Positions 1 through 64,000 of a DNA stretch of 64,000 nt are shown piece by piece (the stretch's first letter is position 1; the number at the start of each line of letters is the position of its first letter). The notes under the pieces were generated by a model. That model was not told the DNA's origin. It saw only the letters and a program-made list of their open reading frames with translations, and did no database searches. Made by a program: the position numbers and the translations under genes. The stretch covers positions 1,302,001 through 1,366,000 of the forward strand of contig NZ_AP018725.1 in NCBI RefSeq assembly GCF_003967195.1, read 5' to 3'. This DNA is from Sulfuriflexus mobilis (GTDB lineage Bacteria; Pseudomonadota; Gammaproteobacteria; AKS1).

Positions 1-707
1 CGAAGCAGGGCGATCCAGCGAATGCGCAGCAATGACTCCATCGGGTTGGATAGGCTTATACGTGGTTTTATGGTTAGGGTATCCAGGTCAATATCCGGCT
101 GATAGAAACGGTTGAACAAGACTACGCCGGCCGCACCGGTCTGTTGCAGTTTGCTCACTATGTTGGCCACGGAGGAAAACTGCGAGGACAGCTTCATGGT
201 CACCGGGATACTGACCTGTCCGCGCAAATCAGTCAGCAGCTGCAGGTATCTGTTTTCTACCTCTTCGCCGCTTTGGTGCGGGTCGGCGGCCACATAATAG
301 ACATTCAGTTCCAACGCATCGGCGCCGGCCTGTTGCATGTCCTTGCCGAAATCAATCCAGCCGCTGGTGGAGATGCCGTTCAGGCTCGCGATTACCGGTA
401 TGTCCAGGGTGGTTTTTAGCCTCTGGATATGTTCCAGGTAGTTCTCCAGGTCGCCGGCATACTCGTCCGGCACCGGCCGGTAGGAATCCGCCTCGTAATG
501 GCCCAGGGCCTGTGAGTAGACATACTGTTCAAGTTGCTTTTGCTGATGGTGGACCACCTCTTCAAACAGGGAGGGCAGTACCAGGGCGCTGGCACCGGCG
601 TCTTGCAGTCGCCGGGCATCATCAAAGTTGCCGGTCAGCGGCGAGGAGGCGGGCACCAGTGGGTTATCCAGCTTGAGCCCCAGATAGTCTGTCGTTAAAT
701 CGATCAT
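1..707 (-). CDS. dihydroorotate dehydrogenase-like protein (partial, C-terminus outside window)
   Basis: The open frame runs from an ATG at 707 off the left edge, so about 235 N-terminal residues are present. They read as an FMN-type TIM barrel: the start MIDLTTDYLGLKLDNPLVPA and the segments VIASLNGIS, ALELNVYY, VTMKLSS and GVVLFNRFYQPDID follow the dihydroorotate dehydrogenase fold. Proteins of this subfamily commonly sit beside or fused to single-chain pyruvate:ferredoxin oxidoreductase and are not the pyrimidine-pathway PyrD; their substrate is not established. The start codon overlaps the stop of the upstream PFOR gene (ATGA), indicating translational coupling. An electron-transfer or flavin-dependent role tied to PFOR is inference. 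Confidence 0.85.
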   Translation of the reverse strand, partial: MIDLTTDYLGLKLDNPLVPASSPLTGNFDDARRLQDAGASALVLPSLFEEVVHHQQKQLEQYVYSQALGHYEADSYRPVPDEYAGDLENYLEHIQRLKTTLDIPVIASLNGISTSGWIDFGKDMQQAGADALELNVYYVAADPHQSGEEVENRYLQLLTDLRGQVSIPVTMKLSSQFSSVANIVSKLQQTGAAGVVLFNRFYQPDIDLDTLTIKPRISLSNPMESLLRIRWIALL

Positions 708-3700
708 GCTGACGGCTCCTCATTTTTTGCATCCGCCTGGGCCTTTACTACCGCCGCCAGTTTACGGTGAGGGGGTTGAACCGGTTCGCCATCATCCCAG
801 GGCAGGCCGGCCAGTTGTTCGTAAAAGTGATAGCGATGCAGGACATCCTGTTGTGATTGCTCAAGCAGCCTTTCGGCCACCTCGGGATGGGTGCGCCAGA
901 GCATATTAAAACGCACCTCGGATTCGACAAAGTCCCGGTAGGGGATAGAGGGGGCCTTACTATCCAGGTGCAGGGGGTTTTTGCCCTGCTGGGCCTGCAG
1001 CGGGTTGTAGCGAAATAATGGCCAGTGACCACTGTCGACGGCCAGTTGTTGCTGCATATGATTATTTTTTAAATCGATGCCGTGTGCAATACAGGGTGAA
1101 TAGGCGATGATCAGCGACGGCCCGGGATAGGCCTCGGCTTCATTAAAGGCATGAATCGTTTGTATGTCCTTGGCGCCATAGGCGACATGCGCGACATAAA
1201 CATTTTCATAATCCATCGCCAGCAGGGCCAGGTCTTTTTTCGGTGTGGGTTTACCCCCGGCAGAGAACTTTGCCACCGCGCCACGCGGGGTCGCCTTGGA
1301 GGTTTGCCCGCCGGTATTCGAATACACCTCGGTATCCAGTACCAGGATGTTCACATCACGACCGGATGCCATCACATGGTCGAGTCCACCATAGCCAATA
1401 TCATAGGCCCAGCCATCACCGCCGATGATCCAGACACTCTTGCGGCACAGGTTTTCGGCAACACTCTCCAGTTCCCGTGCCAGGGGGTTGTCAATGGTCT
1501 TTAATTGTTCACGCAGTTTCTCAATGCGATCACGCTGTTGCTGTATGCCTGCTTCATTCGATTCATCGGCGTTTAATATTTCTGTTACGCGTTCAGGACT
1601 AACCTCCCCACTTAGTCGTTCTAATAATTCCCGTGCATAACGTTGCTGTCTGTCGACGGCCAGGCGCATGCCGAGACCAAACTCGGCATTGTCTTCAAAC
1701 AGGGAGTTCGACCACGCCGGTCCTCGGCCCTGTGCATTTTTTGCCCAGGGTGTTGTCGGGAGGTTACCGCCATAGATAGAGGAACAGCCGGTGGCATTGG
1801 CCACCAGCATGCGGTCGCCAAACAACTGGCTGGCCAGTTTGATGTAGGGGGTTTCGCCACAGCCCTCGCAGGCACCGGAAAATTCAAACAAGGGCTGGAG
1901 CAGCATGGCACCCTTGATGGTGCCGGTTTTGACGACGGCACGATCATACTCAGGCAGGGAGAGGAAAAATTCCCAGTTATGCCTCTCCTGCTCGCGCAAG
2001 GTCTTTGTATAAGGCACCATATTCAAGGCCTTGTGACTGACGTTGCTCTTGTCATGGATGGGGCAAATGTCGGCACATAGCCCACAGCCCGTGCAATCCT
2101 CGGGTGCCACCTGATAAATCATGTGCAGGTTTTGTGGATAGTCCTTGCCCTTGATGGGCATGGACTTAAAACTTTCCGGTGCCGTTGAGACCAATGCCTC
2201 ATCAAAGACCTTGCTGCGGATGACGCCGTGCGGGCAGACCAGCGGGCATTTGCCGCACTGGGTACAGAGTGCCGGATCGAGTTCCGGGATCTCCAGTGCC
2301 AGGTTGCGTTTTTCATAGGCGGCGGTACCGGTTGGGTAACTGCCGTCGGCCGGGAACAGGCTCACTGGGATCTGATCGCCGCGACCGGCGATAATCTCGC
2401 CCGTGACCTGTCGGACAAATGCCGGTGCGGCCTCAGGGATAGTATCGATAATTTCCCGTTCACTATCCGCTGCGTCGGGAATGGTGACTTCGTGCAGATT
2501 CTTGAGTGTTTCATCAATGGCGCGGAAGTTAAAATCGACCAGCCGTTTGCCCTTTTTGCCATAGGTCTTTTCAACGGCCTGCTTGATCGACTGGATGGCC
2601 TCGTCTTTGGGCAGTATCCCGGAGATGGAGAAGAAGCAGGTTTGCATAATCGTATTGATACGTTTGTCCATCCCCGTGAGGTCGGCCACCTTGTAGGCGT
2701 CTATACAATATAGGCGGATATGTTTATCGATAATCTGCTGCTGCATACCCTTAGGCAGGGTCTGCCAGACGGCCTCTGAGGGTGCCGGGGTATTCAGCAA
2801 AAATATCGCCTTGTCGGCGGCCTTATCCAGCATTGGATAACGCTCAAGAAATACCGGCTGATGACAGGCAACAAAATTGGCATCACCATCGTCTATTAAA
2901 TAACTTGAGTGGATGGGGACATCACCAAAGCGTAAATGTGAAACGGTGACCGCGCCCGATTTTTTGGAGTCATAGACAAAATAGCCCTGCACATATTTAT
3001 CGGTACTCTCGCCGATGATCTTGATACTGTTCTTGTTCGCACTCACCGTGCCATCGCTACCCAGGCCATAGAACATGGCCTGATAGGTGTTCTTGTGCGC
3101 GTCAGTGCGAAAGTCTGCTTGCCAGTCCAGGCTGCTGTGCGTGACATCGTCATGGATACCGATGGTGAAAAGGTTTTTGGGTTTTTCCTGGGCCAGTTCA
3201 TCGAAGATGGCCTTGACCATCGCCGGGGTAAATTCCTTGGAGGACAGGCCATAACGCCCGCCGACGACCTGCGGCATGCTCTTGAATGGACTCTCACCGC
3301 TACCGTGAGATTGTGCCAGCGCGACCAGCACATCTTTATAGAGGGGCTCGCCATCGGCGCCGGGTTCTTTGGTGCGATCCAGCACGGCGATCTTTTTCAC
3401 ACTCGCCGGCAACGCAGAGATGAGTGCGTCGGCATCGAAGGGCCTGAACAGGCGTACCTTGACCAGGCCAAGCTTTTCACCCTGCGTGCATAAATAGTCT
3501 ACGGTCTCTTGCACGGTCTCTGCGCCAGAGCCCATGATGATCAGCACCCGCTCTGCATCCTCTGCACCGAAATAATCAAACAGCCTGTAGTGCCGACCGG
3601 TTAATTGTGCAAACTGATCCATGACCTGCTGGACTTTAGCGGGCATCTCCTGATAGTAAGGATTGACGGATTCGCGCGCCTGGAAAAAGACATCGGGGTT

Positions 3701-4363
3701 CTGTGAACTGCCCCGTAGCACAGGATGCTCGGGCGACAGGGCACGTCTGCGATGTTCAACAATGTGCTCATGACCAAGCAGTTGTCTGACAACCTCCGTA
3801 TCAATGGATTCGATTTTTGCGACCTCGTGCGAGGTCCTGAAGCCATCAAAGAAATGCACAATGGGGATACGCGACGCCAGTGTAGAGGCCTGCGCAATCA
3901 GGGCGAAGTCCATGACCTCTTGCGGTGAATTGGCGGCGAGAAAGGCAAAGCCGGTTGTGCGTGCGGCCATGACGTCACTATGGTCGCCAAAGATCGATAA
4001 GGCCTGTGCGGCGACGGAACGTGCCGCGACATGGAAAACGGTGGGGGTGAGTTCACCCGCGATCTTGAACATGTTCGGGATCATCAACAGCAATCCCTGT
4101 GAGGCCGTAAAGGTGGTTGTCAGTGCGCCCGCCTGCAGGGCGCCGTGGATGGCACCGGCTGCCCCGGCCTCACTCTGCATCTCAATAATATCCGGGACTG
4201 TGCCCCATAAATTGGGCTGTTGACGCGATGACCACTCATCGGCCCACTCACCCATGGGTGAGGCCGGGGTGATCGGGTAGATGGCAATGACTTCATTGGT
4301 GAGATGCGCAATGCTGGCCGCGGCCTGATTGCCATCAATTGTCACGAATTGAGATTTCGACAT
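704..4363 (-). CDS. nifJ: pyruvate:ferredoxin (flavodoxin) oxidoreductase, single chain
   Basis: Catalyses reversible CoA-dependent oxidative decarboxylation of pyruvate to acetyl-CoA and CO2 with reduction of ferredoxin or flavodoxin in the cytoplasm. The 1219-residue chain has the full domain order of the family: pyrimidine-binding N-terminus with YPITPASPMGEW, transketolase-like central region, two 4Fe-4S motifs near residues 700 (CTQCGKCPLVCP) and 757 (CTGCGLCADICP), the CEGCGETPY cysteines of the proximal cluster near 831, and the thiamine-diphosphate motif GDGWAYDIGYGG near 980. A GTG lies two codons upstream, but AAGG is well spaced for the ATG at 4363. It is followed by an ATGA-overlapping DHOD-like gene. 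The enzyme is oxygen-sensitive in most organisms, which suggests anaerobic or microaerobic metabolism or reductive CO2 assimilation. Confidence 0.97.
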   Translation of the reverse strand: MSKSQFVTIDGNQAAASIAHLTNEVIAIYPITPASPMGEWADEWSSRQQPNLWGTVPDIIEMQSEAGAAGAIHGALQAGALTTTFTASQGLLLMIPNMFKIAGELTPTVFHVAARSVAAQALSIFGDHSDVMAARTTGFAFLAANSPQEVMDFALIAQASTLASRIPIVHFFDGFRTSHEVAKIESIDTEVVRQLLGHEHIVEHRRRALSPEHPVLRGSSQNPDVFFQARESVNPYYQEMPAKVQQVMDQFAQLTGRHYRLFDYFGAEDAERVLIIMGSGAETVQETVDYLCTQGEKLGLVKVRLFRPFDADALISALPASVKKIAVLDRTKEPGADGEPLYKDVLVALAQSHGSGESPFKSMPQVVGGRYGLSSKEFTPAMVKAIFDELAQEKPKNLFTIGIHDDVTHSSLDWQADFRTDAHKNTYQAMFYGLGSDGTVSANKNSIKIIGESTDKYVQGYFVYDSKKSGAVTVSHLRFGDVPIHSSYLIDDGDANFVACHQPVFLERYPMLDKAADKAIFLLNTPAPSEAVWQTLPKGMQQQIIDKHIRLYCIDAYKVADLTGMDKRINTIMQTCFFSISGILPKDEAIQSIKQAVEKTYGKKGKRLVDFNFRAIDETLKNLHEVTIPDAADSEREIIDTIPEAAPAFVRQVTGEIIAGRGDQIPVSLFPADGSYPTGTAAYEKRNLALEIPELDPALCTQCGKCPLVCPHGVIRSKVFDEALVSTAPESFKSMPIKGKDYPQNLHMIYQVAPEDCTGCGLCADICPIHDKSNVSHKALNMVPYTKTLREQERHNWEFFLSLPEYDRAVVKTGTIKGAMLLQPLFEFSGACEGCGETPYIKLASQLFGDRMLVANATGCSSIYGGNLPTTPWAKNAQGRGPAWSNSLFEDNAEFGLGMRLAVDRQQRYARELLERLSGEVSPERVTEILNADESNEAGIQQQRDRIEKLREQLKTIDNPLARELESVAENLCRKSVWIIGGDGWAYDIGYGGLDHVMASGRDVNILVLDTEVYSNTGGQTSKATPRGAVAKFSAGGKPTPKKDLALLAMDYENVYVAHVAYGAKDIQTIHAFNEAEAYPGPSLIIAYSPCIAHGIDLKNNHMQQQLAVDSGHWPLFRYNPLQAQQGKNPLHLDSKAPSIPYRDFVESEVRFNMLWRTHPEVAERLLEQSQQDVLHRYHFYEQLAGLPWDDGEPVQPPHRKLAAVVKAQADAKNEEPSA

Positions 4364-4410
4364 AACCACCTTCGTTCTGATACGTGATGGATGAAACCTG
4401 TATTTGAATG

Positions 4411-4429
4411 ATCACATTAATTCATCACA
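4411..4429 (-). promoter_or_regulatory. TGTGAT direct repeat upstream of nifJ
   Basis: Reading the minus strand, TGTGAT occurs twice with a 13-bp period (plus-strand ATCACA at 4411-4416 and 4424-4429), about 50 bp upstream of the nifJ start. A partly overlapping TGAAT-N10-ATTCA dyad covers the same region. It could be a regulator site for the PFOR operon; the factor is unknown and the match may be chance in an AT-rich leader. Confidence 0.25.
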
Positions 4430-4567
4430 ACACGATTAACAACACGTAATTATATAGAGAATGTTACAGCGGCTTGCCGGGGGAATGAAGTGCGGCGGGG
4501 TGTTCGAAAAGAGTGTTACCTGACTGAGCGAATTGGGCATTCATCATTCATCAATCATCAATCTTTA

Positions 4568-4867
4568 TTATCTCTTCCCCACATCGACCTTTGGCCTTTC
4601 CGGGTTCTGGCGGAACAGGGTAGCAACATGACCAACGCGCTGAACCAGCGTAGCCTCGGTGCGTTGAATGATTTCCTCGATTATCTCATCACGCACCTCA
4701 CGGTCACCGACATTGACGCGAACCTTCAGCAACTCATGGCGTGACAGGGCATGGTCGATCTCCTCGACGACACTATCGGTCAGGCCCTTGGTACCGAGGC
4801 TAACGATCACCTTCAGGGAGTGGGCGAGGCCACGCAGGTGGCGTATCTGTTGGCTGGAAAGTGACAT
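4568..4867 (-). CDS. yhbY: YhbY-type CRM-domain RNA-binding protein
   Basis: A 99-residue single CRM (CRS1-YhbY) domain protein. The start LSSQQIRHLRGLAHSLK, the loop SLGTKGLTD (the GxxG-type RNA-binding loop), and ALSRHELLKVRV follow the family along its whole length, which matches the usual ~97 residues. In E. coli YhbY associates with pre-50S particles and assists large-subunit assembly. It is divergent from rlmE, which modifies 23S rRNA; this yhbY/rlmE divergence is conserved in gammaproteobacteria and fits a shared role in 50S maturation. Confidence 0.95.
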   Translation of the reverse strand: MSLSSQQIRHLRGLAHSLKVIVSLGTKGLTDSVVEEIDHALSRHELLKVRVNVGDREVRDEIIEEIIQRTEATLVQRVGHVATLFRQNPERPKVDVGKR

Positions 4868-4933
4868 ACAATAAGCATCCGAGTGAGCGAAAAAACAGGG
4901 CGCAGAGTATAGCGCCTTAAACAGGACAGAGAT

Positions 4934-5560
4934 ATGGCGCGCAGTAAAAGCAGCAGCCGCTGGTTAAAAGAACATTTCGATGATGAATACGTGAAAATGG
5001 CCCAGAAGGAGGGCTACCGCTCGCGTGCCATCTACAAGCTATTGGAAATTCAGGAAAAAGACCATGTTATCAAGCAGGGTATGAGCATTGTCGACCTCGG
5101 CGCGGCCCCCGGTGGCTGGTCACAGCTGGCGGCCAACCTGGTCGGCAAAAAAGGGCGGGTGATTGCGCTGGATATCCTGCCGATGTCCTCGCTCAGCGGG
5201 GTGGAGATCATCGAAGGCGATTTTCGTGACGACGAGGTCATGGCGCGGCTGATGGATACCCTCAATAACGATAAGGTAGACCTTGTAATGTCGGATATGG
5301 CCCCCAATATGAGTGGTATGTCCGGCGTCGATCAGCCGCGTGCCATGTATTTGGCAGAATTAACCCTGGATTTGGCGAGTAAAGTTCTCCGCGAGGGGGG
5401 CGATATACTGGTCAAGGTGTTTCAGGGCGAAGGTTTTGATGACTATTTACGTAGCCTGCGCGCGGTTTTTACCAAGGTACAGTCTCGTAAACCGAAGGCC
5501 TCACGGCCCCGGTCACGCGAAGTCTACCTGCTGGGGCGCGGATTCAAGGGCGCGGCTTGA
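4934..5560 (+). CDS. rlmE: 23S rRNA 2'-O-ribose U2552 methyltransferase
   Basis: RlmE (FtsJ/RrmJ) methylates the 2'-hydroxyl of U2552 in the 23S A-loop using SAM, late in 50S assembly. The 208-residue protein has the SAM motif [10 protein letters not shown] (about residues 53-62) and the complete catalytic tetrad K35-D121-K161-E196, each exactly three residues before the E. coli K38-D124-K164-E199. The ATG follows an ACAGGACAGAGAT leader with a usable ribosome site. ftsH lies 101 bp downstream, as in E. coli. Confidence 0.98.
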
Positions 5561-5661
5561 TTTGACTTGCGTCAGTCTGCTGGGCAGGTAAACTGTTTTA
5601 TATATGTTCGATACTGGGTTCATTACCGAACCGACACAATAGGTACAAGACATTGGGTGAT

Positions 5662-7581
5662 ATGGGTAAAACGCTCATTCTGTGGGTAGTCATCGGCACG
5701 ATTCTCGTCGCCGTCTTCAGTAATTTCAAAGCGCCAAGCACGATCTCGAAAGAGGTCAGCTATTCGCAGTTCTATGCCGATGTGAAGGGCCAGCGTATAC
5801 AGAGCGTGATCATGCAGGGCCGCAATATCCGTGGTGCTTACCAGGATGGCCGTGAGTTCACGACCTATAACCCGGAAACGGATAATCAGGTGCTGATTGG
5901 CGACCTGATGAAAAATGGTGTGATCGTCAATGGCAAAGAGATTGAGCGTCCCGGTTTCCTTACCGAGTTGTTCTTCAGCCTGTTGCCAATCCTGTTGTTG
6001 ATTGGTGTCTGGATCTTCTTTATGCGTCAGATGCAGGGCGGCGGCGGCGGCCGTGGTGCCATGTCGTTTGGCAAGAGCAAGGCACGTATGCTCGGCGAAG
6101 ATCAGATCAAGATAACCTTTAATGATGTCGCCGGTGTGGAAGAGGCCAAGGAAGAAGTTGCCGAACTGGTTGAATTCCTGCGTGACCCGTCCAAGTTCCA
6201 GAAACTGGGCGGCAAGATCCCGAGTGGCGTACTCATGGTCGGTAGCCCGGGTACGGGTAAGACACTGCTGGCCAAGGCCATTGCCGGTGAGGCCAAGGTG
6301 CCGTTCTTTACTATCTCCGGTTCCGACTTTGTTGAAATGTTTGTCGGTGTCGGTGCCTCGCGTGTGCGCGATATGTTCGAGCAGGCCAAGAAGCATGCCC
6401 CGTGCATTATCTTCATTGATGAAATCGATGCCGTCGGTCGTCACCGTGGTGCCGGTCTCGGTGGAGGTCATGATGAGCGCGAACAGACCCTGAATCAGTT
6501 GCTGGTTGAGATGGATGGCTTTGAAGGCAACGAGGGCGTGATCGTCATCGCCGCGACCAACCGTCCCGACGTACTTGACCCTGCATTATTACGTCCAGGT
6601 CGTTTCGACCGCCAGGTCGTCGTGCCACTGCCGGATGTACGTGGTCGTGACCAGATCCTCAAGGTGCACATGCGCAAGGTGCCCATGTCGGATGATGTCG
6701 ATTCCCGCATTATCGCCCGTGGTACACCGGGTTTCTCCGGCGCCGATCTGGCCAATCTGGTGAATGAGGCCGCCCTGTTTGCCGCCCGCGCCAACAAACG
6801 CGTTGTCGATATGGACGACTTTGAGCGCGCCAAGGACAAGATCATGATGGGCGCCGAGCGTCGTTCCATGGTCATGAGCGATGACGAGAAAAAACTCACT
6901 GCCTACCATGAGGCCGGGCATGCCATTGTCGGTCGTCTGGTGCCGGAACATGACCCGGTACACAAGGTCACGATCATCCCGCGTGGCCGGGCACTGGGTG
7001 TCACCCTGTTCCTGCCGGAGGGTGATCGTTACAGTTACAGCAAGACACGTCTGGAAAGCCAGATCTCGACCTTGTTTGGTGGTCGTATCGCCGAAGAACT
7101 CATCTTTGGTCACGATGCCGTGACTACCGGTGCCTCTAACGATATTCAGCGTGCCACGGAAATTGCCCGTAACATGGTTACCAAGTGGGGCCTCTCAGAA
7201 AAGCTCGGGCCTTTGACCTACAGTGAAGAAGAGGGTGAGGTGTTCCTCGGCCATTCTGTTGCCAAGCATAAAGAAGTGTCAGACGAGACCTCGCACGCGA
7301 TCGATGAAGAAATTCGCCAGTTCATTGATCGTAACTATGGGCGTGCAGAGACCCTGCTCAAGGATAATATAGAAAAGCTGCATCGCATGGCCGAAGCCTT
7401 GATTAAATATGAAACGATCGATATACACCAGATCGATGACATCATGGCGGGCAAGGTGCCGCAGCCACCGGAAGACTGGACCGATAAGGGTGATCGTGCA
7501 TCGGGCAGTTCCTCTGGTGACAAGGGTGCGGAGAGCAAGTCAGGTGATGCGCCTATCGGTGGCCCTGCCGGCGAGCACTAA
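5662..7581 (+). CDS. ftsH: ATP-dependent zinc metalloprotease FtsH
   Basis: Membrane-anchored AAA+ protease that degrades damaged membrane proteins and regulators such as LpxC or sigma32 in relatives. The 639-residue protein shows TM1 (about 4-22), a periplasmic loop, TM2 (about 98-120), a Gly-rich linker, Walker A GSPGTGKT (194-201), Walker B IFIDEID (near 250), the SRH region with arginine fingers (RPGRFDRQ) and the zinc motif HEAGH starting at H416. The C-terminal tail is rich in Gly, Ser and Lys. An upstream in-frame TTG at 5653 exists, but the ATG gives the canonical start [10 protein letters not shown] and is preferred. A strong terminator follows directly. Confidence 0.98.
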
Positions 7582-7603
7582 TTCGCTGCTAAGGTGTAAT
7601 AAA

Positions 7604-7631
7604 AAAACGCCCCGCAACTGCGGGGCGTTTT
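7604..7631 (+). terminator. rho-independent terminator after ftsH
   Basis: A GC-rich stem, ACGCCCCGC / GCGGGGCGT, closes a four-base AACT loop and is flanked by A and T runs, so it could act on both strands. It sits 22 bp after the ftsH stop and 35 bp before folP, separating ftsH transcription from folP-glmM. Confidence 0.9.
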
Positions 7632-7665
7632 GTATCCGCAACATAAAAATGTATAAAATCATCTC

Positions 7666-8502
7666 ATGATTAAACAACTTGATTGCAATGGTCGCATATT
7701 GAATCTGCGAACACCGCAGGTGATGGGGATCCTTAACGTTACGCCGGATTCTTTTTCCGATGGCGGCCAATACCATTTTCTCGATGCGGCGATCAGACAT
7801 GCCTTGCAGATGCAGACAGAGGGAGCAGCGATCATTGATATCGGCGGTGAATCAACGCGCCCTGGTGCAGTGCCAGTTTCCCTTAATGAAGAGTTAGACC
7901 GCGTCATCCCCGTGATTGAAAAACTCAAACAGGCGGTGCATGTGCCGTTGTCGATAGACACGATCAAGCCGGAGGTTATGCGCGAGGCGGTTGCCGCCGG
8001 TGCCGGGTTGATCAATGACGTTAATGCCCTGCAGGCAGAAGGTGCACTGGTAACGGCGGCCAGCCTCGGTGTGCCGGTGTGCCTGATGCATAGACAGGGT
8101 ACAGCACAGACGATGCAAACAGAGCCTGTGTATGAAGACGTCACCGAGGATGTCCTCGGTTTTTTGCGCGGGCGCGTGGCAGCCTGCGAACACGCCGGTA
8201 TTGCACGCGAACAAGTCATCCTCGACCCGGGGTTTGGTTTTGGCAAGACCCTGGCGCACAATATGCAGCTCATGCGCGAGCTGTCGGCCTTTTTGGATGA
8301 AGACCTGCCGGTACTGGTGGGGGTGTCACGCAAATCCATGCTCGGCGCCATCCTTGATGCCGAACCGGGGCAACGGCTGGCAGGCACGATCACCCTGCAG
8401 GCCCTGGCCCTCATGCAAGGGGCGCATATCCTGCGTAGCCACGATGTGAAGGCCGCAGTGGACTGTGTGAAAACCGTCATGGCCGTGAAGACGGGTATGT
8501 GA
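7666..8502 (+). CDS. folP: dihydropteroate synthase
   Basis: Condenses p-aminobenzoate with 6-hydroxymethyl-dihydropterin pyrophosphate in folate synthesis; it is the sulfonamide target. The 278-residue TIM-barrel protein carries the pterin-binding signatures MGILNVTPDSFSDGG near the N-terminus, IDIGGESTRPGA, PLSIDT, GLINDVNAL, and DPGFGFGKTLAHN followed by VGVSRKS. Length is typical. No clear Shine-Dalgarno sequence precedes the ATG. It is followed by glmM as in E. coli and Pseudomonas. Confidence 0.98.
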   Translation: MIKQLDCNGRILNLRTPQVMGILNVTPDSFSDGGQYHFLDAAIRHALQMQTEGAAIIDIGGESTRPGAVPVSLNEELDRVIPVIEKLKQAVHVPLSIDTIKPEVMREAVAAGAGLINDVNALQAEGALVTAASLGVPVCLMHRQGTAQTMQTEPVYEDVTEDVLGFLRGRVAACEHAGIAREQVILDPGFGFGKTLAHNMQLMRELSAFLDEDLPVLVGVSRKSMLGAILDAEPGQRLAGTITLQALALMQGAHILRSHDVKAAVDCVKTVMAVKTGM

Positions 8503-8581
8503 CGGATTCGGCAGAGTATTTCTCATGTTTTTGGCTAGAATTGCCGCTATACTATTAAGATAACTAATCAGGATATATAGA

Positions 8582-9946
8582 GTGCAGCGACGTTATTTCG
8601 GTACAGACGGTATACGTGGGCGGGTCGGGATGGAACCGATAACCCCGGCCTTTGTCATGCGCCTCGGCTGGGCCGCCGGTCGTGTCCTCGGTAACGGCGG
8701 TAATGGCACCGTCCTCATTGGTAAGGATACGCGTATCTCCGGTTACATGTTCGAGTCGGCACTCGAGGCGGGTCTGTCGGCTGCCGGCATCAATATCCGC
8801 TTGCTCGGGCCGATGCCGACGCCGGCCATTGCCTACCTGACGCGCACCTTCCACGCCAATGCCGGTATTGTCATCAGTGCCTCGCACAATCCCTTCTATG
8901 ATAATGGCATCAAGTTTTTTTCAGCCGATGGAACCAAGCTTCCCGATGAAGTTGAGTTGGCTATCGAAGCCGAGCTGGATAAACCGATGACTACGGTGGA
9001 CTCGGCAAAATTAGGCAAGGCCTCGCGTGTGGCGGATGCGGCGGGGCGTTATATCGAATTTTGTAAAAGCACCATCCCAATGAATATGAACTTCAAAGGC
9101 ATGCGTCTGGTGGTCGACTGTGCACATGGTGCAACCTACCATGTGGCACCGCGTGTCTTCGAAGAGCTGGGGGCTGAGGTGATCACCCTCGGTGCTGAAC
9201 CGGATGGCCTCAACATTAACGCCGGCGTGGGTTCAACCCAGCCACAGGCCCTGCAGGCCAGCGTACTGGAAAACAAGGCGGACCTGGGTATTGCCCTGGA
9301 TGGTGATGGTGATCGCTTGATTATGGTTGATGCAAACGGTGAACTGGTTGATGGTGATCAGATCCTTTACATCATCGCGATCTCAAGGCTGCATGATGAG
9401 ACCCTGAACACTACCGTGGTCGGTACCGTAATGAGCAACCTCGGTCTTGAACATGCCCTGAATGAGAGGGGCATTGAATTCAAACGTGCCGCAGTCGGTG
9501 ACCGCTATGTCATGGACATGCTGCGAGAGGGTGGCTGGACCATCGGCGGTGAAGGTTCCGGTCATATCATTTGCCTGGATCGAACCACCACCGGTGACGG
9601 CACCGTTGCCGCCTTGCAGGTGCTTGCCGCGATGCAAAAGTCTGGCAAGACACTTGAGCAACTGGTCGGCAGTATGTACAAATACCCGCAGGTATTGCTG
9701 AACATCCCCGTTAATTCGGACTTTAACCTCGGTAAGGCCAGTAATGTAAAGGCCGCCATGCTGGCAGCCGAGGCCGAACTGGCCGACCGCGGCCGGATCT
9801 TGCTGCGCGCCTCCGGTACCGAACCGCTGTTGCGGGTCATGGTTGAGGGCCAGGATGCCGGACTGGTGCAGCGCATCGCCGACGAGCTGGCCACTGTCGT
9901 ACGTGAGGCAGCCACTGAATCGGCTCGCCTTACCTCGAACGCCTAG
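8582..9946 (+). CDS. glmM: phosphoglucosamine mutase
   Basis: Converts glucosamine-6-phosphate to glucosamine-1-phosphate for UDP-GlcNAc, feeding peptidoglycan and LPS. The 454-residue protein begins with a GTG ([13 protein letters not shown]). It shows the phosphoserine loop ISASHNP (S101), the Mg-binding DGDGDR (D240, D242, D244), the sugar-binding GEGSGH, and the C-terminal phosphate loop [12 protein letters not shown]. The AGGATATATAGA leader places a ribosome site upstream of the GTG. It follows folP by 79 bp and precedes tpiA. Confidence 0.98.
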
Positions 9947-10060
9947 GCTATATCCTTCATTTCCCGTAAATTTTTTGCCTCCAGCGGCTGCACCGATTGA
10001 TTTTCAGGGGCTGCACCGGTATCCTTGCCGCGCTTTCGAATAAACCCTGAGGAAAAAGGC

Positions 10061-10816
10061 ATGGCAAGACAGATTCTGGTAGCCGGAAACTGGAAAATGA
10101 ACGGTTCCCGAGACAGTGTTAAGGCATTGGTAGAAGGTATCAAGGCCGGTCTCGGCAAGGTCTCCAAGTCTGCCGTCACGATTTGTCCGTCCTATGTCTT
10201 TCTCGCCGATGTGCAGCCGATGATTGCGGGCACGGCGATTGGCCTGGGTGCCCAGAACCTTTCCACCGAGGCCGCAGGTGCCTTCACCGGTGAAATCTCC
10301 TCTGCCATGCTCAAGGACTTTGCCTGCCAGTCGGTCATTGTCGGTCACTCCGAGCGCCGCAGCCTGTACGGCGAAGACGATGCGCTGGTCGCCAAAAAGT
10401 ATGCCGTGGCCCGTGCCGCCGGTCTGACCCCGATTTTGTGTGTCGGTGAGACCCTGGAAGAACGCGAAAAGGGCATTACCGAAGAAGTCGTCGCCCGCCA
10501 GCTGGATGCCGTGATTGCACTGGAGGGTGTCGCAGCCCTGGCCGAGGGCGTGATCGCCTATGAGCCGGTCTGGGCGATTGGCACCGGTATGACCGCCAGC
10601 CCGGAACAGGCCCAGGACGTGCATGCCTTTATACGTGGTCGCATCGCCGAACGGGACGCCGGCATTGCCGACAAGGTACAGATCCTCTATGGCGGTAGCG
10701 TCAAGGGCTCGAATGCTGCAGAATTATTCTCCAAGCCCGACATTGATGGTGGGCTGATTGGTGGTGCATCGCTGGATGCTGAGGATTTCCTCAAGATCTG
10801 CTGTGCTGCGTCCTAA
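10061..10816 (+). CDS. tpiA: triosephosphate isomerase
   Basis: Interconverts dihydroxyacetone phosphate and glyceraldehyde-3-phosphate in glycolysis, gluconeogenesis and the Calvin cycle. The 251-residue chain has all active-site residues: N10 and K12 in GNWKMNG, catalytic H96 in VGHSERR, and E168 in AYEPVWAIGTG, followed by the GGSV phosphate loop. An in-frame start 36 bp upstream would add a non-conserved tail, whereas GAGGA sits seven bases before the chosen ATG. The tpiA-secG pair between glmM and tRNA-Leu matches Pseudomonas-type arrangements, not E. coli. Confidence 0.98.
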   Translation: MARQILVAGNWKMNGSRDSVKALVEGIKAGLGKVSKSAVTICPSYVFLADVQPMIAGTAIGLGAQNLSTEAAGAFTGEISSAMLKDFACQSVIVGHSERRSLYGEDDALVAKKYAVARAAGLTPILCVGETLEEREKGITEEVVARQLDAVIALEGVAALAEGVIAYEPVWAIGTGMTASPEQAQDVHAFIRGRIAERDAGIADKVQILYGGSVKGSNAAELFSKPDIDGGLIGGASLDAEDFLKICCAAS

Positions 10817-10829
10817 AGGCTGAGGGATT

Positions 10830-11234
10830 ATGTTCACAGTTATACTTGTAATTCATGTGTTTATCGCCATCGGCCTGGTTGGCCTGGTATTGATCCAGCA
10901 CGGCAAGGGTGCCGATGCCGGTGCCGCCTTTGGCAGCGGCTCGTCGGCCACGGTCTTTGGTAGCCAGGGTTCGGCGTCGTTTTTGACCCGCCTGACGGCG
11001 GTCCTGGCCACAGGTTTTTTCATTTCCAGCATGAGTCTGGCCTATTTCACCCGCGAGGCCGTCAGGGAAGGGCAGGAAGCGAATATCAGTATTCCGGCAG
11101 AAAAAACCGCCGCACCGGTTGTGCCAGATATTACCGAGATTCCGGCGATACCGCTGGATACGGATATCCCTGCTGTACCGGGGGCCAAGCTTGATAAGGC
11201 CGGCAGCCCGGACCCAACCCAAATCCCGGAGTAA
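10830..11234 (+). CDS. secG: preprotein translocase subunit SecG
   Basis: Small integral-membrane component of the SecYEG channel. The 134-residue protein has two hydrophobic segments (residues about 3-20 and 55-73) separated by the conserved cytoplasmic loop LVLIQHGKGADAGAAFGSGSSAT. The C-terminal ~60 residues are periplasmic or cytoplasmic tail, proline-rich and not conserved, making the protein longer than the 110 residues of E. coli SecG. It begins 13 bp after tpiA with GAGGGATT as ribosome site and precedes tRNA-Leu(GAG), as in E. coli secG-leuU. Confidence 0.97.
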   Translation: MFTVILVIHVFIAIGLVGLVLIQHGKGADAGAAFGSGSSATVFGSQGSASFLTRLTAVLATGFFISSMSLAYFTREAVREGQEANISIPAEKTAAPVVPDITEIPAIPLDTDIPAVPGAKLDKAGSPDPTQIPE

Positions 11235-11294
11235 AAACATTTCATTTCAGGTCCGCTATGTTCTGCAACATGGCGTACAATAGACCGCCTTTTT

Positions 11295-11379
11295 GCCGAT
11301 GTGGTGGAATTGGTAGACACGCCATCTTGAGGGGGTGGTGGGGAGACCCGTGCCGGTTCGAGTCCGGCCATCGGCACCA
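11295..11379 (+). tRNA. tRNA-Leu (anticodon GAG)
   Basis: An 85-nt class II tRNA. The acceptor stem pairs GCCGATG (11295-11301) with CATCGGC (11369-11375), followed by A and an encoded CCA. The anticodon stem CCATC/GGTGG holds the loop TTGAGGG with GAG at 11329-11331. A GGG-GAGA-CCC variable arm and the T arm GCCGG-TTCGAGT-CCGGC complete the fold. It reads CUC/CUU codons and is the counterpart of E. coli leuU downstream of secG. Confidence 0.98.
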
Positions 11380-11386
11380 TTCATAA

Positions 11387-11417
11387 GCGGTATCACTTTT
11401 AGTGATACCGTTTTTTT
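11387..11417 (+). terminator. rho-independent terminator after tRNA-Leu
   Basis: The perfect stem CGGTATCACT / AGTGATACCG with a TTT loop is followed by seven T residues. It ends the secG-tRNA-Leu transcript and isolates it from the nuo operon. Confidence 0.93.
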
Positions 11418-11478
11418 ATGACCATAAAAAAATGCGTCAAGCATCTGAAAATAAATAGAAAAACAGTTTCTGGCAAAC

Positions 11479-11507
11479 TTGACACAAATTTCCGTGCTCG
11501 CCATACT
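11479..11507 (+). promoter_or_regulatory. sigma70-type promoter for the nuo operon
   Basis: TTGACA at 11479-11484, a 17-bp spacer, then CATACT at 11502-11507 (4 of 6 matches to TATAAT). It lies 88 bp upstream of nuoA in the 177-bp gap after the tRNA-Leu terminator, so it is the natural start of the nuo transcript. Assigned by sequence match only. Confidence 0.6.
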
Positions 11508-11594
11508 GCCAATCGTTTTATAGTTAGACATAAGAACAATAAATGATGCGCTGTATGGGTTTTCGTCCGAATCTGTTGAAGGGGTCAAGGTTCC

Positions 11595-11951
11595 ATGCTT
11601 GAGAACTATCTGCCCGTTTTGATTTTTATTATCATCGGTGGCGCCGTTGGTGTCGTCATGCTCGCCCTGGGGTGGGTCATGGGGCCGAATCGTCCCGATG
11701 ATGAAAAGCTTTCCGCCTACGAGTGTGGTTTCGAGGCCTTTGAAGACTCGCGCATGAAGTTTGACGTGCGCTACTATCTCGTTGCCATCCTGTTTATTAT
11801 TTTCGATCTCGAGATTGCATTCCTGTTCCCCTGGGCGGTTGTGCTGGATCAACTCGGTTGGTTTGGTTTCAGTGCCATGGTCGTGTTTCTCGGTATTCTT
11901 GTCATTGGCTTTATCTATGAATGGAAGAAGGGGGCCCTCGAATGGGAATAG
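11595..11951 (+). CDS. nuoA: NADH-quinone oxidoreductase subunit A
   Basis: Membrane subunit of respiratory complex I. The 118-residue protein has three predicted membrane helices and the ND3 signature PYECGFE-like segment here as [25 protein letters not shown], with acidic residues in the second helix ([14 protein letters not shown]). It opens the operon with GAAGGGGTCAAGG as leader and overlaps nuoB by 10 bp. Confidence 0.98.
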
Positions 11952-12421
11952 ACGGCGTATTTGAAAAGGGCTTTGCCACCACCTCGGCGGACAAACTAAT
12001 TAATTGGGCACGCACCGGTTCCTTGTGGCCGATGACCTTTGGTCTGGCCTGTTGTGCAGTGGAAATGATGCATGCCGCGGCCGCACGTTATGACCTGGAC
12101 CGCTTCGGTATTATCTTTCGCCCGAGCCCACGTCAGTCAGACGTGATGATCGTTGCCGGTACGCTGGTCAACAAGATGGCCCCAGCACTGCGTAAGGTCT
12201 ACGACCAGATGGCCGAGCCTCGCTGGGTGATCTCGATGGGCTCCTGCGCCAATGGCGGGGGTTATTACCATTATTCCTATTCGGTGGTACGTGGCTGTGA
12301 CCGTGTGGTGCCGGTTGATATTTATGTGCCGGGTTGCCCGCCGACTGCAGAGGCGCTTATTTACGGCATTATGCAGTTACAAAACAAGATCAAGCGCACT
12401 AACACGATTGCGCGCACTTAA
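11942..12421 (+). CDS. nuoB: NADH-quinone oxidoreductase subunit B
   Basis: Peripheral-arm subunit that carries the terminal 4Fe-4S cluster N2, which passes electrons to quinone. The 159-residue protein has all four cluster residues: C37 and C38 in [11 protein letters not shown]102 in MGSCANGGG and C132 in VPGCPPT. The chosen ATG gives [11 protein letters not shown] and has GAAGAAGGGGG upstream; an ATG 21 bp earlier would lie deeper inside nuoA and is less likely. It works next to NuoC and NuoD. Confidence 0.98.
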
Positions 12422-12441
12422 TATTATAAAGAGTCTATTTC

Positions 12442-13185
12442 ATGAGTGAAGACACGACTGAAATTGAAACGGCAGCTGAAGATGTCGTGGCGCCGTCTGC
12501 GCTACAGGTATTCGCCGACAGTCTGCTGGAACGTTTTGCCGAAGAGTCCGTAAAGGTGACGCTGGCATTGCGTGAAGTGACACTCGAAGTGCCGCGTCAG
12601 CACCTGTTAAGTGTCTGCACGGCGCTGCGTGATGAGCCTGATTTTGCCTTTGCCCAGTTGATCGATGTCTGTGGTGTTGATTACAGCGATTATGGACAGG
12701 TCGAGTGGGAAACCAATTACGCCACCGGCAGTGGTTTCAGTCGTGGTGTCGTGACAGACGAGCCCCGCGAGGCCCGGTGGCAGGGTGAACGTTTCGCCGC
12801 TGTTTATCACCTGATTTCCTACAAGCATAATCGCCGCCTGCGTATACGTTGCTTCGTCGACGATGACCTGCCGGTTGTCGATTCGGTGGTACCAATCTGG
12901 AACGGTGCCAACTGGTTTGAACGTGAGGCCTTTGACCTGTTTGGCATCATGTTTGAAGGGCATCCGGACCTGCGTCGCATCCTTACTGACTATGGCTTTG
13001 TCGGCCATCCGTTCCGCAAGGATTTCCCACTGATTGGTGAAGTGGAAATGTGTTATGACCCAGACAAAAAACGTGTTGTTTACCAGCCGGTAAGCATCGA
13101 ACCACGCGTGCTCGTTCCGCGTGTTATTCGCAGTGAACACCTGCATGGCGTCGATGATGCCGGCAATGATGTAGCGGAAGGCTGA
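12442..13185 (+). CDS. nuoC: NADH-quinone oxidoreductase subunit C
   Basis: Peripheral-arm subunit (30-kDa type). The conserved core is seen as [49 protein letters not shown] and [27 protein letters not shown]. The first ~35 residues are acidic and non-conserved. It is a free-standing gene, not fused to NuoD as in E. coli, and ends two bases before nuoD. Confidence 0.98.
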
Positions 13186-13187
13186 AC

Positions 13188-14441
13188 ATGCCAGAAATTC
13201 GTAACTACACACTGAACTTTGGTCCGCAGCATCCGGCGGCACACGGCGTATTGCGTCTGGTGCTGGAACTGGATGGTGAGGTGGTGCAGCGTGCCGACCC
13301 GCATGTGGGCCTGTTGCATCGTGGTACCGAGAAACTCGCCGAGAGCAAGCCTTTTAACCAGAGCATTGGTTACATGGACCGTCTCGACTACGTATCCATG
13401 ATGTGTAACGAGCATGGCTATGTCCTGGCGATTGAAAAACTGCTTGGCATTCAGGCCCCGGAACGTGCGCAATATATCCGCGTTATGTTCGACGAGATCA
13501 CCCGCATTCTGAATCATCTGATGTGGCTGGGTACACATGCTCTCGATATCGGTGCGATGACCCTGTTCCTGTATTGTTTTCGTGAGCGTGAAGACCTGAT
13601 GGATTGCTACGAGGCCGTTTCCGGTGCGCGTATGCATGCGACCTACTATCGCCCGGGCGGTGTTTACCGTGACCTGCCTGATGTGATGCCGAAGTACCGC
13701 GAATCCAAGTGGCACAATGAATCTGATGTGTCTCGCATGAACGAGGCACGTAGTGGTGGTCTGATCGACTTTATTGAAGACTTCACTGATCGCTTTCCCG
13801 GTCTGGTGGATGAATACGAAACTCTGTTGACCGATAACCGTATCTGGAAACAGCGTACCGTCGGTATTGCCGAGGTCTCTGCTGAGCGCGCACTGCAACT
13901 GGGCTTTACCGGGCCGATGCTGCGCGGCTCGGGTATTGAGTGGGACCTGCGCAAGAAACAACCTTACGAAGTTTACGACAGGATGCATTTTGATATTCCA
14001 GTGGGTCGCAACGGTGACTGTTATGACCGTTACCTGGTACGCGTTGAGGAGATGCGTCAGTCCAACCGTATTATCAAACAGTGTATTGACTGGCTGCGCA
14101 TGAACCCCGGTCCAGTCATGATCGACGATCACAAATACACTACGCCGCCACGTGCCGATATGAAGGGTGATATGGAATCCCTGATTCATCACTTCAAACT
14201 TTCTACTGAGGGTTACTGTGTGCCTGCCGGTGAGGCCTATGCCGCCATCGAGCATCCGAAGGGTGAATTTGGTTGCTATATCGTTTCTGATGGTGCCAAC
14301 AAGCCATACCGCCTCAAGGTACGCGCACCGGGCTTTGCGCACCTCTCGGCCATGGATGAGATGGTTAAGGGGCATATGATTGCAGACGTGGTGTCTGTTA
14401 TCGGTACCATGGATATTGTATTCGGAGAGATTGACCGCTAA
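13188..14441 (+). CDS. nuoD: NADH-quinone oxidoreductase subunit D
   Basis: 49-kDa-type subunit lining the quinone-binding cavity, related to the large subunit of NiFe hydrogenases. The 417-residue protein shows [50 protein letters not shown] and the C-terminal [31 protein letters not shown], as expected. The stop TAA shares its last base with the nuoE ATG. Confidence 0.98.
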
Positions 14442-14947
14442 TGGCCGGAATGAACATACAAGCGAGCGCGCGCCTGTCTGCGGAAGTGCGCCGGGAAATC
14501 GATCATTGGTTAAGCAAGTACCCCGCGGAGCATCGCCAGTCTGCCGTGATCCCGGCCTTGACCGCCGCACAGGAACATAACAAGGGTTACCTGAGTAATG
14601 AGCTCATGGATGCAGTGGCCGATTACCTGGGTATCTCCCGTGTGACCACCTATGAAGTGGCGACGTTTTACTCGATGTATAACCGTGAACCGGTGGGCAA
14701 ATACGTGATCAATATTTGCACAAATATTTCCTGCATGTTGATGGGTTCTGACACGGTCGTTGGCCACCTGGAAAATAAGCTGGGTATAAAGCTGGGCGAA
14801 ACGACGGCAGACGGCAGGTTCACACTGAAAATAGAAGAAGAATGCCTGGCGGCCTGTGCCGGCGGCCCGATGATGGCGATTAACGGCCATTATTATGAAA
14901 AATTATCACCGGCCCGGCTGGATGAGATTCTGGACGGCCTGGAATAA
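14441..14947 (+). CDS. nuoE: NADH-quinone oxidoreductase subunit E
   Basis: 24-kDa thioredoxin-fold subunit holding 2Fe-2S cluster N1a beside NuoF. The 168-residue protein contains the four ligand cysteines in ICTNISCMLMG (C-x4-C) and EECLAACAGGPMM (C-x3-C), and the helical N-terminus LTAAQEHNKGYLSNELMDAVA. The ATG at 14441 overlaps the nuoD stop by one base; a second ATG at 14450 is possible and would shorten the protein by three residues. Confidence 0.97.
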   Translation: MAGMNIQASARLSAEVRREIDHWLSKYPAEHRQSAVIPALTAAQEHNKGYLSNELMDAVADYLGISRVTTYEVATFYSMYNREPVGKYVINICTNISCMLMGSDTVVGHLENKLGIKLGETTADGRFTLKIEEECLAACAGGPMMAINGHYYEKLSPARLDEILDGLE

Positions 14948-14995
14948 AACGGAAATGGTCGCGATGTTGACGATAACTGTTGGAGAGATAAGCTG

Positions 14996-16291
14996 ATGGC
15001 AAACCAGGTTTGCTTCACGACAATGCAATTCGACAAACCCTGGACACTTGAGAACTATATCAAGACCGGTGGTTACCAGGCATTGAAAAAAGTCCTCGTC
15101 GACAAGATGAGCCAGGAAGACGTGATCGAAACGGTCAAGGCCTCGGCGCTGCGCGGTCGTGGTGGTGCGGGTTTCTCTACCGGCCTGAAGTGGAGTTTCA
15201 TGCCGCGCACGGCACCGGTCGACAAGTATATCGTTTGTAACTCGGATGAAAGTGAGCCGGGTACCTGTAAGGACCGTGACATCCTGCGTTATAACCCGCA
15301 TGCCGTGATCGAGGGCATGATCATCGGCGCCTATGCCATTGGTGCGAAGGCCGGTTATAACTATCTGCGTGGTGAGTTCCATCACGAACCCTTTGAGCGC
15401 TTCGAAGAAGCGCTCAAAGAAGCCTATGAGGCCGGTTACTTGGGTAAGGATATCCTCGGTTCGGGTTTTGATTTTGACCTGTATGCCCACCTCGGTGCCG
15501 GCGCCTATATCTGTGGTGAAGAGACCGCCTTGCTCGAGTCACTCGAAGGCAAGAAGGGCCAGCCACGCTTCAAGCCGCCGTTCCCGGCCAACTTTGGCCT
15601 GTATGGCAAACCGACCACGATCAACAACACCGAGACCCTGGCCTCGATACCGGTGATTATCCGTAACGGTGCCGAGTGGTTTCTGAACCTGGGTAAACCC
15701 AATAATGGCGGCGAAAAGCTGTTCAGCATATCCGGTCACGTCAACAAGCCGGGCAACTTCGAGATCCCACTGGGTACCCCCTTTAGTGAGCTGCTGGAAA
15801 TGGCCGGTGGAGTGCGCAACGGTCACCAGATCAAGGCCGTGATCCCGGGCGGCTCATCCATGCCGGTACTGCCGGGCGATGTCATGATGGGTCTGGATAT
15901 GGATTATGACTCTATCCAGAAGGCCGGTTCCTATCTGGGCTCCGGTGCCGTGATCGTCATGGATGAAACCACCTGCATGGTCAAGGCACTGTTACGGCTG
16001 TCGCGTTTCTATTATATGGAGTCATGTGGCCAGTGTACGCCGTGCCGTGAGGGTACCGGCTGGATGTACCGCGTGCTGGAAAGAATCGAAAATGGGCAGG
16101 GCCGCCCCGAGGACCTGGAATTGCTCGAGTCTGCCGCCGGTCAGATCGCCGGCCATACGATTTGCGCCTTCGGTGAAGCTGCCGCCTGGCCGGTGCAGAG
16201 TTTCCTCAAACACTTCCGTGAAGAATTTGAATACCATATCACGCACAAGCGTTGCATGGTCGATGCCATGGGTAGAGGGGCTGCGGCATGA
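14996..16291 (+). CDS. nuoF: NADH-quinone oxidoreductase subunit F
   Basis: 51-kDa subunit: binds NADH and FMN and holds 4Fe-4S cluster N3. The 431-residue protein has [13 protein letters not shown] (FMN/NADH loop), [16 protein letters not shown], the [19 protein letters not shown] segment and the cluster motif [14 protein letters not shown] near residue 345, plus the distal cysteine in [22 protein letters not shown] precedes the ATG. It overlaps nuoG by ATGA. Confidence 0.98.
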
Positions 16292-18669
16292 GTGCAAAAC
16301 CTGAAATCAGCGCGGAAGACATGGTTACCATCGAGATTGATGGCGTCAGCATGCAGGCGCGCAAGGGCGCGATGATCATTCACGCCGCTGACGATTCGAA
16401 TATTTATATCCCGCGTTTCTGTTACCACAAGAAACTGCCTATCGCGGCCAATTGCCGTATGTGTCTGGTCGAGGTCGCAAATGTGCCTAAGCCCTTGCCG
16501 GCCTGTGCGACACCGGTTGCCGAAGGCATGAAGGTCTTTACCCGTTCTGCGTTTGCGAAGAAGGCACAGAAGGCCGTGATGGAGTTTCTGCTCATCAATC
16601 ACCCGCTGGATTGCCCGATTTGTGATCAGGGTGGTGAGTGCGAGCTGCAGGATATCGCCATGGGTTATGGTGGCAGTTCTTCGCGTTTTACTGAAGGTAA
16701 GCGCGTGGTACAGGACAAAAACATCGGCCCGTTAATTGCGACCGAAATGACGCGCTGCATCCATTGCACCCGTTGTATCCGCACGCTCGAGCTGGTCAAC
16801 GGTGAAAGTGAACTGGGTGCCATGAACCGTGGTAACCGCACCACGATTGGCACCTACATCGAGCGCAGTGTGAATTCGGAAATGTCTGGCAACGTCATTG
16901 ATGTTTGCCCGGTCGGTGCGCTGACGGCGAAGCCTTCGCGCTTCGCGGCACGTGCCTGGGAAATGCGCGCGCATAACAGTATCGCCGCCCATGACTGTGT
17001 CGGCTCCAACATCAGTGTGCATACCTATAATAATAAGGCAGTGCGTACTGTCCCGGATGAAAACGAGGCCGTTAATGAGGTCTGGTTGTCTGACCGTGAC
17101 CGTTATGCCTATGCAGGCCTGAATAGCACTACACGCCTGACCACACCGATGATTAAGGTCGGTGCTGAATGGCAGGAGATTGATTGGAATACCGCCCTCG
17201 ATGAGGTTGTCACCGGCCTGCGTGATCAGAGTGAGGCTATCGGTTGCCTGGTTTCGCCCAATGCCACGACTGAAGAGGCCTTCCTTGCACAACGTCTGCT
17301 GCGTGGCCTGGGTAGTCAGAATATTGATCATCGTCTTGGTCAGCAGGACTTTAGTGACGATGGCAGGTTGCCACTGGTACAAAGCCTGGGCTGTGGGGTC
17401 GATGCCCTCGAATCCGTTAATGCCGCGCTGCTGATCGGTTCGAATATTCGTCATGACCAACCGATTGCCTCGCACCGGCTGCGCAAGGCCGTTGCCAAGG
17501 GTGGGCAATTGATGTTGTTGAATCATGTTGATTACGACATGAACTATCCGCTTGCAGAAAAGATCATTACCAGTCCTTCAACCATGACGACCGAGTTGGC
17601 CGCTATCGTCAAGGCCATGCTGGAGACCACGCAGGAGTCTGCGCCGCCGGGACTGGCCGCACTGATTGATTCGGTGAGCGTTACCGATACCCATCGCGCC
17701 ATCGCCGATCATCTGAAGACGGCGGAAAACGCCAGTGTCATTATTGGTATGCAGGCAATGGCCATGCCAAACCTTTCAACGCTGCGTGCACTGGCTGCCT
17801 TGCTGGCACGCCTGGCCGATGCCAGCTTCGGTTACCTGCCGCGCGGCGCCAATAGTAGCGGTGCCAGCCTGGCCGGGGCCTTGCCCTACACCGATGCCGG
17901 TGGTCAGGGTCAATACAGTGGCCTTAATGCCGTAGAGATGATGAAGGCAAAACTGTCTGCCTATGTGTTGCTGAATGTTGAGCCAGAGTTAGATTGTATT
18001 GACCCGGCACAGGCACGCCGCGCACTGGCAAATGCCAACTTTGTGGTCTGCATGACACCTTTTGTTAGTGATGCGATGCGGGAGTATGCAAATGTCCTGC
18101 TACCGACAGCACCATCAACAGAAACCTCCGGTACCTTTGTTAATGCCAGTGGTCGCTGGCAACGTTTTGCTGCGGCTTGTGCACCTCGTGGCGAGACGCG
18201 CCCGGCATGGAAGGTACTGCGTGTGCTCGGCAATCTGTGTGAGCTGAGTGGTTTTGAATACCTGTCTTCAGAAGAGGTGCGTGCCGAGGTTGAACGTGAG
18301 ACCAATGCGGTGACCCTGGATAACCAAATAGAATGGCGGTGCCCGGCAGGACTCGCCAGTGCTGATGAGTTGGTGCGTATTGGTGATATGCCGATCTATG
18401 GCATCGACAATGTTGTGCGCCGTGCGGCGGCACTGCAAAACACCATTCATGCCGCCAGCGAATCGGCTGCCATGAATGCGGCCACCGCCAAACAGCTGGG
18501 TGTAGGCGACGCGTCACGCATTGTCCTGACTCAGGGTGATGATGAAGTCTCAGTCGAGTTAATGGTCGACGAGTGTGTTCCGAATAACTGTGTCATGTTG
18601 GCAGCGTCGAGTGCTGCGAGCAGTCAGCTTGGTGCGCCATACCAGGCTGTGACAATAACAAAAGATTAA
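16288..18669 (+). CDS. nuoG: NADH-quinone oxidoreductase subunit G
   Basis: 75-kDa subunit carrying the electron-wire clusters. The N-terminal ferredoxin domain has [15 protein letters not shown] (2Fe-2S N1b), followed by [29 protein letters not shown] and [10 protein letters not shown] for clusters N4 and N5. The rest is a molybdopterin-oxidoreductase-like domain without catalytic cofactor function. At 793 residues it is shorter than E. coli NuoG (about 908) and resembles alpha-/beta-proteobacterial forms. The start overlaps the nuoF stop by four bases. Confidence 0.98.
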
Positions 18670-18680
18670 CGGGCGAGACG

Positions 18681-19763
18681 ATGCTTGAATTCCTGAATAC
18701 AAGTTGGCAGTGGGTGGTTTCAATCTGGAATATTTTGCCGCTGGCGGTCCAGATCGTGATTGAGATCGTGGCCCTGATGGTGCCACTGATGCTCAGTGTT
18801 GCTTACCTGACCCTGGCCGAGCGCAAGATTATTGGTTATATGCAGGTGCGTGTCGGTCCGCACAAGGTTGGCCCGCACTGGCTGCAACCGATTGCCGATG
18901 CCTGTAAGTTGATCTTCAAGGAGATCATCATCCCGGCCAGGGCCAATAAATTCCTGTTCCTGTTTGCACCGATTATCTCCCTGGCCACGGCGCTGGCGGC
19001 CTGGGCGGTGATCCCCTTGAGTACCACACTGGGTATTGCCGATAACGTTAATGCCGGTCTGTTGTATGTGTTGGCCATCACCTCACTGGGTGTCTATGGC
19101 GTCATTATCGCCGGTTGGTCATCGAATTCGAAGTACGCCTTTCTCGGTGCGATGCGTTCATCAGCGCAGATCGTCTCCTATGAAATTGCCATGGGTTTTG
19201 CCCTGGTCGGTGTGCTCATGGCGGCGGGTAGCCTGAACCTGCGTGAAATCGTTGAGGCGCAGCAGGGCAATATATTTACCTGGTTCTGGGTACCTTTGTT
19301 CCCGTTGTTCATTGTGTATTTTATTTCCGGTGTCGCCGAGACCAACCGTGCGCCGTTTGATGTCGCCGAAGGCGAGTCAGAGATCGTTGCCGGATTCCAC
19401 GTTGAGTATTCGGGCATGGCCTTTGCCGTGTTCTTCCTCGCTGAATACGCCAACATGATCCTGATCGGCGCCCTGACTACGATTATGTTTGCTGGCGGCT
19501 GGTACTCGCCATTCAGTGGACTGGATTGGCTTTCAAACATTCCTTATTTAGGTGCCTTTCTCACCTATGATGGTATTCACTGGTTTATCCTGAAGACCGC
19601 CTTCTTCATGATCTTCTTCTTATGGTTCCGTGCCACCTTCCCGCGTTATCGCTATGACCAGATCATGCGCCTCGGCTGGAAGGTGTTTATTCCTATTACT
19701 ATTGTCTGGCTACTGGTCGTGGGTGTTCTCATCCTCGGCCAGGTCGGGCCATGGTTTGATTAA
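18681..19763 (+). CDS. nuoH: NADH-quinone oxidoreductase subunit H
   Basis: Membrane subunit (ND1) joining the peripheral and membrane arms and forming the quinone tunnel entrance. The 360-residue protein has about eight hydrophobic helices and the hallmark loops [43 protein letters not shown], the acidic [20 protein letters not shown] and [20 protein letters not shown]. It starts 11 bp after nuoG. Confidence 0.98.
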
Positions 19764-19775
19764 GAGGGTATGCCG

Positions 19776-20267
19776 ATGATCAATTCCATGAAAAAAGTCT
19801 TCAAGAGCCTGTTTCTTACCGAACTGCTGAAGGGTATGGGTTTGACCGGGCGTTATTACTTCCGCAAGAAGTTTACACTTTATTATCCGGAAGAAAAAAC
19901 CCCACAGTCGGCCCGTTTCCGTGGCCTGCATGCTCAGCGTCGTTATGAGAACGGTGAAGAGCGTTGCATCGCCTGCAAACTGTGCGAAGCCGTTTGTCCG
20001 GCAGTGGCCATTACCATCGAATCAGCCGAACGTGATGACGGCTCGCGCCGCACCACGCGTTATGACATCGACCTGTTCAAATGCATCTATTGCGGTTTTT
20101 GTGAAGAGGCCTGCCCGGTGGATGCGATTGTCGAGACCCGTCACCTTGAATACCACTTCGAGAACCGTGGCGAGAACATCATGACCAAGGAAAAATTGCT
20201 GCGTAATGGCGATATGTACGAATCTGAAATCGCCGCCGACCGCGCCCAAGACGCGGCATACCGTTGA
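19776..20267 (+). CDS. nuoI: NADH-quinone oxidoreductase subunit I
   Basis: Ferredoxin-like 23-kDa subunit with two 4Fe-4S clusters (N6a, N6b) that lead to N2. The motifs are [16 protein letters not shown] and [16 protein letters not shown], preceded by [23 protein letters not shown]-type text split across residues 33-55. The N-terminal amphipathic helix [15 protein letters not shown] lies on the membrane. ATG 19776 is chosen over 19770 because AGAGGG then has a seven-base spacer instead of one. Confidence 0.96.
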
Positions 20268-20279
20268 GGTTGATAAAGA

Positions 20280-20888
20280 ATGTCAATTGAGCAACTAACA
20301 TTTTATGTCTTCGCCACCATCCTGGTGTTTGCGGCGATTATGGTGATCACGGTGCGTAACCCGGTGCATGCCTCGTTGTTTCTAGTGGTGGCGTTCTTTA
20401 ACAGCGCAGTGTTGTGGTTGTTACTGGAAGCAGAGTTCCTTGCCATTACCCTGGTGCTGGTCTACGTCGGCGCGGTCATGGTCCTGTTCTTGTTCGTGAT
20501 CATGATGCTGGATATTAACATCGCCCGCCTGCGTGAAGGGTTTGCCAAATACCTGCCGGTTGCCGCGGTGGTAGCGGTGATCATGGCCGTTGAAATGGTC
20601 TTTGTTGTCGGCCCGGGGAATTTCGGTCTCGAACAGTTTGCCGAGCCGGCCCGGCATGCGGCAGATTACAGCAATACCAAGCAACTGGGCAGTGTGCTCT
20701 ACACGGTTTACCTGTATCCGTTTGAGATCGCCGCTGCCATCCTGCTGGTGGCGATTGTTGCCGCGATTGCGCTGACCCTGCGTCGCCGTCCGGGTACACG
20801 CCATCAGCAAATTGATAAACAAGTAGCCGTTCGTGCTGCCGATCGTCTTCGCATTGTGAAGATGGATACCGAGAAGCCGGTGGAGTAG
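20280..20888 (+). CDS. nuoJ: NADH-quinone oxidoreductase subunit J
   Basis: Membrane subunit (ND6) with five predicted helices. The conserved helix carrying a pi-bulge is seen as EFLAITLVLVYVGAVMVLFLFVIMML; the N-terminus FATILVFAAIMVITVRNPVHASLFLV is typical. The 202-residue length is normal. It ends three bases before nuoK. Confidence 0.97.
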   Translation: MSIEQLTFYVFATILVFAAIMVITVRNPVHASLFLVVAFFNSAVLWLLLEAEFLAITLVLVYVGAVMVLFLFVIMMLDINIARLREGFAKYLPVAAVVAVIMAVEMVFVVGPGNFGLEQFAEPARHAADYSNTKQLGSVLYTVYLYPFEIAAAILLVAIVAAIALTLRRRPGTRHQQIDKQVAVRAADRLRIVKMDTEKPVE

Positions 20889-20891
20889 GGC

Positions 20892-21197
20892 ATGATACCT
20901 CTTTCAAATTATTTAATTGTTGGTGCGATCCTGTTCTGCCTGTCGGTGGCGGGTATTTTCATTAATCGCAAGAACATCATCATTCTACTCATGGCCATCG
21001 AACTGATGTTGCTCGCCGTGAATATGAACTTTATTGCCTTCTCGCATTATCTTGGTGATATCGCCGGGCAGGTATTTGTGTTCTTTATCCTGACGGTGGC
21101 GGCCGCCGAGGCTGCGATTGGCCTGGCTATCCTGGTGGTGCTGTTCCGTAATCGACGCACGATTAACGTCGATGACGTAAGTGAAATGAAGGGCTGA
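20892..21197 (+). CDS. nuoK: NADH-quinone oxidoreductase subunit K
   Basis: ND4L-type subunit of 101 residues with three membrane helices. It keeps the two buried glutamates of the proton path, in [19 protein letters not shown] and [19 protein letters not shown]. The stop TGA ends one base before the nuoL ATG. Confidence 0.98.
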
Positions 21198-21198
21198 T

Positions 21199-23160
21199 AT
21201 GGAAAATATCTATCTGACAATCGTCCTTGCGCCGCTGGTCGGTTCTGTCCTCGCTGGATTGTTCGGTAAGCAGATTGGTCGCACGGCCTCACACTGGGTG
21301 ACTATTCTGGGTGTTGCGATTTCCTGCCTGTTGTCACTCTATGTCATGAAGGCCTTCCTCATGGATGGCATGCCGACCTATAACGAGAGTGTCTATACCT
21401 GGCTGGTGAGTGACGGTATTCGTTTTGAGATCGGTTTCCTCGTCGATCGCCTGACCGCTATCATGCTCGTCGTGGTGACCTTCGTCTCACTCATGGTGCA
21501 TATCTACACCATCGGTTACATGCACGAAGACCCGGGTTACCAGCGCTTCTTCAGTTACATCGCGCTGTTTACCTTCTCCATGCTGATGCTGGTGATGGCC
21601 AACAACTTCCTGCAACTGTTCTTCGGCTGGGAGGCCGTGGGCCTGGTCTCCTACCTGTTGATCGGTTTCTGGTATACCCGCGATACGGCGATCTTCGCCA
21701 ACATGAAGGCCTTCCTCGTTAATCGTGTTGGTGATTTTGGCTTTCTGCTCGGTATCGCTGCCGTACTCATGTACACGGGCTCACTGGATTACAACACGGT
21801 GTTTGCCAAGGCCCCCGAGCTGGTCGGCCAGACCATGAGCATTATCCCGGGGTATGAGTGGTCGGTAATGACCGTGATTTGCATCCTCTTGTTCATTGGT
21901 GCCATGGGCAAGTCGGCGCAAGTGCCGCTGCATGTCTGGCTGCCGGACTCGATGGAAGGCCCGACCCCGATCTCGGCCCTGATCCATGCCGCGACCATGG
22001 TCACCGCCGGTATCTTCATGGTCTCGCGTATGTCGCCATTGTTCGAGCTTTCCACCACGGCGCTGAGTTTTATCCTGGTGATCGGTGCCATCACGGCCTT
22101 GTTCATGGGTTTCCTTGGCCTGGTTCAGCACGACATCAAGCGCGTCGTTGCCTACTCAACACTGTCCCAGCTTGGTTACATGACCGTTGCCCTCGGTGCC
22201 TCGGCCTACTCGGCGGCGATCTTCCACCTGATGACACATGCCTTCTTCAAGGCCTTGCTGTTCCTCGCCGCCGGTTCGGTGATTATCGCCATGCACCACG
22301 AGCAGGATATGCGCAAGATGGGTGGTCTGAAGAAATACATGCCGATCACCTACTGGACCTCCTTGGTCGGTTCGCTGGCCCTGATTGGTTTCCCGGGCTT
22401 CGCCGGTTTCTTCTCCAAGGATACGATTATCGAGGCCGTACATGCCTCGACGATCCCTGGCAGTGATTTTGCTTTCTTCGCCGTATTGACCGGTGTCTTT
22501 ATTACTGCCTTGTACAGCTTCCGCATGTTCTTCCTCGTCTTCCATGGTAAAGAACGCATGGATGAACATACCCGCGAGCACCTGCATGAAACCCCGGCCG
22601 TGGTCACCGTGCCGTTGATCCTGCTGGCGATCCCTTCAGTGATTGCCGGTTATGTGATCGGTGACGTGGTCTTCGGTGATTACTTCGGCAAGGCCATCTA
22701 TGTCGCGGCCGAGCACGATGTCTTGGCCAGGCTCGGTGACGACTATCACGGCGTCTGGGGTTTTGTCTGGCATGGTATGCAGGGCCCGGCGTTCTTATTA
22801 GCGATGGCGGGGCTATTCAGTGCCTGGTTCATCTATATGAAGCGCCCGCAGATTGCCGATATGGCGGAGCAGAAGTTGTCGCTCCTGCACAAGCTGCTTG
22901 AGCGCAAGTACTTCATGGACGACCTGTATATCAACATCTTTGCCGCGGGTGGTCGTTCTACCGGCAAGGCCTTCTGGAAGTTTGGTGATGTGAAGATCAT
23001 CGATGGCCTGCTGGTTAACGGCAGTGCCGCCGCCATCGGCTGGTTTGCCTCCGTGGCCCGTCGTGTCCAGACCGGTTATCTGTATCACTATGCCTTTGCC
23101 ATGATTGTGGGCCTGCTGCTGCTCATCAGCTGGGTATTGATAGGGGCCTTAGGAAAATAA
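21199..23160 (+). CDS. nuoL: NADH-quinone oxidoreductase subunit L
   Basis: Distal antiporter-like proton-pumping subunit (ND5). The 653-residue protein shows the Mrp-antiporter core: FFGWEAVGLVSYLLIGFWY with the key glutamate, SAQVPLHVWLPDSMEGPTP with the catalytic lysine nearby, ALIHAATMVTAGIFMV and HDIKRVVAYSTLSQLGYM. The C-terminal part contains the long lateral helix region that spans the membrane arm. Three bases separate it from nuoM. Confidence 0.98.
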   Translation: MENIYLTIVLAPLVGSVLAGLFGKQIGRTASHWVTILGVAISCLLSLYVMKAFLMDGMPTYNESVYTWLVSDGIRFEIGFLVDRLTAIMLVVVTFVSLMVHIYTIGYMHEDPGYQRFFSYIALFTFSMLMLVMANNFLQLFFGWEAVGLVSYLLIGFWYTRDTAIFANMKAFLVNRVGDFGFLLGIAAVLMYTGSLDYNTVFAKAPELVGQTMSIIPGYEWSVMTVICILLFIGAMGKSAQVPLHVWLPDSMEGPTPISALIHAATMVTAGIFMVSRMSPLFELSTTALSFILVIGAITALFMGFLGLVQHDIKRVVAYSTLSQLGYMTVALGASAYSAAIFHLMTHAFFKALLFLAAGSVIIAMHHEQDMRKMGGLKKYMPITYWTSLVGSLALIGFPGFAGFFSKDTIIEAVHASTIPGSDFAFFAVLTGVFITALYSFRMFFLVFHGKERMDEHTREHLHETPAVVTVPLILLAIPSVIAGYVIGDVVFGDYFGKAIYVAAEHDVLARLGDDYHGVWGFVWHGMQGPAFLLAMAGLFSAWFIYMKRPQIADMAEQKLSLLHKLLERKYFMDDLYINIFAAGGRSTGKAFWKFGDVKIIDGLLVNGSAAAIGWFASVARRVQTGYLYHYAFAMIVGLLLLISWVLIGALGK

Positions 23161-23163
23161 CGC

Positions 23164-24678
23164 ATGTTTACTGATTTACCATTACTCAGCCTGGTTATCT
23201 GGGTGCCGATTCTCGGTGGCCTGTTTGTTCTGGCCGTCGGCGACAAAGACCCATGGGGGGCACGTCCGGTCGCCTTGATCGTGTCGTTGCTGACCTTCCT
23301 GCTCAGTATCCCGCTTTACACGGGTTTTGATACCACCACCGCCTCGATGCAGTTTGTCGAGCAGGCACCGTGGATTGAGACCTTTGGTATTCAGTACTAC
23401 CTCGGTGTCGATGGCATCTCCATGCCGTTGATCCTGTTGACCACCTTCATCATGATCCTGGTCGTGCTGGCCGGCTGGCAGGTGATCCAGAAACGTGTGG
23501 CACAGTACATGGCCGCCTTCCTGATCATGGAAGGTCTAATGAACGGTGTGTTTGCCGCGCTCGACGCCATTCTCTTCTATGTATTCTGGGAAGGTATGCT
23601 TATACCGATGTTCCTGATCATCGGGATCTGGGGTGGGGCACGGCGTGTTTATGCAACCATCAAGTTCTTCCTCTATACCTTCCTTGGTTCGGTGTTGATG
23701 CTGGTCGCACTCATTTATATGTATTACCAGACCAACAGCTTCGATATCCTTGCCTTCCACGACCTGAAGCTGGGTATGCCGGAACAGGTGCTGATCTTTC
23801 TCGCCTTCCTCACCGCCTTCGCGGTGAAGGTGCCGATGTGGCCGGTGCACACCTGGTTGCCGGACGCGCATGTTGAGGCACCTACGGGCGGTTCGGTGGT
23901 GCTGGCGGCGATCATGCTCAAGGTCGGTGGTTACGGTTTCCTGCGTTTTAGTCTGCCGATCGCCCCGGATGCCAGCCATAGCCTGGACTGGTTGATCATC
24001 GGCATGTCGCTGATTGCCGTGGTCTACATTGGCTTTGTGGCCCTGGTGCAGCGTGACATGAAAAAGCTCATTGCCTACTCCTCAATTGCCCACATGGGCT
24101 TTGTGACGCTCGGCTTATTCCTGTCCTTCAGCATCTTCGAGGCCACCGGTAGTTACAGTGGGGCCGCGCTGGGTATGGAAGGCGCCATGATCCAGATGAT
24201 CTCGCACGGCTTCATCTCCGGCGCGATGTTCCTCTGTGTTGGTGTCATGTACGACCGCATGCACAGCCGCGAGATCGCCGATTACGGCGGTGTCATCAAC
24301 ACCATGCCAAAGTTCGGTGCCTTCATGGTGCTGTTCGCGATGGCCAATGCCGGTTTGCCGGGGACCTCGGGTTTTGTCGGTGAGTTCATGGTCATCCTCG
24401 CCAGCTTCAAGGCCAGCTTCTGGATTGCCTTCCTCGCGGGCACCACCCTGATTCTTGGCGCGGCCTATACCTTGTGGATGGTCAAGCGCGTCATCTTTGG
24501 CAAGGTCGCCAATGATAAGGTCGCCGCCTTAACGGATATCAATAACCGTGAATTCCTGATCCTGGGCGTACTGGCAATTGCCGTACTGTTGTTCGGCGTC
24601 TGGCCCAATCCGCTGGTTGAGGTAATGCACGTAACTATAGACAACCTGCTGCAGCATATTGCGCAGTCCAAGCTGTGA
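23164..24678 (+). CDS. nuoM: NADH-quinone oxidoreductase subunit M
   Basis: Central antiporter-like proton-pumping subunit (ND4), 504 residues, about 14 helices. Characteristic segments are [21 protein letters not shown] with the membrane glutamate, [20 protein letters not shown] with lysine, [17 protein letters not shown] and [21 protein letters not shown]. The stop is 16 bp before the nuoN ATG. Confidence 0.98.
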
Positions 24679-24694
24679 CAGGAGTAGGGCGAAG

Positions 24695-26140
24695 ATGACG
24701 ACAACATTCACCATGCCGGATTTTGCACTGGCCGCACCAGAGATATACATGCTCAGCATGGCCTGCGTGGTTCTTGTCGCTGACCTGTTTATCAGCGACA
24801 AGAATCGTGTAGTGACTTACATGCTGACCCAGCTGACCCTGCTCGGGGCCGTGTTGCTTACCATTATGGGTGCACCGGCCGAGACCCGCTTCACCTTTGG
24901 CGGCATGTATGTCAGTGATGACCTGTCTACAGTATTGAAGACGGTTATCTATATCGTTACGGGTTTTGTCTTCCTTTACTCACGTGATTACCTGCGCGAC
25001 CGCGATATATTCAAGGGCGAGTACTACGTGCTTGGCCTGTTCGGCGTGTTGGGCATGATGGTGATGGTCTCGGCACACAGCTTCCTGACGGTATACCTTG
25101 GCCTGGAGTTACTCTCCCTGTCGTTGTATGCCATGGTCGCCTTCCGTCGTGATTCCTTGAGCGCTTCTGAGGCGGCGATGAAATATTTCATCCTTGGTGC
25201 CCTGGCCTCGGGTATGTTGCTCTATGGTATCTCGATGATATATGGCGCGACCGGTACACTGGATATTTCCAAGCTGAGTGCCGGGATAGCGGCGCGCGGC
25301 ACTGACGACATCGTGCTGATCTTTGGCCTGGTCTTTATTGTCGTTGGCCTGGCCTTCAAACTCGGCGCGGTGCCGTTCCATATGTGGATCCCGGATGTTT
25401 ACCAGGGCGCGCCGACCTCGGTGACGATGTATATCGGCAGTGCGCCGAAGATCGCCGGTTTCGCCCTGGTCATGCGTGTGCTGGCCGAAGGCCTGGGTGA
25501 TCTGCATGGTGGCTGGCAGGACATGCTCGTCATCCTCGCCGTGCTGTCACTCGCGGTGGGTAATATTATTGCCCTGGCGCAGACCAATTTGAAGCGTATG
25601 CTGGCCTACTCGACCATTTCGCATGTCGGCTTCCTGTTGCTCGGTATCCTCTCGGGCACCAAGGCCGGTTATTCCGCCTCGCTGTTCTACATCATCACCT
25701 ACGCGGCGACCGCAGCCGGTGGCTTTGCCATGGTGATCCTGCTCAGTCGTCGTGGTTTCGAGGCCGAGAACCTGGATGACCTGAAGGGCCTGAATGAACG
25801 CAGTCCCTGGCTGGCCCTGATGATGTTGTTGCTGATGTTCTCCATGGCCGGGGTACCGCCTACTGTCGGTTTTTATGCGAAGCTGATCGTGCTGAAGTCG
25901 GTGATCGATATCCAGATGGCCTGGCTGGCGATCGTGGCCGTGCTGTTCTCGGTAATAGGCGCCTTTTACTATCTGCGCGTGGTCAAACTCATGTACTTTG
26001 ATGCCCCGGCAGAGAATGCCGAGGTTATCCACATGCGTGCCGACACAAATATCGCCTTCAGTGTCAATGCATTAGCCGTGCTCTATTTAGGCATACTCCC
26101 GGGTGGCCTGCTGGCACTTTGTACTGCAACCTTGTCCTGA
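24695..26140 (+). CDS. nuoN: NADH-quinone oxidoreductase subunit N
   Basis: Third antiporter-like subunit (ND2), 481 residues. Core segments are [37 protein letters not shown] and [19 protein letters not shown], followed by [17 protein letters not shown]. The ATG at 24695 is preceded by AGGAG at a good distance; a reading frame extending further upstream overlaps nuoM and lacks such a site. It is the last canonical complex I gene; a DUF2818 gene follows 18 bp later. Confidence 0.97.
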
Positions 26141-26158
26141 TCAGGTATAATCCATGCT

Positions 26159-26470
26159 ATGTGGATAATTATACTTATTGTTATGGCTATTCTCGCGGCC
26201 AACCTGCCGTGGCTTAGCGAACGTCTGTTCCTGGTCAGGGACCCCGGTGAAGAAGGCAAGCGTCCCTGGATGCGTTTCCTGGAGTGGTTCATCCTCTACC
26301 TGATCATGGGGGGTATTGCGATTGCCCTGGAAATTCGTGCCACGGGTGGTACACACGCACAAGACTGGGAGTTTTATGCGGTGACTATTTGCCTGTTCCT
26401 GATCTTTGCCTTGCCCGGTTTTATCTACCGTCATGACTTGAAGCACTTGCTTGATCGTGCGCGCCGCTAG
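26159..26470 (+). CDS. DUF2818 family small membrane protein
   Basis: A 103-residue protein with three predicted membrane helices (about residues 2-18, 43-61 and 73-93). The sequence ILAANLPWLSERLFL is the DUF2818 signature. Genes of this family recur directly after nuoN in beta- and some gammaproteobacteria. Here it lies 18 bp after nuoN with no terminator between them, so it is almost certainly cotranscribed. A role as complex I assembly or accessory factor is inference from position; no function has been established to my knowledge. Confidence 0.88.
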   Translation: MWIIILIVMAILAANLPWLSERLFLVRDPGEEGKRPWMRFLEWFILYLIMGGIAIALEIRATGGTHAQDWEFYAVTICLFLIFALPGFIYRHDLKHLLDRARR

Positions 26471-26547
26471 CGGTTGCAAATAAAGGAACCTCTGCGCTGA
26501 TCCGGAGTCGTATAAAAGGATTAAACCGACGACTGAGGGAGAGCGCT

Positions 26548-27351
26548 ATGCATGGACGTCAGATTACCCGCCTGTTTTCAAGCCTGTTATTATTCCCGGC
26601 CCTGATGGCCAGTGCAGAAACCCGTCCCTGTGAGGCCGAGAGTGGCCCCAATCGTGTGGCCTTGCTGGAACTCTATACCTCGGAAGGTTGTAGCAGCTGC
26701 CCACCAGCGGATGCCTGGCTGAGCCGCCTGGAGGGGCAGGGCATTACTATGGATAAACTCGTCCCCCTGTCGCTGCATGTCGACTACTGGAACTATATCG
26801 GCTGGCGCGACCCTTATTCCTCCGCGCAATATACCGCCCGTCAACGTGAGGTGGGTCAACGCAATCGGCTGCGCAGTATCTACACCCCGCAAATGGTCCT
26901 TAATGGCCGTGATTACCGGGGCTGGAGGGGGGGAGATATCCACCGCCAGGTGACCGCGGTCAACAATCAGCCTGCCGCGGCCACTATCCAGCTAAAGTGG
27001 TCCGAGTCTGGGGAGGGCGCACAATCTTCATTGTCTATCAAACTGCGGGCAGAACTTAATGCTGAACAGGCGATTGCCCAACCGGTGGTGCATATCGCCT
27101 TATTTGAAAATCACCTGGTCAGCCACGTCGATGCCGGTGAGAACGATGGTCGCAGCCTTAAACACGATTACGTCGTTCGTCGCCTGTTCAATTACCCCTT
27201 TGCCGACGGTCGACGTGTGTTTTCCCGGCAGTTCAGTCTGCCCATGAATAAGGATTGGGATCGTGACGCACTGGGCCTGGCCGTGTTTGTGCAGGATAGC
27301 CGGCGGGGTGAGGTCCTCCAGGCCATGGCACAGGCTATTGATTGTAAATAG
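26548..27351 (+). CDS. secreted DUF1223 thioredoxin-fold protein
   Basis: A 267-residue protein with an N-terminal signal peptide (cleavage likely after LMASA near residue 23). The start of the mature region, VALLELYTSEGCSSCPPADAWL, is the DUF1223 signature and looks like a thioredoxin fold with a CSSC motif; VDYWNYIGWRDPYSS and TPQMVLNGRDYRGW are further family blocks. It is predicted periplasmic; a redox function is suggested by the CxxC motif but not known. GAGGGAGAG precedes the ATG. It is 77 bp after the DUF2818 gene and 135 bp before the sensor kinase. Confidence 0.87.
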   Translation: MHGRQITRLFSSLLLFPALMASAETRPCEAESGPNRVALLELYTSEGCSSCPPADAWLSRLEGQGITMDKLVPLSLHVDYWNYIGWRDPYSSAQYTARQREVGQRNRLRSIYTPQMVLNGRDYRGWRGGDIHRQVTAVNNQPAAATIQLKWSESGEGAQSSLSIKLRAELNAEQAIAQPVVHIALFENHLVSHVDAGENDGRSLKHDYVVRRLFNYPFADGRRVFSRQFSLPMNKDWDRDALGLAVFVQDSRRGEVLQAMAQAIDCK

Positions 27352-27486
27352 CATTCTCCCTTTTACTCACGAATATCTATAGATACTAATATACGCTAGT
27401 TACATGTTTTTAAATAAAAAAACCTGTGACAGCAAGAGAGAGTGTGCTAGGATTCTGCAAACTGCAACGTTTTCAGGAAGAGAGAC

Positions 27487-29457
27487 ATGCCGCTACGCCA
27501 AAAACTATTTCTCATCCTTGGCGTGATGACCCTGGTGCCATTACTCATCCTGCAATTCGGTGTCGTCGAACAAATCGAAGTCGATCTGGAACGACGTATT
27601 GCCGCAGAATTGCAGGGGAAATTGAGCAAGATGGGGGTCGAACTCGATACCCTGATTGAGAACCAGATGGCGCTTGCCGCCGGGCTTGCCGAAGCACCGG
27701 TTCTGCAGGATTTCAGCCATATATCCGTGGACGGTGATGATAGTCACTACGATGACATGGCCCTCGCCGTTCAGGATTTTTTCTATAACTACCAGCAACG
27801 GGTCAGGAATATTCAGGCCTTACGTTTCATGGACAGCAAGGGTAAGACCCTGGTCAAGGTCAAGGAAGGCCATCCTGTTATACCGCAACTGTATGACGAT
27901 GAACGTGAGCGTTACTTTGTGGCTGACCAGTCAAACCGTCCATTTTACAAAGCGGCAGTAAAAGACTCCGGCCGGGTATACGTATCTGACTTTGAACTTG
28001 GGCAGGTACAAAAAGATGCTGACTTCTGTCCGTCAATGATGCGTTACTCTGTACCTATACGTAATGGCCTGAATGAAGTTGAAGGCATGGTGATCCTTAA
28101 TATGTGGGGCACCCGTATCGATGAGGCTGTCAAGGCTGCGATCAGCGGTTATACCGGTAAGGCCTATATCGTTGAAGTAAATGATAAACCGCATCGCGAT
28201 GGTATTTACCTGTTCCATGAAGATAATAAACAACGCTTCGCCAATCAATTGGGAACGAATTACCGTTTCTCTACTGACCTGGGTGAGAAACCCTGGCAGC
28301 GGATCAGGAATGCATTGGCGCCGGGTTATATGCTCATGGATGATGGGCGTATGTTCTTCTATCAGCACTATTCTCCTTACCAGGACAAACGATCTTCATG
28401 GGTACTGATAATTGAAACCTCTTACGACGAGGTGTTTGCACCCATTAAAAAAATTCGTTCAACGATCTGGTTATTAGTGGCGGTATTGTTGTTGCTTAGC
28501 CTGATGATGGCGCGCTGGGTCGCCTCGCGGATGGCAAGGCCGGTGCAGGACCTGGCGCAGACGATAACCCGTTATGCCGATGGCGAAAGTAGTGCGCGCT
28601 ATCGGGATAAGGAGCGCATTGACGAGATTGGTATTGTTGGCAAGGCCTTTAATTATCTGTGTAGTACGCTTGAACGCACGCGCGATGAGCGTGATAAGGC
28701 AGTTCAGTCAGTTTGCCAGTCGGAAAGGCTGGCCGCCGTCGGGCAGATGGCTGCTGGCATCGGGCATGAGATCAATAACCCCTTAATGAATATTATGTCA
28801 TTGGCAAAGTTGATTGAGGAAGCTGTTGCGGAATACGATGACGCGGAAATCAAGGCTGATTTGAAAACCTTGCAGGAAGAAGGTGGGCGTTGCGCAAGGA
28901 TTGTTCAGGGGATTCTGAAATTTGCCCGTGCCAGCGAACCCAGTTACGAAAGTTTCCAGCTTGGTGTCTTAATGCATGACACGATCAGGTTGCTACGTCA
29001 CCGTGCCGATGCGGCCTCACTGAAGATTGAGACTGATATCGAAGAGGGTATTGACATGCAGGGCGACCCCAATCAGCTGCAACAAGTGTTTGTAAACGTC
29101 ATCCTTAATGCGATTCATGCCTCTTATACGGGAGGCATGATCAAGGTTATGGTTTGCCGTAAAGGTGAGAAAGCCCGTGTCGAAATTTCTGATCAGGGTA
29201 AAGGTATCCCGGAACAGGAGATGCCCCGGGTATTCAATCCATTTTATTCCACTAAGCCGGAAGGCCAGGGCACCGGGCTGGGGTTGGCAGTGAGTTACGG
29301 CATTATTAATAAGCACGGCGGCCATATTAGTATCGAAAGCGAGATAGAAGAAGGTACCTGTGTACGCATTGACTTACCCCTGGTAGGTATGCCAGCCGAG
29401 AGTATTGAAAAAGACGAATTAAAAACAATGAGGGAGTTAAAACGTGCAGGCGGATAG
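27487..29457 (+). CDS. membrane sensor histidine kinase, NtrB/ZraS-like with Cache-type periplasmic domain
   Basis: A 656-residue kinase. TM1 spans about 7-28 and TM2 about 325-345, bracketing a ~290-residue periplasmic region whose blocks (RVYVSDFELGQV, MRYSVPIRNG, GMVILNMWG) resemble double-Cache sensor domains. A HAMP segment (ARPVQDLAQTITRYADGES) leads to the HisKA box AAGIGHEINNPLMNI with phosphorylatable H427, then the N-box (VNVILNAIHASY), DQGKGIPEQ and GTGLGLAVSYG of the HATPase domain. Its end overlaps the response regulator start by 14 bp, so the two genes are a coupled two-component system. The ligand is unknown. AGGAAGAGAG is the ribosome site. Confidence 0.93.
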   Translation: MPLRQKLFLILGVMTLVPLLILQFGVVEQIEVDLERRIAAELQGKLSKMGVELDTLIENQMALAAGLAEAPVLQDFSHISVDGDDSHYDDMALAVQDFFYNYQQRVRNIQALRFMDSKGKTLVKVKEGHPVIPQLYDDERERYFVADQSNRPFYKAAVKDSGRVYVSDFELGQVQKDADFCPSMMRYSVPIRNGLNEVEGMVILNMWGTRIDEAVKAAISGYTGKAYIVEVNDKPHRDGIYLFHEDNKQRFANQLGTNYRFSTDLGEKPWQRIRNALAPGYMLMDDGRMFFYQHYSPYQDKRSSWVLIIETSYDEVFAPIKKIRSTIWLLVAVLLLLSLMMARWVASRMARPVQDLAQTITRYADGESSARYRDKERIDEIGIVGKAFNYLCSTLERTRDERDKAVQSVCQSERLAAVGQMAAGIGHEINNPLMNIMSLAKLIEEAVAEYDDAEIKADLKTLQEEGGRCARIVQGILKFARASEPSYESFQLGVLMHDTIRLLRHRADAASLKIETDIEEGIDMQGDPNQLQQVFVNVILNAIHASYTGGMIKVMVCRKGEKARVEISDQGKGIPEQEMPRVFNPFYSTKPEGQGTGLGLAVSYGIINKHGGHISIESEIEEGTCVRIDLPLVGMPAESIEKDELKTMRELKRAGG

Positions 29458-30811
29458 TATAAAAATTTTATTTGTCGATGATGATCCGGTTACCTGCAAG
29501 GTTATGCAACGCCAGTGTGGCAAGGTCGGTTATGATTGCCGTGTTTTCCAGTCGCCACTTGAGTGTCTGGACAAATTCGCCAGTTCGGGTGCCGATATTG
29601 TTGTAACCGATTTGCGCATGCCTGAAATGAATGGTTTTGACCTGCTTACCGAGTTGCGAAATATTGATCCAGAGATACCGGTAATGGTCATGACCGGGCA
29701 TTCCTCGGTTGAAAATGCCGTCGAGGCCATGAAGCGCGGTGCGGCCGACTTTATTAAAAAGCCTTTTGATTTTGACGAGTTCAAGTTAACCCTTGAACGT
29801 ACCATTGAGGCACAGCGACTAAAGAAGGAAAATAAATTACTCAAGAAACGCCTGCGTCGTTCGGGTAACCGCTTTGGTATGATTGGTGACAGTCCGATAA
29901 TGCGTTCACTCTTTACCAAGATCGAGAAAGTCGCCGAGGTAAGTTGTAACGTTATCATTACGGGTGAATCCGGTACGGGTAAGGAACTGGTTGCCCATGC
30001 CTTGCACGAGTATAGCCCACGTAAAGATTGCCCACTGGTGGTGATTGATTGCGGGGCGTTGACCGAGACGCTGCTTGAATCTGAACTATTTGGCCATGAA
30101 AAGGGGGCCTTTACCGGGGCCAACCAGCGTAAACAGGGCCTCATGGAGCAAGCCAGTGGCGGGACCTTGTTCTTTGACGAGGTGTGTAACATCTCTGACA
30201 CCATGCAGATGAAACTCATGCGAGCGATCGAAGATCAACGTGTCACCCGTGTTGGTGGCACCAAGTCGACAGCAATCGACCTGCGCATTGTCGCGGCGAC
30301 CAACCGCAACCTGGAGTCTCTGGTCGAAGATGGTAGTTTTCGCCATGATTTCTACCATCGCCTCAACGTCGTCAACATACGTGTACCGTCACTGGACGAA
30401 CGGCGCGAGGATATCCCGTCACTGGTCGAGTATTTCGTTGAGGATTTTGTCACCAAGTACAACCGTAATGTTAGTGGTTTCGACAGCCTCTCCATGAAAC
30501 GTCTTTGTGATGCACCCTGGCCGGGCAATATACGTGAGCTACGCAATACCATTGAGCGTTGCGTGATCCTCTCTGATGGGCCTGTACTGACCTGGGCAGA
30601 GGACATGGCCGAGGTAGAAGACACGGCCGTCTTTAGTGAAGGTTTCTTCGATGGTTCGAGTTTTGTGACCCTCGACGAGTTGGAAGAGGCCTATATCAGC
30701 CACGTCTTAAGCCATGCCAAGGGTAAAAAGACCTATGCTGCACAAATCCTTGGCATTGACAAAACTACCCTGTGGCGAAAACTGAAAAAGGCGAACGGGG
30801 CCCCTCACTGA
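29444..30811 (+). CDS. sigma54-dependent response regulator, NtrC family
   Basis: A 455-residue activator that starts with GTG inside the end of the kinase gene. Domains in order: receiver with ILFVDDDP and phospho-acceptor D56 in VVTDLRMPEMNG; AAA+ sigma54-interaction domain with Walker A GESGTGKE (about 174-181), the sigma54-contact loop GAFTGA (221-226), Walker B GTLFFDEV and arginine-rich sensor segments; C-terminal Fis-type helix-turn-helix (about 430-452, YAAQILGIDKTTLWRKLKK). The intact GAFTGA loop predicts a true sigma54 activator. Two sigma54-like promoters lie in the 250-bp gap downstream, ahead of the DsrE-like gene, which is the probable target. Confidence 0.94.
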   Translation: MQADSIKILFVDDDPVTCKVMQRQCGKVGYDCRVFQSPLECLDKFASSGADIVVTDLRMPEMNGFDLLTELRNIDPEIPVMVMTGHSSVENAVEAMKRGAADFIKKPFDFDEFKLTLERTIEAQRLKKENKLLKKRLRRSGNRFGMIGDSPIMRSLFTKIEKVAEVSCNVIITGESGTGKELVAHALHEYSPRKDCPLVVIDCGALTETLLESELFGHEKGAFTGANQRKQGLMEQASGGTLFFDEVCNISDTMQMKLMRAIEDQRVTRVGGTKSTAIDLRIVAATNRNLESLVEDGSFRHDFYHRLNVVNIRVPSLDERREDIPSLVEYFVEDFVTKYNRNVSGFDSLSMKRLCDAPWPGNIRELRNTIERCVILSDGPVLTWAEDMAEVEDTAVFSEGFFDGSSFVTLDELEEAYISHVLSHAKGKKTYAAQILGIDKTTLWRKLKKANGAPH

Positions 30812-30823
30812 GGGGTGTATTTT
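30801..30823 (+). terminator. weak hairpin at the end of the response-regulator gene
   Basis: CCCCTC-ACT-GAGGGG forms a six-pair stem overlapping the stop codon, followed by TGTATTTT. The T tract is interrupted, so it may be only a weak terminator. Confidence 0.4.
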
Positions 30824-30834
30824 ACAACTATTAG

Positions 30835-30850
30835 TGGCTGAAACATTGCA
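30835..30850 (+). promoter_or_regulatory. sigma54-type promoter (-24/-12) upstream of the DsrE-like gene
   Basis: TGGCTGAAACATTGCA has the -24 TGGC and -12 TTGCA elements, with exactly 10 bases between the invariant GG and GC. It lies 24 bp after the gene for an NtrC-family activator and about 210 bp upstream of the DsrE-like gene, giving an expected start near 30861. Assigned by consensus match plus context. Confidence 0.65.
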
Positions 30851-30872
30851 AAATGCACCAAAATTATTTCTG

Positions 30873-30896
30873 TTGTGAATAAACTTATAATCACAA
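30873..30896. promoter_or_regulatory. TTGTGA-N12-TCACAA dyad
   Basis: Perfect six-base inverted repeats (30873-30878 and 30891-30896) separated by 12 AT-rich bases, just downstream of the first sigma54-like promoter. The half-site resembles TGTGA, but the spacing is six bases too long for a CRP site. It may be a binding site for another dimeric regulator. Confidence 0.35.
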
Positions 30897-30956
30897 AACT
30901 ATTATAACAACTTGAAATAAAAGGAATAATAAGCCCTTGCGCTGGGGGCGAACTCA

Positions 30957-30972
30957 TGGAATAGTATTTGCA
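30957..30972 (+). promoter_or_regulatory. second, weaker sigma54-like promoter
   Basis: TGGAATAGTATTTGCA keeps the GG and GC with 10-base spacing and a TTGCA -12 element, but the -24 region deviates (TGGA rather than TGGC). Expected start is near 30983, inside a 14-bp tandem repeat and about 78 bp before the DsrE-like ATG. Confidence 0.45.
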
Positions 30973-30973
30973 C

Positions 30974-31001
30974 CGTTATCGGTGCTACGTTATCGGAGCT
31001 A
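30974..31001. repeat. 14-bp tandem repeat in the DsrE-like gene leader
   Basis: Two adjacent copies of CGTTATCGGTGCTA (30974-30987) and CGTTATCGGAGCTA (30988-31001), differing at one base. They begin two bases after the second sigma54-like promoter. They may be a tandem regulator site or a local slippage duplication. Confidence 0.7.
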
Positions 31002-31060
31002 TAAAATGATTACAAGACAACAATATTGTTGATTTGGGAAACGAGAGAGGAGAAGTAATA

Positions 31061-31525
31061 ATGATTACAATTAAAAAGACCCTGACACTTGCTGCCGCCG
31101 GTGTTGTTGCTGTCGCCCTGACCGGTTGTGCCGGTACTGCAGAGCGCGGTGCCGCGAAGAACGGTTATCAAAAGCAGAAAGTGGTTTACCACATGAATGA
31201 CCTTCAGAAGGGCTATGCGGGTCTGCGTAACATGAAGAACCATCTGAATGCTCTTGGTGACGAGAACCTGGAGGCCATTATGGTCTTCCATAGCTCCGGT
31301 GGTTTTGTCCTGGTTGATGGCAAGAAAGACAAGAAGGGTCACACCTTTGGTGATGAGATCCAGGCACTGGCCAACCGTGGCGTGAAGTTTGCCCTGTGTG
31401 CCAACACGGTTCGCGGTAAGAAGATTCCGAAAGACAAGATCAACCTGAATGCAGAAATTGTCCCTTCAGGCGTTGCCGAAGTGGCCGAACTGCAGTACAA
31501 GGGCTACGTATACATCAAGCCTTAA
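31061..31525 (+). CDS. DsrE/DsrF-like family lipoprotein
   Basis: A 154-residue protein with a lipoprotein signal: KK at residues 5-6, a hydrophobic stretch and the lipobox ALTGC with C23. The mature part fits the DsrE/F-like fold: VVYHMNDLQKGYAGLRNMKNHL, a IMVFHSSGG strand-loop, and GVKFALCANTVRGKKI with a single cysteine C113 at the place where family members hold their conserved cysteine. DsrE-type proteins often move sulfane sulfur, but they are usually cytoplasmic; this one should be membrane-anchored outside the cytoplasm. The AGGAG-containing leader favours ATG 31061 over a frame start at 31034. Two sigma54-like promoters lie upstream and a strong terminator downstream, so it is a single-gene unit probably driven by the adjacent two-component system. 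Confidence 0.85.
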   Translation: MITIKKTLTLAAAGVVAVALTGCAGTAERGAAKNGYQKQKVVYHMNDLQKGYAGLRNMKNHLNALGDENLEAIMVFHSSGGFVLVDGKKDKKGHTFGDEIQALANRGVKFALCANTVRGKKIPKDKINLNAEIVPSGVAEVAELQYKGYVYIKP

Positions 31526-31544
31526 GTCGTCTTATACGGCTGAA

Positions 31545-31572
31545 AACCGGGCCTTATGGCCCGGTTTTTTTA
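31545..31572 (+). terminator. rho-independent terminator after the DsrE-like gene
   Basis: AACCGGGCC-TTAT-GGCCCGGTT followed by five more T residues, 20 bp after the stop codon. Confidence 0.93.
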
Positions 31573-31622
31573 TGCCTGCCCTTGCGTAGCGCGGTGCAAG
31601 CCAGTAGTATACGCGCCACTGA

Positions 31623-31699
<77 letters not shown>

Positions 31700-31771
31700 A
31701 TTATTACATTGCCACTAAAGCGCATGAGCTGCCACGCAATTTTACAGTGGGTCAATGGTGCTTGTTTGGAC

Positions 31772-31802
31772 AAAAAAAAGCCTCTCTTAGAGGCTTTTTT
31801 TT
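31772..31802 (+). terminator. rho-independent terminator after tRNA-fMet
   Basis: AAAAAAGCCTCT-CTT-AGAGGCTTTTTTT, a strong stem with T tract that can work in both directions. It separates tRNA-fMet from the rimP operon. Confidence 0.92.
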
Positions 31803-32078
31803 GTCCCTATAGCCCGGCCATAAATGTGTAACTTGCTGAATATTATATAAATATAATGACAGGTCTGGCTCGGTACAGGCATAACACGGGCGTGCCCGGC
31901 TAAATGTGATGAAATCTACGCCGCTCGCGGCTAAACCCGTGATGGTACTAGCGTTTTACAGGCCACGAGGCTATAATCTAGCCCGCTTCTGAGAGGCCTG
32001 CGCGGTCTCCTGAAGGCGATGTATATATAAGAGTGGGCCTAGCGCCCACTTTTTGTTTCCGGAAGGAAGGCAGAGAGT
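31803..32078 (+). promoter_or_regulatory. leader and promoter region of the rimP-nusA-infB operon
   Basis: This 276-bp stretch holds no gene that I can support. It contains an AT-rich segment with TATAAT near 31853 and a second perfect TATAAT at 31972-31977 followed by a GC-rich discriminator (CTAGCCCGC), as in growth-rate-controlled promoters. Neither has a convincing -35 at standard spacing. Start from the second would give a leader of about 95 nt that includes the hairpin at 32032-32054. Confidence 0.5.
32032..32054 (+). terminator. terminator-like hairpin in the rimP leader (possible attenuator)
   Basis: AGTGGGC (32032-32038) pairs with GCCCACT (32044-32050) around a five-base loop, followed by TTTT and then G and TTT. 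It lies 25 bp upstream of the rimP ATG and downstream of the best promoter, so it could attenuate transcription into nusA. In E. coli this operon is autoregulated by NusA through leader termination. Confidence 0.6.
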
Positions 32079-32537
32079 ATGAGCCAGCAAGCAACACGCG
32101 TGGCGGAGTTAATCGAGCCGTCACTGATGGCACTGGGCTACGAGTTGGTTGGGGTGGAATACCTGCCACAGGGCAAGCACTCGATATTAAGGGTGTATAT
32201 CGACCATGAAGACGGTATTTGTGTCGAGGACTGTGAGCAGGCGAGTCGGCAGATCAGCGGTGTGCTGGATGTCGAGGACCCTATCGCCGGGCAGTTTGTG
32301 CTTGAGGTCTCGTCACCGGGAATGGACAGGCCTTTGTTCAAGGCTGAACACTATGCACGTTTTAGTGGTGAACTGGCAGAGATAAGATTGCGTACACCAC
32401 GTCAGGGCCAGCGTAAATTTACCGGGCGGCTGGCGGGTGTAGAGAACGACTGTGTGTTGCTGGAGTTGGAAAATGGCGAGCAGGTGGACCTGCCCATTAA
32501 CGATATCGAGCGCGCGCGTTTAAAGCCGGCGTGGTAG
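32079..32537 (+). CDS. rimP: ribosome maturation factor RimP
   Basis: Needed for 30S subunit maturation. The 152-residue protein has the two RimP domains: an N-terminal alpha/beta domain (ALGYELVGVEYLPQGKHSILRVYID, CEQASRQISGVLDVED, FVLEVSSPGMDRPL) and a C-terminal SH3-like barrel (KFTGRLAGVENDCVLLELENGEQVDLPINDIERARL). GGAAGGAAGG precedes the ATG. It is the first gene of the nusA operon. Confidence 0.98.
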   Translation: MSQQATRVAELIEPSLMALGYELVGVEYLPQGKHSILRVYIDHEDGICVEDCEQASRQISGVLDVEDPIAGQFVLEVSSPGMDRPLFKAEHYARFSGELAEIRLRTPRQGQRKFTGRLAGVENDCVLLELENGEQVDLPINDIERARLKPAW

Positions 32538-32567
32538 GCCGGGTATATTGAGTTAGAGGCAGAGGAT

Positions 32568-34067
32568 ATGTCGAAAGAAATTTTATTGGTCGTTGATGCC
32601 GTTTCAAATGAAAAGGGCGTTGAGAAGGATGTTATTTTCCAGGCGATCGAAGCTGCATTGGCAACAGCCACCAAGAAGCGCCATGAAGGCGATATCGATG
32701 TGCGCGTGGATATTGACCGTGAGACAGGTGAGTATGAAACCTTTCGTCGTTGGACGGTGATAGCCGACGAAGACTTCGATGTTGAAATTGCCAACCAGAT
32801 CCTGACTGTCGATGAGGCTAAGGAATATAAGCCGGATGCTGTAGTCGGTGACATCATCGAAGAGCAATTGGAAAACGTAGAGTTTGGTCGTATCGCTGCA
32901 CAAACTGCCAAGCAGGTTATTATGCAGAAGGTGCGCGAGGCCGAGCGTGCCCAGGTTGTTGATGCGTATAAAAATCGTGTTGGCGAACTGGTTAACGGTA
33001 TCGTCAAACGTGTTGAGCGCGGCAATGTGATTCTTGACCTGGGTAATAATGCCGAGGCACTGATCGCACGCGAAGAAATGATTCCGCGTGAGCCGGTACG
33101 CAGTGGTGACCGTTTGCGTGGTTATCTTTATGAGGTACGTTCAGAGCCGCGTGGTCCACAGTTGTTTATTTCACGCGTGTGCCCTGAGTTCCTTATCGAA
33201 TTATTCAAGCTGGAAGTGCCGGAAGTCGGTGACCAGTTGATCGATATCATTTCTGCCGCCCGTGACCCCGGTCTGCGCGCCAAGATTGCGGTTCGCAGTA
33301 ATGACCAGCGTATTGACCCGGTGGGTGCCTGTGTAGGAATGCGTGGTTCACGCGTGCAGGCCGTGTCGGGTGAGATTGCCGGTGAGCGTGTAGATATCAT
33401 CCTTTGGGATGACAACGCAGCACAGTATGTGATTAACGCGATGTCTCCGGCAGAAGTGCAGTCGATCGTGATCGATGAAGATTCACACAGTATGGATGTT
33501 GCCGTTGATGAAGATCAGCTCTCCCAGGCCATTGGTCGTGGTGGTCAAAACGTGCGTCTCGCCAGTGAGTTAACTGGCTGGGAACTGAATGTAATGACCG
33601 AGGCACAGGCTGAAGAAAAGAACGAAGCCGAAGCAGGCAAGGTACAGGCATCGTTTGCCGAACAACTTGATGTTGATGAAGAAGTGGCTGCCATCCTGGT
33701 GCAGGAAGGTTTCACTACCATTGAAGAAGTTGCCTATGTGCCCATGGAAGAAATGCTCGAAATCGAAGAGTTCGATGAAGAGATAGTTCAGGAGCTGCGT
33801 AACCGTGCCAAGGATGTCATGCTGACACGTGCCATTGCCTCAGAGGAATTACTGGGTGATGCAAAACCGGCAGATGACCTGTTGAACATGGAAGGAATGG
33901 ATGAAGGCCTGGCTTACACCCTGGCAAGCAAGAAGATAATTACCATGGAAGACCTCGCCGAACAGTCGATTGATGAATTAATGGAAATCGAAGGTATGGA
34001 CGAGGAACGTGCGGGTGCCTTGATCATGAAGGCACGCGAACCATGGTTTGCCGAAGCAGAAGAGTAA
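32568..34067 (+). CDS. nusA: transcription termination/antitermination factor NusA
   Basis: RNA-polymerase-associated factor that modulates pausing, termination and antitermination. The 499 residues contain an N-terminal polymerase-binding domain (1-125), an S1 domain ([18 protein letters not shown], about 135-200), KH1 ([25 protein letters not shown]), the [16 protein letters not shown]-binding loop, KH2 ([20 protein letters not shown]) and two acidic helix-hairpin repeats at the C-terminus ([34 protein letters not shown]), the gammaproteobacterial AR1/AR2 arrangement. Confidence 0.98.
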
Positions 34068-34110
34068 TTAAAGAATTAAGCTGAGTATTCACAGCAGAGA
34101 GTGACAATTA

Positions 34111-36639
34111 ATGTCAGATGTTACAGTTAAACAGTTAGCCGAAGTAATTGGTATTACCGTGGATCGCCTGATTTCCCAATTGGAAGAAGCGGGTTTACCC
34201 ATGAAAGGCATCGATGACACGATAAGTGATGATGAGAAAGTAAAGCTACTGAGTCATTTGCGTCGCGCGCATGGTAAGGCCGAAGATGCCGGCGATACGG
34301 ATATTGCCGAACCGAAGAAGATTACCCTGAAACGACGCACGGTTAGCGAACTGCGCCAGAAGAGCAGTGGTCCGGGCAAATCGTCAAAAACGGTTAACGT
34401 CGAAGTGCGTAAAAAGCGTACCTATGTGAAACGCAGCGTGGTTCAGGCGGAAGAACAGGCCAAACTCGATGAGCAGGCCAAGGCCGAAGAGGAAGCACTT
34501 CGCCTGGAACAAGAGGCCCGTCAGGCAGCGGAAGACGCGGTCGCACGCGAGGAGTCGGAACGCAAAAAGGCCGAAGATGAGGCCGCCGCCGTATTAAAGG
34601 CTGAAGAGGATGTTCGCGTCCAGGCTGAACAGGAAGAAGGCGCGCGCCTTGAGGCGGAAAGAAAGGCGACAGCCGAGGCCTCTGCAGATGAAACGCGCAA
34701 GCAGGCCGCCAAGGGACGTGCGGATAAGGAAAAAGAGTCTTCTGCCAAGACCAAGTACGGCCGCAAAGAATTACATGTCGCGGGTGACAAGTCCGGGCGC
34801 CGCAAGAAGAAGTCCAGAGGCCGTTCACGTGTGACCTCGGCAGGTGGTGAACACGCCTTTGAAAGACCAACCGAACAGGTTGTCCATGAAGTTTCTATCC
34901 CTGAAACCATTTCAGTGGGTGATCTTGCCCAACGCATGAAGGTCAAGGCCGGTGAAGTCATCAAGGTCATGATGAAGATGGGTAGTATGGTTACCATCAA
35001 CCAGGTGCTCGATCGCGATACCGCGACTATCGTTGTAGAAGAGATGGGTCATATTCCGAAGATGTTTAGTGAGAACGCCATCGAGGAAGAGATGATTGCG
35101 ACTGTCACTGGCCAGGTTGAGGGTGAGAAGATCTCACGCGCGCCGGTAGTGACGATCATGGGTCACGTTGACCATGGTAAAACCTCCTTGCTTGATTACA
35201 TTCGCCGCACCAAGGTGGCCTCTGGTGAGGCCGGTGGCATTACCCAGCATATTGGTGCCTATCACGTCGAAACCGACAAGGGCATGATCACCTTCCTTGA
35301 TACCCCAGGCCATGCCGCCTTTACCGCCATGCGTGCGCGTGGTGCCAAGGTTACCGATATTGTCGTGGTTGTCGTCGCCGCCGATGATGGTGTGATGCCA
35401 CAGACCCGGGAAGCCATTCAGCATGCCCGCGCCTCTGGCGTGAGCATGATTATTGCCATCAATAAAATGGACAAGGAAGGCGCGGATCCAAAACGTGTTT
35501 CTCAGGAGCTGGTCGCTGAAGAAGTTGTGCCTGAGGCCTGGGGTGGCGACGTCATGTTTGTTGAGGTCTCTGCGCAGACGGGTCTGGGTATTGATGCATT
35601 GCTGGATGCGATTTTATTGCAGGCCGAAGTGCTTGAACTGTCTGCCGTCAAAGATTGCCCGGCTACAGGCGTGGTTGTGGAATCACGCCTGGATAAGGGG
35701 CGCGGTACGGTTGCGACCATCCTGGTGCAGAACGGTACCCTTAAGAAAGGTGATTTCCTGCTTACCGGTAGTGAATATGGCCGCGTTCGCGCCATGCTCG
35801 ATGAGAACGGCCAGTCGATTGACGAGGCCGGGCCATCTATCCCGGTCGAGATCCTGGGTCTTTCCGGTACACCGAATGCCGGTGACGATGTACTCGTGGT
35901 TGAAAACGAGCGTAAGGCGCGTGAAGTGGCTGCATTCCGCCATGGCAAGGTACGTGACACCAAGCTGGCGCGCCAGCAGGCGGCCAAACTTGAAAATATG
36001 TTCACACACATGGAAGGTGGTGAGGTTACCGATCTCAATATCGTCCTTAAGGCCGATGTGCGTGGTTCTGTTGAAGCACTGTGTGACGCACTGACTGATC
36101 TGTCCAACGAAGAAGTCAGGGTCAAGATCGTTTCCAGCGGTGTCGGTGGCATTAACGAATCCGATGCGCAGTTGGCACTGGCCTCCGGTGCCATCATGAT
36201 CGGCTTCAATGTACGTGCTGATGGCACGGCAAAGAGACTGATCGCCGATGAGGATATTGATCTGCATTACTATAGCGTTATTTATGACGCTATTGATGAG
36301 ATCAAGGCTGCCATCCTCGGTATGCTCAAGCCCATATATAAAGATGAGATCATCGGCCTGGCCGAGGTGCGTGATGTATTCCGCTCCAGCAAACTCGGTG
36401 CCATTGCCGGTTGTATGGTGACGGAGGGTACCATCAAGCGTAGCAGCCCGATCCGCGTATTGCGTGATGAGGTAGTGGTTTACGAAGGCGAACTGGAGTC
36501 TTTACGTCGTCATAAGGATGATGTCAATGAAGTGAAGTCTGGTACCGAGTGTGGTATCGGCGTGAAGAACTACAATGACGTCAAGCCGGGTGATCAGATC
36601 GAAGTCTTTGAACGGATACTGGTACAGCGCGAACTTTAA
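34111..36639 (+). CDS. infB: translation initiation factor IF-2
   Basis: GTPase that places initiator tRNA on the 30S subunit. The 842-residue protein begins with an IF2-N domain ([24 protein letters not shown]), followed by a long charged Glu/Ala/Lys-rich linker (about 110-215) likely to be helical, a second IF2-N domain (about 260-330), and the G domain with G1 GHVDHGKT (351-358), DTPGHAAF and [10 protein letters not shown]. Domains II, III and C2 follow to ILVQREL. It sits between nusA and rbfA as usual. Internal starts giving shorter isoforms, known in E. coli, were not evaluated. Confidence 0.98.
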
Positions 36640-36690
36640 TCGTGCTGTTTCTTTCAGATAACCGTAATAACGTATTGCGAGTCATTCTCC

Positions 36691-37053
36691 ATGCCTAGAG
36701 AATATGCGCGTAGCCAAAGGGTTGCCGATCAGATTCAACGCGAACTTGCCCAAATTGTGCAACGTGAGTTGAATGACCCACGCCTGGGCCTGATTAGCAT
36801 CTCTGCGGTCAAACTCAGTCGCGATCTCGCCTATGCGCAAGTCTATGTCAGCAGTTTTTCAGATAAGGATCATGCTGAAATCATCAAGGCCCTGAGTAAG
36901 GCGGGCGGTTTCCTGCGCCACCAACTCGGCAAGGCCATGCGTCTGCGCGTGGTGCCGGAGCTCAAATTCATTTATGACGACACCGTAGAGAAGGGTGTCA
37001 GCATGTCCCAACTGATCGACGACGCGATCTCGCAAGAGCGCGACGAGGAATAA
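36691..37053 (+). CDS. rbfA: 30S ribosome-binding factor RbfA
   Basis: KH-fold assembly and cold-adaptation factor that binds the immature 30S subunit near the 16S 5' end. The 120-residue protein has REYARSQRVADQIQRELAQIVQREL, DPRLGLISISAVKLSRDLAYAQVYVS and LRVVPELKFIYDDTVEKG, with normal length. The ATG follows infB by 51 bp, and truB begins six bases after its stop. Confidence 0.98.
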   Translation: MPREYARSQRVADQIQRELAQIVQRELNDPRLGLISISAVKLSRDLAYAQVYVSSFSDKDHAEIIKALSKAGGFLRHQLGKAMRLRVVPELKFIYDDTVEKGVSMSQLIDDAISQERDEE

Positions 37054-37059
37054 TCATTC

Positions 37060-37977
37060 ATGCGTAGGAAGAATCGTGGCCGCAATATCAGCGGCATCGT
37101 TCTGCTCGACAAGCCGCTTGGCCTGAGCTCCAACAAGGCCTTGCAGGAAGTCAAAAACCTGTTTTTTGCCCGTAAGGCCGGCCACACCGGCAGCCTCGAC
37201 CCGCTGGCCAGTGGCCTGCTGGCGCTCTGCTTCGGTGAGGCGACCAAGATCTCGAATTTCCTGTTTGATGCCAATAAACACTACCGCGCCACCGGCAAAC
37301 TTGGCGAAATCACCACCACCGGCGATGCCGAGGGTGAGGTAATCGAGAGCCGGCCGGTGCCGGAGCTGGATGTGGCCAGGCTCGAGGCCGTGCTGGAGCA
37401 GTTCAAGGGTGAAATCAGCCAGGTGCCGCCGATGTACTCGGCCCTCAAACACAAGGGTGAGCCACTGTATAAGCTGGCCCGCCAGGGTATCGAGATCGAG
37501 CGTGAGCCCCGCCAGGTGACGATTTATTCCCTGTCACTGATTGAGCTGACCGCGGATAGCTTCACCATCGACATCGAGTGCTCGCGTGGCACGTATATCC
37601 GCACACTGGTTGAAGATATTGGCAAGGCGCTGGGTTGTGGGGCCTACGTCACCGCCTTGCGTCGCACCGGGCTGGGACCGTTTGATGAGGCCGATATGGT
37701 GACCCTCGATACCCTGAAGGCCGTCTATGAGCAGGACAAGACCCAACTCAAGCAGTTTCTGAGGCCCACCAGCAGTGCCCTGGAGGACTGGCCGGAGGTC
37801 AATCTGACCGAGGATATGGCCTTTTACATGCGCCAGGGCCAGCCAGTCATCGTCCCACATGCCCCCACCGAGGGCTGGGTACGGCTGAATGTGGGGGGTG
37901 AGCGCTTCCTCGGCATGGGGCAAATCCTCGATGATGGGCGTGTTGCACCCAAACGCCTGCTGGGTGAGGGTGCCTAA
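37060..37977 (+). CDS. truB: tRNA pseudouridine(55) synthase
   Basis: Makes pseudouridine 55 in the T loop of tRNAs. The 305-residue protein starts RRKNRGRNISGIVLLDKPLG; the catalytic aspartate is D47 in KAGHTGSLDPLASGLL. YRATGKLGEITTTGDAEG, VPPMYSALKHKGEPLYKLAR and SRGTYIRTLVEDIG are further family motifs. The C-terminal PUA-like part (VIVPHAPTEGWVRL) is present. Confidence 0.98.
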   Translation: MRRKNRGRNISGIVLLDKPLGLSSNKALQEVKNLFFARKAGHTGSLDPLASGLLALCFGEATKISNFLFDANKHYRATGKLGEITTTGDAEGEVIESRPVPELDVARLEAVLEQFKGEISQVPPMYSALKHKGEPLYKLARQGIEIEREPRQVTIYSLSLIELTADSFTIDIECSRGTYIRTLVEDIGKALGCGAYVTALRRTGLGPFDEADMVTLDTLKAVYEQDKTQLKQFLRPTSSALEDWPEVNLTEDMAFYMRQGQPVIVPHAPTEGWVRLNVGGERFLGMGQILDDGRVAPKRLLGEGA

Positions 37978-37999
37978 GTGGTAAAAGTCGAATTTTTCC

Positions 38000-38028
38000 T
38001 TGTTATATAAAGGCCTGCGGTTTAAAAT
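38000..38028 (+). promoter_or_regulatory. sigma70-type promoter for rpsO-pnp
   Basis: TTGTTA (38000-38005), 17-bp spacer, TAAAAT (38023-38028), 45 bp upstream of the rpsO ATG. An internal promoter before rpsO is also known in E. coli. Assigned by sequence match only. Confidence 0.55.
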
Positions 38029-38072
38029 ACGCGCCTTTGAAATACAGTTTTGACCCGGGTCAGGAGTAATAA

Positions 38073-38342
38073 ATGAGCATCAGCACTGAACAGAAAGGAC
38101 AGATTGTCCAGGATTACAAGCGTGACGAAACCGACACAGGTTCGCCTGAAGTACAGATAGCCATTCTGTCTGCACGCATTAACGATTTGTCAGGCCACTT
38201 TAAAGAACACATCCACGATCACCATTCCCGTCAGGGTCTGCTGAAAATGGTTAACAAACGTCGTAAGTTGCTGGACTACATCAAGCGCAAGGACGTCAAC
38301 CGTTACCGTGAACTCATTTCAAGCCTTGGCTTGAGAAAATAA
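38073..38342 (+). CDS. rpsO: 30S ribosomal protein S15
   Basis: The 89-residue protein binds the central domain of 16S rRNA. It matches S15 throughout: [47 protein letters not shown] and [23 protein letters not shown] provides the ribosome site. In relatives S15 represses its own translation; the leader here was not folded. Confidence 0.99.
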
Positions 38343-38389
38343 GCTTAACTTCACGTCAGATAACAAGAATCCAAGCGTAAGGAATCCCA

Positions 38390-40474
38390 GTGACTTCTAT
38401 CAAGAAATCCTTTCAGTATGGCGAACATACTGTCACCATCGAAACCGGTGAAATCGCACGACAGGCAAGTGGCGCCGTTATGGTTAGCATGGGCGACACC
38501 GTCGTGCTGGTTACCGCCGTGGCAAGAAAAGAGGCCGACGCAGGACGTGACTTCTTCCCGCTCACCGTTAACTATCAGGAACGTACCTATGCCGCCGGTG
38601 TTATTCCAGGTGGCTTCTTCCGTCGCGAAGGTCGTCCGAGTGAAAAGGAAACATTGACCAGTCGCCTGATCGACCGTCCGATTCGTCCGCTGTTCCCGAA
38701 GGGTTTCTATAACGAAGTTCAGGTGATCCCAACCGTTGTCTCGATCGACCCGGATATTGACCCGGATATTCCGGCTATGATCGGTACCTCCGCAGCGCTG
38801 GCGCTTTCTGGTGCGCCATTTAACGGCCCGATTGGTGCCGCGCGCGTGGGTTACAAAGACGGTGAATACCTGCTGAATCCTGGCTACGCAGCACTTGAAG
38901 AATCTGATCTTAATCTGGTCGTTGCCGGTACCAAGGGTGCCGTGCTGATGGTGGAATCAGAAGCCAACGGCCTGTCTGAAGACGTGATGCTGGGTGCCGT
39001 GATGTTCGGTCACGAACAGCTGCAGATCGTTATCGATACCATTGTGGAATTCGCCAGGGAAGCCGGTAAAGCGGCCTGGGAATGGACGGCCCCGGAGAAA
39101 GACACGGCCCTGCATGACAAGGTCGCTGAAGTGGCTACCGCCGGTCTGACCGAGGCTTACCAGATCGCAGAAAAGCTGGCGCGTTACAACAAGGTTGATG
39201 AGGCGCGTAGTGCCGCCATTGCCGCGGTTGCCAGTGATGATGGCTGGAGTGCCGATGACGTGCGCGGTGCCTTCTCATCACTTGAGAAGAAGATCGTTCG
39301 TAGCCGTATCCTTGATGGTTACCCACGTATCGATGGTCGTGATACCCGCACGGTGCGCCCGATTACTGTTCGTGTTGGTGTGCTGCCGCGTACGCATGGT
39401 TCCGCCCTGTTTACACGTGGTGAAACCCAGGCGCTGGTCGTGACCACCTTGGGTACGCAACGTGATGCGCAGATCATTGATGCCCTGGAAGGTACGCGTA
39501 AAGAACCTTTCATGCTGCACTATAACTTCCCTCCATACAGTGTTAACGAAACCGGCCGTGTCGGTAGCCCGGGTCGTCGCGAAATCGGCCACGGTCGTCT
39601 CGCCAAACGTGGTGTGCTGGGTGTGATGCCGAACATGGAGGAGTATCCTTACTCTGTCCGTGTGGTGTCGGAAATTACTGAATCAAACGGTTCAAGCTCA
39701 ATGGCCTCTGTATGTGGGTCGAGTCTGGCCATGATGGACGCGGGTGTACCACTGAAGGCACCGGTTGCCGGTATCGCCATGGGTCTTATCCTTGAAGGCG
39801 ACAAGTTTGCCGTACTGACCGATATCCTCGGTGATGAAGATCACCTTGGTGATATGGACTTCAAGGTTGCCGGTTCGAAAGACGGTATTACCGCACTGCA
39901 GATGGATATCAAGATCGAGGGTATCAACCGCGATATCATGCATGCGGCCCTTGAGCAGGCACTCGAAGCGCGTCTGCATATCCTCGATGAAATGAACAAG
40001 GTGCTCGATGCGCCACGTCAGGAGCTGTCTGACTATGCACCGCGCATCATGACCTTCAAGATCAACCCGGACAAGATCCGCGATGTAATCGGCAAGGGTG
40101 GCGCAACCATTCGTGCCATTACTGAAGAAACCGGTACCAGCATCGATCTTACTGACGATGGTGTCGTCAAGGTCTCTTCAACGGATAACGCCGCCGCACA
40201 GGAAGCCCGTCGCCGCATTGAGCAGCTGACAGCCGATGTTGAGGTGGGCACGATCTACGAAGGCAAGGTCGCCAAGATCATGGACTTCGGTGCCTTTGTT
40301 ACCATCCTGCCGGGTAAAGACGGCCTGGTGCACATTTCGCAGATATCTGATGAGCGTGTTGAGAACGTTGGCGACAAGCTCAGCGAGGGTGACATCATCA
40401 AGGTCAAGGTGCTTGAGGTCGACAGACAGGGCCGTATCCGCCTGAGCATGAAGGCCGTTACTGAAGAAGCCTAA
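38390..40474 (+). CDS. pnp: polyribonucleotide nucleotidyltransferase (PNPase)
   Basis: Trimeric 3'-5' phosphorolytic exoribonuclease, part of RNA turnover and the degradosome. The 694-residue chain has two RNase PH domains (first with [28 protein letters not shown], second with [17 protein letters not shown] and the catalytic-side [18 protein letters not shown]), then a KH domain ([17 protein letters not shown]) and an S1 domain ([29 protein letters not shown]). It starts with GTG, supported by AAGGA seven bases upstream. A terminator follows. Confidence 0.98.
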
Positions 40475-40492
40475 GGCTCATTCAGTAATACT

Positions 40493-40520
40493 AAAAAAGG
40501 AGCCAGCAGGCTCCTTTTTT
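40493..40520 (+). terminator. rho-independent terminator after pnp
   Basis: AAAAAAGGAGCC-AGCA-GGCTCCTTTTTT, symmetrical and therefore also able to end the minus-strand gene that converges from 41879. Confidence 0.93.
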
Positions 40521-40553
40521 ATTGGGATGGATGATCGGTTTTACATTCACCCA

Positions 40554-41879
40554 TCATTTCCTCTCCTCAAACTGCTTGATCGAGGCAAAGGATCGAATCC
40601 ACGGTTGCCACGAGCGTAAGACCTCCGGCAATGCGTCTAATGCGCGTTTGGCATCATTGAAGCTGGCAAAACTACCATAGACAATGGCGTACCATATCTG
40701 GCCGTTATGCCTGGAGGTAATTTTCGCCAGTTTGTCCGTTAACTGGATATCTTGCATGCGAGCATCAACCAGGCGTTTCTCGATACTGGCGGCAAGCTGA
40801 ATCGTATAGTAGTTAGCCGGTTGTCCTTGCAGCCAATCCGGAGAACTTCCTGTTTCCTCTATGGTATCGATATCCGGCGGGCCAAGTAATTCATCAGCTT
40901 TTGTTTCTATGTCTGGCACAGGGGCAGGGGCTGGTGGTTGTGCTTGCTCGACACCGGCAGTGGGGGGCGCCTGGCCGGCGAGCAGCGTATCGAACCTTAT
41001 AGTAATAGACGGTGGGTTAGCTAACGCATCGTCCTCGGTTTCTAGGTCTGATACAGAGACAGGTCTTGGTTTTTGCTCGACCACCACACTGGCGAACAGA
41101 GTGTCGAGCGTTATAGTAATAGGCGGTGGGTTAGTTAACGCATCGTCCTCTGTTTCTACGTCTGGCACCGGGGCAGGCGCTGGTGGTTGTTCCACCACCG
41201 TAGCGGGTGCCAGGCTGGCGGACTGAGTATTGAGCGTTATAGTAGTAGCCGATGGCTTAGCTAACGCATCGTCCTCTGTTTCAATGTCTGACACCGGGGC
41301 AGGCGTTGGTGGTTGTTCCACCACCGTAGCGGGTGCCAGGTTGGCGGACTGAGTATTGAGCGTTACAGTAGTAGCCGATGGCTTAGCTAACGCATCGTTT
41401 TCTGTTTCAATGTCTGGCACCGAGGCAGGCGTTGGTGGTTGTTCCACAACCGTAGCGGGCGCCAGGCCGGCGGACAGGGTATCGAGTCGCTTGCGTGCTT
41501 CTTCACGCCCCTGTTTCGCGGCGGCCAGCAGCCAGCGACGTGCCTCATCGAGGTCTTTTTCGACGCCGAAGCCCTGTTCATACATGATGCCGAGGTTATA
41601 CTGCGCCTGGGCCGAGCCGAGCATGGCTGCGCGTGTGAACCACTTCACAGCCTGCACATCGTCCCGTTGGTTACCCTCTCCGTAGGCATACATGGCGCCT
41701 ACCAGGGTCTGGGCGAGGGGGTTATCCTGCTCGGCCAGCGGCAGCCAGAGTGCCAGGGCACGGGAGAAATCCTTTTTATTATAGGCGGTTACGCCATCAC
41801 GGAAATCGTCGGCAAGCAGGTGCAGGGGGACAAGGCAGGTGCAGAGACTGAGCAAAAGTCCGGTAAATATCGAACGCAT
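40554..41879 (-). CDS. Sel1-repeat protein with 42-residue tandem repeats and C-terminal SPOR domain
   Basis: A 441-residue protein with a signal peptide (about 1-23). Residues 28-135 contain Sel1-like TPR repeats (LAQTLVGAMYAYGEGNQRDD, AQYNLGIMYEQGFGVEKD). Residues 139-264 are three near-identical 42-residue repeats containing LAPATVVEQPP, ETEDDALAKPSATT and LNTQS, followed by two degraded copies to about 335. The C-terminus (about 358-438, YYTIQLAASIEK to WIRSFASIKQFEE) is a SPOR domain, which in other proteins binds denuded septal peptidoglycan. The Pro/Glu/Asp-rich repeats probably form an extended periplasmic spacer between Sel1 and SPOR. A divergent Sel1 protein begins 70 bp away. Function at the septum is inference. 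Confidence 0.9.
   Translation of the reverse strand: MRSIFTGLLLSLCTCLVPLHLLADDFRDGVTAYNKKDFSRALALWLPLAEQDNPLAQTLVGAMYAYGEGNQRDDVQAVKWFTRAAMLGSAQAQYNLGIMYEQGFGVEKDLDEARRWLLAAAKQGREEARKRLDTLSAGLAPATVVEQPPTPASVPDIETENDALAKPSATTVTLNTQSANLAPATVVEQPPTPAPVSDIETEDDALAKPSATTITLNTQSASLAPATVVEQPPAPAPVPDVETEDDALTNPPPITITLDTLFASVVVEQKPRPVSVSDLETEDDALANPPSITIRFDTLLAGQAPPTAGVEQAQPPAPAPVPDIETKADELLGPPDIDTIEETGSSPDWLQGQPANYYTIQLAASIEKRLVDARMQDIQLTDKLAKITSRHNGQIWYAIVYGSFASFNDAKRALDALPEVLRSWQPWIRSFASIKQFEERK
40974..41465 (-). repeat. 126-bp in-frame tandem repeats within the Sel1/SPOR gene
   Basis: Three near-identical 126-bp units at 41340-41465, 41214-41339 and 41088-41213, followed by a shorter divergent unit (40974-41087, 38 codons). 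The plus-strand phrase GCTAACGCATCGTCCTCTG recurs with 126-bp spacing. High nucleotide identity points to recent duplication or gene conversion, and copy number may vary between strains. Confidence 0.9.
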
Positions 41880-41949
41880 GGGCTGTAAAATCCTGGGGCA
41901 TGGCCGTTATAGAGTTTACACGGTAACGGATTCTGCCAGTCAGGTGAAG

Positions 41950-42483
41950 ATGACCCTATTCCTCACAATTTATTTCCTCGGCCACCGCGTGCCGACACTG
42001 TTGTTGATGCTCATGCTGTCAATGTTACTGTTTGGCGGCCAGGCCCGTGCCGAGAGCATCGATAATGCGGTGGCCGCACTCGATAGCGGTCAATATCTGG
42101 CGGCGCGGGAGGGTTTGGAGGCACTGGCCAAACGCGGCAATAGCGATGCCCAGACCCTGCTCGGTATCATGTACAGCGAGGGCAGGGGCATTACACGCGA
42201 TATTCACCAGGCCCGTCAGTGGCTGTCGCGTGCCGCCCACCAGGGCAGCGACGACGCCCAGTTCCTGCTCGGCCTGAGTTACCTTGGTGGTTATGGCCAG
42301 GCCCGGGGTAAAAGCGGGCAAAACGACCCCACCAAGGCGCGTATCTGGTTACGTCGTTCCGCGCATAACGGTAATGCCCTGGCGCAAGGCTTCCTTGTCA
42401 GCGCCTATAAAAATGGCTGGTTTGGTTCAAAGGATCAGCAACGCGCCAGTTACTGGCAGGGGCGTCTGCGCGACGTTAATTAA
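41950..42483 (+). CDS. Sel1-repeat (TPR-like) secreted protein
   Basis: A 177-residue protein with a long hydrophobic N-terminus ending GGQARAES, a signal peptide with a cleavage site near residue 37. The mature part holds two to three Sel1 repeats (SDAQTLLGIMYSEGRGITRDIHQARQWL split as alpha-alpha hairpins, then DDAQFLLGLSYLGGYG and NALAQGFLVSAYKNGW). The frame extends upstream to 41839 into the divergent gene; ATG 41950 is preferred because it has AGGTGAAG upstream and gives a normal signal peptide. It is divergent from the Sel1/SPOR gene, and shared regulation or joint function is possible. Confidence 0.8.
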   Translation: MTLFLTIYFLGHRVPTLLLMLMLSMLLFGGQARAESIDNAVAALDSGQYLAAREGLEALAKRGNSDAQTLLGIMYSEGRGITRDIHQARQWLSRAAHQGSDDAQFLLGLSYLGGYGQARGKSGQNDPTKARIWLRRSAHNGNALAQGFLVSAYKNGWFGSKDQQRASYWQGRLRDVN

Positions 42484-42525
42484 TCTCTAGACCCGCCAAG
42501 GGCGACATGCGGTATATTGTCACGC

Positions 42526-44490
42526 ATGAAGCACGCCGATATCCAATGGCAGCAAGGCCAGCCCGTTAGTACCGATTTTGATGACATCTACTTCTCGCGC
42601 GAAGGGGGGCTGGAAGAAACAGAGTATGTCTTCATGCGACAAAATGGCCTGCCTGAACGCTGGCAGGGTGTTGAGGACTTTGTGATCGCCGAGACCGGTT
42701 TTGGCACCGGCCTGAATTTCCTCACCACCGTACAGCACTGGTTGGCAAAGGCAGATGTCAGCTCACCCACAGGTGCCTGCCTGCACTATCTCTCCATCGA
42801 GAAGTTCCCCCTAAGCAAGCCGGACCTTGAGCAGGCATTGGCTTGCTGGCCGGCACTTGACGCTGTCTCGGCGCAACTAATTGAAAACTACCCGCCAGCC
42901 GTTAAAGGCTTTCACCATATTCCCTTATTCGGGCAGCGAGTGGTGCTAAGCCTGATATTCGGTGACGCGCAGGAACAACTGCCCAACCTTCACGCCGCTG
43001 TCGATGCATGGTACCTGGATGGTTTTGCACCGGACAAGAACCCGGACATGTGGACGACGGCAGTCTTCAGACAGATTGCACGGCTCAGCAAGCCAGGCAC
43101 AAGCTTTAGTACCTTCACGGCGGCGGGTGTTGTACGCCGGGGTTTACAGGCGGCCGGTTTCGAGGTCGAGAAGGTGAAAGGCTTCGGTAAGAAACGCGAA
43201 ATGCTGCGTGGTGTAGTAACTGAACAGCATGAAGCCAAAGATTCAGCACCCTGGTTCGCCTTGCCGCGGCTGGGCCGGAAGGCTGAAGGCAATAAACACG
43301 CCGTGGTCATTGGTGCCGGTATCGCCGGTGTCCGCACGGCCTGGTCGCTGGCCAAACGTGGCTGGCGGGTGGACATCATCGAACGCCAGGCTGCGATGGC
43401 GCAGGGGGGTTCCGGAAATCCCCAGGGTATCGTCATGCCGCGCATCAGTCTTGGTGATAGTGCCGAGAGTGAATTTTATGACACGGCCTTTTTCAAGGCC
43501 GTGCGTGAACTTAACCGGCTAAAACAGCAATACCCTGAACTGCGCTGGCAACAGGGTGGTGTATTGCAGTTAGCCAGTTCACAGCGGGTCAGACAGCAAA
43601 TCGAAAGGCTGGATTGTGCGCCGGAACTGGCGCAGGCGATCAGTGCTGAGCAGGCCAGCGAGATCGCCGGCGTCGAGGTGACCATGCCGGCCCTGTATTT
43701 TCCGCAGGCCGGCTGGCTCGACCCGGTGCAGTCTTGTCAGCTGTTGTTGTGCGATGCCGGGGATAATGTTCGCCTGCATACCCATAGCGATGTTACCTCG
43801 ATGCAGTATGTTGACGGTGCATGGCAGTTGCTGGATGCCGAGCAGTCCCTCATCCTAAACGCGGAGACGGTGATCCTGGCCAATGCCAGTGCCGTCAGCC
43901 AATTTTCGCAGACAGCCTTTTTGCCAATAGGGCATGCCCGTGGGCAGATCAGTGTTATCCCGGCAAGCATGCACAGCAAAGCATTACGCTGTGCCATCTG
44001 TCATGAAGGTTATATCCTGCCGGCGACCCGTGGTGAGCATGTTATCGGTGCCAGTTTTCTTGCCGGCGATGACAGTGTTGCGCCCCGGCACGAAGAAGAT
44101 GAGGAAAATATCCGCCAGTTACAGCAATCCCTGCCAGGCCTGTTTGCGAAACAAATACCTATTGCCGATCATCGTGCGGCACTGCGGGCCACCACGACAG
44201 ACAGGTTGCCACTGCTCGGCCCGGTGGCGGATGAAGGCTTCTTTGCCGAGCACTACCATGACCTGCACAAGGGCAAAGCGGCCGCGCAATACCCGGCGGC
44301 TAAATACCTTGATGGTCTGTATGTCAATGCCGGACACGGTGCACGCGGCCTGACCTCGGCCTTCCTTGCGGCGGAGGTGATTGCCAGCCAGGTAAATCAT
44401 GAGCCATTGGCGGTGTCAGAATCAATCTGGCAGGTGTTGAGTCCGTCACGCTTGCAAATTAGGGGGTTCAGAAAAGGACCTGGCAGCTGA
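42526..44490 (+). CDS. mnmC: bifunctional tRNA 5-methylaminomethyl-2-thiouridine biosynthesis protein MnmC
   Basis: Carries out the last two steps of mnm5s2U34 formation. The ~240-residue N-terminal methyltransferase domain (MnmC2) has IYFSREGGLEETEYVF, the SAM loop ETGFGTGLNF (about 56-65) and WYLDGFAPDKNPDMW. The C-terminal FAD oxidoreductase domain (MnmC1) starts with VVIGAGIAGVRTAWSLAKRGW near residue 260 and contains GGSGNPQGIVMPRIS and NAGHGARGLTSAFLAAE. The ATG at 42526 has no clear ribosome site; a TTG lies nine bases upstream. Length (654) matches the fused enterobacterial-type enzyme. Confidence 0.96.
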   Translation: MKHADIQWQQGQPVSTDFDDIYFSREGGLEETEYVFMRQNGLPERWQGVEDFVIAETGFGTGLNFLTTVQHWLAKADVSSPTGACLHYLSIEKFPLSKPDLEQALACWPALDAVSAQLIENYPPAVKGFHHIPLFGQRVVLSLIFGDAQEQLPNLHAAVDAWYLDGFAPDKNPDMWTTAVFRQIARLSKPGTSFSTFTAAGVVRRGLQAAGFEVEKVKGFGKKREMLRGVVTEQHEAKDSAPWFALPRLGRKAEGNKHAVVIGAGIAGVRTAWSLAKRGWRVDIIERQAAMAQGGSGNPQGIVMPRISLGDSAESEFYDTAFFKAVRELNRLKQQYPELRWQQGGVLQLASSQRVRQQIERLDCAPELAQAISAEQASEIAGVEVTMPALYFPQAGWLDPVQSCQLLLCDAGDNVRLHTHSDVTSMQYVDGAWQLLDAEQSLILNAETVILANASAVSQFSQTAFLPIGHARGQISVIPASMHSKALRCAICHEGYILPATRGEHVIGASFLAGDDSVAPRHEEDEENIRQLQQSLPGLFAKQIPIADHRAALRATTTDRLPLLGPVADEGFFAEHYHDLHKGKAAAQYPAAKYLDGLYVNAGHGARGLTSAFLAAEVIASQVNHEPLAVSESIWQVLSPSRLQIRGFRKGPGS

Positions 44491-44512
44491 TAGTGATTAC
44501 AGGCATCTCAAT

Positions 44513-46048
44513 CTAGTCAATCACCGCTAATTCGAAATAAAAACATGTACCATTGTCTAGCGATTCGAAATCAAGTGTACCGTGGTGTTCCTCAATGATG
44601 TGCTTGGCGATATTCAGGCCGAGTCCGGTACCTGCTATTTTTCGACTGGAGCTGTTATCTGCCTGGGTGAAACTGTCAAAGATACGTTCTTTCAGGTTGC
44701 CCGGGATGCCATCACCATGATCCGTAATACTCACCCGAACATGATTAGCCCGGCGAGTTATCTGTATTTCCACAGTATCCTCATCGGCGCCGTACTTGGC
44801 AGCGTTGGATAGCAGGTTTGTCAGCACCTGGATGAGGCGATTTTCATCGGCGTGGATTAAGGCCCCAGGGGCCTGATTGTGGATCTCGAATACCGTGCCC
44901 AGCTGGTTTCCATAATCACGGTTACATGCAACGGCGCGTTCCACCAGAGCATCCAGTTCAGTATTTATCATTTGATACTGTAGTTTCCCGGCCTCGATTT
45001 TTTGCAAATCCAGGATATCGTTAACGAGTGTCGACAGGCGCTCACAGTTCTGCATAGCGATGCCGGCTATCTCTCGCGTCTTGTCCGATATGTCGCCGGT
45101 TACGCCGCCCAGAATTAACCCGAGTGAACCGCGAATCGAAGTCAGTGGGGTACGCAATTCATGACTGACCACGGACAGAAATTCATCTTTATGGCCTTCG
45201 GCAATAGCGCGACGTCGTTCCTCGCGGCGCAGATAGATCAGCATGATGCTGCAGATAATGGCAAACATCAGGTAAATCAATAAGGATTGCTTAACGAGGT
45301 TTCTCTGGTTATTGATAAACAGGTTTTCGATAGAAACATCCATTGCCTGCCAACTGGTTCCGGCCACATCTTCCGTGGACAGGATGCGTCGTTTTTCATC
45401 TTCGTTAAGGCGATAGTCCAGGCGATCCAGGTTTATCCGTGGCCCACTGGCTGTGACTTCGATAAGGTTATCTCCTTCGGGGTACACAAGCATTAACTGG
45501 TGGCCGGGAACCTGTGCGTTGGCAATCATACTGGTCAGCATATTGGCATCAAAGCTGATAAATAGAATGGCTTGTTTCAGATGTGCCATAACATCGAAGT
45601 GATATACCTCAGAATGAGGATGAATACGGGGTTGGTAGTTATGTTGACTGGAGAAATACTGTATGTCCTGTTCACACAATTCACCAACCAGACCATCAAA
45701 ATCTTCGAACGCAGGTCTGCCATTTTCATCGGTCACAGTGAAGGCAAAGTGCTGCGGGAAGTAGCGACTTATTTCTTTTTGCAGTTTATCGATAAGTGCG
45801 TCTTTCTCCTCTGTTGTTGCCTGCAGGATCTTTCTGATGGTTTCGGCGTTGTCTTCGGAAAACACTCTCACCAGGCGGTTACGCTCTTTGACGAATCTTG
45901 ACACCTGGTGAGACAGGCCCGTTACGGCATCATCAGCTATCGTCTGATGGTAGTGCACAAAGTCCTGATGACGCGTATAACCTAGCCACACAATGACCAG
46001 GCCAGCCAGTGTTAATACTATCAGGACGAACGTCGAGTATTTTTTCAT
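44513..46048 (-). CDS. orphan membrane sensor histidine kinase
   Basis: A 511-residue hybrid-free kinase. TM1 is at about 5-21 and TM2 (SLLIYLMFAIICSIMLIYL) near 250-270, enclosing a ~225-residue periplasmic region that contains a Cache-like block (HFAFTVTDENGRPAFEDFDGLVG, FISFDANMLTSMIANA). No HAMP is evident. HisKA has VVSHELRTPLTSIRGSL with H296, followed by N-box LTNLLSNAAKYG, DHGDGIPGNLKERIFDSF and GTGLGLNIAKHII. The ATG at 46048 is chosen over a TTG 24 bp upstream. No response regulator is adjacent; the neighbours are mnmC (convergent) and an unknown gene, so its partner must lie elsewhere. Confidence 0.92.
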   Translation of the reverse strand: MKKYSTFVLIVLTLAGLVIVWLGYTRHQDFVHYHQTIADDAVTGLSHQVSRFVKERNRLVRVFSEDNAETIRKILQATTEEKDALIDKLQKEISRYFPQHFAFTVTDENGRPAFEDFDGLVGELCEQDIQYFSSQHNYQPRIHPHSEVYHFDVMAHLKQAILFISFDANMLTSMIANAQVPGHQLMLVYPEGDNLIEVTASGPRINLDRLDYRLNEDEKRRILSTEDVAGTSWQAMDVSIENLFINNQRNLVKQSLLIYLMFAIICSIMLIYLRREERRRAIAEGHKDEFLSVVSHELRTPLTSIRGSLGLILGGVTGDISDKTREIAGIAMQNCERLSTLVNDILDLQKIEAGKLQYQMINTELDALVERAVACNRDYGNQLGTVFEIHNQAPGALIHADENRLIQVLTNLLSNAAKYGADEDTVEIQITRRANHVRVSITDHGDGIPGNLKERIFDSFTQADNSSSRKIAGTGLGLNIAKHIIEEHHGTLDFESLDNGTCFYFELAVID

Positions 46049-46284
46049 TGTTATGCTAGTTGGTATCTGCAAACGGCGACGTTATTTCGCGTAGTATAGC
46101 GCAGATCAATGATCACGCGAATTCAACCATTTGGTTAAAGTGGATAAATCGCTATAGTTATGATGGTTTTCCGCGTTGCGGAAACTACGAGAAAAGCATA
46201 GGGGGAGGCTGCATACAGACATCCTCTCCGATAAATAATTCAGAATTGCTGGGAATATTCTTAATCTATGAGACTTCGGCAATA

Positions 46285-46716
46285 CTAGCAAAAACGGTGC
46301 AGGAGTTTCTTCCAGCGACTCGGTGGCGTGGTTGCCGCCTCGAGGTCGATAGGTTTTAGCTGCGAGAGCACCCATTTGGGTAACGGCGGGTTGTCGCTGA
46401 AACCACAGACGCCGCCGAGGTTGTTGGGGTCGTAGATCTTGACGAACGCAGGCGCATCCGGGTTATCAACATAGACAATGCCGCAATAGTCTTCCTCGTG
46501 GTTATCGCGCAGTTGCTTGTCGGCGTGTTGCATAAATTGTTCAAGTTCAATGGCGGGCAGGGGGCTTGCCGGTGGGTGTTCATCGGTCGTGTAGACATAC
46601 CACTGGCCCTGGTTGTGTCGGCGCAGGGTATCCCAGAATTGTGTCAGGTCATCCCAGCCCTTGATGCCGCGAAAGTAGCCCCTGAAGGACTGCATGTAGT
46701 CGGGTGAGTCACTCAT
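46285..46716 (-). CDS. hypothetical protein, 143 residues
   Basis: I do not recognise the family. The protein is soluble, with no signal peptide or membrane segment, and aromatic-rich near the start (MQSFRGYFRGIKGWDDLTQFW). The central GIVYVDNPDAPAFVKIYDPNNLGGVCGFS looks like the conserved core of a small alpha/beta protein, and the C-terminus is basic (RWKKLLHRF). It lies 12 bp downstream of gluQ on the same strand and is probably cotranscribed with it. Confidence 0.8.
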   Translation of the reverse strand: MSDSPDYMQSFRGYFRGIKGWDDLTQFWDTLRRHNQGQWYVYTTDEHPPASPLPAIELEQFMQHADKQLRDNHEEDYCGIVYVDNPDAPAFVKIYDPNNLGGVCGFSDNPPLPKWVLSQLKPIDLEAATTPPSRWKKLLHRFC

Positions 46717-46728
46717 AAGCGTGCCTGC

Positions 46729-47673
46729 CTAGTTATTAATGGGGGGTAGTATAGAGGAGTCCTGCTCATCTGCCGCAGGTATTTGTCGTGTCGCCGGCAG
46801 CTTGGCCAGTGACCAGTGCTGGATGGCCCATTGCCAGAGGTCATCCAGCGTGCTGTCAGCGGCGTCCCCGGGGACCTGTTGACCAAGAAAGTTCAGTGCC
46901 TTGATGAGTTGCGGGCGTGGCTCCTGGTCATCAATGGCCGTGGCAAAGGTTTGTTTACTGAGCTTTTCCCCCGCGGCATTAACGGCAATGGGTAGGTGCA
47001 GGTACGTTGGGGTGTGATAGCCGAGTTTTTGTTGCAGCCAGATTTGGCGCGGCGTCGACTCGAGCAGATCGCTGCCACGCACGACCTCGGTAATGCCTTG
47101 TTCGGCATCATCGACAACCACGGCAAGTTGGTAGGCAAACAGGCTATCGGCACGCCTGATGACAAAGTCACCCAGGTCACGGAACAGGTATTGTGTGATC
47201 TCACCCTGCAACAGATCATGAAAGCTGATAACGGCATCATCGAGGCGGGTGCGGATGGCGTTTACTTTTTTGCCTTCAGCGAGACCCTTGCGGCAGGTCC
47301 CGGGATAAATTGGTCCTTCACTGCCCGGCCTTGCTATGGCGGCGATCTCGCTACGGCTACAGGCGCAGGGATAACAGGCGTTCATGGCCTCAAGCTGTTC
47401 GAGGGCTATGTTGTATGCCGTGTCACGTTGGCTCTGGTACATGACCTCGCCATCCCAAACCATGCCATAACGCTCAAGTGTTTTGAGTATCTGGCTATCG
47501 GCACCTTTAACACAGCGTGGCCGATCCAGGTCTTCCATGCGTACCAGCCATTGACCTTGTTGATGACGGGCCTGCAGGTAACTGCCGACGGCGGCGACCA
47601 GTGAACCGAAGTGCAGGGGGCCGGTGGGCGAGGGGGCGAAGCGGCCACGGTAGTCTCTAGGATATTGGCTCAT
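46729..47673 (-). CDS. gluQ: glutamyl-Q tRNA(Asp) synthetase
   Basis: Paralogue of the GluRS catalytic domain that attaches glutamate to queuosine-34 of tRNA-Asp. The protein has the HIGH-type motif FAPSPTGPLHFGSL, the zinc-binding cysteines of CYPCACSRSEI, VVRGSDLLESTPRQIWL and the KMSKS-type KLSKQTFA, with no anticodon-binding domain. Upstream in-frame starts exist at 47688 and 47694, but ATG 47673 gives SQYPRDYRGRFAPSP, the expected N-terminus. dksA lies just upstream, as in many gammaproteobacteria (dksA-gluQ). Queuosine-related queF is also in this window. Confidence 0.95.
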   Translation of the reverse strand: MSQYPRDYRGRFAPSPTGPLHFGSLVAAVGSYLQARHQQGQWLVRMEDLDRPRCVKGADSQILKTLERYGMVWDGEVMYQSQRDTAYNIALEQLEAMNACYPCACSRSEIAAIARPGSEGPIYPGTCRKGLAEGKKVNAIRTRLDDAVISFHDLLQGEITQYLFRDLGDFVIRRADSLFAYQLAVVVDDAEQGITEVVRGSDLLESTPRQIWLQQKLGYHTPTYLHLPIAVNAAGEKLSKQTFATAIDDQEPRPQLIKALNFLGQQVPGDAADSTLDDLWQWAIQHWSLAKLPATRQIPAADEQDSSILPPINN

Positions 47674-47692
47674 ACAGGTGTCCCACATAAAC

Positions 47693-47723
47693 AAAAATGG
47701 CGAGAAATCCTCTCGCCATTTTT
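47693..47723 (-). terminator. rho-independent terminator between dksA and gluQ
   Basis: AAAAATGGCGAGA / TCTCGCCATTTTT form a 13-pair stem around a five-base loop with T runs on both strands. It lies 22 bp after the dksA stop on the minus strand, and probably limits readthrough into gluQ, as in E. coli. Confidence 0.92.
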
Positions 47724-47745
47724 TATGTTACGGCTGCCGTCGGAA

Positions 47746-48324
47746 CTAACCCATTTGCTTTTCGCGAATTTCATCCAGGGTCTTACAGTCGATGCAAAGG
47801 TTGGCCGTCGGACGGGCCTCGAGGCGACGTACCCCTATTTCGACACCGCAAATCTCGCAGTAACCGTATTCATCATTGCTGAGCATGTCGATCGACTCAT
47901 CGATCTTTTTGATCAGCTTGCGTTCACGGTCACGGGCACGCAGCTCAAGGGCGAATTCAGTTTCCTGCGAGGCGCGGTCGTTCGGGTCGGGGAAGTTGGC
48001 GGCCTCATCCTGCATATGGTGGACGGTACGATCGACTTCCTGCATCAGGTCATCCTTCCACATATTGAGGATATTGCGGAAGTGCGCAACCTGATTCGGG
48101 TTCATGTACTCTTCACCCTTTTTCAGCTTGTAGGCATCGCCATAGAGCGGCTGTACACCGCCGGAAGCCTGGGCCTTTTTGGCCGGGGCCTTTTTCACGA
48201 CCGCTTTCTTGCTAGCGGCCTTTTTCGTCGCAGTTTTCTTCGCGACGGCCTTTTTTGCAGGTGTTTTCTTGGTGACAGCCTTCTTGCTGGCTGCCTTCTT
48301 TGCCGTTTTCTTCTTTGTGGGCAT
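47746..48324 (-). CDS. dksA: RNA polymerase-binding transcription factor DksA with histone-H1-like N-terminal tail
   Basis: Residues about 60-192 are a complete Dks[20 protein letters not shown] and [25 protein letters not shown] form the coiled coil, with the tip DPNDRA matching the DxxDxA motif needed for ppGpp synergy, and the zinc finger has C156, C159, C177 and C180. Ahead of it is a ~52-residue tail made of Lys/Ala repeats ([20 protein letters not shown] and similar), like the AlgP/histone H1 C-terminal family. Total 192 residues against 151 in E. coli. A non-specific DNA- or RNA-binding role for the tail is inference. AGGATG precedes the ATG. Confidence 0.95.
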
Positions 48325-48539
48325 GTACTTACATCCTGTGGTGCTGCTTGGGTTTGAAAAATCAAGCCGGAATATATACCAAAATCCGGCGCTTGGGGCA
48401 AACTATCTTCGCCTTGTCGGGATTCAGCATTATTGACCCGGTCCGGGCGGGACGCCGCCAGGCCCCTGTAGGGCCTGAAATTCCCGGGTAGGATGGTATG
48501 ATAGGCGCCGTTTTTTCGCCTGAGAAGTGAGGATAAATT

Positions 48540-49301
48540 GTGGCAAAACTGGAAGCCCTGATTTTCGATGTGGACGGCACCCTCGCCGACACTGAACGAG
48601 ACGGCCACCGCGTGGCCTTTAACCTGGCCTTCGCCGAGGCCGGCCTCGACTGGCACTGGTCGGTCGAGCTGTATGAAAAGTTATTGAGCGTCACCGGTGG
48701 TAAGGAGCGTATCCGCTACTACCTGGAGAATTTCAATACCGATTTCACGCTGCCGGAAAATGATGTCGAGTTCATTGCCGGCCTGCACCAGTCCAAGACC
48801 GCACACTACACGGCAATGCTGGAGGCGGGGGCCATTCCGCTGCGTTCAGGTGTGAAGCGCTTATTAGACGAGGCGCGTGCGACCGGCCTGCGCCTGGCGA
48901 TTGCGACCACGACCACGCCGATCAACGTCCAGGCCCTGCTTGAACACACACTCGGCAAGGAGTCACTGGACTGGTTCGAGGTGATCGCCGCCGGTGATAT
49001 CGTGCCGGCGAAAAAGCCGGCCCCGGATATCTATGATTATGCACTGCAGAAGATGGGCCTGGATGCGAATGTCTGCATGGCCTTCGAGGACTCAGAAAAC
49101 GGCATTAAATCCTCAATGGGGGCAAAGCTGCGCACGATTGTTGCGATCAATGACTATACCCGCGATCATGACTTCAACGGCGCGCTACTGGTACTCGACC
49201 AGCTCGGTGAACCGGAACAGCCATTTCAGGTGCTCGCCGGTGATGCCTATGGGGCAAAGTACGTCGATGTGGCACTGATACGTAAACTGATGCAGGACTA
49301 A
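48540..49301 (+). CDS. CbbY-like HAD-superfamily phosphatase
   Basis: A 253-residue HAD hydrolase starting with GTG, supported by GAGGA upstream. The nucleophile motif is IFDVDGTLADTERDGHR with D10-type aspartates, the helical cap follows (NLAFAEAGLDWHW, LLSVTGGKERIRYYL), then IATTTTPINVQALL (motif II) and KPAPDIYDYAL with GVAFEDSENG-like CMAFEDSENGIKSSMGA (motifs III/IV). The cap pattern is that of CbbY, which removes xylulose-1,5-bisphosphate, an inhibitor of rubisco. No cbb genes are in the window, so the assignment to that substrate is tentative. Confidence 0.9.
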   Translation: MAKLEALIFDVDGTLADTERDGHRVAFNLAFAEAGLDWHWSVELYEKLLSVTGGKERIRYYLENFNTDFTLPENDVEFIAGLHQSKTAHYTAMLEAGAIPLRSGVKRLLDEARATGLRLAIATTTTPINVQALLEHTLGKESLDWFEVIAAGDIVPAKKPAPDIYDYALQKMGLDANVCMAFEDSENGIKSSMGAKLRTIVAINDYTRDHDFNGALLVLDQLGEPEQPFQVLAGDAYGAKYVDVALIRKLMQD

Positions 49302-49311
49302 AGTCATCGGC

Positions 49312-50484
49312 ATGAGTAAAAAATTACACATCGCGGCACGCATGCATGACATCCAGCCGTTTCACGTCATGGCCCTGCTGGGGCGGGCACGTGAACTGGA
49401 GGCGCAGGGTCGCGATATCGTGCACATGGAGATCGGCGAGCCGGACTTTATCACCGCACAACCGATCATCGATGCCGGGGTCAAGGCCTTGCAGGCCGGG
49501 CAGACACATTACACACCATCGCTGGGTTTGCCCGCCTTGCGTGAGGCGATCAGCGCATTTTACAAACAGCGTTATAACCAGGATGTGCCGGCACGTCGAA
49601 TTGTCATTACCCCCGGTGCCTCGGGTGCCCTGCAATTGATCTTCAGTGCCCTGATTAATCCGGGTGACAGTGTTGTCATGGCCGACCCGGGTTATCCCTG
49701 TAATCGTCATTTCGTACGTTTGAATGAAGGTGAGACGATTGGTGTGCCGGTCAATGCCGATAGTGACTATCAGCTCACGGCTGACTTACTGAAACAATAC
49801 TGGGCGACAAATACCGTCGCCGCGATGCTGGCCTCGCCCTCAAACCCGACCGGTACGATTGTTAATGAAGCCTCCTTGCAGGCCATGCATGCAGTTAGCC
49901 AGGCGCGTGGTGGAAATTTGATTGTTGATGAGATCTATCACGGCCTCGTCTACGACCAGGACATAAGTACGGCACTAAAGATTTCCGCCGATGATGTCTT
50001 CGTGATTAACAGCTTTTCTAAATATTTTGGCATGACCGGCTGGCGTGTCGGCTGGCTGGTCGCGCCGGAGGGTTATATCGATGCCATCGATCGCCTGGCA
50101 CAGAACGTCTTCCTGGCGGCCTCGACCCCGGCACAATATGCGGCACTGGCGGCCTTTCAGCCGGAAACCATGGAGATACTTGAGCAACGTCGGGCAGCCT
50201 TTGCCGAACGGCGAGATTATCTCCTGCCTGCTTTGCGCGAACTGGGTTTTGATATTCCGGTGACCCCGCAGGGGGCCTTTTACCTGTATGCCAATTGCAG
50301 CCGCTTCACGGATGACAGTTACAGGTTTGCCGGTCGGTTGCTGGAAGAGGCCGGCGTCGCCATCACACCGGGGATCGATTTCGGTTCACACCGGCCCGAA
50401 CAGCATGTGCGCTTTGCCTACACGACCTCGCTGGAATATCTGCAAAAGGGCGTCGAGCGGATTAAGAGATTTTTGGGCGAATGA
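49312..50484 (+). CDS. PLP-dependent aminotransferase, class I/II
   Basis: A 390-residue fold-type I aminotransferase of the aspartate/aromatic family. The pattern includes HMEIGEPDF, HYTPSLGLPALREAI, TPGASGALQLIFSAL, DPGYPCNRHFV, LASPSNPTGTI, IVDEIYHGLVYD and the PLP lysine in SFSKYFGMTGWRVGWLV, then TPQGAFYLYAN and RFAYTTSLEYL with the substrate carboxylate arginine. It starts 10 bp after the CbbY-like gene and is likely cotranscribed. Substrate cannot be assigned from sequence alone. Confidence 0.92.
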   Translation: MSKKLHIAARMHDIQPFHVMALLGRARELEAQGRDIVHMEIGEPDFITAQPIIDAGVKALQAGQTHYTPSLGLPALREAISAFYKQRYNQDVPARRIVITPGASGALQLIFSALINPGDSVVMADPGYPCNRHFVRLNEGETIGVPVNADSDYQLTADLLKQYWATNTVAAMLASPSNPTGTIVNEASLQAMHAVSQARGGNLIVDEIYHGLVYDQDISTALKISADDVFVINSFSKYFGMTGWRVGWLVAPEGYIDAIDRLAQNVFLAASTPAQYAALAAFQPETMEILEQRRAAFAERRDYLLPALRELGFDIPVTPQGAFYLYANCSRFTDDSYRFAGRLLEEAGVAITPGIDFGSHRPEQHVRFAYTTSLEYLQKGVERIKRFLGE

Positions 50485-50507
50485 ATGTGCAAGTAGTGGG
50501 ATCGAGT

Positions 50508-50721
50508 ATTTAACGCAAAGGTCGCAGAGACGCAGAGTACGCGGAGAAATTCAAAAACGAAATATAAATTGTGCAGATCAGGCTAATAATAACAAAGGGG
50601 GTAATTTAACTTATCCGTGTGTTATTTTATCTCGTTTTACACCAAGCTAGAATTGTCGAAAGTTATATTTTGCAAGTTTTTACTTTGCGACCTCTGCGTC
50701 TCTGCGACCTTTGCGTTAAAT
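50508..50721. mobile_element. MITE-like element with 30-bp terminal inverted repeats
   Basis: Positions 50508-50537 and 50692-50721 are perfect 30-bp inverted repeats (outer end ATTTAACGCAAAGGTCGC), enclosing about 154 bp of AT-rich DNA without an open frame. Total length is 214 bp. The structure is that of a miniature inverted-repeat element or a long-hairpin dispersed repeat. No target-site duplication is obvious. It fills the gap between the aminotransferase and cysZ and ends just outside both genes. Confidence 0.75.
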
Positions 50722-50746
50722 TAACTGAATAACAACTTCTCAAAAA

Positions 50747-51481
50747 TCATTCAACCTTAAGTTTCTCAACCGCCATGGCCGTCGCGCCGGCGACGGCCGT
50801 CGGCATGACAAAGAAATTCAATACCGGTATCGACATGGCCAACATGACACTGCCGCCAAAACCAAAACTCATAAATCGTCGTTGCCGGAGGCGGCGGCGT
50901 AATTCGGCAAAAGAGATGTTGCGGTTGCTCATCGGATAATCGGTATATTCCACTGCCATCACCCAGGCGATCATGAGCATCCATAAAAACGGCGCGATGA
51001 AATTCACCACCGGGATAATAAACAGGATCAAAAACGGGATCGTGATGAGAATATAGTAGGCCATCTTTTTTAATTCGGCGAGCAGGATGGGGATAACATT
51101 TTTTAAGACGGCCTTCCAGTTACTATTGCTCTCGGGCAGTTCACCCGTCAGATGTTTTTCTACCGCCGCGGCCAGTAGACTATTAAACGGCGCGCCTATC
51201 AGGTTGGCGACCAGAGTAAAGGTAAAGAAGACGATGATCAGGCTGGTGATAAAAAATATTGGGATCAATATCCAGCGCAACCAACTGAGCCAGCCGTTTT
51301 CTGCCGGTGCGAGGTAGTTGACGAGGTCCATGAACTCGCCATAACCAAATAAGATCAGGCTGGCAAACAAGAGAATATTAATTGTTAAGGGAATGAGAAC
51401 ATACAGGCGGATGCCGGGTTTGCCGATCAGACCGAGGCCGCGAATAAAATAACCGATGCCCTGTGCTGCATTTGTGATCAT
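50747..51481 (-). CDS. cysZ: CysZ-type EI24 membrane protein (putative sulfate transporter)
   Basis: A 244-residue protein with four or more hydrophobic segments and the CysZ/EI24 blocks GIGYFIRGLGLIGKPGIRLYVL-like N-terminus, LVANLIGAPFNSLLAAAVEKHLTG, and YPMSNRNISFAELRRRLRQRR. In E. coli CysZ supports sulfate uptake for cysteine synthesis. The ATG follows AAGGTATCAAC. It is separated from the kinase gene by 59 bp on the same strand. Whether it carries sulfate here is not tested by context. Confidence 0.87.
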   Translation of the reverse strand: MITNAAQGIGYFIRGLGLIGKPGIRLYVLIPLTINILLFASLILFGYGEFMDLVNYLAPAENGWLSWLRWILIPIFFITSLIIVFFTFTLVANLIGAPFNSLLAAAVEKHLTGELPESNSNWKAVLKNVIPILLAELKKMAYYILITIPFLILFIIPVVNFIAPFLWMLMIAWVMAVEYTDYPMSNRNISFAELRRRLRQRRFMSFGFGGSVMLAMSIPVLNFFVMPTAVAGATAMAVEKLKVE

Positions 51482-51540
51482 GTTGATACCTTGTCTGTCT
51501 TTATCGTAAAACGATTATCTGGAATAGTTATTTCAATAGT

Positions 51541-52839
51541 CTATCGAATTTTATCGAGTCCTGCCCGCGCCAGTCGCGCCGCACCACAGGCCGCCTCTTC
51601 AAAGTCGGCATCGAGCATGGGTACGGTCAGGTGGCGTGCGCGGATGGCCTGCCAGACCGAATTTTTTGCGCCGCCACCAACACTGCGCAGAGAGACTGGC
51701 CAGGGTGCCCCCAGTTCATGCAGGCGGTGATAGCCACGCGCCTCGATCGCCGCTATGCCGTCTAACAGACCGTGCAGGAATGCGACATCATCATCAGGAC
51801 GGGGCTCGAGACAGCCCTGCATGTCCGGGTCGTTGATGGGAAAGCGTTCGCCCCTCGCGGGTAGCGGATAGTAGTCGAGCGGGCAGTCCGCCTGTGGGTC
51901 GATGTCCCGGCTGAGTTCGACCAGCTCCGCGTCACTGAAAAATTGCCGTAGCACGCTGCCGCCGCTGTTCGAGGCCCCGCCGACCAGCCACTGCTCGCCG
52001 ATACGATGGCTGTAAATCCCATATTGCGGGGCAAACACGGGCCGGTCGCTGAGTACCTTCAGGACCAGGGTCGAGCCCAGCGTGGTGACCGCCTCGCCGA
52101 CCTCGTGCGCCCCAGAGGCCAGGAAGGAGGCGGTACTGTCTGTGGTACCGGCGATGACCTGGCAGTCGGCTGGCAGGCCGAATGCCGCGGCGATCGGCGG
52201 ACTGACGGTAGCAACCGGGCTGCCGACGGGCATCACCTCGGGGAGGCAGTCCCCAAGGGAGTCGAGTTGAGGCAGCTCCAGGGCCATCAGCCAGTCGGGC
52301 CACTGACGGTTTATCGGGTCATAGCCGAGTTTGAGGGCATTGTTTTCATCACTGAAGCCATAACGGCCACAGAAGTGACCCAGCAGCCAGTCGGCCTGGT
52401 GCAGGGCGATAAACGGGTCCTCGGGGGGTTCATTGGCCAGTAACCAGAGCAGCTTGGCAAGGCTGCTGGAGGGGCTGTGCACGGCGGCCCCTTGTGGGGC
52501 GATAGTGGCGAGATAAGCCGCCTCTTCGCGGGCCCGGCTGTCGTGATACATGAGCGCCGGGCAAAGGGGTTGGCCCTGGGGGCTGCTGAGTAACAGGGTC
52601 GAGGACGTGCCATCAATGGCCAGGGCGGCGACCTCGCCGGCTGGGGCCTGTGTAAAGAGTTCTCGCAAGGCTTTTTCACAGGCCTGCCACCATAGCTGTG
52701 GGTTCTGTTCGAAGCCGAGGGCAGTGCTCAGGGGCGCAGGCAGGGCGGCGCACGCCATGGCCTGGCATTGGCCTTGTTCGTCGAGCACGGCGGCCCGACA
52801 GGCCGTGGTGCCGAGATCAATGCCGAGCGTGAGGGACAA
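51541..52839 (-). CDS. FGGY-family carbohydrate kinase, ribulokinase-like
   Basis: A 432-residue sugar kinase: ATP-binding LGIDLGTTACRAAVLDEQG at the N-terminus, VAALAIDGTSSTLLLSS, LMYHDSRAREEA, IAGTTDSTASFLASG, and the late adenine loop LRSVGGGAKNSVWQAIRA. The short length and the DGTSST/MYHDSRA pattern resemble D-ribulokinase-type proteins of cyanobacteria and plants more than xylulose kinase, but substrate assignment is uncertain. The start appears to be TTG, with no nearby ATG or GTG and no clear ribosome site. Confidence 0.85.
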   Translation of the reverse strand: MSLTLGIDLGTTACRAAVLDEQGQCQAMACAALPAPLSTALGFEQNPQLWWQACEKALRELFTQAPAGEVAALAIDGTSSTLLLSSPQGQPLCPALMYHDSRAREEAAYLATIAPQGAAVHSPSSSLAKLLWLLANEPPEDPFIALHQADWLLGHFCGRYGFSDENNALKLGYDPINRQWPDWLMALELPQLDSLGDCLPEVMPVGSPVATVSPPIAAAFGLPADCQVIAGTTDSTASFLASGAHEVGEAVTTLGSTLVLKVLSDRPVFAPQYGIYSHRIGEQWLVGGASNSGGSVLRQFFSDAELVELSRDIDPQADCPLDYYPLPARGERFPINDPDMQGCLEPRPDDDVAFLHGLLDGIAAIEARGYHRLHELGAPWPVSLRSVGGGAKNSVWQAIRARHLTVPMLDADFEEAACGAARLARAGLDKIR

Positions 52840-52924
52840 AACGAAAAGGGCTGATTTTGCCTGAGAAGTTAATTAATTCCATTAATAAAACTCCTCAAGC
52901 AATTGATTATTAAGAAGACAGGTA

Positions 52925-53314
52925 TTAGGGGAGCTGTACCAGCTCCGGTGCCTGCCAGTTATCGGCCCGGTGTTCGGCAACGACCGTGGTGTAGATCCCG
53001 CCGCGGACATTGAATTCCGCCGTCAGGCGCATGAAGCGCGGTGCACAGGCCCTGACCAGGTCATCGAGGATGCGATTGGTCACGGCCTCGTGAAAGGCGC
53101 CTTCTTCACGAAAGCTCCAGGTGTAGAGTTTCAATGATTTCAATTCGATACAGTGATCTTGTGGGATGTACTCGATAGTCAGGGTGGCAAAATCCGGCTG
53201 CCCGGTCTTCGGACACAGGCAAGTGAATTCGGGCACATCGATGCGGATGGTGTAGTCCCGGCCGACCTGCGGATTATCGAAAGTTTCAAGTTCTTTAGTA
53301 GGTTGTGTGTTCAT
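52925..53314 (-). CDS. queF: NADPH-dependent 7-cyano-7-deazaguanine reductase, type I
   Basis: Reduces preQ0 to preQ1 in queuosine synthesis. The 129-residue protein is the short unimodular (YkvM-type) form: [16 protein letters not shown] with catalytic C34 and D41, and the QueF signature [20 protein letters not shown], then [11 protein letters not shown]. It differs from the longer two-lobed E. coli QueF. Product queuosine would be the substrate for GluQ encoded at 46729-47673. Confidence 0.96.
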
Positions 53315-53413
53315 GGTGCGAAAGATACCGGAAGCAGGATGCGGCTGACAAGTGATGTGTTATGATGCGGTCAATTTTGTAGTTCTAACCTCAAGATATA
53401 AGAATACGATTGC

Positions 53414-56400
53414 ATGCGCCTCGACAAGATTAAACTGGCCGGTTTCAAGTCCTTCGTGGACCCGACCACCGTCTCTTTTTCCAGTAATTTGACCGGTATT
53501 GTGGGCCCGAACGGCTGCGGTAAGTCGAATGTCATCGACGCCGTGCGCTGGGTGATGGGTGAGTCCTCCGCCAAACACCTGCGTGGCGAGTCCATGGCCG
53601 ACGTGATTTTCAACGGCTCCTCGACCCGCAAACCGATTGGCCAGGCCAATATCGAGCTGATTTTTGATAACAGCGATGGTAGCTGCCCCGGTCAGTACGC
53701 CAATTACAACGAGATATCTGTGAAGCGCTCGGTGAGCCGTGATGGCACCTCGAGTTATTTCCTTAACGGTACACGTTGCCGTCGCCGCGACATTATGGAC
53801 CTGTTCCTCGGTACCGGCATGGGGCCACGCAGCTACTCGATCATCGAGCAGGGTATGATCTCGCGTTTCATCGAGGCCAAGCCGGATGACATGCGCGTTT
53901 TCATCGAAGAGGCTGCGGGGATCTCCAAGTACAAAGAGCGCCGTCGCGAGACCGAGAACCGTATCAAGCACACCCGCGAGAACCTCGAGCGCATTAACGA
54001 CCTGCGCGAAGAACTCGATAAACAGTTAAGCCACTTACAGCGCCAGGCGAATACCGCCGAGAAGTACAAGCTGCTGAAAGAGGAAGAACGAGTTACCCGG
54101 GCACAGTTGCTGGCGTTACGTCGTCGCGGCATTGACGACCAGGCCGAGAAGCAAAAGCGTGCCATCGCCGAAAAGGAAACCGCTTACGAAGCGGCGGTGG
54201 CCGAACTGCGTGGTGTGGAAAGCAAGCTTGAGCACCTGCGCGAACAACATACCGAGGCACATGACAACTTCAACCATGTGCAGGGCCATTACTACAAACT
54301 CGGTGCCGATGTCGCACGTATCGAGCAGGCCATTCAGCACACCAAGGAAAAACGTCAACAGTTGCAGCAAGACAGTAGCGAAGTGGAGAATGCGCTGAAC
54401 CAGGCGCGCACTACGCTGGAAACCGATAATCGCAAGATCAGTGAGCTCGATACTGCCTATGCGGAGATTGAACCGGCGATGCAGGCAGCCCAAGAGGCCG
54501 AACAGACGTCCCGTGAGGCCCTGTCTCGTGCCGAAGAGGCCATGCATGACTGGCAACTGGACTGGGAAGAATTTAATAACAATGCCGCCGAGCCGGGTAA
54601 GACCGTGCGCGTGGAGCAGACCCGTATCCATCACCTTGAGGCGCAACAGCAACAACTCAACGACCGCGTTAGCCGTTACCAGCAGGAACTGCAGGGCATG
54701 GGCACGCAGGGACTGGAAGAAGAAATCGATGCTATTCGCAGCCAGTTGCGTGATGTGGATGCTGAGGTCAACGGCCTGGGTCAGCAGTTGCAAAGTACAC
54801 AGCAACAGATCAGTCAGAGTCGTGAGCATAATGAAAGCCTTGTTAAGACACTGAACGCTTCACGTAGTGATCTGCAGAGCCAGCAGGGTAGGCTGTCATC
54901 ACTCGAGGCCTTACAGGAAGACGCACTCGGTAAGGGCGAGAGTGTGGTTTCCGACTGGCTGGACAGGAATGGCTTGAAAGACGCACAGCGTCTTGCTGAA
55001 ACACTCGAAGTTGAAAGGCGCTGGCAGACAGCAGTGGAAACCGTGCTCGGCTTCCACCTGCAGGCCGTCAGCGTGAATGAGGCCGGTAACCTCGGTCAGG
55101 CCCTGGCCGGCCTGGATAAGGGTGCGATCGGCATAATTGAACGCGGTGCGGTGAATAACGCCACGGTGCGTGATTTTGCGACACCTTTGTCACAATACGT
55201 ACGTTCCGAATGGTCACTGGATGCGTTGCTAGCCGGTATCTATACCGCCGACTCGATAGAACAGGCGCTGTCACTGCGCGGCCAGTTACAGGCACATGAA
55301 TCCATCGTTACCGCGGAAGGGGTCTGGCTAGGACCCAACTGGATGCGCATGACGCGCAACACCGATGAACAGGCCGGTGTGCTGCAACGTGAGGCCGAGA
55401 TCCGTGACACCGAAAGGCGTATTGGTGAACTGACGGCAGGCGTTGACGACCTGCAACAGCAGCTTGATACAGGTCGTGATGCCCTGCATGCACATGAAAG
55501 AGCACGCGATGAAACCCAGCAATCACTGGATGCCGCCAATCGCCTACATGCTGAATACAAGTCGACGCTGGGTAGCCGTGAAACGGCGCTGGAACAGATG
55601 CGTTCACGCAGCCGGCAGATCGAAACCCAGCTCAGTGAACTACGTGGTCAGATCGAACAGGATAGTAGTGCAGTAGAAGAGGCCCGGGCACGTTTGCAAG
55701 AGGCCGAGGCCGCTGCTGCCAAGCTTGATGCCGAGCGTGCCCAGTTACAGCAACGCCGTGACAATTTACGCGAAACACTTGACCAGGTCCGCGAGCAGGC
55801 ACGCGCCGATCACGATGCTGCGCATCAGCATGCCTTGCGTGCGGAATCTATTCGCACCGAGTTGAGTTCCACCCGACAGGCCATGCAGCGCATCGAAAGC
55901 CAGATCAACACATTGGAACAACGCCAGGCAGAACTGCAGCAGTTGATTACCGATAGTGAGGCACCGCTGAGAAGTATGGAAGAGGAGCTGGGTCTGGCAT
56001 TACGCGGTCGTCAGGAAGTGGAAGAAAAGCTCAACAACGCACGCAAGCAGGTTCAGGATATTGAACATGCCATGCGCGAGGCCGGCGATGATAACGGTAA
56101 GGCCGATCAGCTTGTTCAGGAAGTACGTGGCCAGTTGGAACAGCTGCGTATGGATTTTCAGGGTATTAGTGTTCGTCTGCAAACCCTGCAGGAGCAGATC
56201 GATGAAACCGGCTTTGGACTGGATGCCTTATATGCCGCCCTGCCTGAAGATGCGACCGAGCAGCAATGGCAGGAAGATGTTACCAAGCTGGAAAGTCGTA
56301 TTCAGCGTCTTGGCGCCATCAACCTTGCCGCGATTGATGAGTTCAAGGAACGCTCCGAGCGCAAGGAATACCTCGACAAGCAGATGACGGACCTTGAAGA

Positions 56401-56923
56401 TGCACTGAATACACTGGAAAGTGCGATCGGCAAGATCGACCGCGAGACCCGCACCCGCTTCAAGGAAACTTTTGATATCGTCAATAACGGCTTCAAGGCG
56501 ATGTTCCCGAGGCTGTTTGGCGGTGGTCACGCCTATATGGAGCTGACCGGTGATGACCTGCTGAGTACCGGCATTACCGTGATGGCGCGTCCGCCGGGCA
56601 AGCGCAATGGGACGATTCACCTGCTCTCCGGTGGTGAGAAGGCCCTGACTGCAGTGGCATTGGTGTTCGCCATCTTTGAACTGAATCCGGCACCATTCTG
56701 TATGCTCGATGAGGTTGATGCGCCACTCGATGACGCCAACGTCAGTCGCTTCTGTGAACTGGTCAAGGCCATGTCAGACCGTATCCAGTTTATCTTTATT
56801 ACCCATAATAAGGTCACAATGGAGCTGGCGGGTCAATTGATGGGTGTAACGATGAGTGAACCGGGTGTATCACGACTCGTTGCTGTGGATGTTGATGAGG
56901 CAGCCTCGATGGCTGCCATGTAA
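53414..56923 (+). CDS. smc: chromosome segregation protein SMC
   Basis: A 1169-residue SMC ATPase. Walker A GPNGCGKSN is at residues 31-39; a long coiled coil follows, a hinge near 515-650 (ETVLGFHLQAVSVNEAG, GAIGIIERGAV), a second coiled coil, and the C-terminal head with signature LSGGEKALTA near 1071 and Walker B FCMLDEVDAPLDD near 1097. SMC dimers with ScpAB compact and segregate chromosomes. Presence of SMC rather than MukB places the organism outside the enteric-Vibrio group. zipA follows by 32 bp. Confidence 0.97.
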   Translation: MRLDKIKLAGFKSFVDPTTVSFSSNLTGIVGPNGCGKSNVIDAVRWVMGESSAKHLRGESMADVIFNGSSTRKPIGQANIELIFDNSDGSCPGQYANYNEISVKRSVSRDGTSSYFLNGTRCRRRDIMDLFLGTGMGPRSYSIIEQGMISRFIEAKPDDMRVFIEEAAGISKYKERRRETENRIKHTRENLERINDLREELDKQLSHLQRQANTAEKYKLLKEEERVTRAQLLALRRRGIDDQAEKQKRAIAEKETAYEAAVAELRGVESKLEHLREQHTEAHDNFNHVQGHYYKLGADVARIEQAIQHTKEKRQQLQQDSSEVENALNQARTTLETDNRKISELDTAYAEIEPAMQAAQEAEQTSREALSRAEEAMHDWQLDWEEFNNNAAEPGKTVRVEQTRIHHLEAQQQQLNDRVSRYQQELQGMGTQGLEEEIDAIRSQLRDVDAEVNGLGQQLQSTQQQISQSREHNESLVKTLNASRSDLQSQQGRLSSLEALQEDALGKGESVVSDWLDRNGLKDAQRLAETLEVERRWQTAVETVLGFHLQAVSVNEAGNLGQALAGLDKGAIGIIERGAVNNATVRDFATPLSQYVRSEWSLDALLAGIYTADSIEQALSLRGQLQAHESIVTAEGVWLGPNWMRMTRNTDEQAGVLQREAEIRDTERRIGELTAGVDDLQQQLDTGRDALHAHERARDETQQSLDAANRLHAEYKSTLGSRETALEQMRSRSRQIETQLSELRGQIEQDSSAVEEARARLQEAEAAAAKLDAERAQLQQRRDNLRETLDQVREQARADHDAAHQHALRAESIRTELSSTRQAMQRIESQINTLEQRQAELQQLITDSEAPLRSMEEELGLALRGRQEVEEKLNNARKQVQDIEHAMREAGDDNGKADQLVQEVRGQLEQLRMDFQGISVRLQTLQEQIDETGFGLDALYAALPEDATEQQWQEDVTKLESRIQRLGAINLAAIDEFKERSERKEYLDKQMTDLEDALNTLESAIGKIDRETRTRFKETFDIVNNGFKAMFPRLFGGGHAYMELTGDDLLSTGITVMARPPGKRNGTIHLLSGGEKALTAVALVFAIFELNPAPFCMLDEVDAPLDDANVSRFCELVKAMSDRIQFIFITHNKVTMELAGQLMGVTMSEPGVSRLVAVDVDEAASMAAM

Positions 56924-56955
56924 GGCTGTTAACACAAGGCTCTAACGGAGCGCTC

Positions 56956-57831
56956 ATGGACTCGTTGCGCATTTCACTCATACTGCTTGGCGCGGTGCTG
57001 ATACTGGCCTTTTATTTCTGGGAGCGCCACAAGCGCCGCCGTCAGGATGATCGTTACCAGCGTTGGGGTGGTGTCAGGGAAGAGGGTACTGAAACCCATG
57101 TTGTTTCACGGCAACATAAAAATGACCTGCATGATGATATCGGCGATATCGAATCAATCTCTGCGCATGACGACACATCGGAATCGCTGCCAGCTGAGGA
57201 GATGTATTCCATACAGGAACCGGACCTCGAGACTGACCCGGAACAGCACAATGACCCCATCCCGGATATCCGCAGTGAGCTCGAGGCGCTCGAAGAAATC
57301 ATCACTGCCGAAGATTCAGACCTTGATCAAATAGAGATGGGTGATCTCGATGTGCGTACAGGCCTGCGCCAGGAACAAAAAGACATACCTGTAGACAAAG
57401 TCACTGAGCCTGAGCGGATTATTGCCTTGCATGTCATGTCGCAGGAAGGCAAACGTTTTAATGGTCCTGATTTGTTGCATGCCTTTATGCAGGCAGGCCT
57501 GCAATACGGTGACATGAATATCTTCCATCGTATGCAAGTCGGCAATGATACGCCGATGTTCAGTCTTGCCAATGCCGTTGAACCTGGCAGCTTTGACTTA
57601 TCCGCCATGGAAGAAACGTCTACCCCCGCGCTGATCATCATCATGACCCTGCCGCACCGAATGGATGCGCTGCAGGTATTTGATGACATGCTCGATACGG
57701 CACGTAAACTTACCCATGAGTTGAATGGCCGGCTTTGCGATGACCATCGCAGTGTCCTTACACGTCAGGCGATTGATGACCTGCGTGCCGACCTGAATGC
57801 CTATACGCTGAATAAGTCCCTTTCCAGCTAA
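56956..57831 (+). CDS. zipA: cell division protein ZipA
   Basis: Tethers FtsZ to the inner membrane. The 291-residue protein starts with one N-terminal membrane helix (about 4-22, ISLILLGAVLILAFYFW), then a charged basic patch, an acidic Glu/Asp/Gln-rich linker (45-120), and the FtsZ-binding ZipA_C domain (about 148-285: RIIALHVMSQEGKRFNGPDLL, GDMNIFHRMQ, PMFSLANAVEPGSFDL). The smc-zipA pair is the usual gammaproteobacterial arrangement, often followed by ligA; ligA is absent here and a convergent DUF2235 gene follows. Confidence 0.95.
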   Translation: MDSLRISLILLGAVLILAFYFWERHKRRRQDDRYQRWGGVREEGTETHVVSRQHKNDLHDDIGDIESISAHDDTSESLPAEEMYSIQEPDLETDPEQHNDPIPDIRSELEALEEIITAEDSDLDQIEMGDLDVRTGLRQEQKDIPVDKVTEPERIIALHVMSQEGKRFNGPDLLHAFMQAGLQYGDMNIFHRMQVGNDTPMFSLANAVEPGSFDLSAMEETSTPALIIIMTLPHRMDALQVFDDMLDTARKLTHELNGRLCDDHRSVLTRQAIDDLRADLNAYTLNKSLSS

Positions 57832-57836
57832 ACGGC

Positions 57837-58985
57837 CTAATCGATTATTTCATAGCCGTTTTTCAGGGTCTTGATGTTTGCCGGTTGGTACTGAATGCGG
57901 ACACGGTGTTTGGTATCCGCTTTGAACCAGTTCTTGTTTTCAATCAGGCTGTAACTCTTTCTGCTGTCCTGAATACGTAACACGCTTTCATGAATCTTTG
58001 GTCGTAAAGCCTCGGCCGGTTGATCATCGACCTGCACAAAGACCGTGCGCAGACTCTTTTTGTAGCCTAAGCCATGAAAATGAAATACATAATCGTCGTC
58101 CGGCAGGTTACCGATGTATTCATTGAGTTGTGCAGGATTGAAATTGATATGAATGGGGTTGGCATCGGCGCTGAGAGACTTTAACTGGTTAACCATATAG
58201 TCGAGCGTTATCGAGGCAAGACGATCCTCACTATAGCTGCCACCCACATCGGAATGTACGCCGGGGAACCATACCTCATGTATCCCCTCACGCTGGTTCA
58301 TGAGTGTAGGGGTATAGGGGTCGCGGGTCTCATCGAGGGCAACAAGGTGGACGGCCTTTTGCACATTTGGTGAAACATGCATGTCCTTGAACAGGTTCAC
58401 CTTGTGAAAAGGGATGCCTAACAGTTTCACCGGCACGCCGAAGGCCCCGACCGTATCCCAGACACCCAGAAAATCAACACTCACCGGCCGGATGCCACCA
58501 CTACTCTTATATTTTACAAAGCGTTGTTCGATATTTCTGGTGGAACGGTTTGAATAGGATTCAGTGGTGATTGTTATTTTTTCAGGGATACCTTCCTTGT
58601 GGAGTTGTGAGGCCAGCATACGTGCACAGGCGGCACCACGGCTGAATCCAAAAATCAGGATCCGGTCACCGGGTTGCCACTCCTTTACGAGGGTGGCATA
58701 AGCATGACAGCGAATACGTTTTTCGCCACCACCAATCGCACCGCCCGAGGCGCGCTCGAGAGCGGTACAGTCATCATCATTACCCACGCCGCGGAAGTAG
58801 CGGGCGATTTGTGTCGGTGAATCCTCGCCAAGGGATTTGAACAGGCGCACGATGTTGGTGATAAGGCCGCTACCCTGATGGCCATTTTCATCATTCCAGG
58901 TGCCGTCCATGAGGATGATAAGGTTTCTCTGCAACGGGGTTTGATTAAAGTCTTTGCTGTATTCACGAACTATCTTTTCACTCAT
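57837..58985 (-). CDS. DUF2235 alpha/beta-hydrolase-fold protein
   Basis: A 382-residue protein with the DUF2235 signature: NLIILMDGTWNDENG at the N-terminus, RYFRGVGND, the nucleophile elbow ILIFGFSRGAACARMLA (GFSRG), FLGVWDTVGAFGVP, VHLVALDETRDPY and WFPGVHSDVGGSY. Members related to Tle1 are type VI phospholipase effectors, while others are housekeeping or of unknown role. It has no signal peptide, and no VgrG, PAAR or immunity gene is nearby, so an effector role is not supported. AAGGAGG is a strong ribosome site. It ends five bases after the convergent zipA stop. Confidence 0.87.
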   Translation of the reverse strand: MSEKIVREYSKDFNQTPLQRNLIILMDGTWNDENGHQGSGLITNIVRLFKSLGEDSPTQIARYFRGVGNDDDCTALERASGGAIGGGEKRIRCHAYATLVKEWQPGDRILIFGFSRGAACARMLASQLHKEGIPEKITITTESYSNRSTRNIEQRFVKYKSSGGIRPVSVDFLGVWDTVGAFGVPVKLLGIPFHKVNLFKDMHVSPNVQKAVHLVALDETRDPYTPTLMNQREGIHEVWFPGVHSDVGGSYSEDRLASITLDYMVNQLKSLSADANPIHINFNPAQLNEYIGNLPDDDYVFHFHGLGYKKSLRTVFVQVDDQPAEALRPKIHESVLRIQDSRKSYSLIENKNWFKADTKHRVRIQYQPANIKTLKNGYEIID

Positions 58986-59021
58986 TTCATGCCTCCTTGC
59001 CTACATTGATGGTGATGACGA

Positions 59022-59927
59022 TCAGTTTTTATTTTCGGCCTCGATAAAGACGCGTTTTACCCGTGGCCAGTCTTGCTTGATCTGACTGGTTATTGTTTTA
59101 ATTAATGCCTCGAGCTGACCCATCTTGATAGCATTATTAAAATCAACGCTAAGTGTCACCAGGATATATTCCGGCCCCATGTGCAGGGTCAGGACCTCGT
59201 TGATATGTTCAATTTCCTCATGTTGGCTAAGCAACTGGCGAATACCTTTAATCACCTCGGGTTTGGCACTTTCACCAATCAACAGGCTTTTTGTTTCATA
59301 AGCCAGCCAGATGGCGGTGCCACCAAGGATAAGGCCGATGATGACCGAGGCCAGCCCGTCCAGCCAGGGCAGGCCAGTCACCTGGCTGAGCATAATACCC
59401 AGCAGGGCGACGATGAGGCCGAGGATGGCGGCTGAGTCTTCGAACAAAATGACGAACAGGGTCGGATCCTTACTGTCCCTGACTGCATCCAGTGTACTGC
59501 GCTGGCCGCGGCTTTGGTTAAAGGCACGCATGGCGATAAACCAGGCGACACCCTCAAAGAGAATAGCCAGGCCGAGCACAGCGTAGTTAATCCAGACCTG
59601 TTCCATCTGGGCAGGGTGAAGTATATGCAGGATGCCCTCATAGATAGAGATACCGGCACCGACGGCAAAGATGAGGATCGCAACAATAAAGCTCCAAAAG
59701 TAGACTTCCTTGCCATGCCCAAACGGGTAGTGTTTGTCTGCGGGCAGGCGGGCGCGTTTCAGGCCATAGAGCATGAGCATCTGATTACCGGAATCCACGG
59801 TCGAGTGGATGCCCTCCGAGAGCATGGCCGAGCTACCGGTGAAGGCCGCTGCAATGAACTTGGTTATGGCAATGAGCAGATTGCCGATCAGCGCAGCGAA
59901 TATGACGCGTTTGTTGGAGTGGCTCAT
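59022..59927 (-). CDS. cation diffusion facilitator (CDF) family transporter
   Basis: A 301-residue metal/proton antiporter with about six membrane helices. The zinc-site pattern in TM2 is seen as SEGIHSTVDSGNQ (H and D), with YPFGHGKEVYFWSF between TM3 segments and FEDSAAILGLIVALLG in TM5; the C-terminal ~85 residues form the cytoplasmic metal-binding dimer domain (EEIEHINEVLTLHMGPEYILVTLSVDF). Substrate is probably zinc or another divalent cation. It lies 36 bp upstream of the DUF2235 gene on the same strand. Confidence 0.93.
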   Translation of the reverse strand: MSHSNKRVIFAALIGNLLIAITKFIAAAFTGSSAMLSEGIHSTVDSGNQMLMLYGLKRARLPADKHYPFGHGKEVYFWSFIVAILIFAVGAGISIYEGILHILHPAQMEQVWINYAVLGLAILFEGVAWFIAMRAFNQSRGQRSTLDAVRDSKDPTLFVILFEDSAAILGLIVALLGIMLSQVTGLPWLDGLASVIIGLILGGTAIWLAYETKSLLIGESAKPEVIKGIRQLLSQHEEIEHINEVLTLHMGPEYILVTLSVDFNNAIKMGQLEALIKTITSQIKQDWPRVKRVFIEAENKN

Positions 59928-60017
59928 GTCGTCCTGATCGTTGTTATTTTATTCTGTTACTTATATTACAGGAGACGACGTGGCTTAACATAGTATTTGT
60001 GGCTGATGTGAGGTAAT

Positions 60018-60046
60018 AAAAAACGGGGCCACTGGCCCCGTTTTTT
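60018..60046 (-). terminator. rho-independent terminator after nhaD
   Basis: AAAAAACGGGGCC-ACT-GGCCCCGTTTTTT, a 13-pair stem. On the minus strand it lies 20 bp after the nhaD stop; the symmetric T tract also stops plus-strand transcription. Confidence 0.93.
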
Positions 60047-60065
60047 ATTAATACTAATTCCTCGT

Positions 60066-61508
60066 CTATGTAAACATATGTGCATTAATCCAGAAATGCG
60101 TGGCAATACTGGCGGCATAGCCGAGTGCAATGACCGGGGTCCATTTCAAGTGGCCGAAGAAGGTGTACTTGCCGCGCGCCTGACCCATGAGGGCAACACC
60201 GGCGGCCGAGCCGATAGATAACAGCGAGCCACCGACACCGGCGGTCATGGTGACCAGCAACCACTGACCGGTGTCCATGGCCGGGCTCATGGTCAATACA
60301 GCAAACATGACCGGGATGTTATCGACGATGGCAGAGAGGACGCCGACGGCGATATTCGCATTGGTGGCACCCCACTGGTTGTACATGATATCTGAGGCCA
60401 GCCCCAGATAGCCGAGGAACCCAAGCCCCCCGACACAGGCAACCACGCCGTAGAAGAACAGCAGGGTGTCCCACTCGGCACGGGCAACCGGTTCAAAGAC
60501 ATCAAAGGCGACAGGGTTACCGATCTGCTCGTCACTTTCTGCCTCAACTCTTAGCATGGCTTCCTTATGAGTGGTTTTCTTCAGGAAGAAACCAAACAAC
60601 TGCAGGTAACCCAGCCCCGTCAGCATTCCGATGACGGGTGGCAGATGCAGGAAGTTGTGGAAGGAGACTGCGGTAATAATCGTGGCAAGGAACAAGACGA
60701 TAATACGCTTTGCGCCACGATGCATAGCCACCTTTTCATCGGCTACCGAGGGGCGCTCATTGGGAATGGCGAAGTGCATGATCGCTGCCGGTATGACAAA
60801 GTTCACCACGGACGGAATAAACAGCGCGAAGAAACCCCAGAACTCGATAATGCCCTTTTGCCAAACCATCAGCGTGGTGATATCACCGAAGGGTGAGAAG
60901 GCACCACCGGCATTGGCGGCGACGACGATATTGATGCAGGCGAGGGTAATAAACTTTGCATTATCTCCACCGACGGCGAGCACGACGGCGCACATGAGCA
61001 GCGCGGTGGTCAGGTTATCGGCAACGGGTGAGATAAAGAATGCCAGGATACCGGTGATCCAGAAGAGGGCGCGGAAGCCAAAACCTGAACTGATCAGCCA
61101 GGCACGCAGGGCATCAAAGACCCGGCGTTCTTCCATGGTGTTGATATAGGTCATCGCCACCAGCAGGAACAACATGAGTTCGGCGTATTCGAGCAGGTTG
61201 TGGCGAATGGCGCCTTCCGGCAGGCCTGGCGGCAGTCCCTGGCTCTGGTAGGTCCAGGCAATGGCGGCCCAGATGATACCGGCGGCAAGGATAACCGGCT
61301 TGGACTTGCGCATGTGTGTAAATTCTTCGGCCATGACCAGCAGGTAGGCAAGAACAAAAACACCAATGGCAAATAACCCGACGCCGCTGCTGGTCAGGTC
61401 TATGGGTGTGTTCACACCAACCGCTGCCGCCGTTGATGCAAGGGTCAGAGCGGGCATGAATGCCAGGAGAACACCCCAAAGCATAGTTATTATGGTTAAC
61501 CGTTGCAT
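60066..61508 (-). CDS. nhaD: NhaD-type sodium:proton antiporter
   Basis: A 480-residue ion-transporter-superfamily protein with 11-13 membrane helices and an N-terminal signal-like helix. Family blocks include FVLAYLLVMAEEFTHMRKSKP, NLTTALLMCAVVLAVGG, ANAGGAFSPFGDITTLMVW, VVNFVIPAAIMHF and LSAIVDNIPVMFAVLTM. In Vibrio and Halomonas NhaD exports sodium at alkaline pH. ATG 61508 is chosen because AAGGA lies seven bases upstream; an in-frame ATG at 61532 would include this site. It starts 11 bp downstream of the SLC13-type gene, so they form an operon. Confidence 0.93.
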   Translation of the reverse strand: MQRLTIITMLWGVLLAFMPALTLASTAAAVGVNTPIDLTSSGVGLFAIGVFVLAYLLVMAEEFTHMRKSKPVILAAGIIWAAIAWTYQSQGLPPGLPEGAIRHNLLEYAELMLFLLVAMTYINTMEERRVFDALRAWLISSGFGFRALFWITGILAFFISPVADNLTTALLMCAVVLAVGGDNAKFITLACINIVVAANAGGAFSPFGDITTLMVWQKGIIEFWGFFALFIPSVVNFVIPAAIMHFAIPNERPSVADEKVAMHRGAKRIIVLFLATIITAVSFHNFLHLPPVIGMLTGLGYLQLFGFFLKKTTHKEAMLRVEAESDEQIGNPVAFDVFEPVARAEWDTLLFFYGVVACVGGLGFLGYLGLASDIMYNQWGATNANIAVGVLSAIVDNIPVMFAVLTMSPAMDTGQWLLVTMTAGVGGSLLSIGSAAGVALMGQARGKYTFFGHLKWTPVIALGYAASIATHFWINAHMFT

Positions 61509-61518
61509 AGAGCTTTCC

Positions 61519-63507
61519 TTAGAAGACGACATTCATCATGGTCAGCATGACCACCAGGAATAAGACGGTCATGATCCCACCCGCGCGCAGGAAGTCGGGC
61601 ACACGGTAACCGGCCGGTCCCATGATCAGCGCATTGACCTGGTGGGTCGGGATCAGGAACGAGTTAGAGGTTGCCAGCGCCACGGTCAGGGCAAATACGG
61701 CCGGGCTGGCACCCACCCCGAGGGCAATGTTAACAGCCAGTGGCACCAGCAATACGGTGGCGCCGACATTCGACATGACCAGGGTAAAGAAGGTAGCAAG
61801 GACCGCGACGGCGGCCTGGATCACCCAAATTGGCGCATCACCTACCACGTAGAGCACCTGTTCGGCGATCCACTTTGCGGTGCCGGTGGTTTCCACGGCG
61901 AGTCCCAGCGGGATAAGGGAGGCAAGCAGGAACACGGTCTTCCAGCTCACGGCCTGGTAGGCCTCTTCGATGGTCAGCACACGTGAGATGACCATCCCCA
62001 TGGCGCCGGTTAGCAGCGCAACGGACAGGCGTAGGTCGGTAAACAGGACCATGATCAGGGCGATGGCGAAGAAAACGATGGCCCAGCTGAGTTTGTTCGG
62101 GCGCAGTTGTTCTTCACGCGGGTATTCGGTGGTGACAACAATAAAGTTGCGATCTTTGGAAATACGCTCGAGTGCCGGCCAGGGCGTATGTACCACCAGG
62201 GTGTCACCGGCCTGGAACGGGATGTTACGGATGTCATCGCCTTCACGCATGGTTTTGCCGTTGCGGTGCAGGCCGATCATGGCTATGCCATAGGTCTTGC
62301 GCATCCATATGTCGCAGGCACTCTTGCCTATCAGGTCAGAGCCCGGCGGGATAACCACTTCGGCAATACCGGCCTTGGCGGCAGCCAGTGACTCGGCAAA
62401 GGTGCGTAGCTTGTCGCGTTTCTTCAGGCCATATTTTTCGACAAAGGCTTCGAGTGCGTCGGGTTCGGCGACCACACCCAGCACCATGCCAGCGGCAATT
62501 TCAGTATCCCGTGCGAGGGTACCCGGACCCATACGGCTTTCTTCACCGGCACGTTTACTGGCGATGATACGAACGCGGTTTGATGTTTCAATTTCATCGA
62601 GGCGTTTGCCGATAATACCGCTGTCTTCCTGTACCACAAGCTCTGACATAGAATAGTCAACATGGTAAACGTCACGGAAGTACTGCATCGGGTCAGTGCC
62701 GACGGTGCTGCTTTCGCTCTTCGTCGCAGGCAGAACAAAACGACCGGCGATCACGAAATAGAGAATACCGGTGACGACCAGGACCAGGCCGATCGGTGTT
62801 ACTGAGAACAGTCCCCAGGTCGCCATCTGCTGGTCGGCAGGCAGGGCCTGATTCGAGGTCAGGATCAAATCATTCAACAGGATCAGCGGGCTGGAACCGA
62901 CCATGGTAATGGTACCGCCGAGAATCGCACAAAAACCCATCGGCATGAGCAGGCGTGACATGGGCAGACCGGAACGGGCGGAGATACGTGATACCACCGG
63001 CAGGAACAGGGCCGCGGCGCCGACGTTTTGCATGAATGAAGAAATGATACCCACGGTTGAAGAAATGATCGGGATGATACGGCCTTCGGTGGTACCTCCG
63101 ACCTTCAGGATGAACCCCGCGACCTTGGTCATAATGCCGGTCTTATCAAGACCAACACCGATGATCATCACCGCGATAATCGACATAACGGCATTCGAGC
63201 CAAAGCCGTCGAACAGGTGGTTGGTATCGACCAGGCCCTGTTGCAAACCCATTATCGGCGCGAACAGGCTGGTGAGCCCGAGGAGCACCATGATCGAGGC
63301 GGCGGCGACATCGACAGGCACGACTTCAAACACAAACAAGTAAATAGTCAGGATCAGGATCGCGCTAACCCAGGCGATCTCGATCGTCGGCACAACCATG
63401 GCCACGTAGATCGCAAGCAGGGTAAAGAGCCCGGCGCCAATGATTTGTTTTAGAGAGGGTCGACCGGTCTGGCGGGTAGTCTGTTCTTCGTCAGCGAGCG
63501 CGTTCAT
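61519..63507 (-). CDS. SLC13-family permease with two TrkA-C (RCK_C) domains
   Basis: A 662-residue transporter with two membrane halves. The first (about 20-260) includes NAVMSIIAVMIIGVGLDKTG, SSTVGIISSFMQNVGAAALFLPV and ILGGTITMVGSSPLILLNDLI. Two cytoplasmic TrkA-C-like domains follow (about 275-360, VQEDSGIIGKRLDEI; about 370-455, VVIPPGSDLIGKSACDI). The second membrane half ends with NSFLIPTHQVNALIMGPAGY. Relatives move sulfate, dicarboxylates or sodium-coupled anions; the substrate is not settled by sequence. GAGG precedes the ATG. It is cotranscribed with nhaD, suggesting a sodium-linked role. Confidence 0.9.
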   Translation of the reverse strand: MNALADEEQTTRQTGRPSLKQIIGAGLFTLLAIYVAMVVPTIEIAWVSAILILTIYLFVFEVVPVDVAAASIMVLLGLTSLFAPIMGLQQGLVDTNHLFDGFGSNAVMSIIAVMIIGVGLDKTGIMTKVAGFILKVGGTTEGRIIPIISSTVGIISSFMQNVGAAALFLPVVSRISARSGLPMSRLLMPMGFCAILGGTITMVGSSPLILLNDLILTSNQALPADQQMATWGLFSVTPIGLVLVVTGILYFVIAGRFVLPATKSESSTVGTDPMQYFRDVYHVDYSMSELVVQEDSGIIGKRLDEIETSNRVRIIASKRAGEESRMGPGTLARDTEIAAGMVLGVVAEPDALEAFVEKYGLKKRDKLRTFAESLAAAKAGIAEVVIPPGSDLIGKSACDIWMRKTYGIAMIGLHRNGKTMREGDDIRNIPFQAGDTLVVHTPWPALERISKDRNFIVVTTEYPREEQLRPNKLSWAIVFFAIALIMVLFTDLRLSVALLTGAMGMVISRVLTIEEAYQAVSWKTVFLLASLIPLGLAVETTGTAKWIAEQVLYVVGDAPIWVIQAAVAVLATFFTLVMSNVGATVLLVPLAVNIALGVGASPAVFALTVALATSNSFLIPTHQVNALIMGPAGYRVPDFLRAGGIMTVLFLVVMLTMMNVVF

Positions 63508-63561
63508 TCTTAAAACCTCATTAATTTCAATAAGTTAACCACGAAAAAAACCGTCCTGAGT

Positions 63562-63581
63562 CGCTGATAACGTTATCAGCG
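63562..63581. promoter_or_regulatory. 20-bp perfect palindrome upstream of the SLC13/nhaD operon
   Basis: CGCTGATAAC followed by GTTATCAGCG, with one further matching pair on each side (63561 and 63582). It lies 54 bp upstream of the SLC13-type ATG and could be an operator for a dimeric repressor or activator. Without a poly-T tract on the minus strand it does not look like a terminator. Confidence 0.45.
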
Positions 63582-63603
63582 AGCAAAAGAGATAGCCTGG
63601 TTT

Positions 63604-63624
63604 AATATTCCGGTCTGGAAATTT
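63604..63624. promoter_or_regulatory. AATATTCC-N5-GGAAATTT dyad
   Basis: Imperfect inverted repeat, closely similar to the perfect dyad at 63735-63755. Two copies of the same motif 131 bp apart suggest binding sites for one regulator. Confidence 0.4.
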
Positions 63625-63734
63625 GCTTTAGGCGGGCCGCTTGGGTCAAATTCGCACAATTACGGCCAAAATACTCATAAGGCGGAAGATACTACGCCTC
63701 AGCTAATTAGTATTCAAATGAATATATAACTTCT

Positions 63735-63755
63735 AATATTCCTGGTGGGAATATT
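63735..63755. promoter_or_regulatory. AATATTCC-N5-GGAATATT dyad
   Basis: Perfect eight-base arms around TGGTG. It lies between the SulP-like gene end and the SLC13-type operon and shares its arms with the dyad at 63604-63624. Confidence 0.45.
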
Positions 63756-63801
63756 TATGACCTGGAATAACGAGGCGGCATCGTCACCGGGTTAAGGGTG
63801 T

Positions 63802-64000
63802 TTATGTCGATTGACGTGCCTGGATATGCGCGAGGGCGGTCTTCAATATATCCAGTCGACTCATGTTAAGTTCATCCTCGCTGAATCTTGCTGTGATGCC
63901 TTGTTTTTTCAGCATGTTAGCGACTTGTGGGCGGCAGCCAACAATAAAGGCCTCGCGGCCACTGTCCCAGGCACTATGCAGCATGTCGTCCACGGCCCGG
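63802..64000 (-). CDS. C-terminal end of a probable SulP transporter STAS domain (partial)
   Basis: The minus-strand frame is open from the right edge to a stop at 63802, giving about 65 C-terminal residues. HSAWDSGREAFIVGCRPQVAN followed by MLKKQGITARF and SRLDILKTALAHI resembles the last strand-helix of a STAS domain, as at the C-terminus of SulP anion permeases (GVxPQVxxxLxxxG pattern). An isolated STAS protein is an alternative. The beginning lies outside the window. Confidence 0.5.
   Translation of the reverse strand, partial: RAVDDMLHSAWDSGREAFIVGCRPQVANMLKKQGITARFSEDELNMSRLDILKTALAHIQARQST

Follow-up and report, generated by a model that had tools for sequence, protein, structure and literature searches.

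An exported DsrE-like protein encoded after a dCache kinase and a sigma-54 response regulator in Sulfuriflexus mobilis, and its link to Sox genes

The sequence analyzed here is a 64,000-nucleotide stretch of the Sulfuriflexus mobilis genome (contig NZ_AP018725.1, positions 1,302,001–1,366,000), hereafter the window. Three consecutive genes on its forward strand are considered. The first (27487–29457, +) encodes a sensor histidine kinase in which Pfam and a model of the sensor reveal a dCache sensor followed by HAMP, HisKA, and HATPase domains. The second (29444–30811, +) encodes an NtrC-type response regulator with the Pfam domains Response_reg, Sigma54_activat, and HTH_8; the GAFTGA motif is present in its sigma-54 activator domain. 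The third gene (31061–31525, +) starts with ATG and encodes a DsrE-like lipoprotein of 154 amino acids. An AGGAG ribosome-binding site was read from the sequence at 31048–31052 (+). Downstream of the gene, AACCGGGCC, TTAT, and GGCCCGGTT form a terminator-like hairpin followed by a T run (31545–31571, +), which was recognized by eye and is absent from the output of a sigma-70/terminator scan that was otherwise uninformative. A gene for a DUF1223 protein (26548–27351) separates the nuoN-like and kinase genes; it occupies the same place in congeners L004, L005, and L126 and was not seen in the other loci compared.

The 154-amino acid protein scores 37.8 bits against Pfam DsrE (PF02635), above the cut-off of 22.7 (E = 2.4e-9); none of the NCBIfam models comes close to its cut-off with this protein. 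A phmmer search of solved structures identified MTH1491 (1l1s; E = 1.3e-7) and ST0148 (2pd2; E = 4.9e-6). The AlphaFold2 model, calculated with 12 orthologues as input, has a mean pLDDT of 81.6, with 105 of 154 residues at 90 or above and residues 1–28 below 50. Among solved folds, the model resembles ST0148 (Z = 20.2), MTH1491 (18.9), and YchN (15.5), and it matches the sulfur-relay folds of TusBCD chain A (14.1) and DsrE (2hy5_A; 13.4). A Foldseek search with the model listed the same DsrE-like folds. The MTH1491/ST0148/YchN group (1l1s, 2pd2, 1jx7) is thus nearest to the window protein in sequence and fold. The matches to MTH1491 and ST0148 span from query residue 40 and begin at chain residue 2–5, indicating that these two proteins lack an export signal of the kind found in the window protein. 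We know of no two-component partner for members of this group.

Only two cysteines are present in the protein, and their codons were checked: C23 in the sequence ALTGC and C113 in FALCANTVRG. C113 (codon 31397–31399, +), the predicted sulfur-bearing residue, is invariant in 12 of 12 orthologues and in all 15 chosen DsrE-domain rows, which represent several subtypes and include the cytoplasmic-type DsrE of the same genome, with whose cysteine C113 aligns. The phmmer alignments pair C113 with the cysteine of MTH1491 and with that of ST0148 as well. When the orthologue alignment profile was compared directly with the single sequence of the organism's own DsrE by hhalign, no match was obtained, so the link between the two runs through Pfam, the fold, and the multiple alignment. 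An initial annotation of this DNA had proposed a DsrE-like fold, a lipobox at C23, and a sole other cysteine, C113, at the position of the conserved DsrE cysteine. The open reading frame, the model, and the alignments bear out each of these points, and neither of the two outcomes that the annotation had named as fatal to it, a different fold or an unconserved C113, emerged. By the DsrE-like gene, the closest named relative is a Sulfuriflexus MAG (83% identity).

DsrEFH of Allochromatium vinosum and TusBCD of E. coli, which share the fold of the window protein at the Z scores of 13.4 and 14.1 given above, are cytoplasmic heterohexamers. DsrEFH is described in the available text of PMC13047784 as a double heterotrimer. 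By comparison, the window protein is exported and stands alone, its gene following that of a sigma-54 regulator; a search of the window with PF02635, the DsrE/DsrF family, gave no second match, and by this measure a dsrE-dsrF-dsrH set is absent.

The lipobox LTGC occupies residues 20–23 and follows a signal-like stretch, the arrangement characteristic of lipoproteins. Under the lipobox rule, residues 1–22 (31061–31126, +) would constitute a type II (lipoprotein) signal peptide and C23 (codon TGT, 31127–31129, +) would be the lipidated residue. In enterobacteria, the residue that follows the lipidated cysteine directs membrane placement. Ala, rather than Asp, follows C23, which by this +2 rule points to a probable location in the outer membrane. 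The lipobox is found in 5 rows of the 12-row orthologue alignment (the window protein, L004, L005, L006, and L007), and the other seven rows carry, by eye, a signal peptide of the non-lipid type. Application of the lipobox rule to 34 orthologues assigned 21 as lipid-anchored and 13 as not, including L083 (MPAC), which is non-lipid under the rule but ambiguous; on a quick tree, this distribution requires 4 changes. A signal-like N-terminus of one type or the other was recognized by eye in all 34 printed orthologues. Matches to the orthologue profile (E ≤ 1e-10) occur in 98 of 369 gammaproteobacterial genomes, and the printed N-termini again resemble signal peptides by eye. What is conserved in this branch is thus export and C113, and the lipid is a trait of lineages. 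Because lipidation varies, the tether is not the distinctive part of the protein, and we rejected the lipid anchor as its distinguishing feature. The initial annotation had presented DsrE proteins as normally cytoplasmic, which is too strong for a branch with so many exported relatives, and had drawn attention to the tether; its fold, lipobox, and conserved cysteine are retained here, and the emphasis on the anchor is not. The distinguishing feature is the two-component/sigma-54 module, together with its connection to Sox genes.

Our main finding is that a dCache histidine kinase, a sigma-54 response regulator, and an exported DsrE form a conserved module. Kinase, regulator, and DsrE lie on one strand in all 30 DsrE-linked loci of the set used for the kinase tree, from which L122, L126, L127, L141, and L142 were removed because they are fragmentary or nearly duplicate other rows. 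This order on one strand is also seen in 10 of 12 named loci, the two others (L010 and L015) beginning within the gene or too close to it, as well as in further genomes. A search of 369 genomes with the kinase sensor domain identified 26 places with E ≤ 1e-99, one per genome. DsrE adjoins the kinase on the same contig in 23 of these, and the module is split at contig ends in two (G186 and G003). In the last, G286, the kinase frame is cut short at masked bases, and no regulator or DsrE could be identified next to it. The two places that rank next in this search (E = 8e-79 and 3e-72) likewise lie upstream of an exported DsrE, which is of another subtype. A search of plasmids returned only 11 distant matches. 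For comparison we used 42 loci in which DsrE occurs without a kinase in the stretch read, including L068, whose module is cut by a contig end. In two distant carriers, a porin-like gene was noted by eye downstream of the module (L123:1872–3260, −; L124:7847–8905, +).

The gap between the regulator and DsrE-like genes contains two candidate control elements. A sigma-54-type promoter, TGGAATAGTATTTGC, is predicted at 30957–30971 (+) and agrees with the consensus at 8 of 10 bases. The sequence TGCAAAATGCA (30847–30857, given without strand), of the form TGCA-N3-TGCA, stands 99 nt before this promoter and is a putative binding site of the response regulator by virtue of its recurrence in such gaps. 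With a scoring devised after the site had been seen in the window, sigma-54-like sites (at least 8 of 10 consensus bases) precede DsrE in 24 of 30 module loci, against 1.26 expected from shuffles, and precede 6 of 41 DsrE genes for which no kinase was found. The 30 kinase-linked loci in this count include L063 and L062 in place of L006 and L007 and leave out L123 and L124. TGCA-N3-TGCA occurs in 26 of 30 regulator-DsrE gaps (shuffle mean 0.21, maximum 2), largely the same gaps in which the motif was first spotted. Of the 15 gaps between regulator and SoxY in the paralogous system described below, 13 contain it as well (shuffle mean 0.15, maximum 2). L139 and L150 yielded no usable gap for the latter set, and L153, L162, and L164, in which SoxY lies further off, were left out. 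In the DsrE gaps, a spacing of 3 is far above the rest, and other TGCA spacings appear in at most 2 of 30. In the Sox gaps, the only other spacing that stands out is 10 (7 of 15), which fits repeated units. The site is absent from L074, L075, and L107; in the nearest two congeners, it carries one mismatch and the sigma-54 site is degenerate.

When the whole genome was searched for TGCA-N3-TGCA combined with a sigma-54 site at a gap of 50–111, five places were identified: one before soxY (two overlapping matches), one before the DsrE-like gene, and three others, of which two are inside open frames and one overlaps the end of an opposite-strand gene and is not followed by a clear gene. As a control, the pattern was also run backward, and it matched once in each of the two genome searches. 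Judged from sequence, the combined site is convincing genome-wide only before soxY and the DsrE-like gene. The window holds a second TGCA-N3-TGCA just before the kinase gene (27456–27466, no strand given), where it is possible that it mediates autoregulation of that gene. With two matches in the 64-kb window and 2.27 expected, this kinase-side copy is not significant on its own. The palindrome CAACAATATTGTTG (31018–31031) was also noted between the promoter and the ribosome-binding site; its core is kept in L004 and L005.

Sulfuriflexus mobilis is listed among sulfur-oxidizing isolates in the available text of PMC6397845. Its complete genome (3.11 Mb) encodes SoxB and DsrA over cut-off, and the profile search detected no soxC over cut-off. 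A paralogous kinase-regulator pair at C1:57406 is followed by SoxY (177.4 bits; cut-off 125) and SoxZ (145.6 bits; cut-off 76), as scored by NCBIfam models. We examined all 34 lower-scoring kinase places (E = 1e-40 to 1e-20), some of which stop at a contig end, and found SoxY and/or SoxZ downstream on the same strand in 20, including L139 and L150, where the SoxY/SoxZ scores are weak (about 50 bits). In one of the 34, L155, the second gene past the regulator encodes an exported DsrE from a different subtype, although the kinase lacks the sensor cysteine discussed below. Sox genes also accompany the module itself. DsrE has soxYZ or soxB in its neighborhood in 11 of the 30 module loci, as compared with 1 of 42 DsrE loci in which no kinase was found. 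In nine of the 30, soxZ/soxY are located beyond DsrE on the opposite strand, within 0.3 kb in seven and at distances of 1.1 kb in L012 and 2.5 kb in L013; in L011, only soxZ falls inside the contig. In two of the 30, soxB is the next gene after DsrE on the same strand, with SoxB of L108 over cut-off. No sox gene was seen beside the DsrE-like gene in S. mobilis, and the link in this organism accordingly runs through the paralogous system, the shared sites, and the relatives.

At the level of genomes, soxB exceeds its cut-off in 23 of 26 module genomes versus 147 of 369 overall (Fisher p = 1.5e-7, kinship ignored), and dsrA in 20 of 26 versus 111 of 369 (Fisher p = 4.1e-7, kinship likewise ignored). 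SoxC is not depleted (6 of 26 module genomes versus 51 of 369 overall). The module is therefore no simple replacement for SoxCD, and we rejected that explanation.

A related arrangement has been described in Acidithiobacillus caldus, where the sigma-54 two-component system TspS/TspR lies upstream of the sox cluster that it regulates, according to the available text of PMC6335251 and PMC12194929. Like TspR, the window regulator is a dedicated sigma-54 response regulator with GAFTGA. As far as the published descriptions at hand extend, the systems are set apart by the DNA site (TGCA-N3-TGCA in the window versus the reported TspR site TGTCCCAAATGGGACA; PMC6335251), by the sensor (dCache versus the sCache of TspS; PMC12194929), and by the adjacent target (DsrE versus sox). 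The Sox-linked kinase-regulator pairs found here may belong to the TspS/TspR kind. Those linked to DsrE appear, from their sequences, to be a separate clade with a different target. In the portions of the open-licence literature available to us, we came across no account of a module of this kind that includes a DsrE with an export signal or lipid anchor.

The model of the kinase sensor has a mean pLDDT of 86 and finds dCache-type matches in the PDB. The sensor region contains a single conserved cysteine, Cys181 (codon TGT, 28027–28029, +), in the motif DFCPSMMRY. Cys181 occurs within [DEN][FW]CP in 27 of 28 kinases of a first set and in 29 of 30 DsrE-linked kinases of the tree set. None of the 34 lower-scoring kinases has this cysteine or any cysteine within the eleven printed residues, in an alignment that is rough at this column. 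On the quick tree, the DsrE-linked kinases form one clade and the other kinases another; the match between the cysteine and DsrE thus amounts to a single evolutionary event. In the L075 kinase, Leu replaces Cys181 and DsrE is still present; this copy, which lacks Cys181, the sigma-54 site, and the TGCA site, looks as if it were decaying. Cys181 could not be placed in the sensor model because it falls in a loop of low confidence (mean pLDDT of 52 for block 141–150). Four cysteines (18, 25, 32, and 41) were also noted in the receiver domain of the regulator (29444–29600). These are frequent in DsrE-linked regulators (20 to 25 of 28) and might form a cytoplasmic binding site for metal or sulfur.

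The interpretation that we favor, and consider reasonably probable, is that the window protein is an exported, membrane-tethered sulfane-sulfur carrier of the DsrE family that is induced by the adjacent two-component system and works with SoxYZ. This proposal builds on the computed fold, the conserved C113, the lipobox after a signal-like stretch, the conservation of the module, the recurrent promoter and TGCA site, and the sox link. The DsrE-like protein would reside on the periplasmic side, tethered to the membrane through a presumably lipidated C23. The dCache kinase would detect periplasmic sulfur species, perhaps via Cys181, and phosphorylate the sigma-54 response regulator, which would then bind TGCA-N3-TGCA at 30847 and switch on the sigma-54 promoter at 30957. 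C113 would take or deliver sulfane sulfur in the compartment that houses SoxYZ and SoxB. The proposed control circuit and its link to sox are supported by conservation. Sulfur carriage is suggested by the fold, the cysteine, and the neighbors; we infer, further, a persulfide on C113, its exchange with SoxYZ, the nature of the inducing signal, and a regulator that acts as an activator rather than a repressor.

SoxYZ resembles the window protein, as proposed here, in being a periplasmic carrier with a sulfur-bearing cysteine, and in S. mobilis it is preceded by a related kinase-regulator pair and by the same DNA site. The fold of SoxYZ differs from that of DsrE, and the SoxY cysteine is located in a C-terminal GGCGG arm, unlike C113. 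An exported DsrE carrier under the same control site as soxYZ would be a concrete candidate for periplasmic sulfur handling, and the module hints that sulfur passes through a step beyond the cytoplasm that has not been studied.

The main rival to the carrier interpretation makes the lipoprotein an accessory sensor for the adjacent kinase: sulfur loaded on C113 would modulate the kinase by way of Cys181, through a mixed disulfide or persulfide transfer. We give this a modest chance. CpxP and NlpE, which modulate CpxA, offer a model for such a role, and control of the lipoprotein gene by the regulator would create feedback. The three genes are tightly associated, and each of the two periplasmic partners carries one conserved cysteine; the lower-scoring kinases, which lack the cysteine, are those tied to SoxY/SoxZ in 20 of 34 places. 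Anti-sigma-like proteins with a C-terminal DsrE-like domain, described below, suggest that the fold serves envelope signaling elsewhere. However, a target gene that lies beside its regulator needs no sensing role, and the co-occurrence of cysteine and DsrE counts as one event on the tree. Moreover, L075 keeps DsrE without the cysteine, and Cys181 sits in a loop of low model confidence. A sensing role is compatible with carriage, and both can be true.

A bolder version of the carrier proposal, which we regard as speculative and rather doubtful, would combine these functions in a new periplasmic relay: C113 would accept sulfane sulfur from SoxYZ, or polysulfide, and Cys181 would read the load by thiol exchange. 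One module would then both strip sulfur from SoxYZ and report its supply. In Acidithiobacillus without SoxCD, the sulfane sulfur of SoxYZ is expected to be released in a way that is not known, as stated in the available text of a review (PMC6335251); the relay, if it exists, might provide the acceptor missing from published accounts of the truncated Sox pathway. Because the kinase sensor has just one conserved cysteine, sulfane-sulfur sensing across the membrane could be tested with point mutants.

An alternative that we find improbable is that the DsrE fold is used here beyond sulfur transfer, for thiol redox buffering, metal binding, or a role in envelope stress. Such a role would fit the 41 of 42 exported-DsrE loci without a kinase that have no sox neighbor in the stretch read, and the titles of the nearest structures, MTH1491 and ST0148, describe these proteins as hypothetical or without a known function. 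The sox link of the module, the site in common with soxYZ, and the enrichment in sulfur oxidizers point to sulfur instead. It is highly improbable, and we rejected, that the protein is a DsrE/TusD of the usual cytoplasmic kind whose hydrophobic start arose by chance, as its Pfam family name might imply: the signal-like N-terminus seen by eye is kept in 34 printed orthologues, the window has no partner gene of the DsrE family, and the organism's own dsrE- and dsrF-like pair sits elsewhere, near dsrA (C1:1654491–1655316).

Returning to the exported carrier that we favor, its gene is one of several in the genus for DsrE-family proteins with export-type features. The S. mobilis genome encodes further members with signal-like N-termini at C1:2291483 (−) and C1:2773670 (+). 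Congener loci L019–L021 encode an exported DsrE that belongs to a further subtype; L019 and L021 have a lipobox, and L020 does not. In a different architecture, an anti-sigma-like N-terminus and a hydrophobic stretch precede a C-terminal DsrE-like domain that keeps the cysteine, and the gene lies beside that of an ECF sigma factor; this neighbor was Pfam-tested only in L092 and assigned in the others by similarity to L092. S. mobilis has two such proteins, at C1:2863708 (L029:1012–1746, +) and C1:1126188 (L032:1495–2226, −), and others are found in L090, L091, L092, L095, L099, L104, L106, L110, and L119. Pfam DsrE is over cut-off in L029 and L106 and below it in L092, L104, and L032; RseA_N is below cut-off in L029 and L032. 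These anti-sigma-like proteins may represent a second route by which exported DsrE domains have entered envelope signaling.
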